Part shown: one piece after another, positions 1-64,000 of the stretch
Position numbering within the stretch: the stretch's first letter is position 1
Layout: each line of letters opens with the position of its first letter
Origin: Prochlorococcus sp. AG-418-D13
GTDB taxonomy: Bacteria; Cyanobacteriota; Cyanobacteriia; PCC-6307; Cyanobiaceae
DNA: 64,000 nt
Assembly: GCA_003214315.1 (NCBI GenBank)
Contig: QCLU01000005.1
Location: forward strand, 62,001-126,000
Direction: 5' to 3'
Made by a program: the position numbers and the translations under genes
The notes under the pieces: generated by a model
Seen by the model: only the letters and a program-made list of their open reading frames with translations
Databases searched by the model: none
What the model was told of the DNA's origin: nothing

Positions 1-775
1 TTTGGGTTGCCCAACTTTGTTTAGCTTCATCAGTTAAGACTGGGTTTTTAGATGTAATGTTAGAACTAATTGCAAAACCATTATCTGCAGTATATGCCCA
101 ACCAGCTCCTGGGCTTGTACTTGCACCATAACCTGCTGCATTACCTCCAAGAGTAAATGCCTTCAAAACTGGTTCATATATTGAAGGAGTTGTTGCATGC
201 ATATAATAATTTTCAATCATTGGACCGAAAGTTACTGTATGATTGCTATCTCCAATTGGAGTTGTGTACCAAAGTTTATCAACTTTTAGATTATCACCGT
301 TACCGTTTCCTGAACTTAGGTAAGTGTTATAAACAGATTTTGTCTTAGACCAAGAAGTGTGATTACCAGTCTTAATTCTTGTATAGAGATTATCGTCACC
401 AGTGAAACTAGTATTTAAGTTCATTGTATATGTATACATGAACTGTGTTTGACCGGTGTAAGTGTCGTCATCTGTGTCAACACTACCTACATCGAAAATT
501 GCTTTACCGTCTAAAACTGTCGTATCGGAAAAGCCACCAGCTTCAAATTCATTTTGTTTGACCTCTAGGCCATCAACACGACCTTTAAGGATTGCAAGAT
601 CTTCACTAACTTCGTTAATGAATGTTTTACTGTCAAGTCTTGAAGATTGTTTATTGGTGCTACGAGAGTAGCTATTCATTTCTTCTAAGTTGACAACGTC
701 GGAAGCTTGAGCAGCAATTGGAGCTAGTAAGCTCACAGATGCTCCTGCTACCAACATTTGTTGGAAGAGTTTCAT
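1..775 (-). CDS. Outer-membrane porin, partial (3' end outside window)
   Basis: The reading frame begins with ATG at 773-775 and stays open to the left edge, so about 258 N-terminal residues are visible and the C-terminal barrel is missing. Residues 1-23 form a clear signal peptide ending in an Ala-x-Ala site (IAAQA). A short stretch beginning NLEEMNSY and a coiled-coil-like segment around residues 45-70 follow, as in the reduced SLH/linker region of picocyanobacterial Som-type porins. The rest is rich in Gly, Ser, Thr and aromatic residues with alternating beta-strand character. A GAGGT Shine-Dalgarno-like site lies just upstream on the minus strand (779-783). The likely role is passive uptake of small solutes through the outer membrane. 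The family call is good; substrate is unknown. Confidence 0.75.
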   Translation of the reverse strand, partial: MKLFQQMLVAGASVSLLAPIAAQASDVVNLEEMNSYSRSTNKQSSRLDSKTFINEVSEDLAILKGRVDGLEVKQNEFEAGGFSDTTVLDGKAIFDVGSVDTDDDTYTGQTQFMYTYTMNLNTSFTGDDNLYTRIKTGNHTSWSKTKSVYNTYLSSGNGNGDNLKVDKLWYTTPIGDSNHTVTFGPMIENYYMHATTPSIYEPVLKAFTLGGNAAGYGASTSPGAGWAYTADNGFAISSNITSKNPVLTDEAKQSWATQ

Positions 776-793
776 TTTACCTCACACTAAAAA

Positions 794-812
794 TACCCAA
801 TAAAAATGGGTA
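794..812. promoter_or_regulatory. Inverted repeat in the porin leader
   Basis: TACCCA (794-799) and TGGGTA (807-812) form a 6-bp inverted repeat with a 7-nt A/T spacer, only about 20 bp upstream of the porin start codon. A plausible minus-strand -10 element (GATACAGTATAG) lies just further upstream, around 815-830. The repeat could be an operator or a leader-mRNA hairpin. Function is inferred only from its position. Confidence 0.35.
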
Positions 813-915
813 ACTATACTGTATCGAGCGTAACAGAAAAGGAAAGTCAGATAAGTTTCATTTCTAAGTAACTTTTGATACAAACTATTTTTTTTTCTTG
901 TCCAAATTGTTTATA

Positions 916-1785
916 TTATTTAGCCATCAATGGAAAGTTTAGGGATTCTCTTTCAGCTAACCATGATGAGGCAACTTCTCTTGCTAATTTTCGAATCTTT
1001 TCAATATATTGTGCACGATCTGTCACCGAGATAACTCCCCTTGCATCAAGTAAATTAAAGGAATGACTACATTTCAGAACAAAATCAAGCGCGGGGTAAG
1101 TTAATTTCTTTTCTATTAAAGAAATTGCCTCGGCTTGATAAATTTCAAATAATTTTCTGAGATTATCGGGACTAGATTCAGTAAAATTATAAGAGCATTG
1201 ACTTTTTTCAAATTGAAGCCAAATATCGCTGTAGTTCAAATCTTTGTTCCAATTTAAGTCCCAGATACTTTCTTTATCCTGCAAAAACATTGCAATCCTC
1301 TCTAATCCATAAGTGATTTCAATTGGGATTGGATTACAATCTATTCCTCCGCATTGTTGGAAATAAGTAAATTGAGTAACTTCCATTCCGTCCAACCAAA
1401 CTTCCCAACCTACACCCCAGGCTCCAAGTGTTGGAGACTCCCAATTATCCTCCACAAATCTTATGTCATGATTTCTAGGCTTAATTCCAAGAGATTCTAG
1501 AGATGTCAAATATTTTTCCTGTATTCCTTCCGGTGAAGGTTTAATAATTACTTGATACTGAAAATAATGTTGCGCCCTATTTGGATTATCTCCAAAACGT
1601 CCATCTGTAGGTCTTCTACATGGCTCCGCATATGCCACACTCCAAGGTTCTGGTCCAATAGCCCTTAAAAAAGTATGCGGATTCATTGTTCCAGCACCTT
1701 TTTCGGTATCATATGGCTGCATAATCAAACAACCTTCTTCTGACCAAAAATTATTTAAATTTTGAATTATATCCTGAAAAAACAT
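916..1785 (-). CDS. glyQ: Glycyl-tRNA synthetase alpha subunit
   Basis: The 289-residue product matches the usual length of the alpha chain of the bacterial alpha2beta2 glycyl-tRNA synthetase. The N-terminus ([10 protein letters not shown], then GCLIMQPYD and [19 protein letters not shown]) is diagnostic, as are [14 protein letters not shown] and the catalytic-core segment [13 protein letters not shown]. The alpha subunit carries the class II catalytic core that activates glycine; the beta subunit (glyS) is not in this window, and the two genes are often unlinked in cyanobacteria. The gene starts with ATG. Confidence 0.97.
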
Positions 1786-1940
1786 TTAATTAAAATAGTG
1801 GAAAAATTTAGATCAATGCCACTAGACATAATAACAAAGCTTTAAAGTAAAAAATATTTTAAAATCAAAGTTCTCAAAATATCATCCGAAAAAAAGCTTT
1901 CATAAAAATAGATCCTTGATAAAAACAAATGAGGAATTAA

Positions 1941-2369
1941 TTATGTAAAAAAATCTAATGGTAATGGTCCAAAAGTATTAGATTCTTTAGCACCTTCGTC
2001 ATACTGACATGTTATTAAAATTCCTTCTCCAAGACCATTTTCAGATCTGACAAAAACATTACTAGTTTTTTGATTAGCTTTTAAAAAAACACCTCCATAA
2101 GCATGAAGGGAACCTAGATTCCTAAATTTAATTGAGGAATATTTCTTCGAAATTGATTGCAATGCTTCAATAGCTTTATTATCACTTGGTGCCATTATGC
2201 CTATTGTTATCCAATCTGCATTAAAAATATTTGCTTCTAGTTCCTCCAAAAGTTTTTTTTCTTGACTATTACTTAATTGAGGTGCAGTTCTAAGGTTATC
2301 TAAATCGACTAATTTATTTATTTCCATTAGCTTTATATCTAAAAAATTCTTAACCAAATGTTCTTCCAT
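1941..2369 (-). CDS. DUF1824 family protein
   Basis: This is a soluble protein of about 142 residues with the segment ADWITIGIMAPS and the C-terminal GPLPLDFF typical of the cyanobacterial DUF1824 family, whose function is unknown. The frame stays open upstream to 2450, but that part only mirrors the MIF gene. I place the start at the ATG at 2369, which overlaps the end of the MIF gene by 20 bp; a later ATG at 2327 would give 128 residues. It is the last gene of a three-gene minus-strand run with the MIF homologue and the small ORF upstream, suggesting co-transcription. Confidence 0.75.
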   Translation of the reverse strand: MEEHLVKNFLDIKLMEINKLVDLDNLRTAPQLSNSQEKKLLEELEANIFNADWITIGIMAPSDNKAIEALQSISKKYSSIKFRNLGSLHAYGGVFLKANQKTSNVFVRSENGLGEGILITCQYDEGAKESNTFGPLPLDFFT

Positions 2370-2682
2370 TCCAAGCCCACAATGAAGCTGGCACACCCTC
2401 AAAAGAAATATAAATCCTATCTTTTGGGATCCCCATTTTATCATATACAAAATCTGATATTGGCTTTGCCATTTCTGAAGGATTTAGAGAACCTATTGAT
2501 TTTATTTCTAAAAAGCAGGAAGGTGTCTTATCATCAAAATACATTTGGCAATTATCATCTATTTTCGCCATAACAAAACTTCTTGATTTGTTAGTTAATG
2601 ATGAAATAAGAATTGAAATTTCTTCGAGTAATTTACCTTTATCATTTACTTGTGCTGAAGTCGAAACATTAATATAAGGCAT
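2350..2682 (-). CDS. MIF-like tautomerase
   Basis: The 110-residue product is a macrophage migration inhibitory factor homologue of normal family length. Pro2, which becomes the N-terminal catalytic base after Met removal, is present (MPYINV), and the C-terminal AWNGRTFG is the family's typical ending. The Cys-x-x-Cys redox motif of animal MIF is not visible, so only tautomerase activity is predicted. MIF homologues are known from Prochlorococcus. The natural substrate is unknown. The start codon lies 2 bp after the stop of the small upstream gene, so the two are almost certainly on one transcript. Confidence 0.93.
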   Translation of the reverse strand: MPYINVSTSAQVNDKGKLLEEISILISSLTNKSRSFVMAKIDDNCQMYFDDKTPSCFLEIKSIGSLNPSEMAKPISDFVYDKMGIPKDRIYISFEGVPASLWAWNGRTFG

Positions 2683-2684
2683 CT

Positions 2685-2855
2685 CTATGCAGCAAGATAA
2701 TCTTTCTTAGAATCATTTTCTAGATAAACAGTTTTATTTTTTAATTTTCTTTTTGATGAAAGATATGCCATATCGTATGAACTTATTCCGTTTTTATAAG
2801 GATTGAAAAGAGCATTTTTAGACCTGTTTTTTTTGCTCCTCTTGAACTCAATCAT
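2685..2855 (-). CDS. Small basic protein, 56 residues
   Basis: An ATG at 2853-2855 opens a 56-codon frame that ends with TAG at 2685-2687. The product begins MIEFKRSKKNRSKNALFNPY and is rich in Lys, Ser and Asn, with no membrane segment. The frame fits exactly between the upstream non-coding spacer and the MIF start, leaving a 2-bp gap, as expected for the first gene of an operon. No known domain is recognised. The main doubt is its small size. Confidence 0.55.
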   Translation of the reverse strand: MIEFKRSKKNRSKNALFNPYKNGISSYDMAYLSSKRKLKNKTVYLENDSKKDYLAA

Positions 2856-3007
2856 AATTATTAAATCATTAATTAATAATTTAACTTTTTTTGAATATAT
2901 GTCTAGTTTTTTTGAGAATTTTTAATTTATTAAATGAAAAAAATTCAGCATACACAATTAGAATTTCTTTTTACTAGATTTGAAATGTAGAATCTAAATT
3001 AATTGTT

Positions 3008-3646
3008 TTGGAAGTTTTAAATAATTATCAAAGGAAAAAACTTGATGAAAGTAATGATGAAGAATTTTATTCTGATCCAAAATTTGTTTATCATCTAGAT
3101 GCAAACTTCAGGCAAAATCTATCAGATTTATATGAAAGAGAAATTGATAATTATTCAACCGTCCTTGATTTAATGTCCAGTTGGGATAGTTATTTACCTA
3201 AAGGGAAAAAATATAAAAAAGTTATTGGACATGGTTTAAACAAACAAGAACTTGAAAAAAACAAAATTTTTAATTCTTTCTGGATACAAAATTTTAATTT
3301 AAGTCAACAAATTCCGCTAGATAAAGAAAGCGTTGATTATTGCTTGATGGTAGCCGCATGGCAATATTTACAATATCCAGAGAATTTAACAAAAGAAATT
3401 GCAAGAATATTGAGTAGAAATGGCAAAGTTATTATTGCTTTTTCAAACAGAGCATTTTGGCATAAAGCTCCTAACATATGGACTTCATCTACTGAATTAG
3501 AGAGGATTAAATATGTAAGAAAAGTATTAATATCAAACGGATTTAATGAGCCAAAAATTATAAAAAAGTTTACTGAACCAGCACTCAATATCTTTAATTT
3601 TTTAAATAAAGACCCATTTTATTGTTTAATAGCTACCAAAGAGTAA
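3008..3646 (+). CDS. SAM-dependent methyltransferase-like protein (type 11)
   Basis: The 212-residue product has a degenerate class I methyltransferase fold. YSTVLDLMSSWDSYLP (around residue 50) is motif I, the SVDYCLMVAAWQYL segment around residue 110 matches the post-motif acidic/hydrophobic strand, and EIARILSRNGKVIIAFSNR corresponds to the late strand typical of Methyltransf_11. The glycine-rich SAM loop is poorly preserved (DLMSSW in place of DxGxGxG), so cofactor binding is not certain. The start chosen is TTG at 3008, as no ATG precedes the conserved part. Substrate is unknown. Confidence 0.65.
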   Translation: MEVLNNYQRKKLDESNDEEFYSDPKFVYHLDANFRQNLSDLYEREIDNYSTVLDLMSSWDSYLPKGKKYKKVIGHGLNKQELEKNKIFNSFWIQNFNLSQQIPLDKESVDYCLMVAAWQYLQYPENLTKEIARILSRNGKVIIAFSNRAFWHKAPNIWTSSTELERIKYVRKVLISNGFNEPKIIKKFTEPALNIFNFLNKDPFYCLIATKE

Positions 3647-3677
3647 ATTTTTAATTGCATTGCATTAAACAACAACT

Positions 3678-3708
3678 CTATGAAAAAGTTATCAACTATT
3701 TTTCATAG
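3678..3708. repeat. Perfect 10-bp inverted repeat (hairpin)
   Basis: CTATGAAAAA at 3678-3687 is exactly complementary to TTTTTCATAG at 3699-3708, with an 11-nt loop. It lies in the spacer between two plus-strand genes, about 30 bp after the methyltransferase stop. It could be a weak terminator (the downstream stretch is T/A rich but not a pure T-run), an mRNA-stabilising hairpin or an operator for the next gene. Confidence 0.5.
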
Positions 3709-3755
3709 CCATACTTTTAAATTTTTACTAATATTGGGTAGTTAAAATTAATCAT

Positions 3756-4001
3756 ATGGGTTCTAAAAGAGAAAAATATCCTGAAAAATGTCCTTGGGAT
3801 CTTGGCCCTAATCAACATTTAGCAAAAGAAGAGAACTGGACTTTAAGATTAGGAGAAGCAAATGTATGCTTTAGCAAAAATAAATTAGATAATAATTATT
3901 TTCATGTAATTAGTAATGAAAATGAAGAGCAAATTCTAGCTTTTAGAGCAAGACTCCTATATCAAAAACTACTTGATAAAGGATTTAGATTGGTCGAATA
4001 A
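3756..4001 (+). CDS. Conserved small protein, 81 residues, unknown function
   Basis: This is a soluble acidic/basic mixed protein starting MGSKREKYPEKCPWDLGPNQ and ending with a helix rich in Arg and Leu (AFRARLLYQKLLDKGF). No recognised domain, signal peptide or membrane segment was found. The stop lies 5 bp from the converging stop of the DUF3386 gene. The non-repetitive composition and clean fit between neighbours support a real gene; I cannot assign a role. Confidence 0.65.
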   Translation: MGSKREKYPEKCPWDLGPNQHLAKEENWTLRLGEANVCFSKNKLDNNYFHVISNENEEQILAFRARLLYQKLLDKGFRLVE

Positions 4002-4006
4002 AAAAC

Positions 4007-4660
4007 CTAATTTAATAAGCATAGATCCTCGAAAACAAACTTTTGTGTTTCTTCTTGTTGATTTAGGTTTAAGTATTTTATTGTCCTCGAATTTAATATC
4101 CAATAATCGTCTTTACCCATATTTAGAAATTCATCCTCGTATTCCAATTTTTGAGAATTTGTCTCAAGTGTATCAGGATCAATTTGTTGACTACTGTATT
4201 TTTTACTAAGGGAACCTTTTCCTGTATCTAAAAATTGTTCTACAAAAATTTCTATTATAGTTCCATGAATTTTTCTGTAGACCATATTAATACAGTTATT
4301 TTTAACTCTATATTTATCTCCTTGATTCTTACCTGAAACACTTATTTCAACCCCACTTTCAGAATTTTTAAGTAAATTAAAATTATTTTCTGAGTGCACT
4401 GATTCAAATTCTCTCTTTACCCTATGTATACACACTTCAAATAACTGTGAGGCAATACTTTTAACAACTTTCTCATCTTCTACATTTTGAATATTTGGTT
4501 TAAAATCTTTACCTAAAACAAAGTCACCTTTATAAAGGTTATCATTAGTAAAAAAAATACATTTACCTTTGTAACCATGAAAATCATTTTTCCAAGTGTA
4601 ACGATTTTCATAAGCCTTTTTGAAAATCTCCTTACAATTAATTTCTTGTAGATTATCCAT
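4007..4660 (-). CDS. DUF3386 family protein
   Basis: The 217-residue product opens with a segment (IFKKAYENRYTWKNDFHGYK) that I recognise as the start of the cyanobacterial DUF3386 family. The middle contains charged beta-rich segments and there is no signal peptide or membrane segment. The function of the family is not known. It converges on the preceding small gene and is separated from the pcb gene upstream by a terminator hairpin, so it is probably transcribed alone. Confidence 0.7.
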   Translation of the reverse strand: MDNLQEINCKEIFKKAYENRYTWKNDFHGYKGKCIFFTNDNLYKGDFVLGKDFKPNIQNVEDEKVVKSIASQLFEVCIHRVKREFESVHSENNFNLLKNSESGVEISVSGKNQGDKYRVKNNCINMVYRKIHGTIIEIFVEQFLDTGKGSLSKKYSSQQIDPDTLETNSQKLEYEDEFLNMGKDDYWILNSRTIKYLNLNQQEETQKFVFEDLCLLN

Positions 4661-4693
4661 TAATCTTATGAATACGTGAAATAATTCTACAAA

Positions 4694-4726
4694 AAAAAAC
4701 CTCCCTGTTATGAGGAGAGGTTTTTT
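4694..4726 (-). terminator. Rho-independent terminator after pcb
   Basis: AAAAAACCTC (4694-4703) pairs with GAGGTTTTTT (4717-4726). Read on the minus strand the right arm comes first and the hairpin ends in a long T-run (the A-run 4691-4699), directly downstream of the pcb stop codon. This is the expected layout of a minus-strand intrinsic terminator for the pcb gene. Confidence 0.8.
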
Positions 4727-4737
4727 ATTTGATTAAA

Positions 4738-5796
4738 CTAGTTTTGAGTAATTTTTGTATTTTCAATATTGTCAAAAGCTTGCCCAATTTTCTTAAAGTC
4801 AAATCCCATTGCTCTTAATGCGTGCCAAAGATGACCTTGTAAGAAAAAGAAACCCAAATAAAAATGAGTATTAGCAAGCCAAGCTCTTGAACTATACGCT
4901 CCTGAACCTAAATCTACTGTATCAGTAAAATAAGGAGCGAATTCAAATTGAAGCTTTAAGGGTTCTCCATATAGATCAACTGGATATATGGTTGTATTTG
5001 AAGCACACCAAAAAGCGGCAACAAAAGCCATATAAGAGACACCAACAACTGAGTATGACAAAATTGCCTCAGCGCCAAGTAATCCTTTTCCTTTGAATTC
5101 TGTATATTCTCCAAATTGTTTAGTACAAATATGGAAAACACCTCCAATTATTTCTAGGAAAGCTAGGAAAGCATGTCCTCCCATAACATCTTCAAGACTA
5201 TCTATTTTTAAAAAATCAAATTGATGATTCCAGATAGCAGCAATATCTAAATTGTAAATAACTTGTCTTGTAGATCCTATTGCTGGGTCGTAAATTCCAT
5301 GAATGCGAGCCCATTCTACGAACATAATCGCTCCAAGCCCAAGAAAGATTAGATGATGACCAAGAATAAAAGTTAATTTATCTGGGTCATCCCATTCGAA
5401 ATCAAATTTTTGTGGCTTACTATTTTTTGGGTAGTCTCCAAGATCACCTGCAAATTTGTTGGAATGTAATAATCCCCCAGCACCTAATACTGCTGAAAAA
5501 ATTAGATGTAATGTGCAAATTACAACAATTCCATATGGTTCTGTAATAACACCATTTTCAACGCCACCAATTCCAATACCGGCTAGGTGAGGCAAAACAA
5601 TTGCTTTCTGTGCACCCATTGGAATACTAGCGTCATAACGGGCCAATTCAAATAATCCAAAAGCTCCTGCCCAGAACATCATTAGACCTGCATGGGCAGC
5701 ATGAGCAGCTATGAATTTACCTGAACGGCCAACAACACCAGAATTCCCTGCGTACCAGTCATAGGTGACATCAGATTTTCCGTAAGTTTGTAACAC
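4738..5796 (-). CDS. pcb: Chlorophyll a/b-binding light-harvesting protein Pcb (CP43/IsiA family)
   Basis: The 352-residue protein has the six-helix CP43/IsiA layout used by Pcb antennae, which bind divinyl chlorophylls around photosystems in the thylakoid. The N-terminus (YDWYAGNSGVVGRSGKFIAA) and the histidines in AAHAAHAGL, ICTLHLIF, GHHLIF, GGHAFL and QGHLWHA are the expected chlorophyll ligands. The large lumenal loop of true CP43 is absent, as in Pcb/IsiA. The start codon is GTG at 5796. The gene follows a flavodoxin gene on the same strand, 143 bp apart, like the isiA/isiB iron-stress pair of other cyanobacteria, so iron control is plausible. Which Pcb paralogue this is cannot be settled from one window. 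Confidence 0.93.
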   Translation of the reverse strand: MLQTYGKSDVTYDWYAGNSGVVGRSGKFIAAHAAHAGLMMFWAGAFGLFELARYDASIPMGAQKAIVLPHLAGIGIGGVENGVITEPYGIVVICTLHLIFSAVLGAGGLLHSNKFAGDLGDYPKNSKPQKFDFEWDDPDKLTFILGHHLIFLGLGAIMFVEWARIHGIYDPAIGSTRQVIYNLDIAAIWNHQFDFLKIDSLEDVMGGHAFLAFLEIIGGVFHICTKQFGEYTEFKGKGLLGAEAILSYSVVGVSYMAFVAAFWCASNTTIYPVDLYGEPLKLQFEFAPYFTDTVDLGSGAYSSRAWLANTHFYLGFFFLQGHLWHALRAMGFDFKKIGQAFDNIENTKITQN

Positions 5797-5939
5797 TTGA
5801 TTTAAGTAAACAGCAAATTGAGCATATTGCTTATCGCTATTGTTTTTACATGTTCTTTACAGATTTAATTACTTATGTAAAAAAAACATATTATGAAAGA
5901 ACAAATGTTACAAACTAGGGAAGTAATATTTGAGAAAGC

Positions 5940-6464
5940 TTACGCCAATGAAGGGATTTCACCCTTAAGCTGAGAAGCCCATGTTTCAAGACGCGAATCG
6001 GTCAAATCAGATTCACTATCCTCATCAAGAGGTAATCCACAAAAGCTTTCTCCTATGACACTTTTAGACTCATCAAATGTATAAGAAGATTTATCTACAT
6101 ATCCGACCATTTCGGCACCTGCTTTTGTGAAGTAGCTATGAAGTTCTTCCATTGCATCACAATAATTTTCTGTATATGTAGAAGAATCTCCTAAACCAAA
6201 AATTGCAACTTTTTTTCCTGATAAACTTAGTTCCCCAATATCCTCTAAGATTGAGTCCCATGCAGTTCCAGATCTTTCTTCATCGGCACCAGTATTCCAA
6301 GTAGGTATCCCGCAGATAATTCCATCAAGACCTTCAAATTCTGAAAGATCATCCACATCAGATACATCTTTAGGTGCTTCTGCTGAAGAGATAAAGTTGT
6401 GAAGACGATCAGCTACGTCTTCAGTTTTTCCAGTTGTAGTTGCGTAATAAATTCCTACAGTCAT
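5940..6464 (-). CDS. isiB: Flavodoxin (iron-stress electron carrier)
   Basis: The 174-residue long-chain flavodoxin replaces ferredoxin as a soluble electron carrier from photosystem I when iron is scarce. The FMN phosphate loop is seen as TTTGKTED (residues 9-16), the 60s-loop tryptophan in IPTWNTGADEE, and the 90s loop in FGLGDSSTYTENYCDAM. The gene is divergent from the peroxiredoxin-like gene across a 140-bp spacer and lies just upstream of pcb. I looked for a Fur box in the spacer but saw no convincing match. Confidence 0.96.
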   Translation of the reverse strand: MTVGIYYATTTGKTEDVADRLHNFISSAEAPKDVSDVDDLSEFEGLDGIICGIPTWNTGADEERSGTAWDSILEDIGELSLSGKKVAIFGLGDSSTYTENYCDAMEELHSYFTKAGAEMVGYVDKSSYTFDESKSVIGESFCGLPLDEDSESDLTDSRLETWASQLKGEIPSLA

Positions 6465-6604
6465 AACTTCAAATTGTTTACATTAAAATAATAAAATCTA
6501 AAAACGTTAAATTAATTTCTTTAAAAACTTTTTCACGTAAAATTTTATACTAATCAAAGTAAGAAAAATTTTTTGAGAATAATTTATAAAAAATTCAAAC
6601 CATC

Positions 6605-7339
6605 GTGACTGACAAATTTCAAAATGATATAAAAAATCTTATTGAAGAATTCAACTTTAATGGGTATAAAAAATTTAAATTAATTGTTTTATTTGGTTTA
6701 TTGGGAGATTTTGATAGCTTTGAATATGCAATAAATTTGAAAAGTTTTATCGATAAAAATCAAGATAAAAATTTAGATATTTTTGCAATTGCTATTGGGA
6801 ACCAAAATGGGAAAGAAAAATTCTGTAAATTCACAGGCTTTCAGAAAGAAAATTTAATAGTTGTTTCTGATAATCAAATTCATAATAATCTAAAAGTCTC
6901 AAGAGGATTAGATATTGGATTAGGAGGTTGGATCAATATGCTTTTGATGTTATCAGGGATAAATTCTTTTAAAACAATTAAAGAAGTTATTAGAGGTTAT
7001 ACCGGCGACCGAAAAGCAAAGAAAATCTATTCAGAATTTGACAAAATTAATATTTTAAACTTTTTAAAATTTTCAGGTAATTCTTTTAAAAAGGTTTTCG
7101 GGGATGGATATTTGAGACCATTTGAATTAGCAACATTTAGATTAAATAATATGAATGAAATAATTCAAAATTGGAGTGATTATATTCTTAATGAAGAATA
7201 CCTTCCTCAAAGAGGGGCTTCTTTTCTATTAAATAATAAAAATCAAATTATTTATAAATTTTTTTCAAACGATGTACTTGGATATTCATCAAACATGAGG
7301 GATCCCTTAGGATTTTTGACTGATTTAATTAAAGAATAG
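6605..7339 (+). CDS. AhpC/TSA-like (peroxiredoxin-like) protein
   Basis: The 244-residue product resembles the AhpC-TSA_2/PRXL2 branch of the thioredoxin fold: a central DIFAIAIGNQNGKEKFCKFTGF segment and the C-terminal PQRGASFLLNNKNQIIYKFF, which is the characteristic late beta hairpin. No Cys-x-x-Cys pair is present and the single Cys near residue 75 is not in the classic position, so peroxidase activity is uncertain. It starts with GTG at 6605 and is transcribed away from flavodoxin; the shared spacer could hold a common stress promoter. Confidence 0.65.
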   Translation: MTDKFQNDIKNLIEEFNFNGYKKFKLIVLFGLLGDFDSFEYAINLKSFIDKNQDKNLDIFAIAIGNQNGKEKFCKFTGFQKENLIVVSDNQIHNNLKVSRGLDIGLGGWINMLLMLSGINSFKTIKEVIRGYTGDRKAKKIYSEFDKINILNFLKFSGNSFKKVFGDGYLRPFELATFRLNNMNEIIQNWSDYILNEEYLPQRGASFLLNNKNQIIYKFFSNDVLGYSSNMRDPLGFLTDLIKE

Positions 7340-7355
7340 TTTTTAAAATATTTTT

Positions 7356-7613
7356 ATGAATGTAGATATATTTGGATATTTTGCAGCGATTTTAACAACA
7401 GCAGCATTTCTACCTCAATTGATAAAAACTTTAAAAACAAAAAAGGCGGATGATGTTTCTTTGACAACATTAATAATGTTTATTATTGGTGTTTTGTCTT
7501 GGATTATTTACGGTTATAAGATTTCTTCTACACCAATATTGATAGCAAATTTAATTACCGTGATCTTAAATTTATTGATATTAATCTCTAAAATATATTT
7601 TTCAAAAAACTAA
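7356..7613 (+). CDS. SemiSWEET-type small sugar transporter
   Basis: This 85-residue protein has three predicted membrane helices (about 4-21, 38-54, 62-80) and the PQ-loop motif LPQLIKTLKTKKADDVS, matching the bacterial SemiSWEET (MtN3/saliva) family, which works as a dimer to move sugars by facilitated diffusion. Length is normal for the family. It follows the peroxiredoxin-like gene by 16 bp and is probably on the same transcript. Substrate is not known. Confidence 0.88.
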   Translation: MNVDIFGYFAAILTTAAFLPQLIKTLKTKKADDVSLTTLIMFIIGVLSWIIYGYKISSTPILIANLITVILNLLILISKIYFSKN

Positions 7614-7664
7614 AATGAGTAAAATTTTTTTAAAAGTAATAAACTTATATTTATTACTTAAATA

Positions 7665-7919
7665 TTGATTAAGATAGAAAAAAATTTACTGATCTTGAAA
7701 ACTTCAAAATGCTGGGTTTGGTTTAAGGGAAGCCTTAACAATGGTGGATATTGGAAAGAAGGTTTTACATGTACTTTTGATGAGAACCCAGGAGTTTTAA
7801 TAGAAAGTCCTGCTTACGTAACTTGTCGGGTTCCTACATGGAGAGTTTTGACTAAAGAACCAGAAGATTTATATAAATCACCTCTAATTCCTGACAAAGC
7901 AATCTGGAAAATAATTTAA
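7665..7919 (+). CDS. Conserved small protein, 84 residues, unknown function
   Basis: The product is rich in aromatic residues and Pro, with segments SKCWVWFKGSLNNGGYW and SPAYVTCRVPTWRVLTKEP, and looks like a compact beta-rich soluble domain. I do not recognise a family. The only start available upstream of the conserved-looking part is TTG at 7665; the exact N-terminus is therefore uncertain. Confidence 0.55.
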   Translation: MIKIEKNLLILKTSKCWVWFKGSLNNGGYWKEGFTCTFDENPGVLIESPAYVTCRVPTWRVLTKEPEDLYKSPLIPDKAIWKII

Positions 7920-7989
7920 ATTCTCAATTAACAATAAAAAACTTTTTGACTGCACTACGGCGAGTTAATATTGCTTTAATAAATATTTA

Positions 7990-8919
7990 ATTAATACCAT
8001 CTACTCTCTTTTTATAAATATTATCCCTTTTTTAATCTTTGGTTTTCTTCTGGGGAAAAAGAATTCAAAGATTTCAAAATATATCGCGAGACCTCTAATA
8101 AGATTTGGCATTCCATTAAGTGTCATGGGTCTCCTATTAAAGGAAGGTATAGATATAAACCTAATTAAAAGTGCATTTTTAGCATTCTCTATAATTGGAT
8201 TTTTAATAACTTTAATAAATATAATCCCAATATTTAAAAAGAGGCTTCCAAATTACACATTGCAGCTAGCAGGCCTAATAGGTAATACATCATTTCTAGG
8301 AATACCAATTGCCCTTGCTATTCTACCTTCAACAACTATAAATTTCACTATTGGATTTGATTTAGGAACAACACTTTTCGCTTGGATATTTGGACCTTTT
8401 TTTCTTCAAGAAAAATCCAACAGCAATTACATCCCAAACATCAAAGGACTATTAAATGCATTGATAAATAGCCCTGCATCAAGAGGGATTATTGGTGTGC
8501 TTCTTGCATATCTTTTTCAAATAGATGAAATTTTAGGCAATTATCTTTGGATTCCTGCAAGAATAGTTATTGCTTTGGCAATAATAATTGTGGGAACAAG
8601 ACTTGGAATAATCACAAATCAAAATGAGAGGATTTTGGATCTAAATGCAGAAATTAAATTTTCAATTTTATTAAAGTTATTTATTCTTCCATTTATTATT
8701 TTTTTAGTATGCAAATTCTTAAATTTTAACTTCTATCAATCATCTGCAGTAATTCTTCAGGCAGCAACCCCACCGGCAATATCCACAATATTAATGGCAG
8801 AGGCATATGGGGTGAAGCAAAAAATAGCTTCAAAAATTCTTTTTACTACAACCTTAATTTCAATAATTACAATTCCTATATTAAAAATGTTTATGAATTT
8901 ATTTATTCAAACAACTTAA
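7990..8919 (+). CDS. AEC-family permease with no standard start codon
   Basis: The frame encodes an auxin-efflux-carrier-type membrane protein of about 309 residues with some 9-10 hydrophobic helices and the family-typical proline-rich AATPPAISTILMAEAYG near the C-terminus. The first in-frame ATG (8125) would remove the first helix, yet the frame continues upstream with a clear helix (SLFINIIPFLIFGFLLG) followed by basic residues and RPLIRFGIPLSVMG, all typical of the family N-terminus. No ATG, GTG or TTG exists between the upstream stop (7966-7968) and 8125; ATT at 7990 or ATC at 7999 are the candidates. The permease identity is secure; the start is not. Substrate is unknown. Confidence 0.75.
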   Translation: MNTIYSLFINIIPFLIFGFLLGKKNSKISKYIARPLIRFGIPLSVMGLLLKEGIDINLIKSAFLAFSIIGFLITLINIIPIFKKRLPNYTLQLAGLIGNTSFLGIPIALAILPSTTINFTIGFDLGTTLFAWIFGPFFLQEKSNSNYIPNIKGLLNALINSPASRGIIGVLLAYLFQIDEILGNYLWIPARIVIALAIIIVGTRLGIITNQNERILDLNAEIKFSILLKLFILPFIIFLVCKFLNFNFYQSSAVILQAATPPAISTILMAEAYGVKQKIASKILFTTTLISIITIPILKMFMNLFIQTT

Positions 8920-9004
8920 ATGAAAGCCTTTTACTTAATGCATGATTTATGAATATTGTAAAGATTGTATCCTGATAACTAAATAATGTCTTAAGATTTA
9001 GTAT

Positions 9005-9256
9005 ATGAAGTCAGCAAACCCTGAAAATGAATATATCCCTTTAGATCTAAGGATTTCTGTGAGGAGGGATACTCTAAGGCTCATCTCAGAGATGGCTCAA
9101 GATATGGGAATAAGCATTAATGAAGTTTTTAGTTTTTTAGCAGAGGATTCTGTCATCGATCTCGAATTAATGGAAGATTTAAATAAAATTGATATCCCGA
9201 ACAAGTGCAGCATTGATGATTTAAAAAATGCTCTTCTTAAAAAAAGACTTTGTTAA
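9005..9256 (+). CDS. Small ribbon-helix-helix-like protein
   Basis: This is an 83-residue protein whose N-terminal half (IPLDLRISVRRDTLRLISEMAQDMGISINEVFSFL, residues 12-46) has the strand-helix-helix pattern of Arc/CopG-type DNA-binding proteins: alternating hydrophobic strand, helix, Gly turn, helix. The C-terminal half is acidic and helical. A DNA-binding regulatory role is inferred from this pattern only. Its stop overlaps the stop of the converging GT39 gene. Confidence 0.5.
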   Translation: MKSANPENEYIPLDLRISVRRDTLRLISEMAQDMGISINEVFSFLAEDSVIDLELMEDLNKIDIPNKCSIDDLKNALLKKRLC

Positions 9257-11058
9257 AATTTTTCAACTTTTCTATTTTCCCAGTCAGATTTATAACCACT
9301 TTTAACTAAAAATCTCGAATACTTATTTAAATCACTTTTTTGAATTCGCCATAAATTATAAATCCCAAATTTGCCCAATTTTTGATGATTAATTTTTGAC
9401 CATTGCTCTCTGCGGGTAGAATATTCATCTATCACGACCAATAGAGATTTGTATTCATAATCAGGTTGATCCTCATAATTCTCTCTCCTATCAGTATTTA
9501 GCCTTTCTGAAAGATTAATTAATCCCTCTTCAGTGTTGGGTTCATAAAAAACTATTTGTCTCGAATAATAATGTAATGAAGGTTTTCTTATCCCAATCAT
9601 CGCTAAAGTTTCCCTTCTCTCACGAATATCTAAAATTAATTTTGAGATATTCCTTAAAGGCAATTGCCTTGAAGTATCTGCTAATTTTCTAATTGGCGAC
9701 ATCAAATAAGATTGTCCAATTAAAAGTAAAATTTGAAGATAAAGAAGGATATTTTTAGATTTTAAAGAAAATAAAATTATTGCAAGAACGGTAAATGAAG
9801 AGAAGAATAATTTAGCTTTGAAAATAATCCCAGAGCTTAAAAGTTCGGATGCAAGATTAGGCATTTCGGGATCATTAATTGAACTCAACCAAAAATTCGA
9901 GAAAAAGAATGCTATTGAGAAGCCAAACAAAATTAAAATATTAAAAATCCAGAAATATAAATAACTTTTATTTATATTTTTTAAGCTTATAAAGCTATTA
10001 CTTGTTAATAATGCCGCCGCTGGAATGGCTGGCAACCAATAGCTAGGTAGTTTCGTTGCAGAAAGGCTAAAGAAGATTAAAACTGACGTTAACCAACATA
10101 GAGAATATGTATAGAGGGTTTCAGTGACATTGCAAGTTTCTTTTGAACTTTTATAGAAATCCTCAAAGGTTTTAAATATCCCATGATACAAAAAAGGAGT
10201 GAATGGTAATGAAGCCAAAATCATTATGTAAAGAAAAAACCAGAATGGTTCTGCATGATTATTTACAACTGAGGTATATCTTTGAAAATTATGGTAACCA
10301 AAAAAATTATCCCAAAAAGGCTTTCCCTCTTTTAGAAGTTCTAATATGTACCATGGAACACTTATAAGTGTTGTAATTAAAAAACCTTTCTTTGGGTTTA
10401 TCTTACTGAGCAACGTTTTCCAATTCTTCTGACAAAACAAGAAAGACGTAATAGTCAATAATGCCAAAACAAATGCAACAGGTCCTTTAACTAAAATTGC
10501 AAAACCTAAAAATACCCAAGCTGAAATGCATTGATCATTATTTTTACTTGCCATTCTTCTCCAAAACAAAAGCAGGCTAATCCCCAAGGTTCCAGTTAAA
10601 AGGGCATCACTCACGGCGGTTCTACTCCAAATAATTATTAATGGAGAAAGAGCAAAGCCTAATGATGCAACTATTGGAGTGAAGAATTGTTCATCACCTT
10701 TCTGTGGCCAACAAAACAACGTATCTCCAATCATCAACATTAAAAATAATGATCCCAAAGCTGAAGGAAGTCTTGCTGAGAGCGTCCCGAGACTATCCCA
10801 AACCTCGTTTTTCGGTAATGAGTAAAAAAAACCCATTAGCCAATATATGAGCGGAGGCTTATCAAAACGGAATATTCCATTGACTTTTGGAGTTAACCAA
10901 TCACCAGATTCACTCATCGCCCTTGCCGCAACAGCAAATAAAGGGGGAGTTTCATCCACCAGTCCCGTAGTTCCTAAACCTAAAATAAATATAATGATTC
11001 CAAAAACTAAAACTATCAGTAAGGTTATAAGCCTTTTTTTTGAGTTAAGAATAATCAT
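9253..11058 (-). CDS. GT39-family (ArnT/PMT-like) membrane glycosyltransferase
   Basis: The 601-residue protein has about 11-12 membrane helices followed by a soluble C-terminal part. The first periplasmic loop carries the acidic pair in LVDETPPLFAVAARAM and the RFDKPPLIYW motif (about 62-71), both hallmarks of the GT39/ArnT superfamily, which transfers sugars from polyprenyl phosphates to lipids or proteins on the periplasmic face. The next downstream gene on the same strand is unrelated, but the GT4 gene just upstream may be co-transcribed (14 bp apart). Donor and acceptor are unknown; lipid A or glycolipid decoration is possible. Confidence 0.85.
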   Translation of the reverse strand: MIILNSKKRLITLLIVLVFGIIIFILGLGTTGLVDETPPLFAVAARAMSESGDWLTPKVNGIFRFDKPPLIYWLMGFFYSLPKNEVWDSLGTLSARLPSALGSLFLMLMIGDTLFCWPQKGDEQFFTPIVASLGFALSPLIIIWSRTAVSDALLTGTLGISLLLFWRRMASKNNDQCISAWVFLGFAILVKGPVAFVLALLTITSFLFCQKNWKTLLSKINPKKGFLITTLISVPWYILELLKEGKPFWDNFFGYHNFQRYTSVVNNHAEPFWFFLYIMILASLPFTPFLYHGIFKTFEDFYKSSKETCNVTETLYTYSLCWLTSVLIFFSLSATKLPSYWLPAIPAAALLTSNSFISLKNINKSYLYFWIFNILILFGFSIAFFFSNFWLSSINDPEMPNLASELLSSGIIFKAKLFFSSFTVLAIILFSLKSKNILLYLQILLLIGQSYLMSPIRKLADTSRQLPLRNISKLILDIRERRETLAMIGIRKPSLHYYSRQIVFYEPNTEEGLINLSERLNTDRRENYEDQPDYEYKSLLVVIDEYSTRREQWSKINHQKLGKFGIYNLWRIQKSDLNKYSRFLVKSGYKSDWENRKVEKF

Positions 11059-11072
11059 TTAATATATGTATT

Positions 11073-12149
11073 TTATTTGTATTCGACGATTACCTTATTA
11101 AGCCAGTTCACAACCTTGTTAGCAAATATATCTGCTGAGGCATTTTTTTCTACCCATTCTCTACATTTCTGACGCTTTATTTTTTCAATAATCTCTACAT
11201 AAGAAAGCATATCTTTTTTATCATCAGGGTCAGCAAGATAACCTGTTTGGCCATGCTGAATAATTTCACTAGGTCCTCCCCTTTTATAAGTTACAACAGG
11301 GACCCCACAGGCTAAAGCTTCAACAATAACGTTCCCATATGCCTCATTCCATTTCGGAGTATTTAGCAACCCTCTGCATTTACCAAGTTCTTTTTGTAAT
11401 TCATCGGTTGATAAAAACCCCATCCAATCTATAGCTCCTTGAGGAAATGATTTTTCTATCTTTGAGGCATACATCTCATCTTCTATAAATCCCCAAACTT
11501 TTATTTTTTCGCCAAGTTGATTTGCTACATAAACTGCATCCTCCAAACCTTTCTCCGGAGCCACTCTTCCAACCCATGCCAAGGGTCCCTTGACTGAATC
11601 TTGAAAAATATAATTATCTAAATTAAAACCATTCCCAATAATTGTTGGTTCTTTTATGAATGGATAATCATTAGCTTGCATTTTCGAATGAAAAGCAAAA
11701 TTATTTGGATATTTAGCATATACCTTAGAGATTAAATTACTAATTACTGAACTTTCAGAACCCATACTAATAATATGTGCAATTGGTATCTCTAAATTTA
11801 GAGTCATCCAGATAGGCAACCAATCATAGGACATGTTCAATAATACATCTGCATGTTTAGCGATATCTAATCCCTTTTCAAGCATTCCTGCTAAAAGAGA
11901 ATTGTCGGGAATATTCACGGGAGAATTATAATTTTGATGCTGCCAACTAATTTGATCTTCACCTTCCACAAAATGTAATTTTGCTTTTACATTACTTTCA
12001 TGTAACTTAGAATTTTTTGGAGCCACAACCTCAACAGAATGACCTAAAGAAATTAAACCTGAAACTAAAGAATTTAAAGTTAATTCAACTCCACCTCCTT
12101 TACCACTCCCTAAGAACCCTATTGGAGTACTAATCAAAACTATTCGCAT
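11073..12149 (-). CDS. GT4 glycosyltransferase, BGluT-like (pterin glucosyltransferase)
   Basis: The 358-residue GT-B enzyme has the N-terminal STPIGFLGSGKGGGVELTL motif (about 7-25) and HIISMGSES near residue 125, both of which I associate with cyanobacterial UDP-glucose:tetrahydrobiopterin glucosyltransferase. The C-terminal donor site has LAWVGRVAPEKGLEDA and the E-x7-E region NEAYGNVIVEALACGVPVV. It lies 14 bp upstream of the GT39 gene and just downstream of a DMT permease. If the BGluT assignment holds, it makes a glycosylated pterin; otherwise it is a generic GT4 glycosyltransferase. Confidence 0.75.
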   Translation of the reverse strand: MRIVLISTPIGFLGSGKGGGVELTLNSLVSGLISLGHSVEVVAPKNSKLHESNVKAKLHFVEGEDQISWQHQNYNSPVNIPDNSLLAGMLEKGLDIAKHADVLLNMSYDWLPIWMTLNLEIPIAHIISMGSESSVISNLISKVYAKYPNNFAFHSKMQANDYPFIKEPTIIGNGFNLDNYIFQDSVKGPLAWVGRVAPEKGLEDAVYVANQLGEKIKVWGFIEDEMYASKIEKSFPQGAIDWMGFLSTDELQKELGKCRGLLNTPKWNEAYGNVIVEALACGVPVVTYKRGGPSEIIQHGQTGYLADPDDKKDMLSYVEIIEKIKRQKCREWVEKNASADIFANKVVNWLNKVIVEYK

Positions 12150-12177
12150 TATTAGACTTTTTACAAAAAGAAACTAA

Positions 12178-13119
12178 TTAAATAGTAGTATCAGAAAATT
12201 TATTTTCCCATAAACTCTTTCTCTGGCTAACAAAAAATACCGAGATAAGAACAAACACCACTCCTATCCACTGCACAATAGTGAGCCTTTCATCTAACCA
12301 AACACCTCCACTAAGAAGAGCAAATACAGGTGTTAAAAATGCAAGAGTGCTAAATCCAGTTATTTCTTTATTATTAGCAAAGTAGAAAAATAATCCATAC
12401 GCTATTGCTCCTCCAAAAATACTTGCAAATGACATAAGTCCCCAATCAAATATTGACCAATCTGGAATTATTGCGAAATTTGATTGTAAGCAGTGCTTAA
12501 TAATTAATGGCAAACTCCCTAAAACCATATGCCAACCTGTAACTGCAACTGGATCACTTTTAGTACAAGTGAATCTAATTAAAATTGTGCCTAATGCCAT
12601 AGTGAGAGAAGCTGCAAGCATCCAAAGTTCTCCAAAGTTAAAAGCAACATCATTTATAGACTTATCAGACATCAACCACCAATTTCCTAAAAATTCTTGT
12701 GGGACTCCTAAAAATACTATTCCTCCCAAGCCAAAAAGTAGTCCTAACCATCCTATTGGATTAATTAAATTACCAAAAATTGCCCTCGCTAAAATGGCCA
12801 CCAAAAGCGGTTGAGAATCAATTAAGACAGAACCTAATCCTGCTCCAGTTTTTTCAATACCATAAGTTAAAAACAACTGAAAAAAAGTGGCATCGACAAT
12901 CGTAAAAACAAAAAACCACTTCAAATCGCACTTATAGATTTTTAAATCTTTTTTAAACAAATATGTTGTTATTAGAACAAGAATCCCTGCAGGAAGTAAT
13001 CTTAAAGAAGCCACAAACTCCGGCCCAGCACTAGATACTAAAGGAGTCATGGCCGCCATTGAAGTACCCCAAAGTGCAAAAGGGAGTATCATTAAAAACC
13101 AATTTAGGATTGAATTCAT
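12178..13119 (-). CDS. DMT-superfamily (EamA) permease
   Basis: The 313-residue protein has ten hydrophobic segments in two EamA repeats (about residues 1-145 and 155-300), the usual layout of the drug/metabolite transporter superfamily in the inner membrane. GAGLGSVLIDSQPLLVAILA and STLAFLTPVFALLSGGVWLDE are the conserved ends of each repeat. It lies upstream of the GT4/GT39 pair on the same strand. The transported metabolite cannot be predicted from sequence. Confidence 0.88.
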   Translation of the reverse strand: MNSILNWFLMILPFALWGTSMAAMTPLVSSAGPEFVASLRLLPAGILVLITTYLFKKDLKIYKCDLKWFFVFTIVDATFFQLFLTYGIEKTGAGLGSVLIDSQPLLVAILARAIFGNLINPIGWLGLLFGLGGIVFLGVPQEFLGNWWLMSDKSINDVAFNFGELWMLAASLTMALGTILIRFTCTKSDPVAVTGWHMVLGSLPLIIKHCLQSNFAIIPDWSIFDWGLMSFASIFGGAIAYGLFFYFANNKEITGFSTLAFLTPVFALLSGGVWLDERLTIVQWIGVVFVLISVFFVSQRKSLWENKFSDTTI

Positions 13120-13171
13120 TGGGTCTGCTGATAATCTTTTTAAAGTAGTTTTATGAATTTACCTTAAAATA

Positions 13172-13981
13172 ATGATTTGGCCTTTTAGACGAAAGTCAAA
13201 AAAAAGAATGGCTCGTATAGTAATTGATGAGCCTATTACAAGTGCAACAAGAGTTTCTGTCCTTAAAGCTCTTAAACAAATTGAGGATAGAGAATTTCCT
13301 GCTTTAATCGTGAGAATTGATTCACCAGGCGGAACTGTAGGGGACAGCCAAGAAATATACTCTGCGATCAAAAGACTGAAGGATAAAGGGTGTAAAGTCA
13401 TTGCTAGTTTTGGGAACATCTCTGCATCAGGAGGTGTTTACATTGGTGTTGCATCTGACAAAATAGTTGCAAATCCAGGCACAATTACAGGATCTATTGG
13501 TGTAATTATAAGAGGAAATAATTTATCTGAATTATTAGATAAAATCGGCATTAAATTTGAAACTGTTAAAAGCGGTGTATTTAAAGATATTCTTTCTCCA
13601 GATAAACCTCTAAGTGAGGAAGGTAGAAGTCTTCTTCAAGGATTGATAGATGAAAGTTACAAACAATTTACTGAAGCTGTTGCTGAAGGAAGGAATTTAC
13701 CTGTTGAAGAAGTAAGAAAATTTGCTGATGGAAGAATTTTCACTGGAACACAAGCACTCGAACTTGGTCTTGTTGATAAAGTTGGAGATGAATTTGTTGC
13801 AAGGGAGCTAGCTGCAGAAATGGTGAATATTGATCCTAAAATTCAGCCCTTAACATTTGGGAAGAAAAAGAAAAAAATACTTGGACTAATTCCTGGAAGT
13901 AGAATGATTGAGAAAATTATCAATAATATCTTTTTTGAGTTTGACTCATCTAATAAAGTACTTTGGTTATATAAGCCTTAA
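13172..13981 (+). CDS. sppA: Signal peptide peptidase SppA (short form)
   Basis: The 269-residue serine protease has the Ser/Lys dyad of the S49 family: Ser86 in the NISASGGVY segment and the Lys in TVKSGVFKDI (133-138). RIDSPGG (48-54) and GTITGSIGV (103-111) are other conserved loops. The N-terminus is a basic stretch (MIWPFRRKSKKRMAR) with no clear transmembrane helix, so this looks like the short cyanobacterial form lacking a membrane anchor. It degrades residual signal peptides or membrane-protein fragments. The chorismate mutase gene starts 6 bp after its stop. Confidence 0.94.
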   Translation: MIWPFRRKSKKRMARIVIDEPITSATRVSVLKALKQIEDREFPALIVRIDSPGGTVGDSQEIYSAIKRLKDKGCKVIASFGNISASGGVYIGVASDKIVANPGTITGSIGVIIRGNNLSELLDKIGIKFETVKSGVFKDILSPDKPLSEEGRSLLQGLIDESYKQFTEAVAEGRNLPVEEVRKFADGRIFTGTQALELGLVDKVGDEFVARELAAEMVNIDPKIQPLTFGKKKKKILGLIPGSRMIEKIINNIFFEFDSSNKVLWLYKP

Positions 13982-13987
13982 TTTTAT

Positions 13988-14371
13988 ATGTATGAAAAGA
14001 TGAAAGATGATTATAAAATTACATTTATTCGTGGTGCTACAACAGCATCTGGGAATTCTGTTAAAGAAATAGAAGTTGCTGTAGTGGAATTAATTAATGA
14101 ATTAATTTCACGTAATAATCTGATTAAGACGAACATATTATCCATTACATTCACAGCAACAAAAGATTTAGATGCATGTTTCCCCGCTTCAATTGCAAGG
14201 AAATTTAATGGTCTTGATTCAGTAGCATTTATAGACTGCCAACAAATGTACGTATCTAATGATATTGATTTTTGTATAAGAATAATGGCTCAAGTTTTAT
14301 CGCCACCCAATAATCCAGTAATGCATCCTTATTTAAGAGGCGCTGCAAAATTAAGGACAGATAGATGTTAA
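13988..14371 (+). CDS. aroH: Chorismate mutase, AroH class
   Basis: The 127-residue protein is a monofunctional AroH-type chorismate mutase converting chorismate to prephenate for Phe/Tyr synthesis. Family signatures are ITFIRGATT (the active-site Arg), SITFTATKDLDACFPA in the middle, and the C-terminal HPYLRGAAKLRTD. Length matches the Bacillus AroH type. It forms an apparent transcription unit with sppA. Confidence 0.95.
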   Translation: MYEKMKDDYKITFIRGATTASGNSVKEIEVAVVELINELISRNNLIKTNILSITFTATKDLDACFPASIARKFNGLDSVAFIDCQQMYVSNDIDFCIRIMAQVLSPPNNPVMHPYLRGAAKLRTDRC

Positions 14372-14440
14372 CCTTAATAAAACTATTTTTCACATTAAGT
14401 TTGCATAATACAAATTAAACTTTAGAATTCTATTTACTCA

Positions 14441-15019
14441 ATGTTAAAAAACACGAAGAAACTTAATTTAAATTTTAAAATTTTAGGATTTTTTATTATT
14501 CCTGTAATTTTAGTTTCAAATCCTTTTTTTAATAATACCCAAGATGTTAAAGCAGGATTAGAATTTCAGTGGGATCAAGACTCTGGTTATAGACGATTAA
14601 AGTGGTTTCAAAAAGAAAATAAAAAGAAATTTAGAAATACTATTTATTTTTTCTTGAGGCCATCAGATAGAAGAACTGATCTGTTAAAAATTAGTCTAGC
14701 AATCCCTAAAACCTTTAAATCCTCTTTGAAAAGGGATAAAATTAGTTTTTGTAAGGTAAGAATTGGCGGTTTTGAGAATAGAACAAAATGTTTAGAGGAT
14801 ATTCCAGCTGATATCGAAATTAATACTGATGAATCAGGCTTACGTTCACTAGATATTTACCCCTACAGCCCAATCCCTTTAAATAAGGAAAGTTATGCAA
14901 TTGTCTTAAAAGTCTTTAATCCCAAAAAATCAGGTTTATATCAATTTCATTCATATGGGCAACCCAAAGGAAAATCATTTTCAAGTTACTTAGGAAGCTG
15001 GACTATAGTGATCGATTAA
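14441..15019 (+). CDS. DUF2808 family secreted protein
   Basis: The 192-residue product has an N-terminal hydrophobic helix (about 13-29) after a basic start, suggesting a signal peptide or anchor, and then a beta-rich domain with KAGLEFQWDQDSGYRRL and the C-terminal SGLYQFHSYGQPKGKSF, typical of the cyanobacterial DUF2808 family. Function is unknown. It precedes rpmH, and this neighbour pair is familiar in picocyanobacteria. The start is ATG at 14441. Confidence 0.75.
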   Translation: MLKNTKKLNLNFKILGFFIIPVILVSNPFFNNTQDVKAGLEFQWDQDSGYRRLKWFQKENKKKFRNTIYFFLRPSDRRTDLLKISLAIPKTFKSSLKRDKISFCKVRIGGFENRTKCLEDIPADIEINTDESGLRSLDIYPYSPIPLNKESYAIVLKVFNPKKSGLYQFHSYGQPKGKSFSSYLGSWTIVID

Positions 15020-15049
15020 ATGATAAATTAAATAAGGATAATTAAACAA

Positions 15050-15187
15050 ATGACTAAAAGAACTTTTGGCGGAACTTCAAGAAAAAGAAAACGTGTATCT
15101 GGTTTTAGAGTAAGAATGCGTTCTCATACTGGAAGAAGAGTTATTAAAAGCAGAAGACAAAAAGGTAGAGAAAGAATAGCTGTATAG
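15050..15187 (+). CDS. rpmH: 50S ribosomal protein L34
   Basis: A 45-residue frame from ATG at 15050 to TAG at 15185-15187 encodes [19 protein letters not shown] followed by [19 protein letters not shown], the unmistakable L34 sequence. It starts the classical rpmH-rnpA-yidC run, with rnpA beginning 12 bp later. L34 is a component of the large ribosomal subunit. Confidence 0.98.
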
Positions 15188-15199
15188 CTTTTAATTTAA

Positions 15200-15586
15200 A
15201 TGGCCTTACCTAAGGAAATGCGTTTAAAAGGTCATAGGACTTTTAATTACATTCATAAAAATTCCAGAACATATTATGGAAAATTAATGACATTTAAAGT
15301 TGCAAGATCTAATCCAGAGATTCTATCAACCCATAAATTTACAAATACCTCTAACAAATTTAGAGTTGCAATTGCTATCAGTAAAAAAGTCTCAAAAAAA
15401 GCTGTAGAAAGAAACAAATTAAGAAGAATCCTTCAAGAGTGGTTATTAAAAAACATTCAAAAGATTAATAACCACAAACCATGTTGGTTACTTGTTAACC
15501 TTAAATTTGGAGATTTCTGCAATGATAAAAGCAGACTTTTGGAAGAATTTCAAAACTTAATGTTCAAATCTCATCTAATCAAATGA
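15200..15586 (+). CDS. rnpA: Ribonuclease P protein component
   Basis: The 128-residue basic protein has the RNase P protein signature FRVAIAISKKVSKKAVERNK followed by LRRIL, which contains the RNR motif region that contacts the RNA subunit. It helps the RNA subunit mature the 5' ends of tRNAs. The stop codon overlaps the start of the PH-domain gene by 4 bp (ATGA), showing tight translational coupling. Confidence 0.96.
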   Translation: MALPKEMRLKGHRTFNYIHKNSRTYYGKLMTFKVARSNPEILSTHKFTNTSNKFRVAIAISKKVSKKAVERNKLRRILQEWLLKNIQKINNHKPCWLLVNLKFGDFCNDKSRLLEEFQNLMFKSHLIK

Positions 15587-16005
15587 TTTACATGAATGAA
15601 GAAACCTTTTATGAAGGTGGTCCCGCAAAAGGTGATTTAATAATAAATCTGCTTGCAGGAATAACTATTCTTGGATTACCATTTACCTTTGCCGCAATAG
15701 TTAGAGCATTGTGGTTGAGATATAAAATTACAAACAAAAGAATTACAATAGATGGCGGATGGTTTGGTAAAAACAAAACACAAGTTTCATTAAGTAATAT
15801 TGAAGAAATCAGATCTATTCCAAGGGGATTTGGATCATATGGTGATATGGTTCTTATCCTTAATGACGGATCAAAGGTTGAAATGAAATCATTACCTATA
15901 TTCAGAGAAAATCAAAAATTTATTGAAGAAAACATAAATAAAAGATCACAAATCCCAAACCTCAACGAGGTAGAGGGTTTTGCTACTAAATCCAAAATAA
16001 ATTAA
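15583..16005 (+). CDS. PH-domain (bPH2/YdbT-like) membrane protein
   Basis: The 140-residue product has one or two membrane helices at about 22-45 (LIINLLAGITILGLPFTFAA), followed by a pleckstrin-like domain with YKITNKRITIDGGWFGKNK and TQVSLSNIEEIRSI, the typical bacterial PH domain layout. It overlaps rnpA by 4 bp; an alternative ATG lies at 15592. Its conserved place between rnpA and yidC suggests a role near membrane-protein insertion, but this is inference from context. Confidence 0.8.
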   Translation: MIYMNEETFYEGGPAKGDLIINLLAGITILGLPFTFAAIVRALWLRYKITNKRITIDGGWFGKNKTQVSLSNIEEIRSIPRGFGSYGDMVLILNDGSKVEMKSLPIFRENQKFIEENINKRSQIPNLNEVEGFATKSKIN

Positions 16006-16067
16006 TTACAAAAATCTCATTTTCCTGTAAAATAAATGATTAATAAAACTACACTCCTTTTAATATC

Positions 16068-17210
16068 GTGATAGGGTTCATCTCTGAAAAATTACTTATC
16101 CCTATTCTAGATTTTTTCTACGGTTTAGTTCCTAGTTATGGATTAGCGATTGTAGCACTGACAGTCGTAATTAGAATTGCACTTTTCCCTCTTAGCGCTG
16201 GTTCCATTAGAAGCGCTAGAAGGATGAAAATTGCACAACCAGTAATGCAAAAAAGGCAAGCTGAAATAAAATCTAAGTTTTCAGGTGATCCAAAGAAACA
16301 ACAAGAAGAACTTGGAAAACTAATGAATGAATTTGGTAGTCCTTTAGCAGGTTGCCTTCCATTGATTGTACAAATGCCCGTACTATTTGCATTGTTTGCA
16401 ACCTTAAGAGGGTCACCATTTGCTGATGTCCCCTACAATATAAATCTCAAGGTCGTTCCACAAGATCAAATAGCAGCTATTGATCCAAAACCTTACAAAT
16501 CCCCAAGACATTCCATTTTCATTACAGAAAAATCACATTTTCCTGTAATAGCTACTATTCCAAATGGAACAAAATTAGGAACAGAAGAATCAGTAAAAAT
16601 AAATTTACAAACAACAAATGGCAATAGTTATTCGGAAGTTTTATCTAAATACGATAATGGATCAAAATTTCTACCTTCCTGGAAGGTTTCTAAAGGATCC
16701 GAAAATCTTAAAGTTTCCCAAGACGGTACAGTAACAGCAATTAAACCGGGAGATGCAACAATTGAGGCAAAAATCCCTGGCCTAGCTGCTAAAAGTGGTT
16801 TTCTTTTTATTAAAGCTCTCGGTCAAGTTGGTTTTTATGTAGATGGAGCAATTAACTGGGATATTGCGGCACTTGTAGGTGCCTTTGGATTAACCCTACT
16901 TCTCTCACAAGTTTTATCTAGTCAGGGGATGCCTGCAAATCCACAACAATCAACAGCAAACAAAATTACCCCAATTATGATTACTGGAATGTTTCTGTTT
17001 TTCCCACTCCCAGCAGGAGTTTTACTTTACATGGTTGTTGCTAATATATTCCAGGCATTTCAGACTTTCCTGCTCAATAAAGAAGTTCTTCCTGAGAATT
17101 TACAGAAAATTTTGGATCAACAATTATTGGCCAAAAATGAAGTAATAACAACTTCTGCTTCAACTATCTCAGATAAAAGATTACCTTTCGAACCTAACAG
17201 TAAAAAATAG
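16068..17210 (+). CDS. yidC: Membrane protein insertase YidC/Oxa1
   Basis: The 380-residue insertase places proteins into the thylakoid and plasma membranes alone or with Sec. The N-terminal conserved helix [20 protein letters not shown] contains the hydrophilic-groove Arg, [20 protein letters not shown] follows, and the last helices are near 255-275 and 300-335. The start is GTG. Between helices 2 and 3 (about 140-255) lies a periplasmic/lumenal insert with a bacterial Ig-like (Big2) pattern, [20 protein letters not shown]; this is unlike the E. coli layout, where the extra domain is at the N-terminus. Confidence 0.95.
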
Positions 17211-17225
17211 TCTGAATCTTAAATA

Positions 17226-18692
17226 ATGAATTCTTGGTGTAGAAATTTAGAATTACTTATAAAATCAAGAACCTCATTAATTTGGATCAGGACTAAAGAA
17301 GAAGAGAGATTGGAGAAATTAGTTAATTTCTCTTGTGAAAGACTAAGTATAAAAAGATTCGTTTGCTGGGATTGTGTTAGCGGTATAAAAGGATTAATGA
17401 ATGAAGAAGGTAAATTTTCAAACAATCCGTTAGGAGTACTTAACTGGCTTAAAGAACAAAGTTCTGAAGTTTCAACAGTTTTATTAGTTAAAGATTTTCA
17501 TAAATTTTATGATGATCCATCTATTAATAGAACTATTAAAGAACTATCTTCAGCGCTTAAGAAAACAAGTCATAATTTAATTATTAGTTCTCATTTATTT
17601 CCATCATCAGAAGAGCTGGATGAATTAATGACAATTTTAAATTTACCTTTACCCGATCAAAAAGAATTGAAAAATCTAATAAAAAAAATTGCTATTAATA
17701 CCAATTCAAATCTTGAGGAACAAGACTTAAACGAACTTTCAATAGCTTCAAGTGGACTTACCGAAATAAAAGTAAAGCAAGTTACGGCAAAGGCTCTGGC
17801 ACAAAGAGGAAAAATAAGCAAAGAAGATATTAAAGATATTCTTGAAGAGAAAAAACAAGTGATCGCCAGAAGTGAAATTTTAGAATTTTTCGAAGCCAAA
17901 TCAAGTCAAGAGGATATAGGTGGTTTAAATGTTTTAAAAGTTTGGCTTAATCAAAGATACAGGGCCTTTTCTAAAGAGGCAAGAGACTATGGATTACCCA
18001 TTCCCAAGGGTGTCTTACTCGTTGGAGCTCAAGGAACAGGGAAATCGCTTACCGCAAAATCAATTTCTAAGAGTTGGTCGATGCCGCTGCTTAGGTTAGA
18101 TGTTGGAAGACTATTTTCTAGCCTTGTTGGTTCAAGCGAAGCAAGAACAAGAGAAACAATATTAAGAGCTGAGGCAATGTCTCCATGTATCCTTTGGATC
18201 GATGAAATTGATAAGGGTTTTGGTGGCGATGCCAGAAGCGATGGAGGGACAAGTCAAAGGGTTTTGGCAAGTTTGCTAACTTGGATGGCTGAAAAAGAAT
18301 CCGCCGTATTTGTCATTGCCACAGCTAATGCAATAGATAAGCTTCCTGCTGAATTATTAAGGAAAGGAAGGTTTGATGAGATATTTTTTCTTGATTTACC
18401 AAATTCTGAAGAAAGATTAAGCATTCTGGATTTGCACTTAAAAAAAAGAAGGCCAACTTACAGTTTTCCTCTATCCACTATCATTGATAGAACGGATGGT
18501 TTTTCAGGCGCAGAACTTGAACAAGCAGTGATAGAGGGGATGCATATTTCATTCTCTGAAAATAGAGAACTTATGGAGAAAGATTTAATAAAGGCAGTTT
18601 CTGAATTAGTGCCCTTATCCAGAACAGCCAAGGAGCAAATTAATTTACTAAAAGAATGGTCATCTACAGGGCGGGCCCGATCTGCATCGTAG
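17226..18692 (+). CDS. ycf46: AAA ATPase, Ycf46-like
   Basis: The 488-residue protein has a variable N-terminal half and a C-terminal AAA module: Walker A GAQGTGKS (267-274), Walker B CILWIDEIDK (321-330), and the arginine-rich LLRKGRFDEIFF (377-388). The N-terminus (SLIWIRTKEEERLEKLV) matches the plastid-encoded Ycf46 family. The family has been linked to control of photosynthesis and inorganic carbon use in cyanobacteria, though the mechanism is poorly known. It follows yidC by 15 bp. Confidence 0.88.
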   Translation: MNSWCRNLELLIKSRTSLIWIRTKEEERLEKLVNFSCERLSIKRFVCWDCVSGIKGLMNEEGKFSNNPLGVLNWLKEQSSEVSTVLLVKDFHKFYDDPSINRTIKELSSALKKTSHNLIISSHLFPSSEELDELMTILNLPLPDQKELKNLIKKIAINTNSNLEEQDLNELSIASSGLTEIKVKQVTAKALAQRGKISKEDIKDILEEKKQVIARSEILEFFEAKSSQEDIGGLNVLKVWLNQRYRAFSKEARDYGLPIPKGVLLVGAQGTGKSLTAKSISKSWSMPLLRLDVGRLFSSLVGSSEARTRETILRAEAMSPCILWIDEIDKGFGGDARSDGGTSQRVLASLLTWMAEKESAVFVIATANAIDKLPAELLRKGRFDEIFFLDLPNSEERLSILDLHLKKRRPTYSFPLSTIIDRTDGFSGAELEQAVIEGMHISFSENRELMEKDLIKAVSELVPLSRTAKEQINLLKEWSSTGRARSAS

Positions 18693-18815
18693 CTAAAATT
18701 TTTATTTAAAAATATTTAGTGTAAGTTAGGAATCATTAATTTAGTTAATTTTTAGTCAAAAATCACTAATAATGAATTTAGATTAATTATTTTAATTAAG
18801 GTATTAAAAAAAATA

Positions 18816-20102
18816 GTGTTAGATCAAAGATTAATAAGAGAAAATCCATCTTCAGTTGAAGAAAGTTTATCCCTAAGAGGAAAAGTTTTTAATATTTCCC
18901 AAATACAAGAATTAACTGTTCAAAAAAAAGAAATTGATATAGAAATAACAAGTCTCCAATCTGAGAGTAAAAAGTTAAGTAAATTAATCGGTCAAGAAAT
19001 CAGCAAATCTAAAAACAATGATTCTCCTGAATTAAATAATTTAAAGAAAAGAGGAAATGAATACAGAACCAAAATTTCAGAATTTGAAGAGAAAAAAAGA
19101 ACCTTAGATAAAAAAATACATAATGAAATTTGTAATTTGCCAAATTTACCTAGCAAAGATGCTCCTATTGGAAAAGATGAAATTCATAATGTCCAAGTAA
19201 AAACTTGGGGAGATCCTTTAGTAACAGAAAATATCAAATCTCACTGGGAAATAGGCGAAAGTCTTAATCTTTTTGACTCTGTTAAATCAACAAAAATATC
19301 AAAAAGTCGTTTTATTACACTTATTGGTAATGGGGCCAGATTAGAGAGGGCATTAATAAATTTTATGCTCGACATGCATACTAAAAATGGATATTTAGAG
19401 TTAATGCCTCCAGCTTTAGTTAATTCAGAAAGTCTTACCGGATCTGGTCAATTACCTAAATTCTCAAATGAAAGTTTTAAGTGTTCTAATGACGACCTAT
19501 GGCTTTCCCCAACAGCTGAAGTTCCACTAACTGCTTTTCATAGAAATGAGATTATTGATCCAAAGCAATTACCCCTTAAGTATGTTGCATATAGCCCATG
19601 TTTTAGAAGAGAAGCTGGAAGTTATGGAAAGGATACTAAAGGTTTAATAAGACTTCATCAATTTAATAAAGTTGAATTATATTGGTTTTGTGATCCAAGA
19701 AAATCTATAGATGCTCATAAAAAGATCACTTCAGATGCAGAAAGTATTTTAAAAAAGCTTAATCTACCTTACAGACTCGTTGATATTTGTACTGGCGATT
19801 TAGGTTTTTCTTCAAGCAGAACTTTTGATCTTGAAGTCTGGCTACCAAGTAGTAAATGTTATAGAGAAATTTCAAGTTGTAGCAATTGTTTGGACTTTCA
19901 AGCTCGCAGATCATCAATAAGAGCTAAAATTGATAAAAAGAATACATACCTACATACCTTAAATGGTAGTGGTCTTGCTATCGGAAGAACTATGGCTGCC
20001 ATTCTTGAGAATGGCCAACAAACTGACGGGAGTGTAAAAATTCCAGATGCTCTAGTTCCATATTATGGATCAAATTTTTTAAAAACTGCTTTATGTAATT
20101 AA
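18816..20102 (+). CDS. serS: Seryl-tRNA synthetase
   Basis: The 428-residue class II synthetase has the N-terminal antiparallel coiled-coil arm (about 30-100, rich in Lys/Glu) that holds the tRNA-Ser variable arm. The active-site motif 2 is seen as [20 protein letters not shown] and motif 3 as [16 protein letters not shown]. The start is GTG at 18816 (the sequence then reads [10 protein letters not shown]). It charges tRNA-Ser. The rseP gene begins immediately at the base after its stop. Confidence 0.98.
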
Positions 20103-21182
20103 ATGAATGTTCTAACTTCAATAACAGTTCTGGGATTTCTCATTTTTTTTCATGAGATGGGGCATTTTCTTGCAGCAATTTTGCAAGGTATCTATGTTGA
20201 TGGATTTTCAATTGGTTTTGGACCATCAATAATTCAGAAAAGATACAAAGATATAACCTATTCTCTTAGAGCCTTTCCGTTAGGGGGCTTTGTTTCCTTT
20301 CCTGATGAAGAAATAAATAATATTGACCCAAAAGATCCGAATCTTTTGAAAAATAGACCAGTTATTCAAAAAGTAATTGTTATTTCTGCTGGGGTATTCG
20401 CTAACCTAATTCTTGCATATACTATCTTAATCATAAACGTTGCTACTATAGGAATCCCATTTGATCCTGAGCCTGGGATCCTTGTTTTGGCTACTCAACC
20501 TGAGAAGGCTGCTGCTCTTGCTGGATTAGAAGCAGGGGATAAAATCTTAGAAATTGAAAACAGTACTTTAGGAGTGGGTGATAAAGCTGTTTCTGCTTTG
20601 GTTAAAGAGATTCAAAATTCATCGGAGGTCCCAATTTCAATAACAATTGAGAGAGATGGATTCCTTAAAGATTTAACTTTATTACCTAAAAATGTAGATG
20701 GGAAAGGAACAATAGGAGCTCAATTACAACCTAATATAAAAAAAGAGACTAAAAAGACAACAAATATATTCGAACTTTTTAATTACACCAATAATGAGTT
20801 TTCATCACTTTTAATAAAAACAATTCAAGGATATAAAGGATTACTAACAAATTTCTCCTCAACAGCTCAACAATTAAGCGGACCAGTCAAAATCGTTGAA
20901 ATCGGCGCCCAATTATCTCAACAAGGAGGTACAGGGATATTACTATTTGCCGCACTAATTTCCATAAATTTAGCAGTTCTCAATTCTTTACCTTTACCAC
21001 TATTAGATGGAGGCCAACTTGTTTTCACATTAATTGAAAGTTTCAGAGGAAAACCTGTACCAGTTAAGGTCCAAATGGTTGTTACTCAATCAAGTTTCTT
21101 CCTATTAGTTGGACTTAGTGTTCTACTTATAATAAGGGATACTAGTCAACTTTTAATAGTTCAAAGATTATTAAACCAATAA
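20103..21182 (+). CDS. rseP: Site-2 intramembrane metalloprotease RseP
   Basis: The 359-residue membrane protease has the zinc-binding HEMGH motif at residues 17-21 in the first helix, a PDZ domain in the middle (about 115-200, with AAALAGLEAGDKILEIENST), and the second metal-site motif PLPLLDGGQLVFTLIE in a C-terminal helix. It cleaves transmembrane anti-sigma factors or signal peptide remnants. It is packed tightly between serS and rpsN, an arrangement seen in picocyanobacteria. Confidence 0.96.
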   Translation: MNVLTSITVLGFLIFFHEMGHFLAAILQGIYVDGFSIGFGPSIIQKRYKDITYSLRAFPLGGFVSFPDEEINNIDPKDPNLLKNRPVIQKVIVISAGVFANLILAYTILIINVATIGIPFDPEPGILVLATQPEKAAALAGLEAGDKILEIENSTLGVGDKAVSALVKEIQNSSEVPISITIERDGFLKDLTLLPKNVDGKGTIGAQLQPNIKKETKKTTNIFELFNYTNNEFSSLLIKTIQGYKGLLTNFSSTAQQLSGPVKIVEIGAQLSQQGGTGILLFAALISINLAVLNSLPLPLLDGGQLVFTLIESFRGKPVPVKVQMVVTQSSFFLLVGLSVLLIIRDTSQLLIVQRLLNQ

Positions 21183-21242
21183 TAAAATTTTAAAAATTGC
21201 TAGTCATGCTGTTAATATAATAATAACTTTAAGATTTATTAA

Positions 21243-21545
21243 ATGGCTAAAAAGTCCATGATTGCGAGAGAAGTCAAACGCAAAAAGCTTGTACAAAAAT
21301 ATGCTGCAAAAAGAAAATCGTTATTAGATGAATTCAATGCCGCAAAAGATCCAATGGAAAGGTTGGAAATACATAGAAAGATACAGGGTTTACCTAGAAA
21401 TTCTGCCCCTAATAGAGTTAGAAATAGATGTTGGGCAACTGGTAAACCAAGAGGGGTCTACAGAGACTTTGGTCTTTGCAGAAATCAGTTAAGGCAAAGA
21501 GCTCATAATGGTGACCTTCCTGGGGTAGTTAAATCAAGTTGGTAG
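21243..21545 (+). CDS. rpsN: 30S ribosomal protein S14
   Basis: The 100-residue protein is the zinc-free bacterial S14 type: [20 protein letters not shown] at the start and the conserved [20 protein letters not shown] with [13 protein letters not shown] at the end. The zinc-binding Cys-x-x-Cys pairs of the short form are absent. It stands alone between rseP and pnp rather than in the large ribosomal operon. Confidence 0.98.
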
Positions 21546-21722
21546 TAAGAGTAAAGTTCTTTCTCTAGTTCTTTATTTCCAAATATTAATTTGAAATTTT
21601 AAATAAATTAAAATTCATTTTAGAACCAATTTTAAGAATTTTTATAGCTTATCTAAATAATTCACTCAATATGTCCCTATAAAATGTAAGAATAAATTAT
21701 GTATAGATTTATAATTTAAAAA

Positions 21723-23888
21723 GTGGAAGGACAAAATAAGTCGATCACGTTTGACGGACGAGAGATACGACTAACTACAGGACTATATGCTCCTCAATCA
21801 AATGGATCAGTAATGATCGAATGCGGTGACACCTCTTTATTAGTTACAGCGACAAAAACTACAAAAAAAGATGCTTCAGACTTTCTACCTCTAATATGTG
21901 ACTATGAGGAGAAGCTATATGCGGCAGGAAGAATTCCGGGTGGTTTTATGAGAAGAGAGGGTCGCCCTCCAGAAAGAGCCACGTTAATTGCAAGATTGAT
22001 TGACAGGCCAATGAGGCCACTTTTCCCATCATGGATGAGAGACGAGATACAAATTGTTGCCTCTTGTCTTTCTCTAGATGAAAGAGTTCCAGCAGATGTT
22101 TTAGCTGTTACTGGGGCTTCAATAGCAACTTTACTTGGAGAGATTCCATTTTATGGGCCAATGGCTGCAGTTAGAGTTGGTCTTATTGGAGATGATTTCA
22201 TCCTAAATCCAAGTTATAGAGAAATAGAGAGAGGAGATTTAGATATTGTTGTTGCAGGTTCACCTGAAGGAATAGTAATGATTGAGGCAGGTGCTAACCA
22301 GTTATCGGAACAAGATACTATCGAAGCTATAGATTTTGGTTATGAAGCAGTTACTGAACTTATTAAATCGCAAGAAGATTTACTAAAAGATTTAGGAATA
22401 AAGCAGATTAAGCCATCTGCACCTGAACAAGATAAAACATTACCCTCTTATTTAGAAAAAAATTGCACAAAGCCGATTGAGTTAGTTTTAAAGAAATTTG
22501 ATCTTTCAAAGGAAGAGAGAGATCTTGAACTCGAAAAAATAAAAGTTGAGATTCAAGGGAAAATTGAATCCTTGAAAGAGGATAATCAATTAAAAGTTCT
22601 TCTTTCAGAAAATGATAAGTTATTAAGCTCAGACTTTAAAAAACTTACTAAGAACTTAATGAGGTCGCAAATCATTAACGATGGGAAAAGGGTAGACGGC
22701 AGAGAGCTTGACCAAGTTAGAAAAATATCAGCTTCTGCAGGAATTCTTCCAAAAAGAGTGCATGGTTCTGCATTATTTCAAAGGGGTTTAACTCAGGTTT
22801 TATCTACAACCACATTAGGCACACCTAGTGATGCTCAAGAAATGGATGACCTGAATCCAAGCACTGAAAAAACCTATCTACATCACTACAATTTTCCTCC
22901 TTATTCAGTGGGAGAAACAAGACCAATGAGGACTCCTGGTAGAAGGGAAATTGGTCATGGAGCATTAGCCGAGAGAGCAATAATCCCTGTATTACCTGGG
23001 AAAGAGACATTCCCATACGTCCTGAGGGTAGTTAGTGAAGTTTTAAGTTCGAACGGCTCAACCTCAATGGGTTCTGTATGTGGTAGCACACTTTCGTTAC
23101 TAGATGCAGGAGTTCCTTTAAAAGCTCTTGTAAGTGGTACTGCTATGGGCTTAATCAAGGAAGGTAAAGAAGTACGAATTCTTACAGATATTCAAGGAAT
23201 TGAAGACTTTCTTGGAGACATGGACTTTAAAGTTGCAGGTACTGATAAAGGTATAACAGCTTTACAAATGGATATGAAAATTACAGGCTTACCAGTTTCT
23301 ATTATTTCTGATGCAATTAAAAAAGCTCGTCCTGCAAGATTACAAATTTTAGAAAAGATGCAAGCGGCAATAGATAAGCCTCAAGAATCTCTTTCTCCTC
23401 ATGCTCCCCGACTATTAAGCTTTAGAATTGATCCTGAGCTTATAGGAACAGTTATTGGACCTGGCGGAAGAACTATCAAAGGAATCACTGAAAGAACAAA
23501 TACAAAAATAGATATAGAAGATGGTGGTATCGTCACTATTGCTTCTCATGATGGAGCTGCTGCAGAAGAAGCTCAAAAGATAATAGAAGGATTAACACGC
23601 AAGGTTCATGAAGGAGAGATCTTCTCTGGAGTCGTAACACGAATAATTCCTATAGGTGCTTTCGTGGAAATCTTGCCTGGCAAAGAAGGAATGGTTCACA
23701 TTTCTCAGTTATCTGAAGCAAGGGTTGAGAGAGTCGAAGATGTGGTAAGGCAAGGAGATGAAGTAACTGTGAGAGTAAGAGAAATTGATAGCAGAGGAAG
23801 GATTAATCTAACTCTAAGAGGTGTAGGACAAAATAATGGGATGTCTTATCCTGAACCAACTCCAACTCCAGTTGCTCCGCTTAATTAA
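21723..23888 (+). CDS. pnp: Polyribonucleotide nucleotidyltransferase (PNPase)
   Basis: The 721-residue phosphorolytic 3'-5' exonuclease has two RNase PH-like domains (about 10-230 and 320-550, the second with [20 protein letters not shown]), a KH domain ([19 protein letters not shown]), and a C-terminal S1 domain ([20 protein letters not shown]). It degrades mRNA and can add tails. The start is GTG at 21723 after a 177-bp spacer. The gene ends 3 bp before the converging cysQ stop. Confidence 0.98.
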
Positions 23889-23891
23889 GAT

Positions 23892-24797
23892 CTAAAGAGG
23901 ATAAATTTGATTTTCCTCAATAATTTTCTTTATTTCGAGACAAATACTTTCATGAGTTTTCCTGTTACTTGTTGCGACGATAATACCTCCTTGCTCGAAA
24001 CTAGTTTTACAGTAGGATAAATCTTGATTATCTAAATTTGTAATTGCTCCACCAGCTGCTTTAAGAATAGATTCTGGTGCAGCAAAATCCCAATCTTTTG
24101 GCGAACTTTTCCCTGGCAAACTAAGACAGATATAAATATCACTTTCTCCCCTAACTATAGATGCAATTTTGCAGCCAATGCTTCCCATTATTTCGACTTT
24201 ACGAAAATTAATTTTTTGAATTAAATTTCTCAAAATCTCGTTTCCATGATTTTTACTTGTTACTAAAGTCATCTCTTGAAGATTCTTATTATTTAAGAGC
24301 TTTTGTTTATATTTGGTACCATCTCTTTTTTCACACCATGTTTTCTCTCCGTCTGTAATCCACAATTGATTTTTATCTGGAATCAAAACAAAACCAATAT
24401 AAGGTTTTTGTTTGAAGTTCAACGCTAAATGCATTGCATAATTACCTGTCCCTTGGATAAAATCCTTTGTTCCATCGAGAGGATCAAGAACCCACATCCA
24501 ATCAGTTTTACTATCAAAAACTTGTGAGGAAATTTTTACATTTTCTTCACTCAAAATATCCCAGTTAATATTTTTATATTTTTCATTTATTCTTTTAATA
24601 ATCACTTCATTAACTTTTAAATCCGCCAAAGTTACAGGATCCTCTTCATTATCATTTTTAAGTATATTTCTCTTATCATTTGAATCTTCTAAGAATTTGG
24701 AGTAATAAAGCAAAATATCTGCTGCTTGCCAGCTTAAAATTTTAATATCATCGATAAGATTATTAATATCTACTCCGGGAGGTAATTTAATCATCAA
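23892..24797 (-). CDS. cysQ: 3'(2'),5'-bisphosphate nucleotidase, inositol-monophosphatase family
   Basis: The 301-residue enzyme of the FIG/IMPase superfamily has the metal-binding motif WVLDPLDGTKDFIQGTGNYA and the second motif SPKDWDFAAPESILKAAGG. It hydrolyses PAP (3'-phosphoadenosine 5'-phosphate) in sulfate assimilation, or related substrates. The gene is divergent from rsmI, with the two start codons abutting at 24797/24798, so the promoters must lie within each other's coding sequence or overlap. Confidence 0.9.
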   Translation of the reverse strand: MMIKLPPGVDINNLIDDIKILSWQAADILLYYSKFLEDSNDKRNILKNDNEEDPVTLADLKVNEVIIKRINEKYKNINWDILSEENVKISSQVFDSKTDWMWVLDPLDGTKDFIQGTGNYAMHLALNFKQKPYIGFVLIPDKNQLWITDGEKTWCEKRDGTKYKQKLLNNKNLQEMTLVTSKNHGNEILRNLIQKINFRKVEIMGSIGCKIASIVRGESDIYICLSLPGKSSPKDWDFAAPESILKAAGGAITNLDNQDLSYCKTSFEQGGIIVATSNRKTHESICLEIKKIIEENQIYPL

Positions 24798-25658
24798 ATG
24801 AATAATAATTTTTTATTATCCCATAGAAAAGAAGAACCTGAAAATGGTACTTTATATTTAGTGGGGACTCCAATTGGTAATTTAAATGATATATCTCAAA
24901 GAGCATTAAATATTCTTAAAAATGTTTCTTTAGTTGCTTGTGAAGATACAAGGCAAACAAAAAAAATAATGAGCAAGTTCAACATCTCAAATAAACTTAT
25001 AAGTTTTAATAAACATAATTCTTCAACTAAAATTCCAAAAATAATAAAAGACCTTAAAGAGGGAAAATCAATAGCAATAGTGAGCGATGCTGGTATGCCA
25101 GGCATTTGCGATCCAGGGGAAGATATCGCAAGGATTGCAAAATCTGAAGAGATTGATTTAATCTGCATTCCAGGAGCATGTGCAGGATTAACAGCACTTG
25201 TTTCGAGTGGTCTGCCCTCCTCTAGTTTTATTTTTGAAGGTTTTCTTCCAAAGAAGAAAATTGATAGAGACAAGATACTTCTTGAAATTAGTAAACATGA
25301 AAAAACAACAATAATCTATGAATCCCCTTATCGACTTAAGAAATTATTAAAGGAACTTTATGGATTCTGTGGAGGAGATAGAGAAATAATCATAGCCAGA
25401 GAATTAACTAAAAAATTTGAAGAGCATATTGGACTTACAATTGATGAAGTAATTAAATTTTTTGAGGATAAGGAAGTAATTGGTGAAATAACAGTTGTTC
25501 TTAAGGGTATTAATAAAAAGATGAGTATAGTTAACGAAGTTGACTTAAAAAAGGATCTTAAAGAATTAATAAATGCAGGATTAAGCTTATCGGCAGCTTC
25601 TAAATACTTAGCAAAGAAAAATGGTATCAATAAAAGCATAATTTATAATTTAAAGTAA
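24798..25658 (+). CDS. rsmI: 16S rRNA C1402 2'-O-ribose methyltransferase
   Basis: The 286-residue SAM-dependent tetrapyrrole-methylase-fold enzyme modifies C1402 in the ribosomal decoding centre. Signature segments are GTLYLVGTPIGNLNDISQRA at the N-terminus, ACEDTRQTKKIM, and SDAGMPGICDPGEDIARIA. The start is ATG at 24798, immediately beside the divergent cysQ start. A small membrane-protein gene follows after 20 bp. Confidence 0.96.
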   Translation: MNNNFLLSHRKEEPENGTLYLVGTPIGNLNDISQRALNILKNVSLVACEDTRQTKKIMSKFNISNKLISFNKHNSSTKIPKIIKDLKEGKSIAIVSDAGMPGICDPGEDIARIAKSEEIDLICIPGACAGLTALVSSGLPSSSFIFEGFLPKKKIDRDKILLEISKHEKTTIIYESPYRLKKLLKELYGFCGGDREIIIARELTKKFEEHIGLTIDEVIKFFEDKEVIGEITVVLKGINKKMSIVNEVDLKKDLKELINAGLSLSAASKYLAKKNGINKSIIYNLK

Positions 25659-25678
25659 GTTTTAAAATAAAAAGTGAT

Positions 25679-25900
25679 ATGCACACTCAAATAAAAAAAC
25701 TCTTCTTCATAACAACTTTCAATTCTTGCTTATTTATATTATTAGTTATTGGTTTACAGAATAATTCAAATAAAACCAGGGTAAATTTCTTAATCGAAGA
25801 AACGGTAAAATTACCTATAGGTTTCATTGTAGGCACTAGTTTTATAACTGGTTCAATAATTGGGAACTTATTTAATCTTGGTTTGGATAATAAAAAATAA
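25679..25900 (+). CDS. Small membrane protein, 73 residues
   Basis: Two hydrophobic helices (about 8-24 and 46-66, the latter PIGFIVGTSFITGSIIGNLF, with Gly spacing) are separated by a polar loop with Asn and Lys. The second helix resembles small LapA/DUF1049-like membrane proteins common in cyanobacteria, but the match is too loose to name. It follows rsmI by 20 bp and is probably co-transcribed. Function is unknown. Confidence 0.6.
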   Translation: MHTQIKKLFFITTFNSCLFILLVIGLQNNSNKTRVNFLIEETVKLPIGFIVGTSFITGSIIGNLFNLGLDNKK

Positions 25901-25904
25901 AAAA

Positions 25905-26588
25905 CTATAATGCAATTAATTGTTCAGAACTAACAATTCTTGAAATTCCTCTAGATATCAAAATATGGGCCGCAATTCTAAAAACATCTGTGTTTGGTAC
26001 TTTGATAACTTTTTGCTCTTTCTTACAAAATCTCTTAGCGACTTTAATATCATTAAATATTTCGATAGTTTTTCTATTTAAGTCACTATTAGGAAGAAAA
26101 TCCCACTGAGGATAATCTTTTAAAAGTTTAATTTCTAACTCTATGTTTTTATCAACAATCATATAAACCATCTCGGGAAAATTAATTTCAGAGATTGGGA
26201 TCGAAGATAATTCTTTACGCGAGGTATTTTCTATTTCATAATTTAAAGGTGTAATTTCAATAAATTCTGAAGCATGAATAAAGTTGTTTTCATCTTTATA
26301 GGCATCAATTTGATTAATGTCTAGAAATTTGTTTTGAGAATCTTTTGAATTAGTGCCTGTAATATCGCTATTAATATTTCTGTCCATCTTTGTAGTATTT
26401 GCTTCAGCAGATTTCTTATTTTTTCTATGTAATTCTTCATATACTGAAACTCCAAGATTTTTTTTGAGTTTCCTTATTATGGTCACACTTGTAAAACTAA
26501 ACTCCTCAGATAAAGCTTTAATGGTTTTACCACTTTTAAAACCTCTTACTAACTTTTCATTTTCTTTTTCAGTAAGTCTTTTAGCCAA
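25905..26588 (-). CDS. Helix-turn-helix-containing protein of unknown role
   Basis: The N-terminal 50 residues of this 227-residue protein (ENEKLVRGFKSGKTIKALSE then FSFTSVTIIRKLKKNLG) form a clear resolvase/recombinase-like helix-turn-helix with a recognition helix rich in Thr/Lys. A long polar linker follows (about 60-110, Asn/Ser/Lys/Asp rich) and then a C-terminal domain of unknown type (ISEINFPEMVYMIVDKNIE, EIFNDIKVAKRFCKKEQKVI). It resembles a transcriptional regulator but has no known ligand domain. Confidence 0.65.
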   Translation of the reverse strand: MAKRLTEKENEKLVRGFKSGKTIKALSEEFSFTSVTIIRKLKKNLGVSVYEELHRKNKKSAEANTTKMDRNINSDITGTNSKDSQNKFLDINQIDAYKDENNFIHASEFIEITPLNYEIENTSRKELSSIPISEINFPEMVYMIVDKNIELEIKLLKDYPQWDFLPNSDLNRKTIEIFNDIKVAKRFCKKEQKVIKVPNTDVFRIAAHILISRGISRIVSSEQLIAL

Positions 26589-26834
26589 GATAAATAACTA
26601 ATTGGTTTTATTATAAGAAATCCTGAGAGATTAGATCTTTGGAAGATGAAATTAACACACATAATTTATACAGGATTTAAAAAATTTTTTTTAAAATTTA
26701 AATACAATGACGTGAGAGGTGCTTGGGTGATATAAGATATAAATATTGATATCTGGAAGATCAAAAAGGGGTTTCAAAAATAGATCATTTTTATTTCAAA
26801 ACTATTTTAAGCTCTATAACCAGAAAAATATCAA
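26589..26834. other. Intergenic stretch before tRNA-Arg; no gene seen
   Basis: These 246 bp are AT-rich and hold no convincing open frame on either strand. A short inverted repeat AGATAT (26735-26740) / ATATCT (26749-26754) is visible, and the 160 bp before the tRNA could include its promoter. A small RNA cannot be excluded, but I recognise none. Confidence 0.4.
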
Positions 26835-26908
<74 letters not shown>

Positions 26909-26995
26909 TTAAAATTTTTTTAATTTACAATAAAAACTTTCCCCTTAGATTTAATTAACTTCAAAGTTAAGATAGAAATAACTTAATTCATATTT

Positions 26996-28288
26996 TTGTT
27001 TAAAGCATTCTTAGTAAAAGAAAATTTAATTAAGGATTTTGGCAAATTATCTTTCTTAACTGGGATTTTTCTCCTGCCATCTGCTTTTTCTTTGTCAATA
27101 TTATTTTTTTTATCTTCTTTAATAAATAGTTTGCTAACAAATAAGAATAATTTCTTCTCTGATAAGTATAATTTTTCTTTCTTTATAGGAAGCATATTTT
27201 TAATTATCAGTGCAATTTTTCATTCTTTAGCAATAAATCTAAACCAACAATATAGCTGGGATAGCAATTTATCTTGGATTGGTTTAGCGAATTGGCTCCC
27301 TTTCTTTTTATGTTTCCACAGTTTTGAAATCTATTTAAGTTCTGCAAAAGAGAGAAAAACAGCTAGTTTAACTTTCTTATATGGAACCTTTCCTGTAATT
27401 ATTTCAGGTATAGGACAAGCATTCTTTAATTGGCACGGTCCCTTAAAAACTCTTGGGGGTTTAATAATTTGGTATCAAAGACCCATTGAGAGTCTTACAG
27501 AATTAACTGGTCTTTTTAACAATCCAAATTACGCAGGCTTATGGTTAAATCTAGTATGGCCATTTTGCCTTGCAAGTATATTAATAAACAAAAAAATAAA
27601 TATAGGAAGGATTTCAAGTATTTTTTTTGCATTTGGAATTGCTCTAACAACGGTTTTAACTAATTCAAGATCTGCATGGTTTGGACTTTGCATAGGCATC
27701 CTTTTTACCTTTGGTAAAAAAATAATAAATATTATTCCTAAATTGTTTTTTGGATTCTTTTTTGTTTTAATTACTTCATTTATACCGTTACTAAAAAACT
27801 TTTATGAAAGCTTTTTTAAAATAATTATTCCTAATTCAAGTTGGATTTCAATTGATCAAAATAATATAACAAGATTTGATATATGGATAACTGCATTAAA
27901 CAATATTATCTCAAATCCTTTATTCGGTTCCGGTTCTGGTTCTTTCCCTAAAATATTTATGAGTGAGACTGGAGTATTTAAAGGCCATCCTCACAATCTT
28001 TTTCTTGAACTCATGGTAAGTTATGGCATCCCAGGATCTATTTTAATTATTACTCCAATAGCTATAATTTCATTTTTATCTTTCAAGAAAATATTCAATG
28101 ATTATAAAATATCAAATTCAATTTTTGAAAAATCATGGATTATTTCATTACTTATATTACTCGTATCACAAATGGTAGATGTGCAGTATTTTGATGGAAG
28201 GATAAGTATATTTTTTTGGATTTTACTTTCAGGCTCAAGAAACATAATTAGAAATGATTTAAGATTGAAAAATAAATTCACTATTTAA
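26996..28288 (+). CDS. O-antigen polymerase/ligase-like membrane protein (Wzy_C)
   Basis: The 430-residue protein has about 11-12 membrane helices and a large loop before the last helices containing RFDIWITALNNIISNPLFGSG and FKGHPHNLFLELMVSYGIPG, the Wzy_C signature with the His pair. Such proteins polymerise or ligate polysaccharide repeats at the periplasmic face; the same domain is in cyanobacterial IctB. The start is TTG at 26996. Placement at the start of the polysaccharide island supports an O-antigen or exopolysaccharide role, polymerase versus ligase undecided. Confidence 0.82.
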   Translation: MFKAFLVKENLIKDFGKLSFLTGIFLLPSAFSLSILFFLSSLINSLLTNKNNFFSDKYNFSFFIGSIFLIISAIFHSLAINLNQQYSWDSNLSWIGLANWLPFFLCFHSFEIYLSSAKERKTASLTFLYGTFPVIISGIGQAFFNWHGPLKTLGGLIIWYQRPIESLTELTGLFNNPNYAGLWLNLVWPFCLASILINKKINIGRISSIFFAFGIALTTVLTNSRSAWFGLCIGILFTFGKKIINIIPKLFFGFFFVLITSFIPLLKNFYESFFKIIIPNSSWISIDQNNITRFDIWITALNNIISNPLFGSGSGSFPKIFMSETGVFKGHPHNLFLELMVSYGIPGSILIITPIAIISFLSFKKIFNDYKISNSIFEKSWIISLLILLVSQMVDVQYFDGRISIFFWILLSGSRNIIRNDLRLKNKFTI

Positions 28289-28375
28289 TACTTATATAAG
28301 AACCCTTTTTCTTTCTTATTGAAGAATTGAACTTATATAGATTAATGTATAATTCAAACATACTTAATAAATTTT

Positions 28376-29749
28376 ATGCTTATTAATTATTATTGGATAA
28401 TAAAAAGGCGTAGAATTTTATTTTCAGCAGTTGTAGATTTTTTTTTAATAATTTATTTTTATAACCTTGTACACATTAATAATTTTGAGTCTTATCCTAA
28501 TAAGTTAGTTACTTTTTGCATAGCAGCTTTTTGGATAATAATAAGTTATCTAGTCGGTAGATATATGCAAATAAAGGATATTAATAGCAATGGATTAATT
28601 AAAAATTTAGTAAAAATTATTTTTCTTTTTCTTCTATGCAATTTCGTTTATCTAATATTTAATTATGGATTGATTATTTTATTTGACATCTTTCAAGTAA
28701 AAATACCATATCAAAATTTTGACAGATTATTATATTACTCATTCTTTGAATCTTTAATATCTATAACTTTAGTTAGTTATTTCTTTCAATATATATTAAG
28801 TGTAATAACCCATAAAATTTATAAATATGATAAAAAATGGATTTATATAGGTTCTATTTTAAATTATGAAAAAATACTTAAAGAAACATCATCAAGGAAA
28901 AGCATTCTTAAATTGATTTTAAATAAAGAAGATGAAAATCTTAGTTCAATTAAATCAAACAATATAGAAGGAATAGTTATTGAAAGTTTCTCTAATATTA
29001 GTGAAACAACTCTTGAAATTATTACGAAGCTTAAATTGAGGGGTATAAAAGTAATTACATCATTAACTTGGTTTGAAAAAGAATTAAATAGAATTCCTAC
29101 AAATTTAATTTATGATAAATCTCAATTAATAGAAAAGATAAAATCTTCAGAATATAATTATCAATTAAGAATAAAAAGAATGGGGGATATTATCGTAAGT
29201 CTTTTATTACTTTTTACACTATCTCCAATATTTCTTACAATAAGCTTTTTAATTTTTTTAGAGGATAGAAAGTCAATTTTTTATACACAAAGAAGAACTG
29301 GCTTAAATGGAAGAACAATAAAAATAATTAAATTCAGGAGTATGAAAATTAATGCTGAAAAAGATGGTATCCAGTGGTCAACCAAAAATGACAATAGAAT
29401 AACTAATATTGGTCAATTGATTAGGGCTACAAGATTAGATGAATTACCTCAGCTTTTTTGTGTAATAAAAGGAGATATGAGTTTGATTGGTCCAAGACCA
29501 GAAAGACCAGAAATTGAAAAAGAATTTTTGAAAGATATTCCTTATTATGATTACAGAAATGTTATTAAACCAGGATTAAGTGGATGGGCACAAGTTAATT
29601 ATCCTTATGGAGCAAGCGTATTTGACTCAAGCAAGAAACTTAGTTACGACATATACTACATAACAAATTTTTCTTTTTTCTTAGATTTATTAATTTTATT
29701 TCAAACCATAAAAATAATTTTTAATTTGAAAGGATACAAGCCAAATTAA
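28376..29749 (+). CDS. Initiating sugar transferase (WcaJ/WbaP-type polyprenyl-phosphate hexose-1-P transferase)
   Basis: The 457-residue protein has four to five N-terminal membrane helices and a C-terminal catalytic domain with KRMGDIIVSLLLLFTLSPIF (re-entrant helix), RRTGLNGRTIKIIKFRSM, RLDELPQLFCVIKGDMSLIG and PRPERPEIE. This family starts repeat-unit synthesis by moving a sugar-1-phosphate from a nucleotide sugar onto undecaprenyl phosphate at the inner membrane. Sugar specificity is not deducible. It is followed by GT2 and the dTDP-rhamnose genes. Confidence 0.92.
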   Translation: MLINYYWIIKRRRILFSAVVDFFLIIYFYNLVHINNFESYPNKLVTFCIAAFWIIISYLVGRYMQIKDINSNGLIKNLVKIIFLFLLCNFVYLIFNYGLIILFDIFQVKIPYQNFDRLLYYSFFESLISITLVSYFFQYILSVITHKIYKYDKKWIYIGSILNYEKILKETSSRKSILKLILNKEDENLSSIKSNNIEGIVIESFSNISETTLEIITKLKLRGIKVITSLTWFEKELNRIPTNLIYDKSQLIEKIKSSEYNYQLRIKRMGDIIVSLLLLFTLSPIFLTISFLIFLEDRKSIFYTQRRTGLNGRTIKIIKFRSMKINAEKDGIQWSTKNDNRITNIGQLIRATRLDELPQLFCVIKGDMSLIGPRPERPEIEKEFLKDIPYYDYRNVIKPGLSGWAQVNYPYGASVFDSSKKLSYDIYYITNFSFFLDLLILFQTIKIIFNLKGYKPN

Positions 29750-29876
29750 TCTAGATATTTAAAAAAAATTAAGATTATTTAATTCAATATAAATTTAAAA
29801 AATATATATAAATCCTATTCATTTTATTGAAATTTATTATGGTAAAATCAAAAGGTTTTATAAAAGTTATTAATAT

Positions 29877-30818
29877 ATGAATTCGAAGTTTGCTAATAAG
29901 AAAGTTGCTGTAATACTAGGCTTTTACAATGGCAACAATTATATAGAGGCACAAATTGAAAGCATATTAAACCAAAACTTTAAAAATATCGACATCTTAA
30001 TTTTTGATGACAACTCAAAGAAAAAACTTGAATCAAAAAAGTTAAAAATCAATAATAAAAAATGTAAAATAAAAATCACTAAAAGAAAAACAAATCTAGG
30101 ATATGCCAAAAATTTTCTTTTAGGTTTAAAAGAAGCTGGTAAAGAATATGATTTCTACGCTTTTTCTGATCAAGATGACATTTGGGAAAAAGACAAAATT
30201 TCAAGAGGTATTAAAGCACTAAATTCAAACAATTTGAATTTTCCAAAACTTTACTGCTCAAGGACTTCTTATTACAATTCTGAATGTACAAAAGAAATTG
30301 GAGCTTCAAACATACATCCTAAGAAACCTTCATTTGCAAATGCACTTTTGCAAAATATTGTCGGCGGAAATACTATTATTATGAATAACTTAGCCAGAAA
30401 ATTAGTAATAAAAACAGTCAAAGCAGAAAAGTTCATATCACACGATTGGTGGTGTTATCAAATAATTTCTGGAGCAGGAGGCGAAGTTATTTTTGATAAA
30501 AATAAGACTGTTAGATACAGGCAACATAAATATAATTTGATAGGGAAAAATAATGGATTCGAAGATATTAAATCAAGAATTCTTGAATTTTTATTAGGAA
30601 AAGTTAAAAAATGGTCAGATGTAAATTTGAAAAATCTCTCGAATTTTAGATATCTTCTAACAAAAGAGAATAATGAAATTCTTGATAATTTTCTAAGAGC
30701 CAGAAGATCAAAAAATATTTTTGAAAAAATTAATTTTTATTTTAAATCTGGAGTTTTTAGGCAGTCAAAAAAAGAAAGTATGGTATTTGCTATTGGATTG
30801 ATTCTAAATATGATTTGA
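29877..30818 (+). CDS. GT2 glycosyltransferase (probable rhamnosyltransferase)
   Basis: The 313-residue GT-A fold enzyme has the nucleotide-binding start AVILGFYNGNNYIEAQIES (11-29), and the DxD-region motif FSDQDDIWEKDKI (96-108) characteristic of GT2 enzymes that act on O-antigen and rhamnan chains. HDWWCYQII around residue 185 is the base region. The neighbourhood of dTDP-rhamnose synthesis genes suggests a rhamnosyltransferase; that specificity is inference. Confidence 0.85.
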   Translation: MNSKFANKKVAVILGFYNGNNYIEAQIESILNQNFKNIDILIFDDNSKKKLESKKLKINNKKCKIKITKRKTNLGYAKNFLLGLKEAGKEYDFYAFSDQDDIWEKDKISRGIKALNSNNLNFPKLYCSRTSYYNSECTKEIGASNIHPKKPSFANALLQNIVGGNTIIMNNLARKLVIKTVKAEKFISHDWWCYQIISGAGGEVIFDKNKTVRYRQHKYNLIGKNNGFEDIKSRILEFLLGKVKKWSDVNLKNLSNFRYLLTKENNEILDNFLRARRSKNIFEKINFYFKSGVFRQSKKESMVFAIGLILNMI

Positions 30819-30857
30819 AATCTTATATCTTATAAATTTTTTATGATTTAATTTACA

Positions 30858-31742
30858 ATGCAAATTCAAAATAAAGGCCATAGAAAAGGAATCATACTTG
30901 CTGGAGGTACTGGAAGTAGATTGTTCCCATTAACTAATGGAGTTTGTAAGCAATTATTGCCAATTTACAATAAACCGATGATTTACTATCCACTATCGTC
31001 TCTAATGCTTGCAGGTATTAAAGAAATACTAATAATAACAACTCCAGAGGATATTAATAAATTCAAGAAATTATTGAGTGATGGTAGTCAATTTGGAATA
31101 AATCTCAAATATATTATCCAATCAAAACCTGAAGGAATTGCACAAGCTTTCATTCTTGGAGAAGATTTTATCAAAGAATCAGACATAGCTTTGATTCTTG
31201 GAGATAATTTATTTTATGGTAAAAATTTCATTAGTTTAATGAAATCTGCAAATCAAAAAAAAGAACCTACGATTTTTGCTTATCAAGTAAGTGATCCAGA
31301 AAGATATGGAGTAGTTGAGTTTAATGAAAATAAAAAAGTGATAAGTATTGTAGAAAAGCCTAAAAACCCAAAAAGTAATTATGCAATAACAGGTATTTAT
31401 TTTTATGACAATTCAGTTATTGAGAAAGCTAAAAGTCTTAAACCATCTAAGAGAGGTGAATTAGAGATTACTGACTTAAACTTACTTTACTTAAAAGAAG
31501 ATAGATTGAATATTGAGATTTTTGGCAGAGGAATGGCGTGGCTAGATACGGGAACTTTTGATTCTTTACATGATGCATCCTCTTTTATAAAGAGTATAGA
31601 AAATAGACAAGGCTTGAAAGTTTGTTGTCCTGAAGAAGTGGCTTGGCGAAATGGATGGATTAACAACACCGATTTATTAAAATTAGCAGAACCTTTAATA
31701 AAAAGTGGATATGGAAATTATCTTATTTCTTTAATAAATTAG
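30858..31742 (+). CDS. rfbA: Glucose-1-phosphate thymidylyltransferase
   Basis: The 294-residue RmlA/RfbA makes dTDP-glucose, the first step of dTDP-L-rhamnose synthesis. The nucleotide loop GIILAGGTGSRLFPLTNGVC, KQLLPIYNKPMIYYPLSSLM, and LGDNLFYG are diagnostic, and the length is normal. The gene starts a tight run rfbA-rfbC-rfbD with gaps of 10 bp and a 4-bp overlap. Confidence 0.97.
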   Translation: MQIQNKGHRKGIILAGGTGSRLFPLTNGVCKQLLPIYNKPMIYYPLSSLMLAGIKEILIITTPEDINKFKKLLSDGSQFGINLKYIIQSKPEGIAQAFILGEDFIKESDIALILGDNLFYGKNFISLMKSANQKKEPTIFAYQVSDPERYGVVEFNENKKVISIVEKPKNPKSNYAITGIYFYDNSVIEKAKSLKPSKRGELEITDLNLLYLKEDRLNIEIFGRGMAWLDTGTFDSLHDASSFIKSIENRQGLKVCCPEEVAWRNGWINNTDLLKLAEPLIKSGYGNYLISLIN

Positions 31743-31752
31743 GAAATTAGAA

Positions 31753-32355
31753 ATGCCTTTAAAAAGTAAAAAATGTTTCACAAAGGATAATTTTGAGATA
31801 GAAGGTCCTTTGATAATTAAACCAAAAATTTTTGAAGATAAAAGAGGCTTCTTTTTTGAAAGCTGGAATAAAAGAAATTGGGAAGAAATCCTCAAACTTG
31901 ATAATCAAAGTTCACAAAATTTTGTTCAAGACAACCACTCTAAATCTTCAAAAGGTACTTTAAGAGGATTACACTTTCAAAAAATACCTTCAGCACAAGG
32001 TAAGCTTGTTAGATGTATAAAAGGAGAAATTTTTGATGTCGCTATAGATCTACGAAAAAGTTCTTCAACATTTTGCAAATATGTAGGAGTTAGACTTAAT
32101 AATGAAACTAAAGAACAACTATGGATACCAAAAGGCTTTGCACATGGTTTTTTAACAGTTTCAGATTATGCAGAAGTCAATTATAAAACCACAGATTATT
32201 GGGACTGTAAAAATGAAAAAACTATAATATGGGACGAAAAAATGTTTAATATAGAATGGCCATTAGAGGAAATTAATTTTAATATTAGCCTGAGTATTAA
32301 AGATCAAAATGGATTAAAGTTTTCTCAATTAAGCGATAAAGATTTATTCTTATGA
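31753..32355 (+). CDS. rfbC: dTDP-4-dehydrorhamnose 3,5-epimerase
   Basis: The 200-residue cupin-fold epimerase has the conserved KIFEDKRGFFFESWNKRNWE, the catalytic His region QDNHSKSSKGTLRGLHFQ and the IPKGFAHGFLTVSD loop. It acts on dTDP-4-keto-6-deoxyglucose. Its stop overlaps the start of rfbD by 4 bp. Confidence 0.97.
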   Translation: MPLKSKKCFTKDNFEIEGPLIIKPKIFEDKRGFFFESWNKRNWEEILKLDNQSSQNFVQDNHSKSSKGTLRGLHFQKIPSAQGKLVRCIKGEIFDVAIDLRKSSSTFCKYVGVRLNNETKEQLWIPKGFAHGFLTVSDYAEVNYKTTDYWDCKNEKTIIWDEKMFNIEWPLEEINFNISLSIKDQNGLKFSQLSDKDLFL

Positions 32356-33251
32356 AAATATTTATCCTTGGAGCTAATGGGCAACTGGGAAAAGAATTAG
32401 TAAAAAAATCCCCCTCTGCTTTTGAAATTTCTAGCTTTAGTAAAAATGAATTTAATCTAAGTGAATTAGATTTCTGTAAAGATAAAATTCTTGACTTAAA
32501 ACCAAATTGGATAATAAATGCTGCAGCTTATACCCAAGTTGACAAAGCCGAGGAGGATATCAAAACAGCATATAAAATCAATACAACAGCCGTTGAACTA
32601 TTAGCAAAAACGGTCTCAAGTTATGGGGGGAGACTGCTCCAAATTAGTACTGATTTCGTATTTGATGGCATGCAATCAAAACCTTATTCTCCTAAAGATA
32701 AATGTAATCCAATAAATGTTTATGGACAAACAAAACTTATGGGAGAAAAACTTTCTCTGAAATTCAAAGGAACTATAGTATTGCGAACTAGTTGGTTATA
32801 TGGAAACTTTGGTAATAATTTCTTTTTAAAGATTTTTAATCTACATAAATTTCAAGATAGTGATTCTAAGGAGATAAAAATTGTAAATGATCAAATAGGT
32901 TGTCCAACGAATACAGATAATCTTGCCTCTATTTGTTGGGAATTAATTAAAAAATCAGAAATTAAAAACCCTACAGAAAAGATTTTTCACTGGTGTAATT
33001 CCGGAGAAACCAGTTGGTATGAGTTCGCTAAATCAATAGGTGAAATTTCAGCTGAAATGGGTTTAATAAAAAATCCAGCCCCATTAAAAGCTATTAATTC
33101 ATATCAATATAATTCTCTTGCGAAAAGACCCAAATATTCAGTACTTAATTGCAGTTCAACAATAGAATTTTTAAATTTAAAGCAGATCGATTGGAAAGAA
33201 GCTCTTAGATTTGCACTCTATCAAAAACTCAATAAAGAAAAAAATATATAA
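32352..33251 (+). CDS. rfbD: dTDP-4-dehydrorhamnose reductase
   Basis: The 299-residue SDR-type reductase finishes dTDP-L-rhamnose synthesis. The N-terminal nucleotide-binding loop ILGANGQLGKEL, IINAAAYTQVDKAEED, the active-site pattern NVYGQTKLMGE (Tyr-x-x-x-Lys) and VLRTSWLYG are present. The remains of rfbB follow directly downstream, so this was once a complete rfbACDB-type set. Confidence 0.97.
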   Translation: MKIFILGANGQLGKELVKKSPSAFEISSFSKNEFNLSELDFCKDKILDLKPNWIINAAAYTQVDKAEEDIKTAYKINTTAVELLAKTVSSYGGRLLQISTDFVFDGMQSKPYSPKDKCNPINVYGQTKLMGEKLSLKFKGTIVLRTSWLYGNFGNNFFLKIFNLHKFQDSDSKEIKIVNDQIGCPTNTDNLASICWELIKKSEIKNPTEKIFHWCNSGETSWYEFAKSIGEISAEMGLIKNPAPLKAINSYQYNSLAKRPKYSVLNCSSTIEFLNLKQIDWKEALRFALYQKLNKEKNI

Positions 33252-33279
33252 AGATTTTTATAACTTAAATAGAATATAT

Positions 33280-33720
33280 AAGATAATTCCAGCCATAATT
33301 GCTTCCTGCTCTAAAATTTATGGGCCAAAACAATTTAAAGACATACTTACTCCAATAATCATGAAAATATTAGTGTAATCAAAAAAATTACTAATTTATC
33401 GAGATAATTGAATAGGAAAACTAGCTTTATGTAGAAGGTCATCTTGATGCTCTAATTAGAATTATGATTAGGTTCGTAAGTATAAAACTTTTTTTATTCT
33501 TCTTTATAAAGAAATGAATAATTTTTGTCTTACTTATAAAATTTCGAATCAATCGATAAAAAATTATTTAGTTGTAATTATTTAATAGTTCTCTTAATTT
33601 GAGAGAGAAAACTTAGAACATCACGATTTATATTTAATTAAATCCTCAAAAAAAAGTGAGCTAGAGTTGCACCCCAAATACTCCTCTTAAAAGGAAGTTA
33701 TTAGTATGAAAATAGTTTTA
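33280..33720 (+). pseudogene. rfbB: Decayed rfbB (dTDP-glucose 4,6-dehydratase) remnant
   Basis: Three segments of the dehydratase are still readable in order in this gap. At 33283-33375, IIPAIIASCSKIYGPKQFKD and LTPIIMK correspond to the [20 protein letters not shown] region. At 33416-33460, a frame shifted by one reads EN(stop)LYVEGHLDALIRI, matching RDWLFVEDHIDAI (GAC-TGG appears as AAC-TAG). At 33619-33705, LEHHDLYLIKSSKK and, after another shift, SELELHPKYSS(stop)KEVI match the PGHDxRYAID ... ELGWxPKYSFEEG end. The spacing between the segments is 115 and 245 nt, against 117 and 252 nt in the intact copy at 49709-50776. The N-terminal half is deleted. Confidence 0.85.
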
Positions 33721-33883
33721 ATTAAGGAACAAATAATAAATTTCTAAATTTAATAAAAGAAATTCACATTTGAAATTTTTAAGAGATGTACTTAAATTAC
33801 AAAATTTACATCAGAAATTATTAATAGTTTAAAGAATAAGGTTATCGTATAATAAAAAATGATTAATTTCTTGAAAAGATTAA

Positions 33884-34648
33884 ATGAATTCAAAATTGAA
33901 GCAACCAATCATTGAATTAAAGAATCTTTCTCTAAATATTCCAGTTATAAGCACCGAATCTAAAAGTCTTAAAAAGAAAATTCTAAAAACTGCATCTGGT
34001 GGATTATTAGTAAAGAATAAAAATAATGCTGTAATTCATGCTTTAAGGAATATTAGTGTCAAATTTTATCATGGAGAGAGAGTTGGACTTCTTGGTCATA
34101 ATGGTGCAGGCAAAAGTTCTTTCTTGAGATTAATAAGTGGCATCTACTTTCCTTCAGAAGGGAAATTCATTTCAAGAGTAAAAGTCCATCCTATGATAAT
34201 TAAAAGCTTTATTACCAGCCCTGAGCTAAGTGGAGAACATGCAATAAGATGCCACTATTTATTTCAAAAAGGTAATTTGAGGGGGTACGAAGACTTTTTA
34301 GAAAAAGTTATAAGTTTTTCAGGTTTAGGTGATTATATAAGCTTACCTCTTAAGGGGTATAGTGAAGGAATGTCAAATAGACTACTTTTTTCAATTCTAA
34401 CGTCTTCAAAATATGAATGCTTAGCTCTAGATGAAGGTTTTGGAGCAAGTGATGCTAGTTTCTTTGAAAAAGCAAAAAAAAGACTTGAGGATTTTATTGA
34501 ACAATCAGGTTCATTATTTCTTGCAAGTCACTCAGATGAATTATTATTAAAATTCTGTAAACGCGGCTTAGTTTTCAAAAATGGGGAAATAGTTTTTGAT
34601 TCAAATATCCAAGAAGCAATTGAGAAATACCATGAATTACATAATTAA
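33884..34648 (+). CDS. wzt: ABC exporter ATPase (Wzt/TagH-type)
   Basis: The 254-residue ATPase of a polysaccharide exporter has Walker A GLLGHNGAGKSSFLRLISGI near residue 75, the atypical signature KGYSEGMSNRL typical of Wzt/TagH, and a Walker B/D-loop CLALDEGFGASD. The C-terminal polysaccharide-recognition domain of O-antigen Wzt proteins is absent, making it a short form. Its end overlaps the permease gene start by 17 bp. It energises transfer of a polymer or glycolipid across the inner membrane. Confidence 0.9.
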   Translation: MNSKLKQPIIELKNLSLNIPVISTESKSLKKKILKTASGGLLVKNKNNAVIHALRNISVKFYHGERVGLLGHNGAGKSSFLRLISGIYFPSEGKFISRVKVHPMIIKSFITSPELSGEHAIRCHYLFQKGNLRGYEDFLEKVISFSGLGDYISLPLKGYSEGMSNRLLFSILTSSKYECLALDEGFGASDASFFEKAKKRLEDFIEQSGSLFLASHSDELLLKFCKRGLVFKNGEIVFDSNIQEAIEKYHELHN

Positions 34649-35420
34649 ATTATTACTTTTCATCTATCAAACCAGAAAAAGTTGGTGGTATACATCTACT
34701 TGTAGAACCAAAGCAAGGTTTATAAGGACTTTTCTAGGAAGCTTTTGGTTAGGACTTTCTAATCTTTTATCAATAGCAGTATTAGCCGGAGTTTATGGAA
34801 CAGTTTTTAAAGTTACTAATTTCAAAGATTATTCAATTTATTTAGGACTTGGATTAGTTGTTTGGAACTATATAAGTTCGTCAGTACTTGGCTCTGCAGC
34901 ACTTTTTGAAAACAATTCTATGAATATAAAAAATTCAAATATAAATCCAATTTTTTATGTTGTGGAAGAATGGGCTTTTCAATTACAAACATTTGCGCAA
35001 TCTTTTAGTTTAGTTTTATTAGTTCTTTCATTCATAAAGGTTAGTTTGATTTCAAATTTCATAATTTACGCATTACCTGGTTTACTTAATTTACTAATTT
35101 TTCTTTTTTGGTTTCCTCTACTTGTATGTATAGCAGGAGCTAGATTTCAAGACATATATCAATTAGTACCGATAATAATGCAACTACTTTTTTTATTGAC
35201 TCCTATTCTTTATAAAAAAGAAAATTTAAGTAGTCTTGCTTGGGTCGCTGACTACAATATTTTTTACATATTATTATCTACGATTAGAGATTCAATGCTA
35301 TTTGGAGAAGGAATAATGCTGAAGAAAAATATTTTTGTTCTTTTCTTTAACTTTATAGGTCTTTTATGGACATTAATAATTTATAAAAAAATCAGAAAAA
35401 AGATACCATTTTACATTTAA
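34632..35420 (+). CDS. wzm: ABC-2 polysaccharide exporter permease (Wzm/TagG-type)
   Basis: The 262-residue membrane protein starts at ATG 34632 (a TTG at 34596 would add 12 residues read from inside wzt). Six hydrophobic helices and the N-terminal amphipathic TRKSWWYTSTCRTKARFIRT then FLGSFWLGLSNLL match the ABC-2 permease family. It pairs with the preceding ATPase. The pair probably exports a polysaccharide through the ABC-dependent pathway. Confidence 0.9.
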   Translation: MNYIIKLLLFIYQTRKSWWYTSTCRTKARFIRTFLGSFWLGLSNLLSIAVLAGVYGTVFKVTNFKDYSIYLGLGLVVWNYISSSVLGSAALFENNSMNIKNSNINPIFYVVEEWAFQLQTFAQSFSLVLLVLSFIKVSLISNFIIYALPGLLNLLIFLFWFPLLVCIAGARFQDIYQLVPIIMQLLFLLTPILYKKENLSSLAWVADYNIFYILLSTIRDSMLFGEGIMLKKNIFVLFFNFIGLLWTLIIYKKIRKKIPFYI

Positions 35421-35425
35421 AAAAT

Positions 35426-36952
35426 TTAATCATTTTTTTTAAAAAGTCTATATTTTATTTTCAAAGGAATAGATTTTGGAAAACTTAAATATGAATTTTC
35501 AAAAATAGTTTGAATTGACTTAAGTTTATTTTTCTCAGATTTATTATTAGAAAATCTTATGTAAGCTACTTTGTAAATTTTATCTAAATCATTTTGCATG
35601 ATCATATCATCATAAGTAGAAACTTTTTCATCTACATTTTCAATTATTTGATCTATTGAAAGTTTATTATTACTCCATCTATTTGAACTTTCATGAAATA
35701 GGGTTTTAGCATTATTTTTATCAAATCGATAAATAAGAAATCTCTTTAAAGAATTATATTTTCTTGTAATTTTATTTATAGGAAGCAAATCTGATACTTT
35801 TCGTGCAATAAATAAAAAAATTTGTAATAATTTTATGTCAAATAAGAATTTGCAAATTTCTTCAAAAATTAAAATTCTAATATGAAGTAAAGCGCTATTT
35901 TTTTGATTAATCAAGTTACTACAATATTTATTTATCAATAAGGATCCTGCGGATTGCCCTCCATCTAGATGAGGATGAATCATATTTTTATTTTTTAAAA
36001 AGAATGTCCAACTTTTGAACCTTTTGAGATCCTCAGAACCTATTCTTAATAAGGAATCATTTTGAGTTAAAACTTCATAGATATAGTTAAATGTTTTTTT
36101 ATCATTTTGGATTAAGTCACTAATATTAAATTTATTTAATTTATTATTATTACTCTTTTCTAGCAACTCTAAAAAATGTTGAGGATTTGAAGTAACCCTT
36201 TCTCCAAGAGATTTAACTGGGAATTTCTCATAGACAAAATCAGGAAAAATTTGATTTGCAACAAAAACTGGCAATCCAATAGAGGCAGCTTCTAGATTAA
36301 GTTGAGTTAATTCATCAAAAGTTATAAGTGCAATACTTTTCAAAAGAAACTTAAACATTCCACTTCTTTTAATGGGATACGTTCTTGAAATTAAATTGAT
36401 ATTGTATTTTCTAAAAAGCTTCCGTATTTCTAAGGGTAATTTTTTGATTCTACCTTTACCTGTATATATAGTGATTGAATCTTTTTCAAATGTTCCTTCA
36501 TTAGATAATTTAATTGCATTTTTCCAATATTTATCAATAGGTGGTTGAAAATAAAAAAAATTCTTTGCATGAGGATCTACACAAGATGAAAATGGCAAAT
36601 TAATCTCTCCAATTTTGGGAAATACCTTGCCACCTAAAAAGTTATAGGGTGCTAATTGCCACCATAAAATTTTTAAACCTATTTTCCTTGCTAGTTTAAT
36701 ATGTTTTTTTGAAGTAGTGTCGTTTGCTATGAACCAATCATTTTTATTAGCACCCTCCAAAGATAAGATAAAATTATATTTACTTAAATTATATGGAATT
36801 AATTCTGCATTAAATTTAATTGTTAAAACATCTCTTGGAAGAAAATATAAATCCAAATTTTTATTAAACAAAAACTCATAAAGTTCATAAAAACAAACTA
36901 CTCCATTACTTTTCTTTGAAAATGGAGGCATATCTATAAAAACTTTTGCCAT
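35426..36952 (-). CDS. Large glycosyltransferase-like protein of unknown family
   Basis: The 508-residue protein has a GT-B-like C-terminal lobe pattern around residues 165-260 (SITIYTGKGRIKKLPLEIRK then ALITFDELTQLNLEAASIGL and PVFVANQIFP) that looks like a nucleotide-sugar binding half, while the C-terminal 150 residues are a Lys/Asn-rich helical tail. No named family is recognised. It sits on the opposite strand from the ABC exporter genes, convergent with the permease. It probably acts in the island's polysaccharide assembly, as acceptor and donor are unknown. Confidence 0.6.
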   Translation of the reverse strand: MAKVFIDMPPFSKKSNGVVCFYELYEFLFNKNLDLYFLPRDVLTIKFNAELIPYNLSKYNFILSLEGANKNDWFIANDTTSKKHIKLARKIGLKILWWQLAPYNFLGGKVFPKIGEINLPFSSCVDPHAKNFFYFQPPIDKYWKNAIKLSNEGTFEKDSITIYTGKGRIKKLPLEIRKLFRKYNINLISRTYPIKRSGMFKFLLKSIALITFDELTQLNLEAASIGLPVFVANQIFPDFVYEKFPVKSLGERVTSNPQHFLELLEKSNNNKLNKFNISDLIQNDKKTFNYIYEVLTQNDSLLRIGSEDLKRFKSWTFFLKNKNMIHPHLDGGQSAGSLLINKYCSNLINQKNSALLHIRILIFEEICKFLFDIKLLQIFLFIARKVSDLLPINKITRKYNSLKRFLIYRFDKNNAKTLFHESSNRWSNNKLSIDQIIENVDEKVSTYDDMIMQNDLDKIYKVAYIRFSNNKSEKNKLKSIQTIFENSYLSFPKSIPLKIKYRLFKKND

Positions 36953-37079
36953 CCTATTTAACTAATATTTATTATTTTATCATGAATTAAAAATCTTCTT
37001 TTAAGAGACGATTTAAATAAAAGAATTTCTATGTAAGGTCATATCTTCTTAAGATTGATAGATTATTAATAAATAATTT

Positions 37080-38576
37080 TTATTTATTTTGAGAACTTAC
37101 AAAATTGTTTATGGTTTGAATTTCAAAATCCATCATTTCTTTAGTTAGACCAGGATAAGTCCCAAGGAAAAGAGTATCTTCCATAATTTGATCTGATCCC
37201 TCGGTTTCTGCAGCTAATCTAAATGCATCAGGTCTATTATTTTTTAGTTCAACAAAAGCCGGCTGTCTTATTAAATTGCCGCCAAAAAGCATTCTGTTAC
37301 CTATTTTGTTTGCATCTAAATTTTTAGCTAAATCTGTTCTAGAAAATGAACTATTTTCCTTCACAGAAATTTTAAAACCAAACCAAGAGCAATCTGTTCG
37401 ACATCCAGAATCATCCCATATAAATCCTTTATCTCCATCCCAACTAATTGCATGAGTAGGTAATGCAAAATCTAAAGAACCTTCACTCTTTTTTAGTCCT
37501 CCCCTTAGATAATTCCAATTTTGTTTTCTAGTTTCAATGAACTCAGAGAGCCTTTTAAGTTGAATTCTTCCTATAGATGCCTGAATATCTAATGGTTTAA
37601 GGTTAAAACCCAGATGACTATATGTGTATTTATGATCATACCCCTTGGGCAAATCTCCAAGTTGCCAATCAAATCTTTTATTACATGTATTATCTATTCC
37701 ACTTGGGCACCAACAATCCCTACCCCAATCTCTAAAACTCTCAGCTATTACTGCTAATTTAGTACTATTAATAATATTTACTGCTCCGCCTTCACCCATA
37801 GTTAAATGATGAGGTGGGTAGAAACTTTGAGTACTAATATCTCCCCAAGTCCCTGTCCATCTGACAATATTGTTAGGACCATCATCTAAGCCGGGACTAT
37901 TTTGAAAGAAACCAAATTTATTAGCGATATCTTTTGGCATTGTATAACTACATCCAAGAGCATCACAATTATCTTCAATTAACCAAAGATCATACTTTTT
38001 ACAAAATTCAATTGTTTTTAGTAATTCAAAGGGATTACCCAGAGCATGTGCCATCATAACGGCTTTAGTCTTTCCAGGGTTATATGCACTTTCTAACTGT
38101 TCACATTTTGCATTTCCAGTAGTCGGATCTGCGTCGATAAAAACTGGAACTGCTCCTACTTGAATAATAGGAGCGACAGTAGTTGGGAATCCTGCTGCAA
38201 CAGTTATAACTTCGTCCCCAACGTTTATTCTTTTTTTATAAGGTAATTTATGTGAAGTTAAAGTAGAAATTGCTATTAAATTTGCGCTAGATCCAGAGTT
38301 AACTAATAAGCACTTTTTTGCCCCTAAAAAACCCCCTAGTTCTTTCTCCATTGCACTTCCTTCATTTCCAAGAGTTAACCAGAAATCTAATGTAGTAGAA
38401 ATTGCTGCCTCTACTTCATCTTCAGTAAAAACCCGTCCGGCATATGGAATGGGATGTCCCATTTTCCATTCAGACCTTAATTCATCAGAACCAGGTCTAA
38501 AAGAAGAATGCGCCTTTATGGAATATTCTCTAGTCAACTCTAAGATTTTTCTTTTTATATCTTTTAAATTTTCCAA
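37080..38576 (-). CDS. rfbH: CDP-6-deoxy-L-threo-D-glycero-4-hexulose-3-dehydratase (RfbH/E1-type)
   Basis: The 498-residue PMP-dependent iron-sulfur enzyme belongs to the DegT/DnrJ fold but has His (SFYPPHHLTMGEGG, His256/257) where aminotransferases have the PLP-binding Lys, the hallmark of E1 dehydratases. The [2Fe-2S] cysteines are C209, C288, C290, C298 in the pattern C-X78-C-X-C-X7-C; the classical enzyme has C-X57-C-X-C-X7-C, so about 21 residues are inserted (roughly 212-240). With the next two genes it makes CDP-4-keto-3,6-dideoxyhexose precursors. The partner reductase E3 is not seen here. Confidence 0.93.
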   Translation of the reverse strand: MENLKDIKRKILELTREYSIKAHSSFRPGSDELRSEWKMGHPIPYAGRVFTEDEVEAAISTTLDFWLTLGNEGSAMEKELGGFLGAKKCLLVNSGSSANLIAISTLTSHKLPYKKRINVGDEVITVAAGFPTTVAPIIQVGAVPVFIDADPTTGNAKCEQLESAYNPGKTKAVMMAHALGNPFELLKTIEFCKKYDLWLIEDNCDALGCSYTMPKDIANKFGFFQNSPGLDDGPNNIVRWTGTWGDISTQSFYPPHHLTMGEGGAVNIINSTKLAVIAESFRDWGRDCWCPSGIDNTCNKRFDWQLGDLPKGYDHKYTYSHLGFNLKPLDIQASIGRIQLKRLSEFIETRKQNWNYLRGGLKKSEGSLDFALPTHAISWDGDKGFIWDDSGCRTDCSWFGFKISVKENSSFSRTDLAKNLDANKIGNRMLFGGNLIRQPAFVELKNNRPDAFRLAAETEGSDQIMEDTLFLGTYPGLTKEMMDFEIQTINNFVSSQNK

Positions 38577-39677
38577 TTAGTTATTTTTATCTATATATAA
38601 AGATAGATCATTAAGGCAACTTTCAAGGGGTGATTTTGTTTTTAATGTAAAATTTTTATACCAATTAATTGTTATATCTATGGTCTTGCAAAAATCCCAT
38701 CTTGGTTTCCAATTAAGAATATTATGAGCTTTATCAATTACTAAATTAAGCTTACCAGCTTCATGAAATTTCTCATTATTATTTTGAATAATATAATTTC
38801 CCTCCCAATATTTCAGACATTCATGAACCAACTCTAGAACTGATTTATTTGCTTCTAATTCAGGTCCAAAGTTAAATGGAGAACAAAATAAATCATTTTC
38901 CTCAGAGTGTAATTTTTCTGCAAGTAAAATATACCCTGAAAGTGGTTCAAGAACATGCTGCCATGGTCTTGTGGAGGATGGATTCCTTATAATGATTTCT
39001 TTATTTTTTTCAAGTGATCTTATTACATCTGGCACAATTCTATTTTCTGACCAATCTCCACCACCAATGACATTTCCAGCTCTAGCTGATGCGATTGAAA
39101 AATTTGTTTTTTGGTATTGGTTTGAGCTATAAAAACTTTCCCTCCAACTATGAATGGCTATTTCACAAGCCGCTTTGCTACTACTATATGGGTCTAAACC
39201 CCCTAATTTATCAATTTCTCTATATCCATAAGTCCATTCATTATTTTCATAAACTTTATCTGTTGTTATAAAAACAACACTGCACTTTTTATCCAAATAA
39301 GAAATTTCATTAAGAAGATTTACAGTTCCCATTACATTTACCTCCCATGTTTCAAGAGGTTTTTCATATGAAGTTATTACCAAAGGTTGAGCCGCTAAAT
39401 GAAAAATAATATCAGGTTTATATTTTTTTATTATTTCCCCAAAAGCTTTTTTATTTCTTATGTCACAAATATGATGTTTAATCTGATCTTTTAGATTCAA
39501 AAGATCAAATAAATTTTTCTCATTTTCTGGTTCTAAACCTATTCCAATAACATCGCACCCCATTTGCAAAAGCCATAAACTTAACCAGCCGCCTTTAAAT
39601 CCAGTATGACCAGTTATAAGAACTTTTTTATTTTCCCAGAAACTTTGGTTTGGGACTTTTCTTTTTTGCAAATTCAT
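38577..39677 (-). CDS. rfbG: CDP-glucose 4,6-dehydratase
   Basis: The 366-residue SDR-type dehydratase has the nucleotide loop VLITGHTGFKGGWLSLWLLQ characteristic of RfbG/DdhB, IFHLAAQPLV, and the catalytic YGYREIDKLGGLDPYSSSKA region (Tyr-x-x-x-Lys with SSS). It converts CDP-glucose to CDP-4-keto-6-deoxyglucose. Its stop abuts the rfbH start region (stop 38577, start 38576), and rfbF lies 3 bp upstream, so the three genes form one operon. Confidence 0.96.
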   Translation of the reverse strand: MNLQKRKVPNQSFWENKKVLITGHTGFKGGWLSLWLLQMGCDVIGIGLEPENEKNLFDLLNLKDQIKHHICDIRNKKAFGEIIKKYKPDIIFHLAAQPLVITSYEKPLETWEVNVMGTVNLLNEISYLDKKCSVVFITTDKVYENNEWTYGYREIDKLGGLDPYSSSKAACEIAIHSWRESFYSSNQYQKTNFSIASARAGNVIGGGDWSENRIVPDVIRSLEKNKEIIIRNPSSTRPWQHVLEPLSGYILLAEKLHSEENDLFCSPFNFGPELEANKSVLELVHECLKYWEGNYIIQNNNEKFHEAGKLNLVIDKAHNILNWKPRWDFCKTIDITINWYKNFTLKTKSPLESCLNDLSLYIDKNN

Positions 39678-39680
39678 TTT

Positions 39681-40451
39681 TCAACTCCAGCATTTCCAGG
39701 GTGATTTAGAATTTTTCCATAATTCATCTAAGTACATCTTATCTTTCAAAGTATCCATTGGTTGCCAAAATCCATTATGATGATAAGCAGATAATTCCCC
39801 ATTCTCAGCTAATTTCTTTAAAGGATATTGTTCCCATACAGATTGATCTCCCTCTATATAATCAAAAACTTCTGGCTCTAAGACAAAAAATCCTCCGTTA
39901 ATCCAATTGCCATCACCTTTTGGCTTTTCTTGGAAAGAAAGTACTTTACCTCTTTCAAATTCAAGAGATCCAAATCTTCCCGGAGGTTGTACTGCAGTAA
40001 GAGTTGCTTTTGAATTATTTTTTTTGTGGAAACTAATTAGTTCTTTAATATTTATATCAGCAACACCATCACCATAAGTAAAACAAAAAGTTTCATTATT
40101 TATATACTTGAAAATTCTCTTTAACCTTCCTCCAGTCATTGTTTTTTCGCCAGTGTCAACAAGTGTGATATTCCAAGGCTCTGCGACACTAGAATGCACT
40201 TCCATTTTATTATCTTTCATATTAAATGTTATGTCAGAAGAATATAAAAAATAATTCGAAAAGAATTCCTTAATAATATACCCTTTGTATCCACAACAGA
40301 TAATAAAATCATTGATTCCATAATGGCTATAAATTTTCAAAATATGCCAAAGTATCGGCTTATTTCCTATCTCTACCATTGGTTTTGGCTTGATTGATGT
40401 TTCTTCAGAAAGTCTCGTTCCAAAACCACCAGCAAGTATTACAGCTTTCAT
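39681..40451 (-). CDS. rfbF: Glucose-1-phosphate cytidylyltransferase
   Basis: The 256-residue enzyme has the start MKAVILAGGFGTRLSEETSI and KPKPMVEIGNKPILWHILKI that separate cytidylyl- from thymidylyltransferases, plus CFTYGDGVADI and the INGGFFVLEPEVFDYI region. It makes CDP-glucose, opening the CDP-deoxyhexose route. It is divergent from the SDR-cyclase-TDP-aldolase set across a 209-bp spacer (to the SDR start at 40661). Confidence 0.97.
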   Translation of the reverse strand: MKAVILAGGFGTRLSEETSIKPKPMVEIGNKPILWHILKIYSHYGINDFIICCGYKGYIIKEFFSNYFLYSSDITFNMKDNKMEVHSSVAEPWNITLVDTGEKTMTGGRLKRIFKYINNETFCFTYGDGVADINIKELISFHKKNNSKATLTAVQPPGRFGSLEFERGKVLSFQEKPKGDGNWINGGFFVLEPEVFDYIEGDQSVWEQYPLKKLAENGELSAYHHNGFWQPMDTLKDKMYLDELWKNSKSPWKCWS

Positions 40452-40660
40452 TTATTTAAATATACATTTGCTTATTATCGCTAATTATTAAAGAAATTTC
40501 TAGTTTATTTAAATTAATCATATTTTTGAAATTTTTATCTAAGAATTGAGAACTCTACTCGAAAAAATTATGGCTGCTTCACAAAGACAAATTAAATTAA
40601 CCTTTTCAAAAGAATATGAGATAATGATTCAAAACAAACCTCTAAATTATTCATTAAAAA

Positions 40661-41365
40661 ATGGTCAGAAAGAATGCTTTAATTTTTGGGTCAAGTGGAA
40701 CAATTGGTTTTTCAATTTACGAAAAAATTTTGTCATCGGGGAACTACGATATATTTACAGCAGGTAAATCAAATAATAAACAATCAAAAAAACATATTTT
40801 TACAAATTACGATTCTGAAAAAATAAATGATTCTTTTATTAATCTTCCAGAATTAGAAGTTATAATATGGGCGCAAGGTTTAAACTGTTCTGATAAAATT
40901 TCTGATTTCAAGTTTAAAGATTTAAATAATCTTTTAAACTCAAATGTAATTTTTATTGCAGCCTGTATAAATAATCTAAGTAATTTAAAAAAAATTAAAA
41001 ATGGTGCAAGGCTTCTTATAGTCAGCTCTATTTGGCAAATAGAGAGCCGAAAAAATAAGTTTTCATATACCGTTTCAAAATCTGCTTTACAAGGACTGAT
41101 TAAATCTAGCGCCATAGATTTAGGTGAGAAGAATATAATAATAAATGCAGTTTTACCTGGGGTTATTGATTCACCTATGACCAGAGAAAATCTTTCTGAA
41201 GAGCAAATTGATCAAGTAAAGAAACAAACAGCATTAGAAAGACTTCCTAAACCTGAAGATATTGCTAATGCGGCATACTTTTTAGTATCAGATAATAACA
41301 AATCTATTACAGGCCAATCTCTTATAGTTGACTGTGGATTTATAAGCTCCAAAAGTAATCTTTGA
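40661..41365 (+). CDS. Short-chain dehydrogenase/reductase
   Basis: The 234-residue classical SDR has the cofactor loop ALIFGSSGTIGFSIYEKILS, the NNL region and the catalytic IVSSIWQIESRKNKFSYTVS then KSALQGL (Ser, Tyr-x-x-x-Lys). VLPGVIDSPMTREN and the C-terminal SITGQSLIVDCGF complete the family pattern. It is the first gene of a five-gene set with cyclase, TDP enzyme, aldolase and reductase, probably reducing or oxidising the sugar ring ketone. Its stop lies inside the next gene's start region. Confidence 0.9.
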   Translation: MVRKNALIFGSSGTIGFSIYEKILSSGNYDIFTAGKSNNKQSKKHIFTNYDSEKINDSFINLPELEVIIWAQGLNCSDKISDFKFKDLNNLLNSNVIFIAACINNLSNLKKIKNGARLLIVSSIWQIESRKNKFSYTVSKSALQGLIKSSAIDLGEKNIIINAVLPGVIDSPMTRENLSEEQIDQVKKQTALERLPKPEDIANAAYFLVSDNNKSITGQSLIVDCGFISSKSNL

Positions 41366-41376
41366 TAAATACAATT

Positions 41377-42465
41377 ATGAAAATTTTTTCAGAACTCACT
41401 ATTAAGAGCTCCCTTACAAATTATAAAGTCATCTTCGCGGAAGATGATAATTTAAGAAGCTGGGTACCTTCTGGGAGTTTTTATTTGGTAGATGACTTTT
41501 TCAAAGGTAAACTAAGCATTTCAAAAGAAGAAAACGTATTTTGGATCAAAGCAAATGAGGATGCAAAATCATTTGTAAAACTCAATGAAATTTTTATTTC
41601 TCTCAAAAAATTTGGCTGTAATAGAGAATCTTCTATTACTGCAATAGGAGGGGGAGTGGTACAAGATATTGCAACTATTATCTCTTCTTTATATATGAGA
41701 GGCATAAATTGGAATTATGTTCCCACAACTTTTTTAGGAATGACTGATTCATGCTTAGGGGGGAAAAGTTCAATTAATGTTGATCAATATAAGAACTTAA
41801 TTGGTAATTTTCATCCTCCAAAAAATATTGAAATTATGCCATCACTAATAAAAACATTACCAAAAACTGAATTATTAGCCGGTTTAGCAGAATCGGCCAA
41901 GATATGTTTTTGCTCTGGAAATTTATCTTTTGAAAAATATTTAGAATATTCTAAGCCACTTATAAAAAACAATTGGTCTAATAAAGATTTACTTAAATTA
42001 CTTAAGCATACACTTGGGATAAAGAAATGGTTTATAGAAAAAGATGAATTTGATATTGCTGAAAGGAAACTATTAAATTATGGACATACATGGGGTCATG
42101 CTCTCGAGTCTGCAACCAACTTTTTAATCCCACATGGTTTAGCCATTGCAATTGGTATCTTAGCTTCTATATTATTTAAGAAAAAAGCTAATAATTTTAA
42201 AAAACTTTATGAACATTGTTTTGAAATAATTATCCCTGTCTTAAATAAAAAAGATATCGAAACATTTGATGATTCCAAATTCATAACTGCTTTTAATTCT
42301 GATAAAAAACACACTCTTTCTAATTATCGTTTAATTATTCCAACTAATGATATGAATGCTGTTTTAGGTGTAGAAGAATTGCAAATCAAAAGATCATCTC
42401 AGAATTTAAATGATATATTAAGCGCAATGCAAAAAACTTTAGATTTAATTAAAGAAAGACTTTAA
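41377..42465 (+). CDS. Dehydroquinate-synthase-like cyclase
   Basis: The 362-residue protein (from ATG 41377; a TTG at 41362 overlapping the SDR stop would add 5) is an AroB-family sugar-phosphate cyclase. It keeps the NAD-binding GGGVVQDIAT (91-), VPTTFLGMTDSCLGGKSSIN, and the metal ligands Glu172 (GLAES), His237 (LNYGHTWGHALES) and His253 (PHGLAIAIG). The usual GGGVVGD Gly is Gln and HGEAV is HGLAI, so it is probably not the housekeeping dehydroquinate synthase; 2-epi-5-epi-valiolone or 2-deoxy-inosose-type cyclisation are possible. Its context points to sugar rather than aromatic amino acid synthesis. Confidence 0.85.
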   Translation: MKIFSELTIKSSLTNYKVIFAEDDNLRSWVPSGSFYLVDDFFKGKLSISKEENVFWIKANEDAKSFVKLNEIFISLKKFGCNRESSITAIGGGVVQDIATIISSLYMRGINWNYVPTTFLGMTDSCLGGKSSINVDQYKNLIGNFHPPKNIEIMPSLIKTLPKTELLAGLAESAKICFCSGNLSFEKYLEYSKPLIKNNWSNKDLLKLLKHTLGIKKWFIEKDEFDIAERKLLNYGHTWGHALESATNFLIPHGLAIAIGILASILFKKKANNFKKLYEHCFEIIIPVLNKKDIETFDDSKFITAFNSDKKHTLSNYRLIIPTNDMNAVLGVEELQIKRSSQNLNDILSAMQKTLDLIKERL

Positions 42466-42478
42466 AATAATATTAATA

Positions 42479-44290
42479 ATGAAATTTTCCGATTCGATAG
42501 CCAAATATTTAATTAAGTCAAACTTTACACATTGTTATTTTGTAGCAGGCGGTAATATTATGCATCTTATTAATTCCTTTAGAGAAAGTTTTTCTTGTAT
42601 ACCTGTTGTTCATGAGGTAGCTGCAGTAATTTCTGCTGAATATCATAATGCAAATTATAATTCCGGGAAAATAGATAAAAATATTAAAAAAGCTTTTGCC
42701 CTTGTAACTGCAGGTCCTGGTTTAACAAATACTATGACTGGCTTAGCTGGGGCATGGTTAGAAAGCAGAGAATTACTACTTTTAGGAGGACAAGTCAAAG
42801 TAGAAGATTTAGCGTTTAAAAAAGTGAGACAATTAGGGATACAAGAAATAAATGGAGTCGAAATTTCAAAGCCTATTTGTAAAAAAAGTTTATGTCTACA
42901 ACAACCCATAAATGAAAAAGATTTTTGCAAATTAATTTCTGCAAGTTGGGAGAATAGGCCTGGGCCAGTATTTATAGAATTACCTTTGGATGTTCAGGCT
43001 GCAGATGATACGTTTTGTTCTTCTAAAGAAATAGAAAATCCTAACAATTGTTTTGTGACAAAAAATCCTTTAAAAAATGCAAATGCATCTACAATTGCAG
43101 ATGTAGCAAAAAAAATAAAGAATTCAAAAAAACCAGTTTTCCTTATTGGTGGAGGAATTTCTGCTAATAAAGCTTGGGAATTAGAGAGTATCCTTAATAA
43201 ACAGTCGATTCCAATTATGACTACTTGGAATGGTTCTGATAGATATGGCTCAAATCATAAAAATTATTTTGGCAGGCCTAATACTTGGGGAATGAGATAT
43301 AGCAATATAATCCTACAAAATTCGGATTTTGTTTTAGCATTGGGAACTAGATTAGGTTTACAACAAACAGGATTTAATTGGAAAGAATTTATTCCTAAAG
43401 GAGAACTGATTCAAGTTGAAATTGATCCATCAGAATTAAAAAAAGACAATCCAAAAATAACAAAAGGCATTGAAGCAGATGCAAATAATTTTCTAGAACA
43501 AATACTAAGTTTAGATTTAGGTATTCATCATGGATGGTTAAATTGTTGCTCAAAAATAAAAGATTTACTGCCATTATCTGAGAAAGTGAATAAAACTCCA
43601 AAAGGATATTTAAATCCATTTGATATGGTAATTAAACTCTCAGAGATTACAAGCAGTGATGATCATATAGTTCCATGTAGTAGTGGAGGAGCTTTTACTG
43701 TAATGATGCAAGCTTTTGAAGTTAAACAATCCCAAACTATGACTAGTAATAAGGGATTGGCTAGTATGGGATATGGATTATCTGGAGCAATTGGTTCTGC
43801 AATTTCTGATCCAAGCAATAGAACTATTTTAGTCGAGGGCGATGGAGGATTCGCTCAAAATCTACAAGAGATGGCAACTGTTTCGTCGAATAATCTAAAC
43901 ATTAAAATATTTCTCTTTTGTAATGAAGGATACGCTTCAATAAGGATGACGCAGAAGAATTACTTTAAAGGTAATTACATTGGATGTGACAAAAAATCAG
44001 GATTAGGATTTCCTGACTGGCAGAAAATTTCTTCCGCCTACAATATCAAAACTTATGAATTAGCAAAAAATTGGTTTAACGATAGAAAATTCCTAGATTT
44101 ATGGGAAGCAAAAGAACCGTCTCTCTTTATTGTAAATTTACATCCTGAGCAAACTTACTTCCCAAAAATTTCAAGTCGAGTAAAGAATGACGGAAGTATG
44201 GAGTCTAATCCTCTTCATATAATGACTCCAGAATTAGATAAAAATATTCAAGAAAAACTAGATACTTTTCTTAATAAAAGTATGAATTAG
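42479..44290 (+). CDS. Thiamine-diphosphate-dependent enzyme (acetolactate synthase-like)
   Basis: The 603-residue protein has the three-domain TDP fold: Glu46 in VVHEVAAVISAEYHN activating the cofactor, a central domain with FLIGGGISANKAWELESIL and YSNIILQNSDFVLALGTRLG, and the C-terminal diphosphate/Mg motif EGDGGFAQNLQEMATVS (GDG 454-456) ending at Asn482. It lies 2 kb from CDP-deoxyhexose genes. YerE, an enzyme of this fold, adds a two-carbon unit to a CDP-deoxyketohexose to make yersiniose; a comparable carboligation here is possible. Substrates are inferred, not shown. Confidence 0.85.
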   Translation: MKFSDSIAKYLIKSNFTHCYFVAGGNIMHLINSFRESFSCIPVVHEVAAVISAEYHNANYNSGKIDKNIKKAFALVTAGPGLTNTMTGLAGAWLESRELLLLGGQVKVEDLAFKKVRQLGIQEINGVEISKPICKKSLCLQQPINEKDFCKLISASWENRPGPVFIELPLDVQAADDTFCSSKEIENPNNCFVTKNPLKNANASTIADVAKKIKNSKKPVFLIGGGISANKAWELESILNKQSIPIMTTWNGSDRYGSNHKNYFGRPNTWGMRYSNIILQNSDFVLALGTRLGLQQTGFNWKEFIPKGELIQVEIDPSELKKDNPKITKGIEADANNFLEQILSLDLGIHHGWLNCCSKIKDLLPLSEKVNKTPKGYLNPFDMVIKLSEITSSDDHIVPCSSGGAFTVMMQAFEVKQSQTMTSNKGLASMGYGLSGAIGSAISDPSNRTILVEGDGGFAQNLQEMATVSSNNLNIKIFLFCNEGYASIRMTQKNYFKGNYIGCDKKSGLGFPDWQKISSAYNIKTYELAKNWFNDRKFLDLWEAKEPSLFIVNLHPEQTYFPKISSRVKNDGSMESNPLHIMTPELDKNIQEKLDTFLNKSMN

Positions 44291-44355
44291 CTTTTAATAG
44301 AGCAATTTTTTATTATATTAAAACCTTAAAGAAAATTTAATAAAAGGTTTATTTG

Positions 44356-45159
44356 ATGAATATACTCGAAAAAAAGATGGCTGAAATACTAAAAAAGGGT
44401 GTCGAAGAATTTGGTGTTATTGGAACTAAAGCTGAATTTGAAGCAGAGGGGACAAGAACAGATGAGCTTTTGAGATTAATGGAAATAGCAAACAAAACAG
44501 GAGCCAAAGTTGGTCTGAAAATTGGAGGATGTGAAGCTATCAAGGATCTATATGAATCAAAACAATTAGGGGTAAGTTATATTATTGCGCCAATGGTTGA
44601 GACACCATATGCTTTACAGAAATTTATAAATGCAAAGAATCTAGTTTATTCTGAAGAAGAAGCAAAAGATACAAAATTCTTATTTAATTGCGAAACTAAA
44701 ACAACTGCAAATAATTTTGAGGAGATGATAAATATATTAAAAAAAAATGAAAAACCAATTGATGGCGTCGTTTTTGGGAGAGTAGATTATGTTGGATCCC
44801 TTGGCTTAAATAGAAACAATATTGAATCTGAAGCTGTAACAAATAAAGTTCTACATATATCAAAACTATGTAAAGAAAATGATCTAGAATTTGTAGTAGG
44901 AGGAGCAGTATCTTTTGATGCCAGAGAAAATCTGAAAAAGTTTAAATCATCACATTTATCAAGATTTGAAACAAGAAAAATTATATTTAATTCTGAAGCC
45001 TTAACGCTAAATTCATTAGAAACAGCCTTAAAAGATGCTGTTCAATTTGAACTTTTATGGCTTACTAATAAGAGAGAATATTACTCTAGGATGTATAAAG
45101 AAGATGATAAGAGAATTGAAATGTTACAAGCAAGATGGGATATTTTAGAGGGTTATTAA
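44356..45159 (+). CDS. HpcH/HpaI-type aldolase (citrate lyase beta-like)
   Basis: The 267-residue TIM-barrel aldolase has TGAKVGLKIGGCEAIKDLYE (about 55-75), SYIIAPMVETPYALQKFI with the metal-binding Glu, and GVVFGRVDYVGSLGLNRNN near the active site. The start is ATG 44356 (TTG 44353 is one codon upstream). It follows the TDP enzyme by 65 bp. Such enzymes cleave or form C-C bonds using pyruvate or a related 2-oxo acid; in this set it could supply or remove a carbon unit on the unusual sugar. Confidence 0.8.
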   Translation: MNILEKKMAEILKKGVEEFGVIGTKAEFEAEGTRTDELLRLMEIANKTGAKVGLKIGGCEAIKDLYESKQLGVSYIIAPMVETPYALQKFINAKNLVYSEEEAKDTKFLFNCETKTTANNFEEMINILKKNEKPIDGVVFGRVDYVGSLGLNRNNIESEAVTNKVLHISKLCKENDLEFVVGGAVSFDARENLKKFKSSHLSRFETRKIIFNSEALTLNSLETALKDAVQFELLWLTNKREYYSRMYKEDDKRIEMLQARWDILEGY

Positions 45160-46084
45160 TATACTAAAAAAAACGAGTGAAATCTTTGTCCTAACTGGAG
45201 CTACAGGTTGGGTAGGTAGGCACTTTCTTCATGAACTTCAAAAAATAATTCCAATGGAGGTTTTTAATGAAGAAGTTTTAGCATTTGGTAGTAAATCTTC
45301 TCAAGTTTATAGTACAGCTTATAAAAATAAGATTCTTATTCCAATTCATCCTTTATCCGAAATAAAAAACTTATTAGATAAAAAAAGAAACTTTTTTATA
45401 ATTCATTGCGCCTTTTTAACTAGGGAAAAAATTAGTTATTACGGAATCAATAATTATATTGAGATCAATAAAAACATACTCAAGAATATTGAGTTCGCTT
45501 TAAATGTTTGTGATACGAAAAAATCTGTATTAATCTCCTCAGGGGCCGCAGATTCTATCGCAAAAAATAAAAGAAATAATATGGATATAAATAAGGATCC
45601 ATATGGCGTACTAAAGTTTCAAGAAGAAAAACTATTTCAGAGACTTTCAAACTGTTTAATAATGAGAATCTATGGGCTAACAGGAAAATTCATTAGAGAT
45701 CCGAATATTTTTGCATTTGGGAATTTTTTATTATCAGCAAAAAATAAAGAATCAATTTCAATTAAATCGCAAAGGGATGTCATAAGAAGTTATGGATATG
45801 GAAATGAGATTGCAAGAGCTAGCATTTATTGGCTCCTAAAAGAAAAAAATCATGCAACAAAATTAATAAACGCTGCAACACATACCACTAGTCTGCTGGA
45901 TTTAGCAAAATTAATAAGTGATATTTTTGATTTGCCTGAGGTAATTTATAATTTTGATAAAACTCTCAAAAAAGATATTTATGTCTGTGAAAATTTAGAA
46001 TTCAGACATTTTTTAAAGAATTTGAATATTAAGCCATCTAGTATGGAGATACAAATTATAAAAACTTATAATTATTTAAATTAA
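45155..46084 (+). CDS. NAD-dependent epimerase/dehydratase-like protein without standard start
   Basis: The first ATG (45254) lies after the nucleotide-binding loop: the in-frame upstream part reads EIFVLTGATGWVGRHFLHEL, an essential Gly-x-x-Gly-x-x-Gly motif. Between the upstream stop (45146-45148) and 45254 there is no ATG, GTG or TTG; ATT 45155 or ATA 45161 are the only near-start codons, the former overlapping the aldolase stop. The full protein is about 309 residues. YGVLKFQEEKLFQR carries the Tyr-x-x-x-Lys site. It belongs to the preceding operon and likely reduces or epimerises the sugar product. Confidence 0.75.
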   Translation: MNILKKTSEIFVLTGATGWVGRHFLHELQKIIPMEVFNEEVLAFGSKSSQVYSTAYKNKILIPIHPLSEIKNLLDKKRNFFIIHCAFLTREKISYYGINNYIEINKNILKNIEFALNVCDTKKSVLISSGAADSIAKNKRNNMDINKDPYGVLKFQEEKLFQRLSNCLIMRIYGLTGKFIRDPNIFAFGNFLLSAKNKESISIKSQRDVIRSYGYGNEIARASIYWLLKEKNHATKLINAATHTTSLLDLAKLISDIFDLPEVIYNFDKTLKKDIYVCENLEFRHFLKNLNIKPSSMEIQIIKTYNYLN

Positions 46085-46198
46085 ATTTAAAATACTTCAA
46101 TAGCTCTTTCTTGAATTTCTAAGAACTTTGAAAATTAAAGATTTGATTATAATGATTTTTTGAATGAATTTCTTTGTAAATAGAAAATAAAGAAGATT

Positions 46199-47248
46199 CT
46201 AAAAATTTTCTGAAAATCCAAAAACATCTTTTAAGAGCTTATTTTCTATTTTCGAATAAAAATTAAAATCATCATTGACTTTAATAAAATACTTTTGAGA
46301 ATTTGTTTTCGTTTCTTTAAAAAGCTGATTAATTTCAAATTTATCAATTTTAAAATTTTCAGAAATAAATTTTTCAAATGAATTGGAAAAATGAAATTTT
46401 TTAGATTTATCTAAATAAATTGCACCAATTTTATTAATTCTTGACATATTTTTAATGGAATTTTTGGAAAAATTCCAAAGATTCAATATTTCCTCATTTG
46501 ATTTTATCCATAAAATCTCATTTGTTTCCGTTGGATTTTTTGAAACTATTAATGTCAAAATATATCTTAATTGATAAGTCGCTAACTCAGGAATAATTTG
46601 AAGAGCATATTCAATATATTCAGATCCATTATTATCCCTATTATTAAATTCTATAGATAACATTTCCAAAGCTGGCCTGCGGTCAAAAGGAAAGAAATCA
46701 CCATCCAGTCCTCCAGTCCAATAAGGTCCATTTTTATAATTTTTTGATGCAGGAGTTGCAGGTGTTTCAAAAATACTGTTTATCATAAATCCATTTATTA
46801 TTTGAGAAACGGACCTTGAAAGAGAATCTCTTAAAGTAAAAATATAAATTTCAGGATTTTCTTTTAGATCCCATTTATGACTAGAAGTTTGATAACTATC
46901 ATAATTTTTTTTTATTTTTTTTTCTAATGGAAGCCTAAAAGCTCCGGAATTATGATGATGAATAAGAATTTTATGATTAAATTTAAATTTATGAACTATC
47001 TTATTTACCTCTTTATGCGCAAGTATAGAGAGAGAATTTTGTGGGATAAAACATGTATTATTATATTCTTGACTTTTTCGAAAATATAAATTTTTCCAAT
47101 ATTTATCATCTACAAAATTTCTAGTATCTAATTTAATTACATGATTAGGATTGATAGAGTATTTTTCAGTGCTAGTAATTAAATCTCTCCAAATACTACT
47201 TCCTGCTGATTTTGGTATATGTATTAAATGAAATAATGGAGAATACAA
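46199..47248 (-). CDS. Sulfotransferase-like protein
   Basis: The 349-residue protein starts (TTG 47248) almost directly with the PAPS-binding loop HIPKSAGSSIWRDLI (9-23), the carbohydrate-sulfotransferase variant of the P-loop. LRDSLSRSVSQ (around 160) is the 3'-phosphate-binding RDxxxRxxS motif. Many aromatic and Lys residues follow. It lies alone between two genes of the other strand and LptD; a role in sulfating the surface polysaccharide is plausible but unproven. Confidence 0.75.
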   Translation of the reverse strand: MYSPLFHLIHIPKSAGSSIWRDLITSTEKYSINPNHVIKLDTRNFVDDKYWKNLYFRKSQEYNNTCFIPQNSLSILAHKEVNKIVHKFKFNHKILIHHHNSGAFRLPLEKKIKKNYDSYQTSSHKWDLKENPEIYIFTLRDSLSRSVSQIINGFMINSIFETPATPASKNYKNGPYWTGGLDGDFFPFDRRPALEMLSIEFNNRDNNGSEYIEYALQIIPELATYQLRYILTLIVSKNPTETNEILWIKSNEEILNLWNFSKNSIKNMSRINKIGAIYLDKSKKFHFSNSFEKFISENFKIDKFEINQLFKETKTNSQKYFIKVNDDFNFYSKIENKLLKDVFGFSENF

Positions 47249-47469
47249 TTTCTTAACTTCCTTTTTTAAGTAAGTAAAAGTCTAGAGTATTTTTTTAAAA
47301 AGAAATTTTTATTTCAAATTTAAAAAAATTTTCACATCAAAACTTCTTAAATAAAAGATTCACCTACGATAAAGCAAGGATACGTAAAATTTTATCATAA
47401 ATAATTTTCTTATTTTTACATTTTTAATAAAATATTTATCAGATAAAATTTGACCTTATTAAAAATTAT

Positions 47470-49572
47470 CTAAAAATTACTACCTAAACCACTAAAATTA
47501 AAGGAGTATATATCAAAATTTATACCACCCTCTTCATCGTCAAAATTATAGAATAATCCGATATTATAAGCTCTTCTGTTTAAAGATATTTCAATAGTAG
47601 GATTAATAAAATTATCCTCTAAATCATTATTTTCCAAATTAAACTCACCAGAAAACTTTACTGCTAAAGCCTTATATAATTGCTGTTTAATATTAAATTC
47701 AACAACACTGCTATCTACCACCTGATCGAAACTGAAGGGACTATTACCCCTATTAAATTTAAATCTGGGATATAATTCAATTTCTGTATAGTCAAGATAA
47801 TCTTTCTTGAAGGAACCTAAGACCAATTTGGGGCCAGTTTTGATTAAAATGATGTCCTGTTTATTTCCATCTTCATATCTTAAAAAATCTGCATTGCCTT
47901 CAATTAACCAAAACAAGCCTTGATTAATTACTGAGGGACTATAAATATAATCATCAGTTAAAAATTCTTCAGAGTCAAGTTGCCATAAAACATATTCATT
48001 TTTTTGTTTTAAAGATAAATTTGCTCTCTGTTTTGAAATAAGATTTTTTGAGTTTATTCTTGAAGGAGACTCATATTTTCCATATCCCAAAGAAACATTT
48101 CTAGTGATATCTGTATTTGTTTTATTCTTAATAATTTCCAAATCATATAATACGCCATATGAATTGTTAACTAAAATTTCTCCAAGTGAACCATTATTTG
48201 TCTTTTCACGAAAAGTTCCAAAAAAAGCGATATCTCCACTAGCAAAATATTTATTATCATTTTTTAGATAAATATTTTTAGTTAAAAAGCTTTTACCTTC
48301 TAAAATTTTATCTAATTTGTCAAAATCAAACGAATTAGTTTCAGCTTCCAAGATAAAATTCCAATCCCCTATTGAACTATTTAGTCCTACATCCATACCA
48401 AAAAAGTCTAATATATTTGCATCTTGCTCTATCCTGTCTCCTAAGATATCTTCATTTTCACTAGAAAAGCTTTTAGTTTTCCCGATTAAAAACCTTTGTA
48501 TATTAAATTTACCAAGAAAATCAAACTGAGTTCTTTCGTTTTTTCCAAAGAATAAAGGGTCAAAACTTCTATAGACAGATACTCCATCATATTTTTGCTT
48601 ATCGTAAGCAATACCCCATCTAAAGTAATTTTCTTTATCAATATTAATGTTCCTTGGTCCAATTGGGATAGTTAACTTGTCATCAAAGGTCAAGCTAGAC
48701 CATTTAGTTTTTATTTTTATATCGTTATTTTCTCTAAAAACTTTAAATTCTTTATTATTAATAACTAATTGAGGCTCGTTAAAAGGATCATTTGTCAATT
48801 TTAATTCCGATGCACTCCATACATCATTATTAATATCAATTCTTTCCGAGTTGAATCTAGTTCTACTAGCAGGATTTAATTTGGTATTTATTTTTTCATT
48901 ATTTTTTTTAAGTTGAATTTTAGAAGAATTATCTAAAGTAACATTTTTAATTTTAAAATCTTTTTCAAAATCATCACTTAAATTACCACTTTTTTCAGAA
49001 TTAAAAATATTATTAAGCGATTTAAAATCAATTGAACCAAGTGCTCTCAAAATAAATCCTTTTTTATTTATAAAGTCATATTCAATAGTTTCTGCCTTTA
49101 AAAATTGCGTTTCAGTTTTGAAATCTATATCTCCTTCAATAATCATTTTTTCTAATTCTTTATCATAGGATAATTTCGAAGCCCTCATTATTCCGTTATT
49201 TGTTTTAATTACTACATCTCCTTCTGCAATAAAATTTGAACCTATTCTGGATTGAGTATTTGAATTAATATCAACAGAAAATAATTTATCTATAGGCTCA
49301 GAATCAAATGCTAAATTTTCTGATAATTCATTAAAAAAATTCTTTAATTTTAAAGGCAGTTCATAATTATTTTTATTATTTTTGTTTTCTTTTTTTTCTA
49401 AATAGGCGAAATCTAAGGAATTTTCAAATTCTAATTTTTCCTCTTTTGTTTTATTAAAGTTGCTATCGGAATCTTCTAATTGCCTTTTAATTTCTAAAAA
49501 ATAACTAGATAAACTAGGATTTATAAACCCTAAGTAAATAAGAAAACTTGACCAAAAAAAGATTTTTTTCAA
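47470..49572 (-). CDS. lptD: LPS-assembly outer-membrane protein LptD (DUF3769 type)
   Basis: The 700-residue protein begins with a signal peptide (TTG start, about 1-22) and has an OstA/LptD-like N-terminal domain, NFIAEGDVVIKTNNGIMRAS and EKMIIEGDIDFKTETQFLKA, followed by a long beta-barrel with many aromatic-ended strands and a final Phe. This is the cyanobacterial DUF3769 form of LptD, which inserts LPS in the outer membrane. Its place inside the polysaccharide region is notable, since it is the end point of the pathway. Confidence 0.82.
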   Translation of the reverse strand: MKKIFFWSSFLIYLGFINPSLSSYFLEIKRQLEDSDSNFNKTKEEKLEFENSLDFAYLEKKENKNNKNNYELPLKLKNFFNELSENLAFDSEPIDKLFSVDINSNTQSRIGSNFIAEGDVVIKTNNGIMRASKLSYDKELEKMIIEGDIDFKTETQFLKAETIEYDFINKKGFILRALGSIDFKSLNNIFNSEKSGNLSDDFEKDFKIKNVTLDNSSKIQLKKNNEKINTKLNPASRTRFNSERIDINNDVWSASELKLTNDPFNEPQLVINNKEFKVFRENNDIKIKTKWSSLTFDDKLTIPIGPRNINIDKENYFRWGIAYDKQKYDGVSVYRSFDPLFFGKNERTQFDFLGKFNIQRFLIGKTKSFSSENEDILGDRIEQDANILDFFGMDVGLNSSIGDWNFILEAETNSFDFDKLDKILEGKSFLTKNIYLKNDNKYFASGDIAFFGTFREKTNNGSLGEILVNNSYGVLYDLEIIKNKTNTDITRNVSLGYGKYESPSRINSKNLISKQRANLSLKQKNEYVLWQLDSEEFLTDDYIYSPSVINQGLFWLIEGNADFLRYEDGNKQDIILIKTGPKLVLGSFKKDYLDYTEIELYPRFKFNRGNSPFSFDQVVDSSVVEFNIKQQLYKALAVKFSGEFNLENNDLEDNFINPTIEISLNRRAYNIGLFYNFDDEEGGINFDIYSFNFSGLGSNF

Positions 49573-49708
49573 AGATCTATTAAATAACTTTTTTTCTATA
49601 ATAATTCATAATTGATTATTGTATTTTTAATAATGGAATTTTTAAAGTCGAGTTAATAGGAACTAAAATAAATTTCCTCAAAAGATCTTTAAATACAAAG
49701 TTATTTTA

Positions 49709-50776
49709 CTAAGGACCACTATTGACAAACTTTTCACACCAATTAATATTTTCTAAATACCAACTAATTGTATTTCTTAATCCTTCCTCAAAAGAATAAG
49801 TTGGCTTCCATCCTAAATCAGAATAGATAAATGTATTATCAATAGCATATCTAAAATCATGTCCTGGCCTATCTTCAACAAAAGATATTTGATCTTTATA
49901 ATCATTTGTTTTAGGAACTTTATTATTTAAGAAATCACAAATTAGATTAACAACTTCAAGATTTGTATATTCGTTACACCCGCCAATACAATATGTAGAT
50001 CCTTCCAACCCTCTAAATGCTACATGTAAGATTGCATCTATATGATCTTCCACAAACAACCAATCTCTTATATTTTGCCCATTTCCATATATCGGAATTA
50101 ATTCATCCTTTATAGCATTATAGATTGCAAGAGGTATTAACTTATCAGGTAATTGCCATGGTCCAAAATTATTACTGCAATTAGATATTGAGACAGGTAA
50201 TCCATATGTAGATTGCCAAGCTCTAACAAAATGATCACTAGCAGCTTTACTAGCTGAATAAGGACTATTTGGCCTATAAGGGCTTTTTTCAGAAAACTTA
50301 CTTTTATTATTTAAAGATCCAAATACTTCATCAGTACTAACATGATGAAATCTAAATACTTTTTTCCTTTCAGGAGAAAGCTTCTCAAAATGTTCTCTTG
50401 AAACTTCTAATAAATTAAAAGTACCCAAAACATTACTTCTTAAAAATATCTCTGGACCTTCTATTGATTTATCAACATGACTTTCTGCAGCAAGATGAAA
50501 AACAAAATCCGGATCAATATCTTGAAAAGTTTTTGAAAGTATTTGCTTGTTTGAAATATCAATTTTAATAATATTATGACGCCTTTTTAAGTCATTACCA
50601 AGCAGTTTAATTTCATTATGTATTCCTGTTAAATCACTCGCATATCCAAATTTATCAATATTAAATATTTTACATTCACTATCACGCAACAACTTTCTAA
50701 CTAAGGTGCCCCCTATAAAACCAGCTCCACCTGTAATTATTATTTTTTTACAAAGTTCAGGTACTTTAAAAATCAT
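49709..50776 (-). CDS. rfbB: dTDP-glucose 4,6-dehydratase (intact copy)
   Basis: The 355-residue dehydratase has the nucleotide loop IIITGGAGFIGGTLVRKLLR, HLAAESHVDKSIEGP, the catalytic HVSTDEVFGSL and PYSASKAASDHFVRA regions, and NCSNNFGPWQLPDKLIPLAI. All active-site residues (Thr, Asp, Glu, Tyr, Lys) are in place. It supplies dTDP-4-keto-6-deoxyglucose for rfbC/rfbD at 31.7-33.3 kb, and it replaces the decayed copy after rfbD. Confidence 0.97.
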   Translation of the reverse strand: MIFKVPELCKKIIITGGAGFIGGTLVRKLLRDSECKIFNIDKFGYASDLTGIHNEIKLLGNDLKRRHNIIKIDISNKQILSKTFQDIDPDFVFHLAAESHVDKSIEGPEIFLRSNVLGTFNLLEVSREHFEKLSPERKKVFRFHHVSTDEVFGSLNNKSKFSEKSPYRPNSPYSASKAASDHFVRAWQSTYGLPVSISNCSNNFGPWQLPDKLIPLAIYNAIKDELIPIYGNGQNIRDWLFVEDHIDAILHVAFRGLEGSTYCIGGCNEYTNLEVVNLICDFLNNKVPKTNDYKDQISFVEDRPGHDFRYAIDNTFIYSDLGWKPTYSFEEGLRNTISWYLENINWCEKFVNSGP

Positions 50777-51089
50777 TATTTTTCAGTAGTTTTTCAAAAA
50801 AATATCAAGTTAATTACCTATTTTAGACTTAAAAAAAAATTATTTAAATAACTTTAATTTTATTTATAAATTCCAAAAATAAAAATTTGGAGAATGCATA
50901 GTTTAGTGATTTTATTCGATTCAAATAGGATAAAAATAATTAGATTAAATTTATTTAAAACGGCAAAATTAATGGTGAAATTATATAGATACAAAAAAAC
51001 TCTTGAATATAATTTTATAACTAATAAGAAAATTGATATTCAACTTAAGGTATATTATTTAATTAAATATTTTTTAAAATAAATTCATT
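50777..51089. other. Intergenic stretch; one doubtful short frame only
   Basis: These 313 bp between divergent genes are AT-rich. A 62-codon plus-strand frame (50894-51082) with a GGAGA-like site exists but its Lys/Ile/Tyr-rich composition is what random AT-rich DNA gives, so I do not call it. Promoters for rfbB (minus) and the UDP-glucuronate epimerase (plus) must lie here. Confidence 0.4.
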
Positions 51090-52121
51090 TTGGGAAAGAA
51101 AAATATCCTAATTACTGGTGCTGCTGGCTTTATTGGTTATCACATTTCACGAAAATTGATTGCAGAAGGTTTTTATGTTTGTGGATTAGATAACTTGAAT
51201 GACTATTATGAAGTTGATCTAAAAGAGGAAAGACTTAAAAAAACTCAAAATTTTTCTGAAGCACATAAAAATAGATGGAAATTTATTAAAGGCGATTTAC
51301 AAGATAAAAAATTATTGGAAAAAATATTTAAAGATTATAAACCCTCCATCGTAATAAATCTTGCCGCTCAAGCTGGAGTGAGATATTCAATTACTAATCC
51401 AAGTGCATACATAAATTCCAATATTGTTGGATTTGGTAATTTACTAGAATGTTGTAGAGATTTCAAAATAGAAAATCTTCTTTATGCCAGCAGTAGTTCA
51501 GTATATGGTGGCAATACTAAAACTCCTTTCAAAGAAACTGACTCAACAAATCATCCCATAAGTTTATACGCAGCAACTAAAAGATCCAACGAGCTTATGG
51601 CCCATACTTATAGCCACTTATATAATATTCCCTCTATAGGATTACGATTTTTTACTGTATATGGACCTTGGGGTAGGCCTGACATGGCTCCTATGATTTT
51701 TGCTAAGGCTATTCTTACAAGAGAACCAATTAAAGTATTCAACAAAGGTTATATGTCAAGAAGTTTTACCTACATCAATGACGTTATAGAAATAATATAT
51801 AAATTAATAAATAAGCCAGCTACTCCAAATAGTAATTTTGACAGAAATAATCCAGACCCTTCCACAAGCTGGAATAATCATAGAATTTTTAATCTGGGAA
51901 ATGAGAACACAATTGAATTATTAGAATTTATCCAATTATTAGAAAATGAATTAGGTATTAAATCTTTAAGAAATTATGAGGATATGCAACCTGGAGATGT
52001 CCAAAATACATCCGCAGATTGTTCTTCTTTAAAGGATTGGATTGGAGAATTCAAATATACATCTGCAAAGATAGGCATAGAGCACTTTATAAATTGGTAT
52101 AAAGATTATTATAAATATTGA
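51090..52121 (+). CDS. UDP-glucuronate 4-epimerase
   Basis: The 343-residue SDR epimerase has NILITGAAGFIGYHISRKLI, NLAAQAGVRYSITNP, the catalytic YASSSSVYGGN and SLYAATKRSNELMAHTYSHL, and FFTVYGPWGRPDMAPMIFAK, together specific for the CapI/GAE class that makes UDP-galacturonate. The start is TTG at 51090. It follows the theme of UDP-sugar supply along with ugd and galE. Confidence 0.92.
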   Translation: MGKKNILITGAAGFIGYHISRKLIAEGFYVCGLDNLNDYYEVDLKEERLKKTQNFSEAHKNRWKFIKGDLQDKKLLEKIFKDYKPSIVINLAAQAGVRYSITNPSAYINSNIVGFGNLLECCRDFKIENLLYASSSSVYGGNTKTPFKETDSTNHPISLYAATKRSNELMAHTYSHLYNIPSIGLRFFTVYGPWGRPDMAPMIFAKAILTREPIKVFNKGYMSRSFTYINDVIEIIYKLINKPATPNSNFDRNNPDPSTSWNNHRIFNLGNENTIELLEFIQLLENELGIKSLRNYEDMQPGDVQNTSADCSSLKDWIGEFKYTSAKIGIEHFINWYKDYYKY

Positions 52122-52195
52122 TTTAATAATTTTTATCACACTTTTTAAAAGTAGAATACTTATGAAATGATAAAAAACCCTTTAACTCTGCATAA

Positions 52196-53311
52196 ATGAA
52201 AGAAAAAAAGACTGCCCTTATTACTGGAATTACAGGACAAGACGGTAGCTATCTTGCAGAACTTCTACTAGAAAAGGGTTATGAAGTTCACGGCATAAAA
52301 AGAAGATCAAGCTCTTTTAATACTTCTAGGATTGATAAGTTATACCAAGATCCACATGAAAAAGATAAAACTTTTTTTCTTCACTATGGGGATTTAATAG
52401 ATAGCACAAATATTTTAAAAATCATAGATCAAGTCCAGCCTGATGAGATATATAACTTAGGAGCGCAAAGCCATGTAGCTGTAAGTTTTGAGACCCCAGA
52501 ATATACAGCCAATTGCGATGCTATTGGTGTTTTAAGAATTCTTGAAGCTATAAGAATACTTAAGCTTATTGATAAAACTAAGGTTTACCAAGCCAGCACA
52601 AGTGAGTTATACGGCTTAATTCAAGAATCACCACAAAAAGAATCAACTCCTTTTTATCCTAGAAGCCCATATGCAGTTGCAAAGTTATATGCATACTGGA
52701 TTATTGTTAATTACCGAGAAGCTTATAATATTTTTGCTTGCAATGGAATTTTATTTAATCATGAGAGTCCAAGAAGAGGTGAAACTTTTGTAACTAGGAA
52801 AATCACAAGAGGATTAACAAGAATACATTATGGACTAGAAAAAACAATTTATATGGGGAACCTCAATTCACAAAGAGATTGGGGCCATGCAAAAGACTAT
52901 GTTTATATGCAATGGTTAATGCTTCAACAGGAAACAGCAGATGATTTTGTGATATCAACAGGAAAAATGATTTCAGTTAGGAAATTCATAGAATTATGCG
53001 CCCAAAAACTTGGCTGGCATGAAAAGAAAGGACAAAAGGGGATAATATGGGAAGGGGAGGGTATTAATGAAATCGGCAGGAGAGCTGATACAGGTGAAAT
53101 CGTTGTAAGAGTCGACCCCAGATACTTCAGGCCTACCGAAGTGGAAGAACTTTTAGGAGATTCATCTAAAGCAAGAAAGAAACTTAACTGGGAACCAAAG
53201 ATATCAATTGAAGAACTTATTTCAGAGATGATAGATGAAGATTCAAAAGAATCCAAGAAAGAATCAATACTTTTGGAAAAAGGCTTTTCTATTTTCACTT
53301 CTAAAGAATAA
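52196..53311 (+). CDS. gmd: GDP-mannose 4,6-dehydratase
   Basis: The 371-residue dehydratase has [35 protein letters not shown], the catalytic [16 protein letters not shown] and [18 protein letters not shown], and [20 protein letters not shown]. It makes GDP-4-keto-6-deoxymannose. It is followed by manC (16 bp) and, further on, fcl, giving a GDP-L-fucose set. Confidence 0.98.
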
Positions 53312-53326
53312 ATAATTTTAAAAATT

Positions 53327-54775
53327 ATGAAAAAAGTTATCCCCATAATTCTCGCAGGTGGAACTGGTTCCAGATTATGGCCATTATCTAGAGAAAGTTT
53401 TCCAAAACAATTTCTAAAATTAGTAGGTGATGATCATACCTTGCTACAAAAAACATATAAAAGAATTGAAGATATTGAAAATTTATGCGGACCAATAATT
53501 ATATGTAACGAAGAACATAGATTTATAGTTGGGGATCAAATGAGCAAAATTAATATAGATCCTTTATCAATAATTCTTGAGCCAGCACGAAGAAATACTG
53601 CGCCAGCAATCACAATAGCGGCTTTGAAAGCACTTGATCATTTTAAAGATAAAGATATTGATCCTATACTTTTAATTCTTTCATCAGACCACTACATTAA
53701 AAATATTAAAGAGTTTAGAAAATCTATTAAAAATAGTATTGAGCTTGCATCTAGTGGTAAATTAATAACTTTTGGAATTTTGCCCTCATATCCTGCGATA
53801 GAATACGGCTATATCAAAGCTAAAAATAAATTAAAAAGAGATAACTCTATTGAATGTAAAGTTGAAAAGTTCATTGAGAAGCCAAATCTAGAAACAGCTA
53901 AATATCTTTTTGAGGATAAAAAATATTCTTGGAATAGCGGAATGTTTGTTTGTAAGGCAAGTTCAATTTTAAATGAATTATCTTCGTTCACCCCAGAAAT
54001 CGTTGAAAATTGCAAGGAATGTTTAAAGGATGGTCATATCGATCTTGATTTTTTAAGACTTGATAAATCATCTTTCTCTAAATGTCCTGATATCTCTATC
54101 GATGTTGCCGTTTTTGAAAAGACTAAAAAAGCTTATGTATTACCACTTGACTGTGGGTGGGATGATATAGGGAATTGGGAATCTCTTTGGAATATTTCTA
54201 AAAAGGATAATAATGGTAATACTATTAAAGGAAACGTTCTTGTAAAAGAAACCCAAGCATCTCTTTTACGAAGTGAAAATAAATTATTAGTCTGTTTAGG
54301 TTTAAAAGATTTGATGATAATCGATACAAAAGATGCACTTTTAGTTGCAAATAAAAATTTTTCGCAAGAGATTAAAAGTATAGTCTCAATTTTAAATGAA
54401 AAGAAACTAAAAGAAGGTAAGCAACATAAAAAAATACATAGGCCATGGGGGTTTTACGAATCTATTGAAGAGAGTAATTGTTGGCAAATAAAAAAAATTG
54501 AAGTTAATCCAGGGGCATCACTATCCTTACAAATGCATAATCATAGATCAGAACATTGGATAGTATTAGAAGGGGATGCAAAAGTGCAAGTTAATGAAGA
54601 AATAAAGTTTTTGTCCAAAAATGAAAGTATATATATACCAATTAAATCAAAACATAGATTAAGCAATCCTAGTAAAGTCAATCTTGTCCTTATAGAAGTT
54701 CAAACTGGCAATTATCTTGGCGAAGACGACATAATTAGATTTGATGATATTTATGGGAGGACGAGTAATTTCTAA
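53327..54775 (+). CDS. manC: Mannose-1-phosphate guanylyltransferase / mannose-6-phosphate isomerase
   Basis: The 482-residue bifunctional enzyme has the nucleotidyltransferase domain (IPIILAGGTGSRLWPLSRES then FPKQFLKL, VEKFIEKPNLETAKYLFE) and a C-terminal cupin isomerase domain (about 365-475; EVNPGASLSLQMHNHRSEHW). It produces GDP-mannose, feeding gmd. A strong hairpin-plus-T-run lies about 100 bp downstream. Confidence 0.97.
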   Translation: MKKVIPIILAGGTGSRLWPLSRESFPKQFLKLVGDDHTLLQKTYKRIEDIENLCGPIIICNEEHRFIVGDQMSKINIDPLSIILEPARRNTAPAITIAALKALDHFKDKDIDPILLILSSDHYIKNIKEFRKSIKNSIELASSGKLITFGILPSYPAIEYGYIKAKNKLKRDNSIECKVEKFIEKPNLETAKYLFEDKKYSWNSGMFVCKASSILNELSSFTPEIVENCKECLKDGHIDLDFLRLDKSSFSKCPDISIDVAVFEKTKKAYVLPLDCGWDDIGNWESLWNISKKDNNGNTIKGNVLVKETQASLLRSENKLLVCLGLKDLMIIDTKDALLVANKNFSQEIKSIVSILNEKKLKEGKQHKKIHRPWGFYESIEESNCWQIKKIEVNPGASLSLQMHNHRSEHWIVLEGDAKVQVNEEIKFLSKNESIYIPIKSKHRLSNPSKVNLVLIEVQTGNYLGEDDIIRFDDIYGRTSNF

Positions 54776-54877
54776 AACACTTAAAAACCAAAATTGATAG
54801 TGTTCATTTCCTATTGTGAGTTTAATTAAGCTTATTAAATTGACTGAAATTGTGGAACAAACATTAGTATATAAAAT

Positions 54878-54925
54878 AAATCTATCTGACATGAAAAAAA
54901 TAGTTAACAAGATAGATTTTTTTTA
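54878..54925 (+). terminator. Rho-independent terminator after manC
   Basis: AAATCTATCT (54878-54887) is exactly complementary to AGATAGATTT (54910-54919), with a 22-nt loop, and the stem runs directly into a T-stretch. It lies 103 bp after the manC stop on the same strand and before fcl. Confidence 0.7.
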
Positions 54926-55051
54926 AGTAATCCTCTAATATTATTTAAAATAATTATTTTATTAGTAAAAACTTATCCTGATTAAATTCAGATATTCCCT
55001 TTCAAAAAATTCAATATCTAAAAATAGTTAAAATAATTAAAGCTTAAATTA

Positions 55052-56041
55052 ATGTTAATTTCAAAAACTTACAAAATATTTATAGCTGGACATTCTGGAA
55101 TGGTAGGAAGCGCAATCAAAAGATCCTTAATTAAGAAAGGTTATACTAATTTACTTTGCCCGAGCAGAAAAGAATTAAATTTACTAAGTTTTAATGAAGT
55201 TGAGAACTGGTTCAAAAATAATAATCCAGATATTGTAATTCTTGCTGCAGCTAAAGTTGGGGGAATATACGCTAATTCAAAATATACAGCAGACTTTATT
55301 CTGGAAAATCTTAAGATTCAAAATAATGTAATAGAAAATTCATGGAAGTTTAATGTAAAGCGATTTTTATTCCTTGGGAGTAGTTGCATTTATCCAAAAT
55401 TAGCAGAACAACCATTAAAAGAAAAATATTTATTAACTGGTTCACTAGAAAACACAAATGAATCTTACGCAATAGCCAAAATTGCAGGAATTAAATTATG
55501 TTCAGCTTTAAAAACTCAATATGGGTTTGATGCAATTTCATTAATGCCTACAAACCTCTATGGTCAAGGAGACAATTATCATCCATCAAATAGTCATGTT
55601 TTGCCATCCCTGATCAGGAAGTTTTATGAGGCTAAAACAAAAGGAATTGATCTTGTTGAATGTTGGGGCACTGGATCACCAAAAAGAGAGTTCCTATTAG
55701 TAGATGATCTAGCAGAAGCCTGCATTTTTGTTCTAGAAAACATTTCAATTGATAATGAAATTTTATACGAAAATAAAAACAATTATTGTGGAATTCTTAA
55801 CGTGGGGGTGGGATTAGATATCAGTATTAAAGATTTAGCAAAAATGATCGCATCAATAATTGATTACAACGGTGAAATAATATGGGATTCATCTAAGCCA
55901 GATGGTACACCTAGAAAATTACTAGACATTTCAAAACTCATGCATGTGGGTTGGCAAGCCAAAACTAGCTTAAAAAAAGGAATTAAATTAACCCTACAAC
56001 AATACGTTGAAGAAATAAGAGCTAAAATTATCCGCATCTAG
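55052..56041 (+). CDS. fcl: GDP-L-fucose synthase
   Basis: The 329-residue SDR-type epimerase-reductase has IFIAGHSGMVGSAIKRSLIK, AAAKVGGIYANSKYTADFI, the catalytic FLGSSCIYPKLAEQPLKE and NESYAIAKIAGIKLC, and MPTNLYGQGDNYHPSNSHVL. It finishes GDP-L-fucose synthesis from gmd's product. The stop shares CTAG (56038-56041) with the converging galE stop. Confidence 0.97.
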   Translation: MLISKTYKIFIAGHSGMVGSAIKRSLIKKGYTNLLCPSRKELNLLSFNEVENWFKNNNPDIVILAAAKVGGIYANSKYTADFILENLKIQNNVIENSWKFNVKRFLFLGSSCIYPKLAEQPLKEKYLLTGSLENTNESYAIAKIAGIKLCSALKTQYGFDAISLMPTNLYGQGDNYHPSNSHVLPSLIRKFYEAKTKGIDLVECWGTGSPKREFLLVDDLAEACIFVLENISIDNEILYENKNNYCGILNVGVGLDISIKDLAKMIASIIDYNGEIIWDSSKPDGTPRKLLDISKLMHVGWQAKTSLKKGIKLTLQQYVEEIRAKIIRI

Positions 56042-57090
56042 AATCCATTAGGATTCAAACTTTTCCATTTCCAGCCGTCTCTGCACATATCTTCAATAGA
56101 AATTTGTGGACAAATATTAAATTCTTTAACTAAAAAAGAATTATCTGCAACTATATAACAACCATCACCAGATCTTCTATCTGTAAAAATATATGGCACT
56201 TTGACATTAGTAACCTTTTCGAAAGTCTTAACTAAATCCAAAACAGTGGTTCCTATCCCTGTTCCAATATTTAAGTTTATATATCTTGACGAAGTATAAA
56301 AAAGATTTTCTAAAACCTTTATATGCACATTCGCAAGATCCATAACATGAATATAATCTCTTATTGGAGTTCCGTCTTTAGTTGGCCAATCATTTCCATA
56401 TATCTTTAATTCTTTTTGAATGCCTTGAGCAGTATTCAAAATTAATGGGAAAATATTGTTTGGTTTACCCTTTGGATCTTCACCAATCAATCCTGAAGAA
56501 TGTGCGCCTATAGGATTAAAGTATCTTAAAGAAGCGAAATTAGGACGTTCATTAGATGAATTAAAAATATCCCTAAGAATATATTCTATTGTAAGTTTAG
56601 TAGAGCCGTATGGATTTATTGGTTTGATTGAAGATTTTTCTGAGAGAAGTGCATTATCAGATTGAGCATAAACCGTTGCGCTACTACTAAAAACCAATTT
56701 ATTACAATTAAATTTCTCCATCATTAACAATAAATTTATCGTGCCATTTACATTTGTTTCCCAATATTTAAGAGGCTCACTTACAGATTCCGAGACTGAT
56801 TTTAAACCAGCGAAATGTATAACTCCATCAATTTTTTGATTTATTTTAGTCAAATTTAAAAAAACATTATTTAAAAAATTTTTATCTAACAAATCCCCTT
56901 GAAAAACTTTTAATTTATTTTGAAAGTGATTTTTTTTTGATTTATTTATTTCTAAAACTTTTTCAAGAGATTTTGGTGAGCTATTTATAAAAGAATCCAC
57001 TACATATACGTCATATCCTCTCTCCAAGAGTAATAAACAAGTATGACTTCCGATAAAACCAGCGCCACCTGTAACTAGAATATTTTTCAT
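56038..57090 (-). CDS. galE: UDP-glucose 4-epimerase
   Basis: The 350-residue epimerase has NILVTGGAGFIGSHTCLLLL, FAGLKSVSESVSEP, the catalytic VFSSSATVYAQSD and NPYGSTKLTIEYILRD, and LRYFNPIGAHSSGLIGEDPK. It interconverts UDP-glucose and UDP-galactose. It converges on fcl with a 4-bp overlap of stop codons. Confidence 0.97.
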   Translation of the reverse strand: MKNILVTGGAGFIGSHTCLLLLERGYDVYVVDSFINSSPKSLEKVLEINKSKKNHFQNKLKVFQGDLLDKNFLNNVFLNLTKINQKIDGVIHFAGLKSVSESVSEPLKYWETNVNGTINLLLMMEKFNCNKLVFSSSATVYAQSDNALLSEKSSIKPINPYGSTKLTIEYILRDIFNSSNERPNFASLRYFNPIGAHSSGLIGEDPKGKPNNIFPLILNTAQGIQKELKIYGNDWPTKDGTPIRDYIHVMDLANVHIKVLENLFYTSSRYINLNIGTGIGTTVLDLVKTFEKVTNVKVPYIFTDRRSGDGCYIVADNSFLVKEFNICPQISIEDMCRDGWKWKSLNPNGF

Positions 57091-57213
57091 TCAAATAAAT
57101 TTAATATTGGTAATAAAGTAAATATAAATTTATGAAAATAATTAAAACTAATGAGTTTAAATTAGATATTTACAAAATTTATAATACTATATTCTTTAAA
57201 TAATGAATAATTA

Positions 57214-58653
57214 ATGGTTTTGGAAATAAAAAATATTTGCTGCATTGGTGCAGGATATGTTGGAGGACCAACAATGGCAGTAATTGCTGATAAATGTCCT
57301 CATATTCAAATTAATGTGGTGGACACGAACCAAGAAAGAATAGAAGCATGGAATAGTGATGATTTAACAAAATTACCAATTTTTGAACCAGGTTTAGATG
57401 AAATTATTAGAAGAACTAGAGGCAATAATCTTAATTTCTCATGTGATGTGGAGGCAAACATTAAAAAAGCTGAAATGATTTTCATTTCTGTTAATACTCC
57501 TACTAAGGAGAAAGGAGTTGGCGCTGGTCAAGCTAGTAATCTCAAGTTTGTAGAGGTATGTGCTAGGAAAGTGGCTCAACATGCAGTTGGTCATACAATA
57601 GTAATTGAAAAAAGTACATTACCTGTAAGAACTGCGGAAGTTATACAAAATATACTTGAAGCTTATCAAGAAAATAATCCAGATATAAAAGAAAAGCCAA
57701 CATTTGATGTCCTTTCAAATCCAGAATTTTTAGCAGAAGGTACTGCTATTAATGATCTCGAGAATCCCGATAGAGTTCTTATAGGAGGACAGAATCAAAA
57801 TGCGATAAACGCATTAAGTGAAATTTATTTTAATTGGGTACCCAAAGAACAGATACTTCATACAAATATTTGGAGCAGCGAGCTTGCAAAATTAACATCT
57901 AATGCATTTTTAGCTCAAAGAGTGAGCTCAATAAATGCAATTGCAGCAATTTGTGAATCAACAGGTGCAAATGTAAGAGAAGTAGCGAGAGCCATCGGAA
58001 CGGATAGCAGAATTGGATCCAGATTTCTTGATTCAGGTCCTGGTTTTGGAGGAAGTTGTTTTAAAAAAGATATTTTGAATTTAGTTTATTTATCAAGGCA
58101 TTTTGGATTAAATGAGGTGGCAGATTTTTGGGAAGTAGTAGTAGATCTAAATAATTGGCATCAGCATAGAATATCAAGAATAGTTGTTAAAAATCTTTTT
58201 GGGAATGTAACCAGTAAAAAAATTTGTATTCTAGGTTTTGCATTCAAAGCAAATACTAACGATACTAGGGAATCAGCTGCTATAAATATTTGCAAAGACT
58301 TAATAGAAGAGGGGGCTATTTTATTCATTAATGATCCAAAAGTAATACCTGAACAAATATCCAAAGATTTAGGTTTAAATGAATCTAAAGAATTAAAAAA
58401 TATAGAGTATGAAAAAATATTTTCTGTGAGTGGTTCCTGGTGTTTTGAAAGGAATATTTTAAAAGCGGTAGAAAATGCTGATGCAATTATTCTTCTAACT
58501 GAGTGGGATAAATACACTAAAATTGATTGGAAATTAGTCGAAAAAAAAATGAGAAAACCAGCTTGGGTTTTTGATACAAGATCTAGTCTAGATAAAAAAG
58601 AAATTAGCAATACAAATCTAAATTTATGGGTTATCGGTGAGGGAACAAATTAA
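57214..58653 (+). CDS. ugd: UDP-glucose 6-dehydrogenase (eukaryote-like long form)
   Basis: The 479-residue enzyme oxidises UDP-glucose to UDP-glucuronate. CCIGAGYVGGPTMAVIADKC is the NAD loop, VEKSTLPVRTAE and LSNPEFLAEGTAINDLENPD follow, and the active Cys is in GPGFGGSCFKKDILNLVYLS. The length and the WNSDDLTKLPIFEPGLDE insertion match the longer animal/plant-type UGDH rather than the short E. coli Ugd. Together with the UDP-GlcA 4-epimerase it makes UDP-galacturonate. Confidence 0.96.
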   Translation: MVLEIKNICCIGAGYVGGPTMAVIADKCPHIQINVVDTNQERIEAWNSDDLTKLPIFEPGLDEIIRRTRGNNLNFSCDVEANIKKAEMIFISVNTPTKEKGVGAGQASNLKFVEVCARKVAQHAVGHTIVIEKSTLPVRTAEVIQNILEAYQENNPDIKEKPTFDVLSNPEFLAEGTAINDLENPDRVLIGGQNQNAINALSEIYFNWVPKEQILHTNIWSSELAKLTSNAFLAQRVSSINAIAAICESTGANVREVARAIGTDSRIGSRFLDSGPGFGGSCFKKDILNLVYLSRHFGLNEVADFWEVVVDLNNWHQHRISRIVVKNLFGNVTSKKICILGFAFKANTNDTRESAAINICKDLIEEGAILFINDPKVIPEQISKDLGLNESKELKNIEYEKIFSVSGSWCFERNILKAVENADAIILLTEWDKYTKIDWKLVEKKMRKPAWVFDTRSSLDKKEISNTNLNLWVIGEGTN

Positions 58654-58783
58654 AAACTTAAATTTAATTGATTTATAAAATTTCTAAAAATTATAAAAAC
58701 AAATAAAAATTAATATTAAAATTCTTATAAAAATTCTTTTTAAACTAATAATTATTTATTAATTTCCTGAATAATATTTATTT

Positions 58784-59869
58784 TTAAATTTCAGAAATTA
58801 TCTTTAAAAAAGAATAAGAAAATCTTTTATAAGAGAATCTTAACTTGGCCTCTTTAGATGCTTTTATTCTTTTATTTTTATTATTTAAATCTTCAAGAAT
58901 ACATTTATCAATATTATTAGCAATTGAATGCTTATCTCTTTTAGCGAACATGGCTGGATAACTTCCTATTGTATTTTTTAAAGCCGGGGTATTACAAACA
59001 ATAATGTGCTTTCCATATATCATTGCTTCTAAAATTGCTAATGGTTGACATTCACAAATATAAGTAGAAGGCAAAATGACAATATTACAACTCAATAATA
59101 TTTTTTTATATTTCTTTCTATTTAACTGATTTAAAAATTTAAGCCAACTTGATTTTTGTATTTTATTGAGCTTATTTTTTATTTTTGAAACATTCATTTC
59201 AGTATCTTTTATACATTTTCCAAGAACTATAAATTCAATATCATCATTACCTTTTTTGATATCATTGAGAAATTTTATAGCATTATAAGTTTCGAAAAAA
59301 CCCTTACTTGAAATAATGTTTGAATTCCAAAGAACCTTGAATTTTTTATTTTTTTCTTTAACTAAAACATTATTTTCTTCTTCATATATAAGAATTTCAT
59401 TTGAAATAAAATTTTCACATAAATATATTTTCTTGAAGTTATTTTCTTCAAAATAATTAAGTAAATGTTTTGAGGGAATTATAATCTCACAATTTCTATA
59501 TAATCTTCTTGCGATATTTCTCAAAATTATATTTTTAAATAAATAAATAAAATCAGATCCATGAACATGAACAATAACTCTATAATTCATTAGAGATAAT
59601 ATTAAAATTGGGAAATCCCTCAAAAAGCCCAAAAAAGATCTAGAACAAACTAAATATATAAATTTATTTTTTTTTAAAATTACCCTTAAATAAATTGAAA
59701 ATAGATTTCTAAGAAATTTTAAAAAATGAAATCCCAAGCCTGATTGATACTCATAAATAGATACCTTAAATTCTTTTTTTAATAACTTTATAGCTTCAAT
59801 AGTAATTAAATTTTGACCATTTATAGCGGTCAAATCTACAGTCCAAACACTACATAGTTTTTTTTGCAT
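58784..59869 (-). CDS. GT4-family glycosyltransferase
   Basis: The 361-residue GT-B enzyme starts at ATG 59869 (TTG 59875 is two codons upstream). The donor-binding lobe has KVLWNSNIISSKGFFETYNA, DIEFIVLGKCI and the E-x7-E motif ECQPLAILEAMIYGKHIIVC. It lies head-to-tail with the next GT4 gene (13 bp apart) and ends the UDP/GDP-sugar block. Its linkage is unknown. Confidence 0.85.
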   Translation of the reverse strand: MQKKLCSVWTVDLTAINGQNLITIEAIKLLKKEFKVSIYEYQSGLGFHFLKFLRNLFSIYLRVILKKNKFIYLVCSRSFLGFLRDFPILILSLMNYRVIVHVHGSDFIYLFKNIILRNIARRLYRNCEIIIPSKHLLNYFEENNFKKIYLCENFISNEILIYEEENNVLVKEKNKKFKVLWNSNIISSKGFFETYNAIKFLNDIKKGNDDIEFIVLGKCIKDTEMNVSKIKNKLNKIQKSSWLKFLNQLNRKKYKKILLSCNIVILPSTYICECQPLAILEAMIYGKHIIVCNTPALKNTIGSYPAMFAKRDKHSIANNIDKCILEDLNNKNKRIKASKEAKLRFSYKRFSYSFLKIISEI

Positions 59870-59882
59870 TTTCAATTAATTC

Positions 59883-60962
59883 TTAATTTTCCTGAATAAA
59901 ATCTTTAAAACGTTTGCTCATGCTTTTTGTATTAAAATTATTCTTTAACTTTTTAATAGAATTTTTTGACATTTTTTCACGAAGTATTGGAGAGTCCATA
60001 AGTTTAACCAAAACATTAGACAAATCAATGGTTGAATTTTCTTTAAAGTTGAAACCTGTATAATTATTCTCAAATGCAGCAATTTCTGGCATGTGATGTA
60101 ATTTATTATTATGGATAATTGCAGGTAGACCGTATGCCATTGCATGGATTAAAGAAAGGCCAACGCTGCCTGGGTAAACAAAAACAGCACATTTGTTTGC
60201 AATTTTAGAAATAAGGTTTTCGTCAGTTAAAGCGCCATGAAAATGTACATAACTTTCTAATTTGTAATCCCTAACCTTTTTAGAAATCGCCTTATATTCA
60301 CAGCCATCTCCAATAATATCTAATTTATAACCATGCATTTTAACCAGGTTTAAAGATTCTATAATTAGATTTAAATTAGTTTTTTTAGTTAATCTTCCAA
60401 TAAAGAGTATATTTAAAGGTCTATTTTTTGAAGAGTAATTTAACCTCAATTGGGAAATCTTAGAAACATTTATACCATTATTTAGTGCTCCTAAGGATTT
60501 ATTAAAATTAGGAAAATTTTTTTTAAAATTTAAGACTTCATCATCTGTATAAAAAAGAATAGAATTAGCTAATTTTGAAATATAAACTCTTATTATTTGT
60601 CGATATTTTCTAGAAGTTGATGACCAATATTGTCCCCACCAAATAGTTTTCTTTTTCATCCAAATCGCTTTTATCAAAATTAAGATGGTAGATAAATTTC
60701 TTGGATCTCCGCAAACAACAATATAATCAGCAGATGAAATATCTACTGTTAATGCCTTTGATTGCCAATAAAGTCCAGGAAGTAATTTTTTCATAGTCCC
60801 TAATTTTTTGGCCCATTTATATTGATTATTACCTCTAACTAAAATACCTAGTTTAGCTTCTGAATAATATACAGAAAGTTCATGATTAAGAAATTCATCT
60901 ACCCTCTCAAAGAAATCTAACCTGTATTGAGGAAGAGCTGGTTGAAATATAATTACTCTCAA
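59883..60962 (-). CDS. GT4-family glycosyltransferase
   Basis: The 359-residue GT-B enzyme begins at TTG 60962 with MRVIIFQPALPQYRLDFFER. The donor lobe has LNILFIGRLTKKTNLNLIIE, DIIGDGCEYKAI and VYPGSVGLSLIHAMAYGLPA, with the invariant Glu replaced by Leu/Ile/His context in the E-x7-E region, as in some GT4 enzymes. It is co-directional with the GT4 gene downstream. A surface-polysaccharide role is inferred from position. Confidence 0.83.
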   Translation of the reverse strand: MRVIIFQPALPQYRLDFFERVDEFLNHELSVYYSEAKLGILVRGNNQYKWAKKLGTMKKLLPGLYWQSKALTVDISSADYIVVCGDPRNLSTILILIKAIWMKKKTIWWGQYWSSTSRKYRQIIRVYISKLANSILFYTDDEVLNFKKNFPNFNKSLGALNNGINVSKISQLRLNYSSKNRPLNILFIGRLTKKTNLNLIIESLNLVKMHGYKLDIIGDGCEYKAISKKVRDYKLESYVHFHGALTDENLISKIANKCAVFVYPGSVGLSLIHAMAYGLPAIIHNNKLHHMPEIAAFENNYTGFNFKENSTIDLSNVLVKLMDSPILREKMSKNSIKKLKNNFNTKSMSKRFKDFIQEN

Positions 60963-61133
60963 TTAATATTTTTAAAATATTTCTTATTTATTATATTTTT
61001 AAAATAATCAATATCTTTATATTAGTATTAATTTATTAATAAAAAAAATATTTTCTAAATCTAAAGCTCATAATTAAGCTATTTAATTGACAGCTAATGT
61101 CGAATTTGCTAAATTAATTGGATATATTTGAAA

Positions 61134-62858
61134 ATGAATAATTTATATTATTTAATAGGATACATTCTAAAAATAAAGAAAAGAAAGATATTTGAAAACA
61201 TTTTTTTAATGATAATTGCATCTTTGTCAGAGATGATATCTCTTTTGATGATAATTCCCTTTGTTTCAACACTAACTAATCCAGATTCAATTAACAACCT
61301 AAGAATAGCAATATTTTTAAATAACTTTTTTAATCTTAATAGCTTTTCAAAAACAGTAAGTGTCATAGCAATAGTTCTATGTATCACAACAATCCTTACT
61401 AATTTCCTAAGAGCAAAAAGTCTAAGGTATAGCTGCAAAATAAATGCTGAGATAACAAATAAGTTAAGTTTAGATGCCTTTGATAATTTTTTAACTGCCC
61501 CGTACCTGAAACAAATAGAAAAAAACAGTGGAGATTTGATAACAAAATTTAACTATTTTAATAAGTTATTTTCTGGAATTTTGATGCCGATCTTTTATAT
61601 TCTTAATTATGGTTTAATTATTATTTCTATTTTTCTTGTCTTATCAGTTAGTTCGCCTTATGCAGCTTTAATAGTTTCTATAGTAATTACCTTATTCTAT
61701 TTAATTATAATTACATCTACAAAAAGTAAAATAAAAAATCTTAGCAAATTACAAGGACAATATAATTTATTATATACAAGAAAACTCCAAGAAGTTATTG
61801 GAGGTATAAAAGAGATTAATTTAAAAAACAACTATCTTTTTTATGAGAAAAGATATAATGAAATTGACTATAAAATGAGGGCTTCTACAGCAGAAGTTAT
61901 ATTTTTAAATGGCATACCTAAATTCTTACTAGAAGGATTAGGACTGTCTTCTATCTTTGCCTTTATGGCAATATTTTCATTCAACAATGAAATTAACTCT
62001 ATATTGCCAAAAATAAGTTTAATTTTATTGGCTTTCCAAAAAATGCTCCCAGCTATACAGAATATATATTCAGCTAGTAATACATTAAGGAGTAATAGTT
62101 TTCTTTTAGATGCTTTTAAAGAATTACTAAATACAAAAAACAGCATTAAAAAACAAAAAAGAGTTTTAAATCCTAAAAATACTCCTTTTTTTCAGAAAGA
62201 TCTAATTATTAATTCATTAAGTTTTTCTTATAAAAAAAATAAAAAAATCATAAATAATTTTAACTTTAAAATTGAAAAAGGTGATGTGGTTGGAGTTATA
62301 GGTAAAACTGGTTGTGGCAAAAGCACTTTGATTGATTTGCTTCTGCTACTCATAAAACCTGAAGCAGGTAAATTGATAGTTGATGGGGTTGATATTTTTA
62401 GCAAATTAAAATTACAACAAAGATGGCAATCAATTATTTCTCACGTGCCCCAGGAAATTTTTCTAGATGAAACAACTATAAAAAACAATATCGCATTTGG
62501 AATAAAAGATAAAGATATTGATAAGGAAGAATTAATAAGAGCTGCTAAAATAGCGCAAATTCACAATTTTATAATTTCCTTGCCTTTAAAGTATGACACT
62601 CTTATAGGAGAGAGAGGAACGAATATAAGTGGAGGTCAAAAACAAAGATTAGGAATTGCAAGATGTTTATATAACAAACCAGAAATTATAATTCTTGATG
62701 AAGCCACTAGCGCTCTTGATAATGAGACAGAAGATCAATTTATAAATGAATTAACTAAAGACAAGAAGGTAACTATAATAATGGTTGCCCATAGATTAAG
62801 ATCTTTAGAAAAATGCAACAAGATTATTAATTTAGCCAAGGAAAATAGTTTTCAATAA
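61134..62858 (+). CDS. MsbA-like ABC exporter (fused membrane-ATPase)
   Basis: The 574-residue half-transporter (ATG 61134; TTG 61128 adds two) has about six N-terminal helices and a C-terminal ATPase: Walker A GVIGKTGCGKSTLIDLLLLL, signature NISGGQKQRLGIARCLY, Walker B IIILDEATSALD and the H-loop VAHRL. It resembles MsbA/lipid-linked-oligosaccharide flippases and PglK. It could flip the lipid-linked glycan of the island; a role in lipid export is equally possible. Confidence 0.9.
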   Translation: MNNLYYLIGYILKIKKRKIFENIFLMIIASLSEMISLLMIIPFVSTLTNPDSINNLRIAIFLNNFFNLNSFSKTVSVIAIVLCITTILTNFLRAKSLRYSCKINAEITNKLSLDAFDNFLTAPYLKQIEKNSGDLITKFNYFNKLFSGILMPIFYILNYGLIIISIFLVLSVSSPYAALIVSIVITLFYLIIITSTKSKIKNLSKLQGQYNLLYTRKLQEVIGGIKEINLKNNYLFYEKRYNEIDYKMRASTAEVIFLNGIPKFLLEGLGLSSIFAFMAIFSFNNEINSILPKISLILLAFQKMLPAIQNIYSASNTLRSNSFLLDAFKELLNTKNSIKKQKRVLNPKNTPFFQKDLIINSLSFSYKKNKKIINNFNFKIEKGDVVGVIGKTGCGKSTLIDLLLLLIKPEAGKLIVDGVDIFSKLKLQQRWQSIISHVPQEIFLDETTIKNNIAFGIKDKDIDKEELIRAAKIAQIHNFIISLPLKYDTLIGERGTNISGGQKQRLGIARCLYNKPEIIILDEATSALDNETEDQFINELTKDKKVTIIMVAHRLRSLEKCNKIINLAKENSFQ

Positions 62859-64000
62859 TTTTTAAAATTAGATTTTTGAGCCTTATAATTTTCAATACAA
62901 GAATCTTTATTGAGTAAAAAACGTAATCTAAAAATTCTTAATGAAATCATAGTTAATCCTATTGCAATTTTCAGAACATAATTATTAAATATAGTTTTAT
63001 TTATTATTTGATTTAAAGAATTATAATAACTAAATTTCACATGATCTTCATCCAATAATGATTCAACAAATAAAATACTATCTCTATAAGAATTTGGATT
63101 AGGTTTTATGTCTGAATTGAGCAATTTTATAATATCTTTTTCTGACTTAGGCTTATTTAAAGATTCTAGTTCCTGAAACCAATTACATCCAAGGAAAATT
63201 ACTTTCTTTTTCATTTGTAAAGCCTCGACTGATATTGAACTGCCAATAGAAACAACATAATCAGAATATTTAATTAATTGATAAGAAGAAATATTCTGTT
63301 GGGGCTGAATCAAATCGAAATTAGATTTAATACTTGCTTTTTTTATTATCTTTCTTATTTCTGATCTCTCATTATATTTAACTAATCTTTGATTTGGATG
63401 AAATCTCAATATGAAGTGGTAAGAACTATCCAAATCAAGTGATAAAAAATAATTTATATGATCATAATGATTTTTCTTCATAGAATCGTTAGAATAACTT
63501 GGTAATGCTATATATTCCAAAAAGGTTCCTGGAAAGATTGAAACAATTTTTTTATTCAATTTTTTTAAATGAGAAATTTTTTCTTTCAAATTTTTAGAAT
63601 TACGATATTGCTCACTATAAGTGTAGAAACCCCTGGAACTAAAGGATTCTGGTTTTTCAATTAATCCCTTTGCTCTACTAAAATAAAGATTTGATTTTAT
63701 TATTGCATTTTCATTAATTCCTGATTTATTGAAATTATCTAGCTTATTAAAAATCACCTTACTATATTGATTAATATCATTAACATCAGGCCAATTTGTC
63801 TTGTAAGCATATCTTCCACTTATTTGAGAAAGAATAACAGAAGAATATTTGATAAAGTTTAGTCTTGCAAGATTAACAAGAAAAACCTGCGCAGGTCTCC
63901 TACCATTCCATACGATTACTTCATCAATATCATTATTTTTAATAAATGAATCTAAAAAGTAAGAACTTTTTTCAATACTTAAAAGAATCTTTTTTTCAAA
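62852..64000 (-). CDS. Capsule-polysaccharide-synthesis-like protein, 5' end outside window
   Basis: The frame is open from the stop at 62852 to the right edge (382 codons seen), so the N-terminus lies beyond the window; a GTG at 63757 is an internal codon rather than the start. The C-terminal half has KKIVSIFPGTF, HFILRFHPNQRLVKYNERSE and YSDYVVSIGSSISVEALQMK then KKVIFLGCNW, the GT-B-like pattern of KpsS/capsule-synthesis proteins. The last part has a hydrophobic segment near the C-terminus. It converges with the ABC exporter by 7 bp. Substrate is unknown. Confidence 0.7.
   Translation of the reverse strand, partial: FEKKILLSIEKSSYFLDSFIKNNDIDEVIVWNGRRPAQVFLVNLARLNFIKYSSVILSQISGRYAYKTNWPDVNDINQYSKVIFNKLDNFNKSGINENAIIKSNLYFSRAKGLIEKPESFSSRGFYTYSEQYRNSKNLKEKISHLKKLNKKIVSIFPGTFLEYIALPSYSNDSMKKNHYDHINYFLSLDLDSSYHFILRFHPNQRLVKYNERSEIRKIIKKASIKSNFDLIQPQQNISSYQLIKYSDYVVSIGSSISVEALQMKKKVIFLGCNWFQELESLNKPKSEKDIIKLLNSDIKPNPNSYRDSILFVESLLDEDHVKFSYYNSLNQIINKTIFNNYVLKIAIGLTMISLRIFRLRFLLNKDSCIENYKAQKSNFKNY

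Follow-up and report, generated by a model that had tools for sequence, protein, structure and literature searches.

The window (the whole 64-kb stretch of DNA that was analysed) comes from a genome of 1.62 Mb whose near named relatives are Prochlorococcus, MIT 9314, MIT 9201 and MIT 9107 among them; we take the window and these relatives to be high-light (HL) members of Prochlorococcus, a very abundant photosynthesiser of the ocean. On its forward strand an open frame runs from the stop TAA at 7966-7968 to the TAA at 8917-8919, with no ATG, GTG or TTG before the ATG at 8125. This confirms the frame given in a preliminary description, including the ATT at 7990 and the ATC at 7999 that it named as the codons able to begin a permease with a complete first helix. 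Read as 316 codons (7969-8919), the frame matches PF03547 at 49.3 bits (gathering threshold 25.7). Against TIGR00946, permease residue 12 aligns with model position 17 at 51.1 bits, a score under the cut-off of 246, so that the protein is best regarded as a distant AEC member outside that subfamily. The AlphaFold model (mean pLDDT 45, pTM 0.35) was too poor to judge an AEC/PIN-type fold with its first helix, and a sequence search of the PDB with the permease returned only matches with E > 0.6.

The conserved ORF immediately upstream is without a Pfam or NCBIfam match; in clade A (defined below) its end lies a median of about 79 nt from the permease start. Neighbours between 4738 and 7613 include an AhpC/TSA-like protein and a SemiSWEET transporter, according to Pfam and NCBIfam; others in that interval, on the minus strand, are presumably a Pcb/IsiA-like chlorophyll-binding protein and a flavodoxin. 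Features are collected in Table 1.

Table 1. Coordinates of the permease, its leader and candidate starts in the window, and of two further genes at other loci
Feature	Location	Strand	Remarks
Upstream 84-codon ORF	7665..7919	+	TTG start listed; ORF end recurs in both clades
Conserved non-coding leader	7940..7998	+	Most conserved in final 30 nt; AATACY abuts the proposed start codon
ATT, non-conserved candidate start	7990..7992	+	Other codons in 20/128
ATC, proposed initiation codon of AEC permease	7999..8001	+	Conservation, no ATA, onset of periodicity
AEC-family (Mem_trans) permease, first helix included	7999..8919	+	306 residues + stop; PF03547, TIGR00946 alignment
ATG, internal Met43	8125..8127	+	Met in 42/49 near relatives with their own upstream starts
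scpB, own genome	L347 (G000:C2:165398-165961)	minus	ATC start
scpB	L292:11246-11809		Conserved ATC/ATT start
Small orphan gene, signal-peptide-like beginning (by inspection)	L298:2510-2905	+	Conserved ATT start
Small orphan gene, own genome	L420 (G000:C11:32343-32720)	minus	

Conservation of the codon at 7999

Orthologues were drawn from a first set in which 84 of 99 genomes matched (other families included), a second in which 80 of 154 relatives were kept and a third in which 273 of 400 genomes matched (other genera included), together with additional stretches, and cover the genomes for which a locus was available. With the window added to the 215 loci there were 216 sequences, of which 173 stood at 55% identity or above, yielding 128 distinct same-genus sequences; those below 55%, mostly from other genera or families, were handled separately. 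Two groups of rows are referred to throughout: clade A, 111 rows more than 80% identical to the window, and clade B, 16 rows.

Across the 128 sequences, codon 7999 is ATC in 99 (MIT 9314, MIT 9201 and MIT 9107 among them), ATT in 28, GAG in one and ATA in none, counts which are non-independent as the rows are related. A fairer figure comes from a tree of 149 rows, built with the start codon excluded and with sister genus g86 left out, on which a single loss of ATG is followed by about 12 interchanges of ATC and ATT, at least four of them forced by well-supported branches. The one GAG belongs to L196, the sole same-genus sequence with a well-placed ordinary start (an ATG at an upstream codon), and no frameshift was found to supply such a start elsewhere. 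The sequencing error that the preliminary description had asked to be checked, or an equivalent error of assembly, can be rejected: the same codon class recurs in 127 of 128 sequences from single cells, isolates, the three MIT strains included, and one-contig genomes.

Elsewhere in the permease gene isoleucine is written as ATT (45.6%), ATA (42.8%) or ATC (11.7%), against 78% ATC at 7999. Among 18 columns of the first 150 codons that are at least 90% isoleucine (126 rows, the poorly aligned L117 being excluded), 7999 alone is devoid of ATA. Because ATA is missing there though it accounts for 43% of the gene's other isoleucine codons, 7999 does not behave as an ordinary isoleucine codon.

Where coding begins

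In clade A, pairwise differences at the three codon positions are 0.117/0.125/0.120 for the ten codons preceding 7999, 0/0/0.209 for codon 7999 and 0.058/0.020/0.214 for the 41 codons from 8002 to 8124; the corresponding figures in clade B are 0.31/0.25/0.24, 0/0/0.125 and 0.10/0.07/0.30. Periodicity is thus missing before 7999 and present after it, and the coding signature switches on exactly at this codon. The nearest in-frame stop lies 11 codons upstream in 96 of 127 sequences and two to seven codons upstream in 27, leaving four with no in-frame stop in those 11 codons. Ordinary in-frame starts upstream of 7999 occur in 5/127, all of them TTG at varying, non-conserved places; within the 13 codons downstream, a TTG at codon +10 or +11 is found in 16/127 and is likewise not conserved. 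Judged from these alignments, ATG, GTG or TTG cannot start the conserved coding frame of the permease.

The two candidates put forward in the preliminary description fared differently. Whilst ATC 7999 holds, ATT 7990 can be set aside: it is replaced by ACT, ATA, TTT, AAT, TAA and others where it is not conserved, and in L106 a stop separates it from 7999. Given the conserved codon, the onset of periodicity, the stops upstream, the internal position of 8125 and the lack of conservation at 7990, AUC 7999 is the most likely start of translation. The broader proposal that the start is something other than ATG, GTG or TTG is accordingly the best reading of the locus, with ATC or ATT in 127/128 and coding beginning at 7999.

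The leader

Over the final 30 nt before the start, pairwise difference in clade A is 0.07-0.09, compared with 0.21 at third codon positions, a rate taken from 103 of the 111 rows and lowered by the dropping of eight that matched poorly. Folding of the leader consensus gave no conserved RNA structure, an Rfam scan of 7300-9300 had a sole match at E 4.6, and a site scan placed neither a promoter-like nor a terminator-like site at the start. The Shine-Dalgarno trinucleotides GGA, GAG and AGG are absent between -22 and -4 of codon 7999 in 127/127 sequences; Prochlorococcus may use S1-type or leaderless initiation, in the account given by PMC5607370.

Competing explanations

The invariance of the codon might reflect a DNA element, AATACYATY, for example a -10 box overlapping the frame. 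TACCAT and TACTAT do resemble a -10 element, and the leader is conserved; however, the codon's third base is C or T only, although it falls outside the hexamer, the hexamer's own second base varies in 5/127, the promoter scan shows no site there, and the need for a start would remain in any case, all of which makes this explanation unlikely. A start at AAT 7993, with AUC as merely the third codon, has in its favour that the ancestral start aligns with this place, two codons ahead of 7999 and opposite the ATG, TTG or GTG of other genera, that the AAT is conserved in 124/128 (a figure that also counts against a start at 7999), and that in clade A third-position differences are slightly in excess at codon 7996. 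Set against this, AAU would have two mismatches to the initiator anticodon and is not plausible as a start codon, L106 carries TAA at that place, and an inner codon at 7999 would be expected to vary, both to ATA and to other residues, in the way its counterpart in other genera does; such a start is improbable.

It is more doubtful still that translation begins at an ordinary codon further upstream and reaches the permease by frameshifting or by read-through of the stop. In its favour, each of the 111 clade A spacers contains one or more ATG, GTG or TTG triplets when all frames are counted, and the leader is conserved, but the ten codons before 7999 are without coding periodicity, the in-frame stop alternates between TAA and TAG and shifts its place, and among the 15 clade B spacers that could be read (L121, whose spacer was misread, is uncounted) eight lack such a codon in every frame, so that frameshifting from a local start is ruled out in those eight. 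Least credible of all, with next to no probability, is a true start at ATG 8125, whether the preceding region is untranslated or 8125 opens a shorter isoform. This ATG is invariant across the rows compared, but codons 8002-8124 evolve as coding sequence, and the first helix is retained in other genera that have a start of their own. The orthologue comparison that the preliminary description had proposed weighs against it too: relatives do not start at 8125, and in near relatives with their own upstream starts the methionine is internal in 42 of 49 and replaced by I or T in the remaining seven.

Evolution and proposed mechanism

The permease frame is started by ATG in 25/25 loci of genera other than g86 (by inspection), whereas the 23 loci of sister genus g86 (L190, L194, L211, L265-L284) have TTG in 22, GTG in one and ATG in none, so that weak starts may have evolved in the permease gene on more than one occasion. 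For the genus of the window, the reading preferred here, to which comparative sequence evidence lends a probability of roughly 0.8, is that the permease initiates at the near-cognate AUC 7999 (AUU in some relatives). This codon would be decoded by the ordinary initiator tRNA-fMet to give 306 residues in which the first helix is intact; the ancestral AUG would have been lost once within the genus, and the weak codon since kept by selection. Such a codon, without a Shine-Dalgarno sequence, would be expected to hold output of the transporter low, and the start may be sensitive to initiation factor IF3, as are those of infC, pcnB and sigR. A regulatory purpose for the putative rare start, as suggested in the preliminary description, is plausible: an AUC or AUU start should keep the permease scarce or regulated.

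Initiation by tRNA-fMet alone leaves the absence of AUA at 7999 unaccounted for. An additional initiator resembling tRNA-Ile(GAU) would, if present, account for AUC and AUU without AUA; among the 30 of 39 tRNA loci above cut-off that were examined in G040, no such extra tRNA was found, the one GAU tRNA lying beside tRNA-Ala(TGC).

Further genes with AUC or AUU starts

The comparative signature of the permease, interchange of AUC and AUU without AUA, AUG or GUG together with the onset of coding at that codon, reveals a start that almost every member of the genus analysed has kept, and it identifies further genes when applied elsewhere. A survey compared 400 kb of G040 with G049 and G022, covering 242 or 263 gene-like frames depending on criterion; 64 had at least eight codons before their first ordinary start, of which 11 were inspected, as were 10 of a second list of 26. 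The survey being partial, the AUC/AUU-start genes found are a lower bound. Two more genes with a conserved start of this kind came to light, scpB and a small orphan gene. A survey of the 64-kb window, which mixed in antisense frames and in which matches were sparse beyond ~26 kb, left the AEC gene alone standing out by inspection.

Among 35 same-genus loci of scpB (PF04079) the start codon is ATC in 21 and ATT in 13, with L371 having ATT one codon downstream; no ordinary start is conserved, and a single locus has one in frame, eight codons upstream. In other genera, five of 20 scpB loci (L444, L446, L449, L452, L456) have no ordinary start ahead of the conserved domain and show ATC or ATT near the place of the others' ATG, although in L449 and L452 a TTG falls within the conserved part. 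Ordinary starts are present in the other 15, including L454 with a TTG two codons upstream. The orphan gene, which has no Pfam match, starts with ATT in 26 of 28 loci, ATC in one and GTT in one, with GGAG ahead of the start codon in 25/28 and an in-frame ordinary start in a single locus, 13 codons upstream. An apt-like gene of G040 (L304:16-507, minus strand) was rejected as a candidate: its start region is gone, most of the other 25 loci keep an upstream ATG, and it is probably a damaged copy confined to that genome.

A tentative generalisation, which we hold to be somewhat less probable than its converse, is that in HL Prochlorococcus, and partly in other Prochlorococcus genera, a small set of unrelated genes, the permease, scpB and a secreted orphan gene among them, with AUC or AUU starts, and never AUA in the sequences compared, forms a class of low or regulated output, with or without a Shine-Dalgarno sequence. 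If true, a class of start codon would be set apart for such output in a streamlined genome, probably with several more genes belonging to it, and the exclusion of AUA would hint at an initiation step that distinguishes AUY from AUA. With the comparative signature, a possible role of start-codon identity as a regulator in a minimal genome becomes testable. Standard gene finders would misplace the permease start, and gene starts can now be corrected in a much-sequenced marine bacterium; the same signature can be applied to any genus with dense sampling to look for genes of this kind.

Comparison with known systems

To our knowledge, few bacterial genes are known with an AUU or AUC start, and most were discovered singly by experiment. 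In Prochlorococcus, such starts are unannounced in the titles and opening lines of abstracts of the open-access papers listed by literature searches, one of which showed 10 of 264 matches. For infC, the gene for IF3, PMC5472188 gives the start codon as AUU (ATT) in E. coli but ATC in Streptomyces, and PMC13009471 gives AUA in S. aureus. This gene resembles the permease in a selected start of AUN type, and ATC is thus already documented for it; the two differ in that infC autoregulates the very factor that rejects such codons, whereas the gene here encodes a transporter. Within the genus, infC has an ATG start in the nine loci read of 15, so that IF3 is seemingly not self-controlled by the near-cognate route.

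The AUU start of E. coli pcnB, said in PMC1780047 to limit the amount of protein, is alike in being weak, but gene, lineage and function are unrelated. The same source describes AUU starts for lepA of Borrelia burgdorferi and Bacillus licheniformis, proposed from sequence since an ordinary start cannot restore the full protein, an argument like the one made here, although that account deals with single genomes, with no test of conservation seen in it. Closer in kind is sigR of Streptomyces, whose conserved near-cognate start had been overlooked by annotation and for which repression by IF3 is shown (PMC5472188); its codon is GTC and its product a sigma factor, and dependence on IF3 is a property of sigR that the permease may share. 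In S. aureus, ccpN (AUA) and cvfC1 (AUU) have conserved non-canonical starts with extended Shine-Dalgarno motifs, and AUU/AUA output is put at ~10% of AUG in poor medium and up to 30% for ccpN in rich medium (PMC13009471). The permease site, in contrast, has neither a Shine-Dalgarno sequence nor AUA, and the motif is here taken as a trait of the S. aureus cases rather than a requirement for genes of the AUU/AUC/AUA-start kind.
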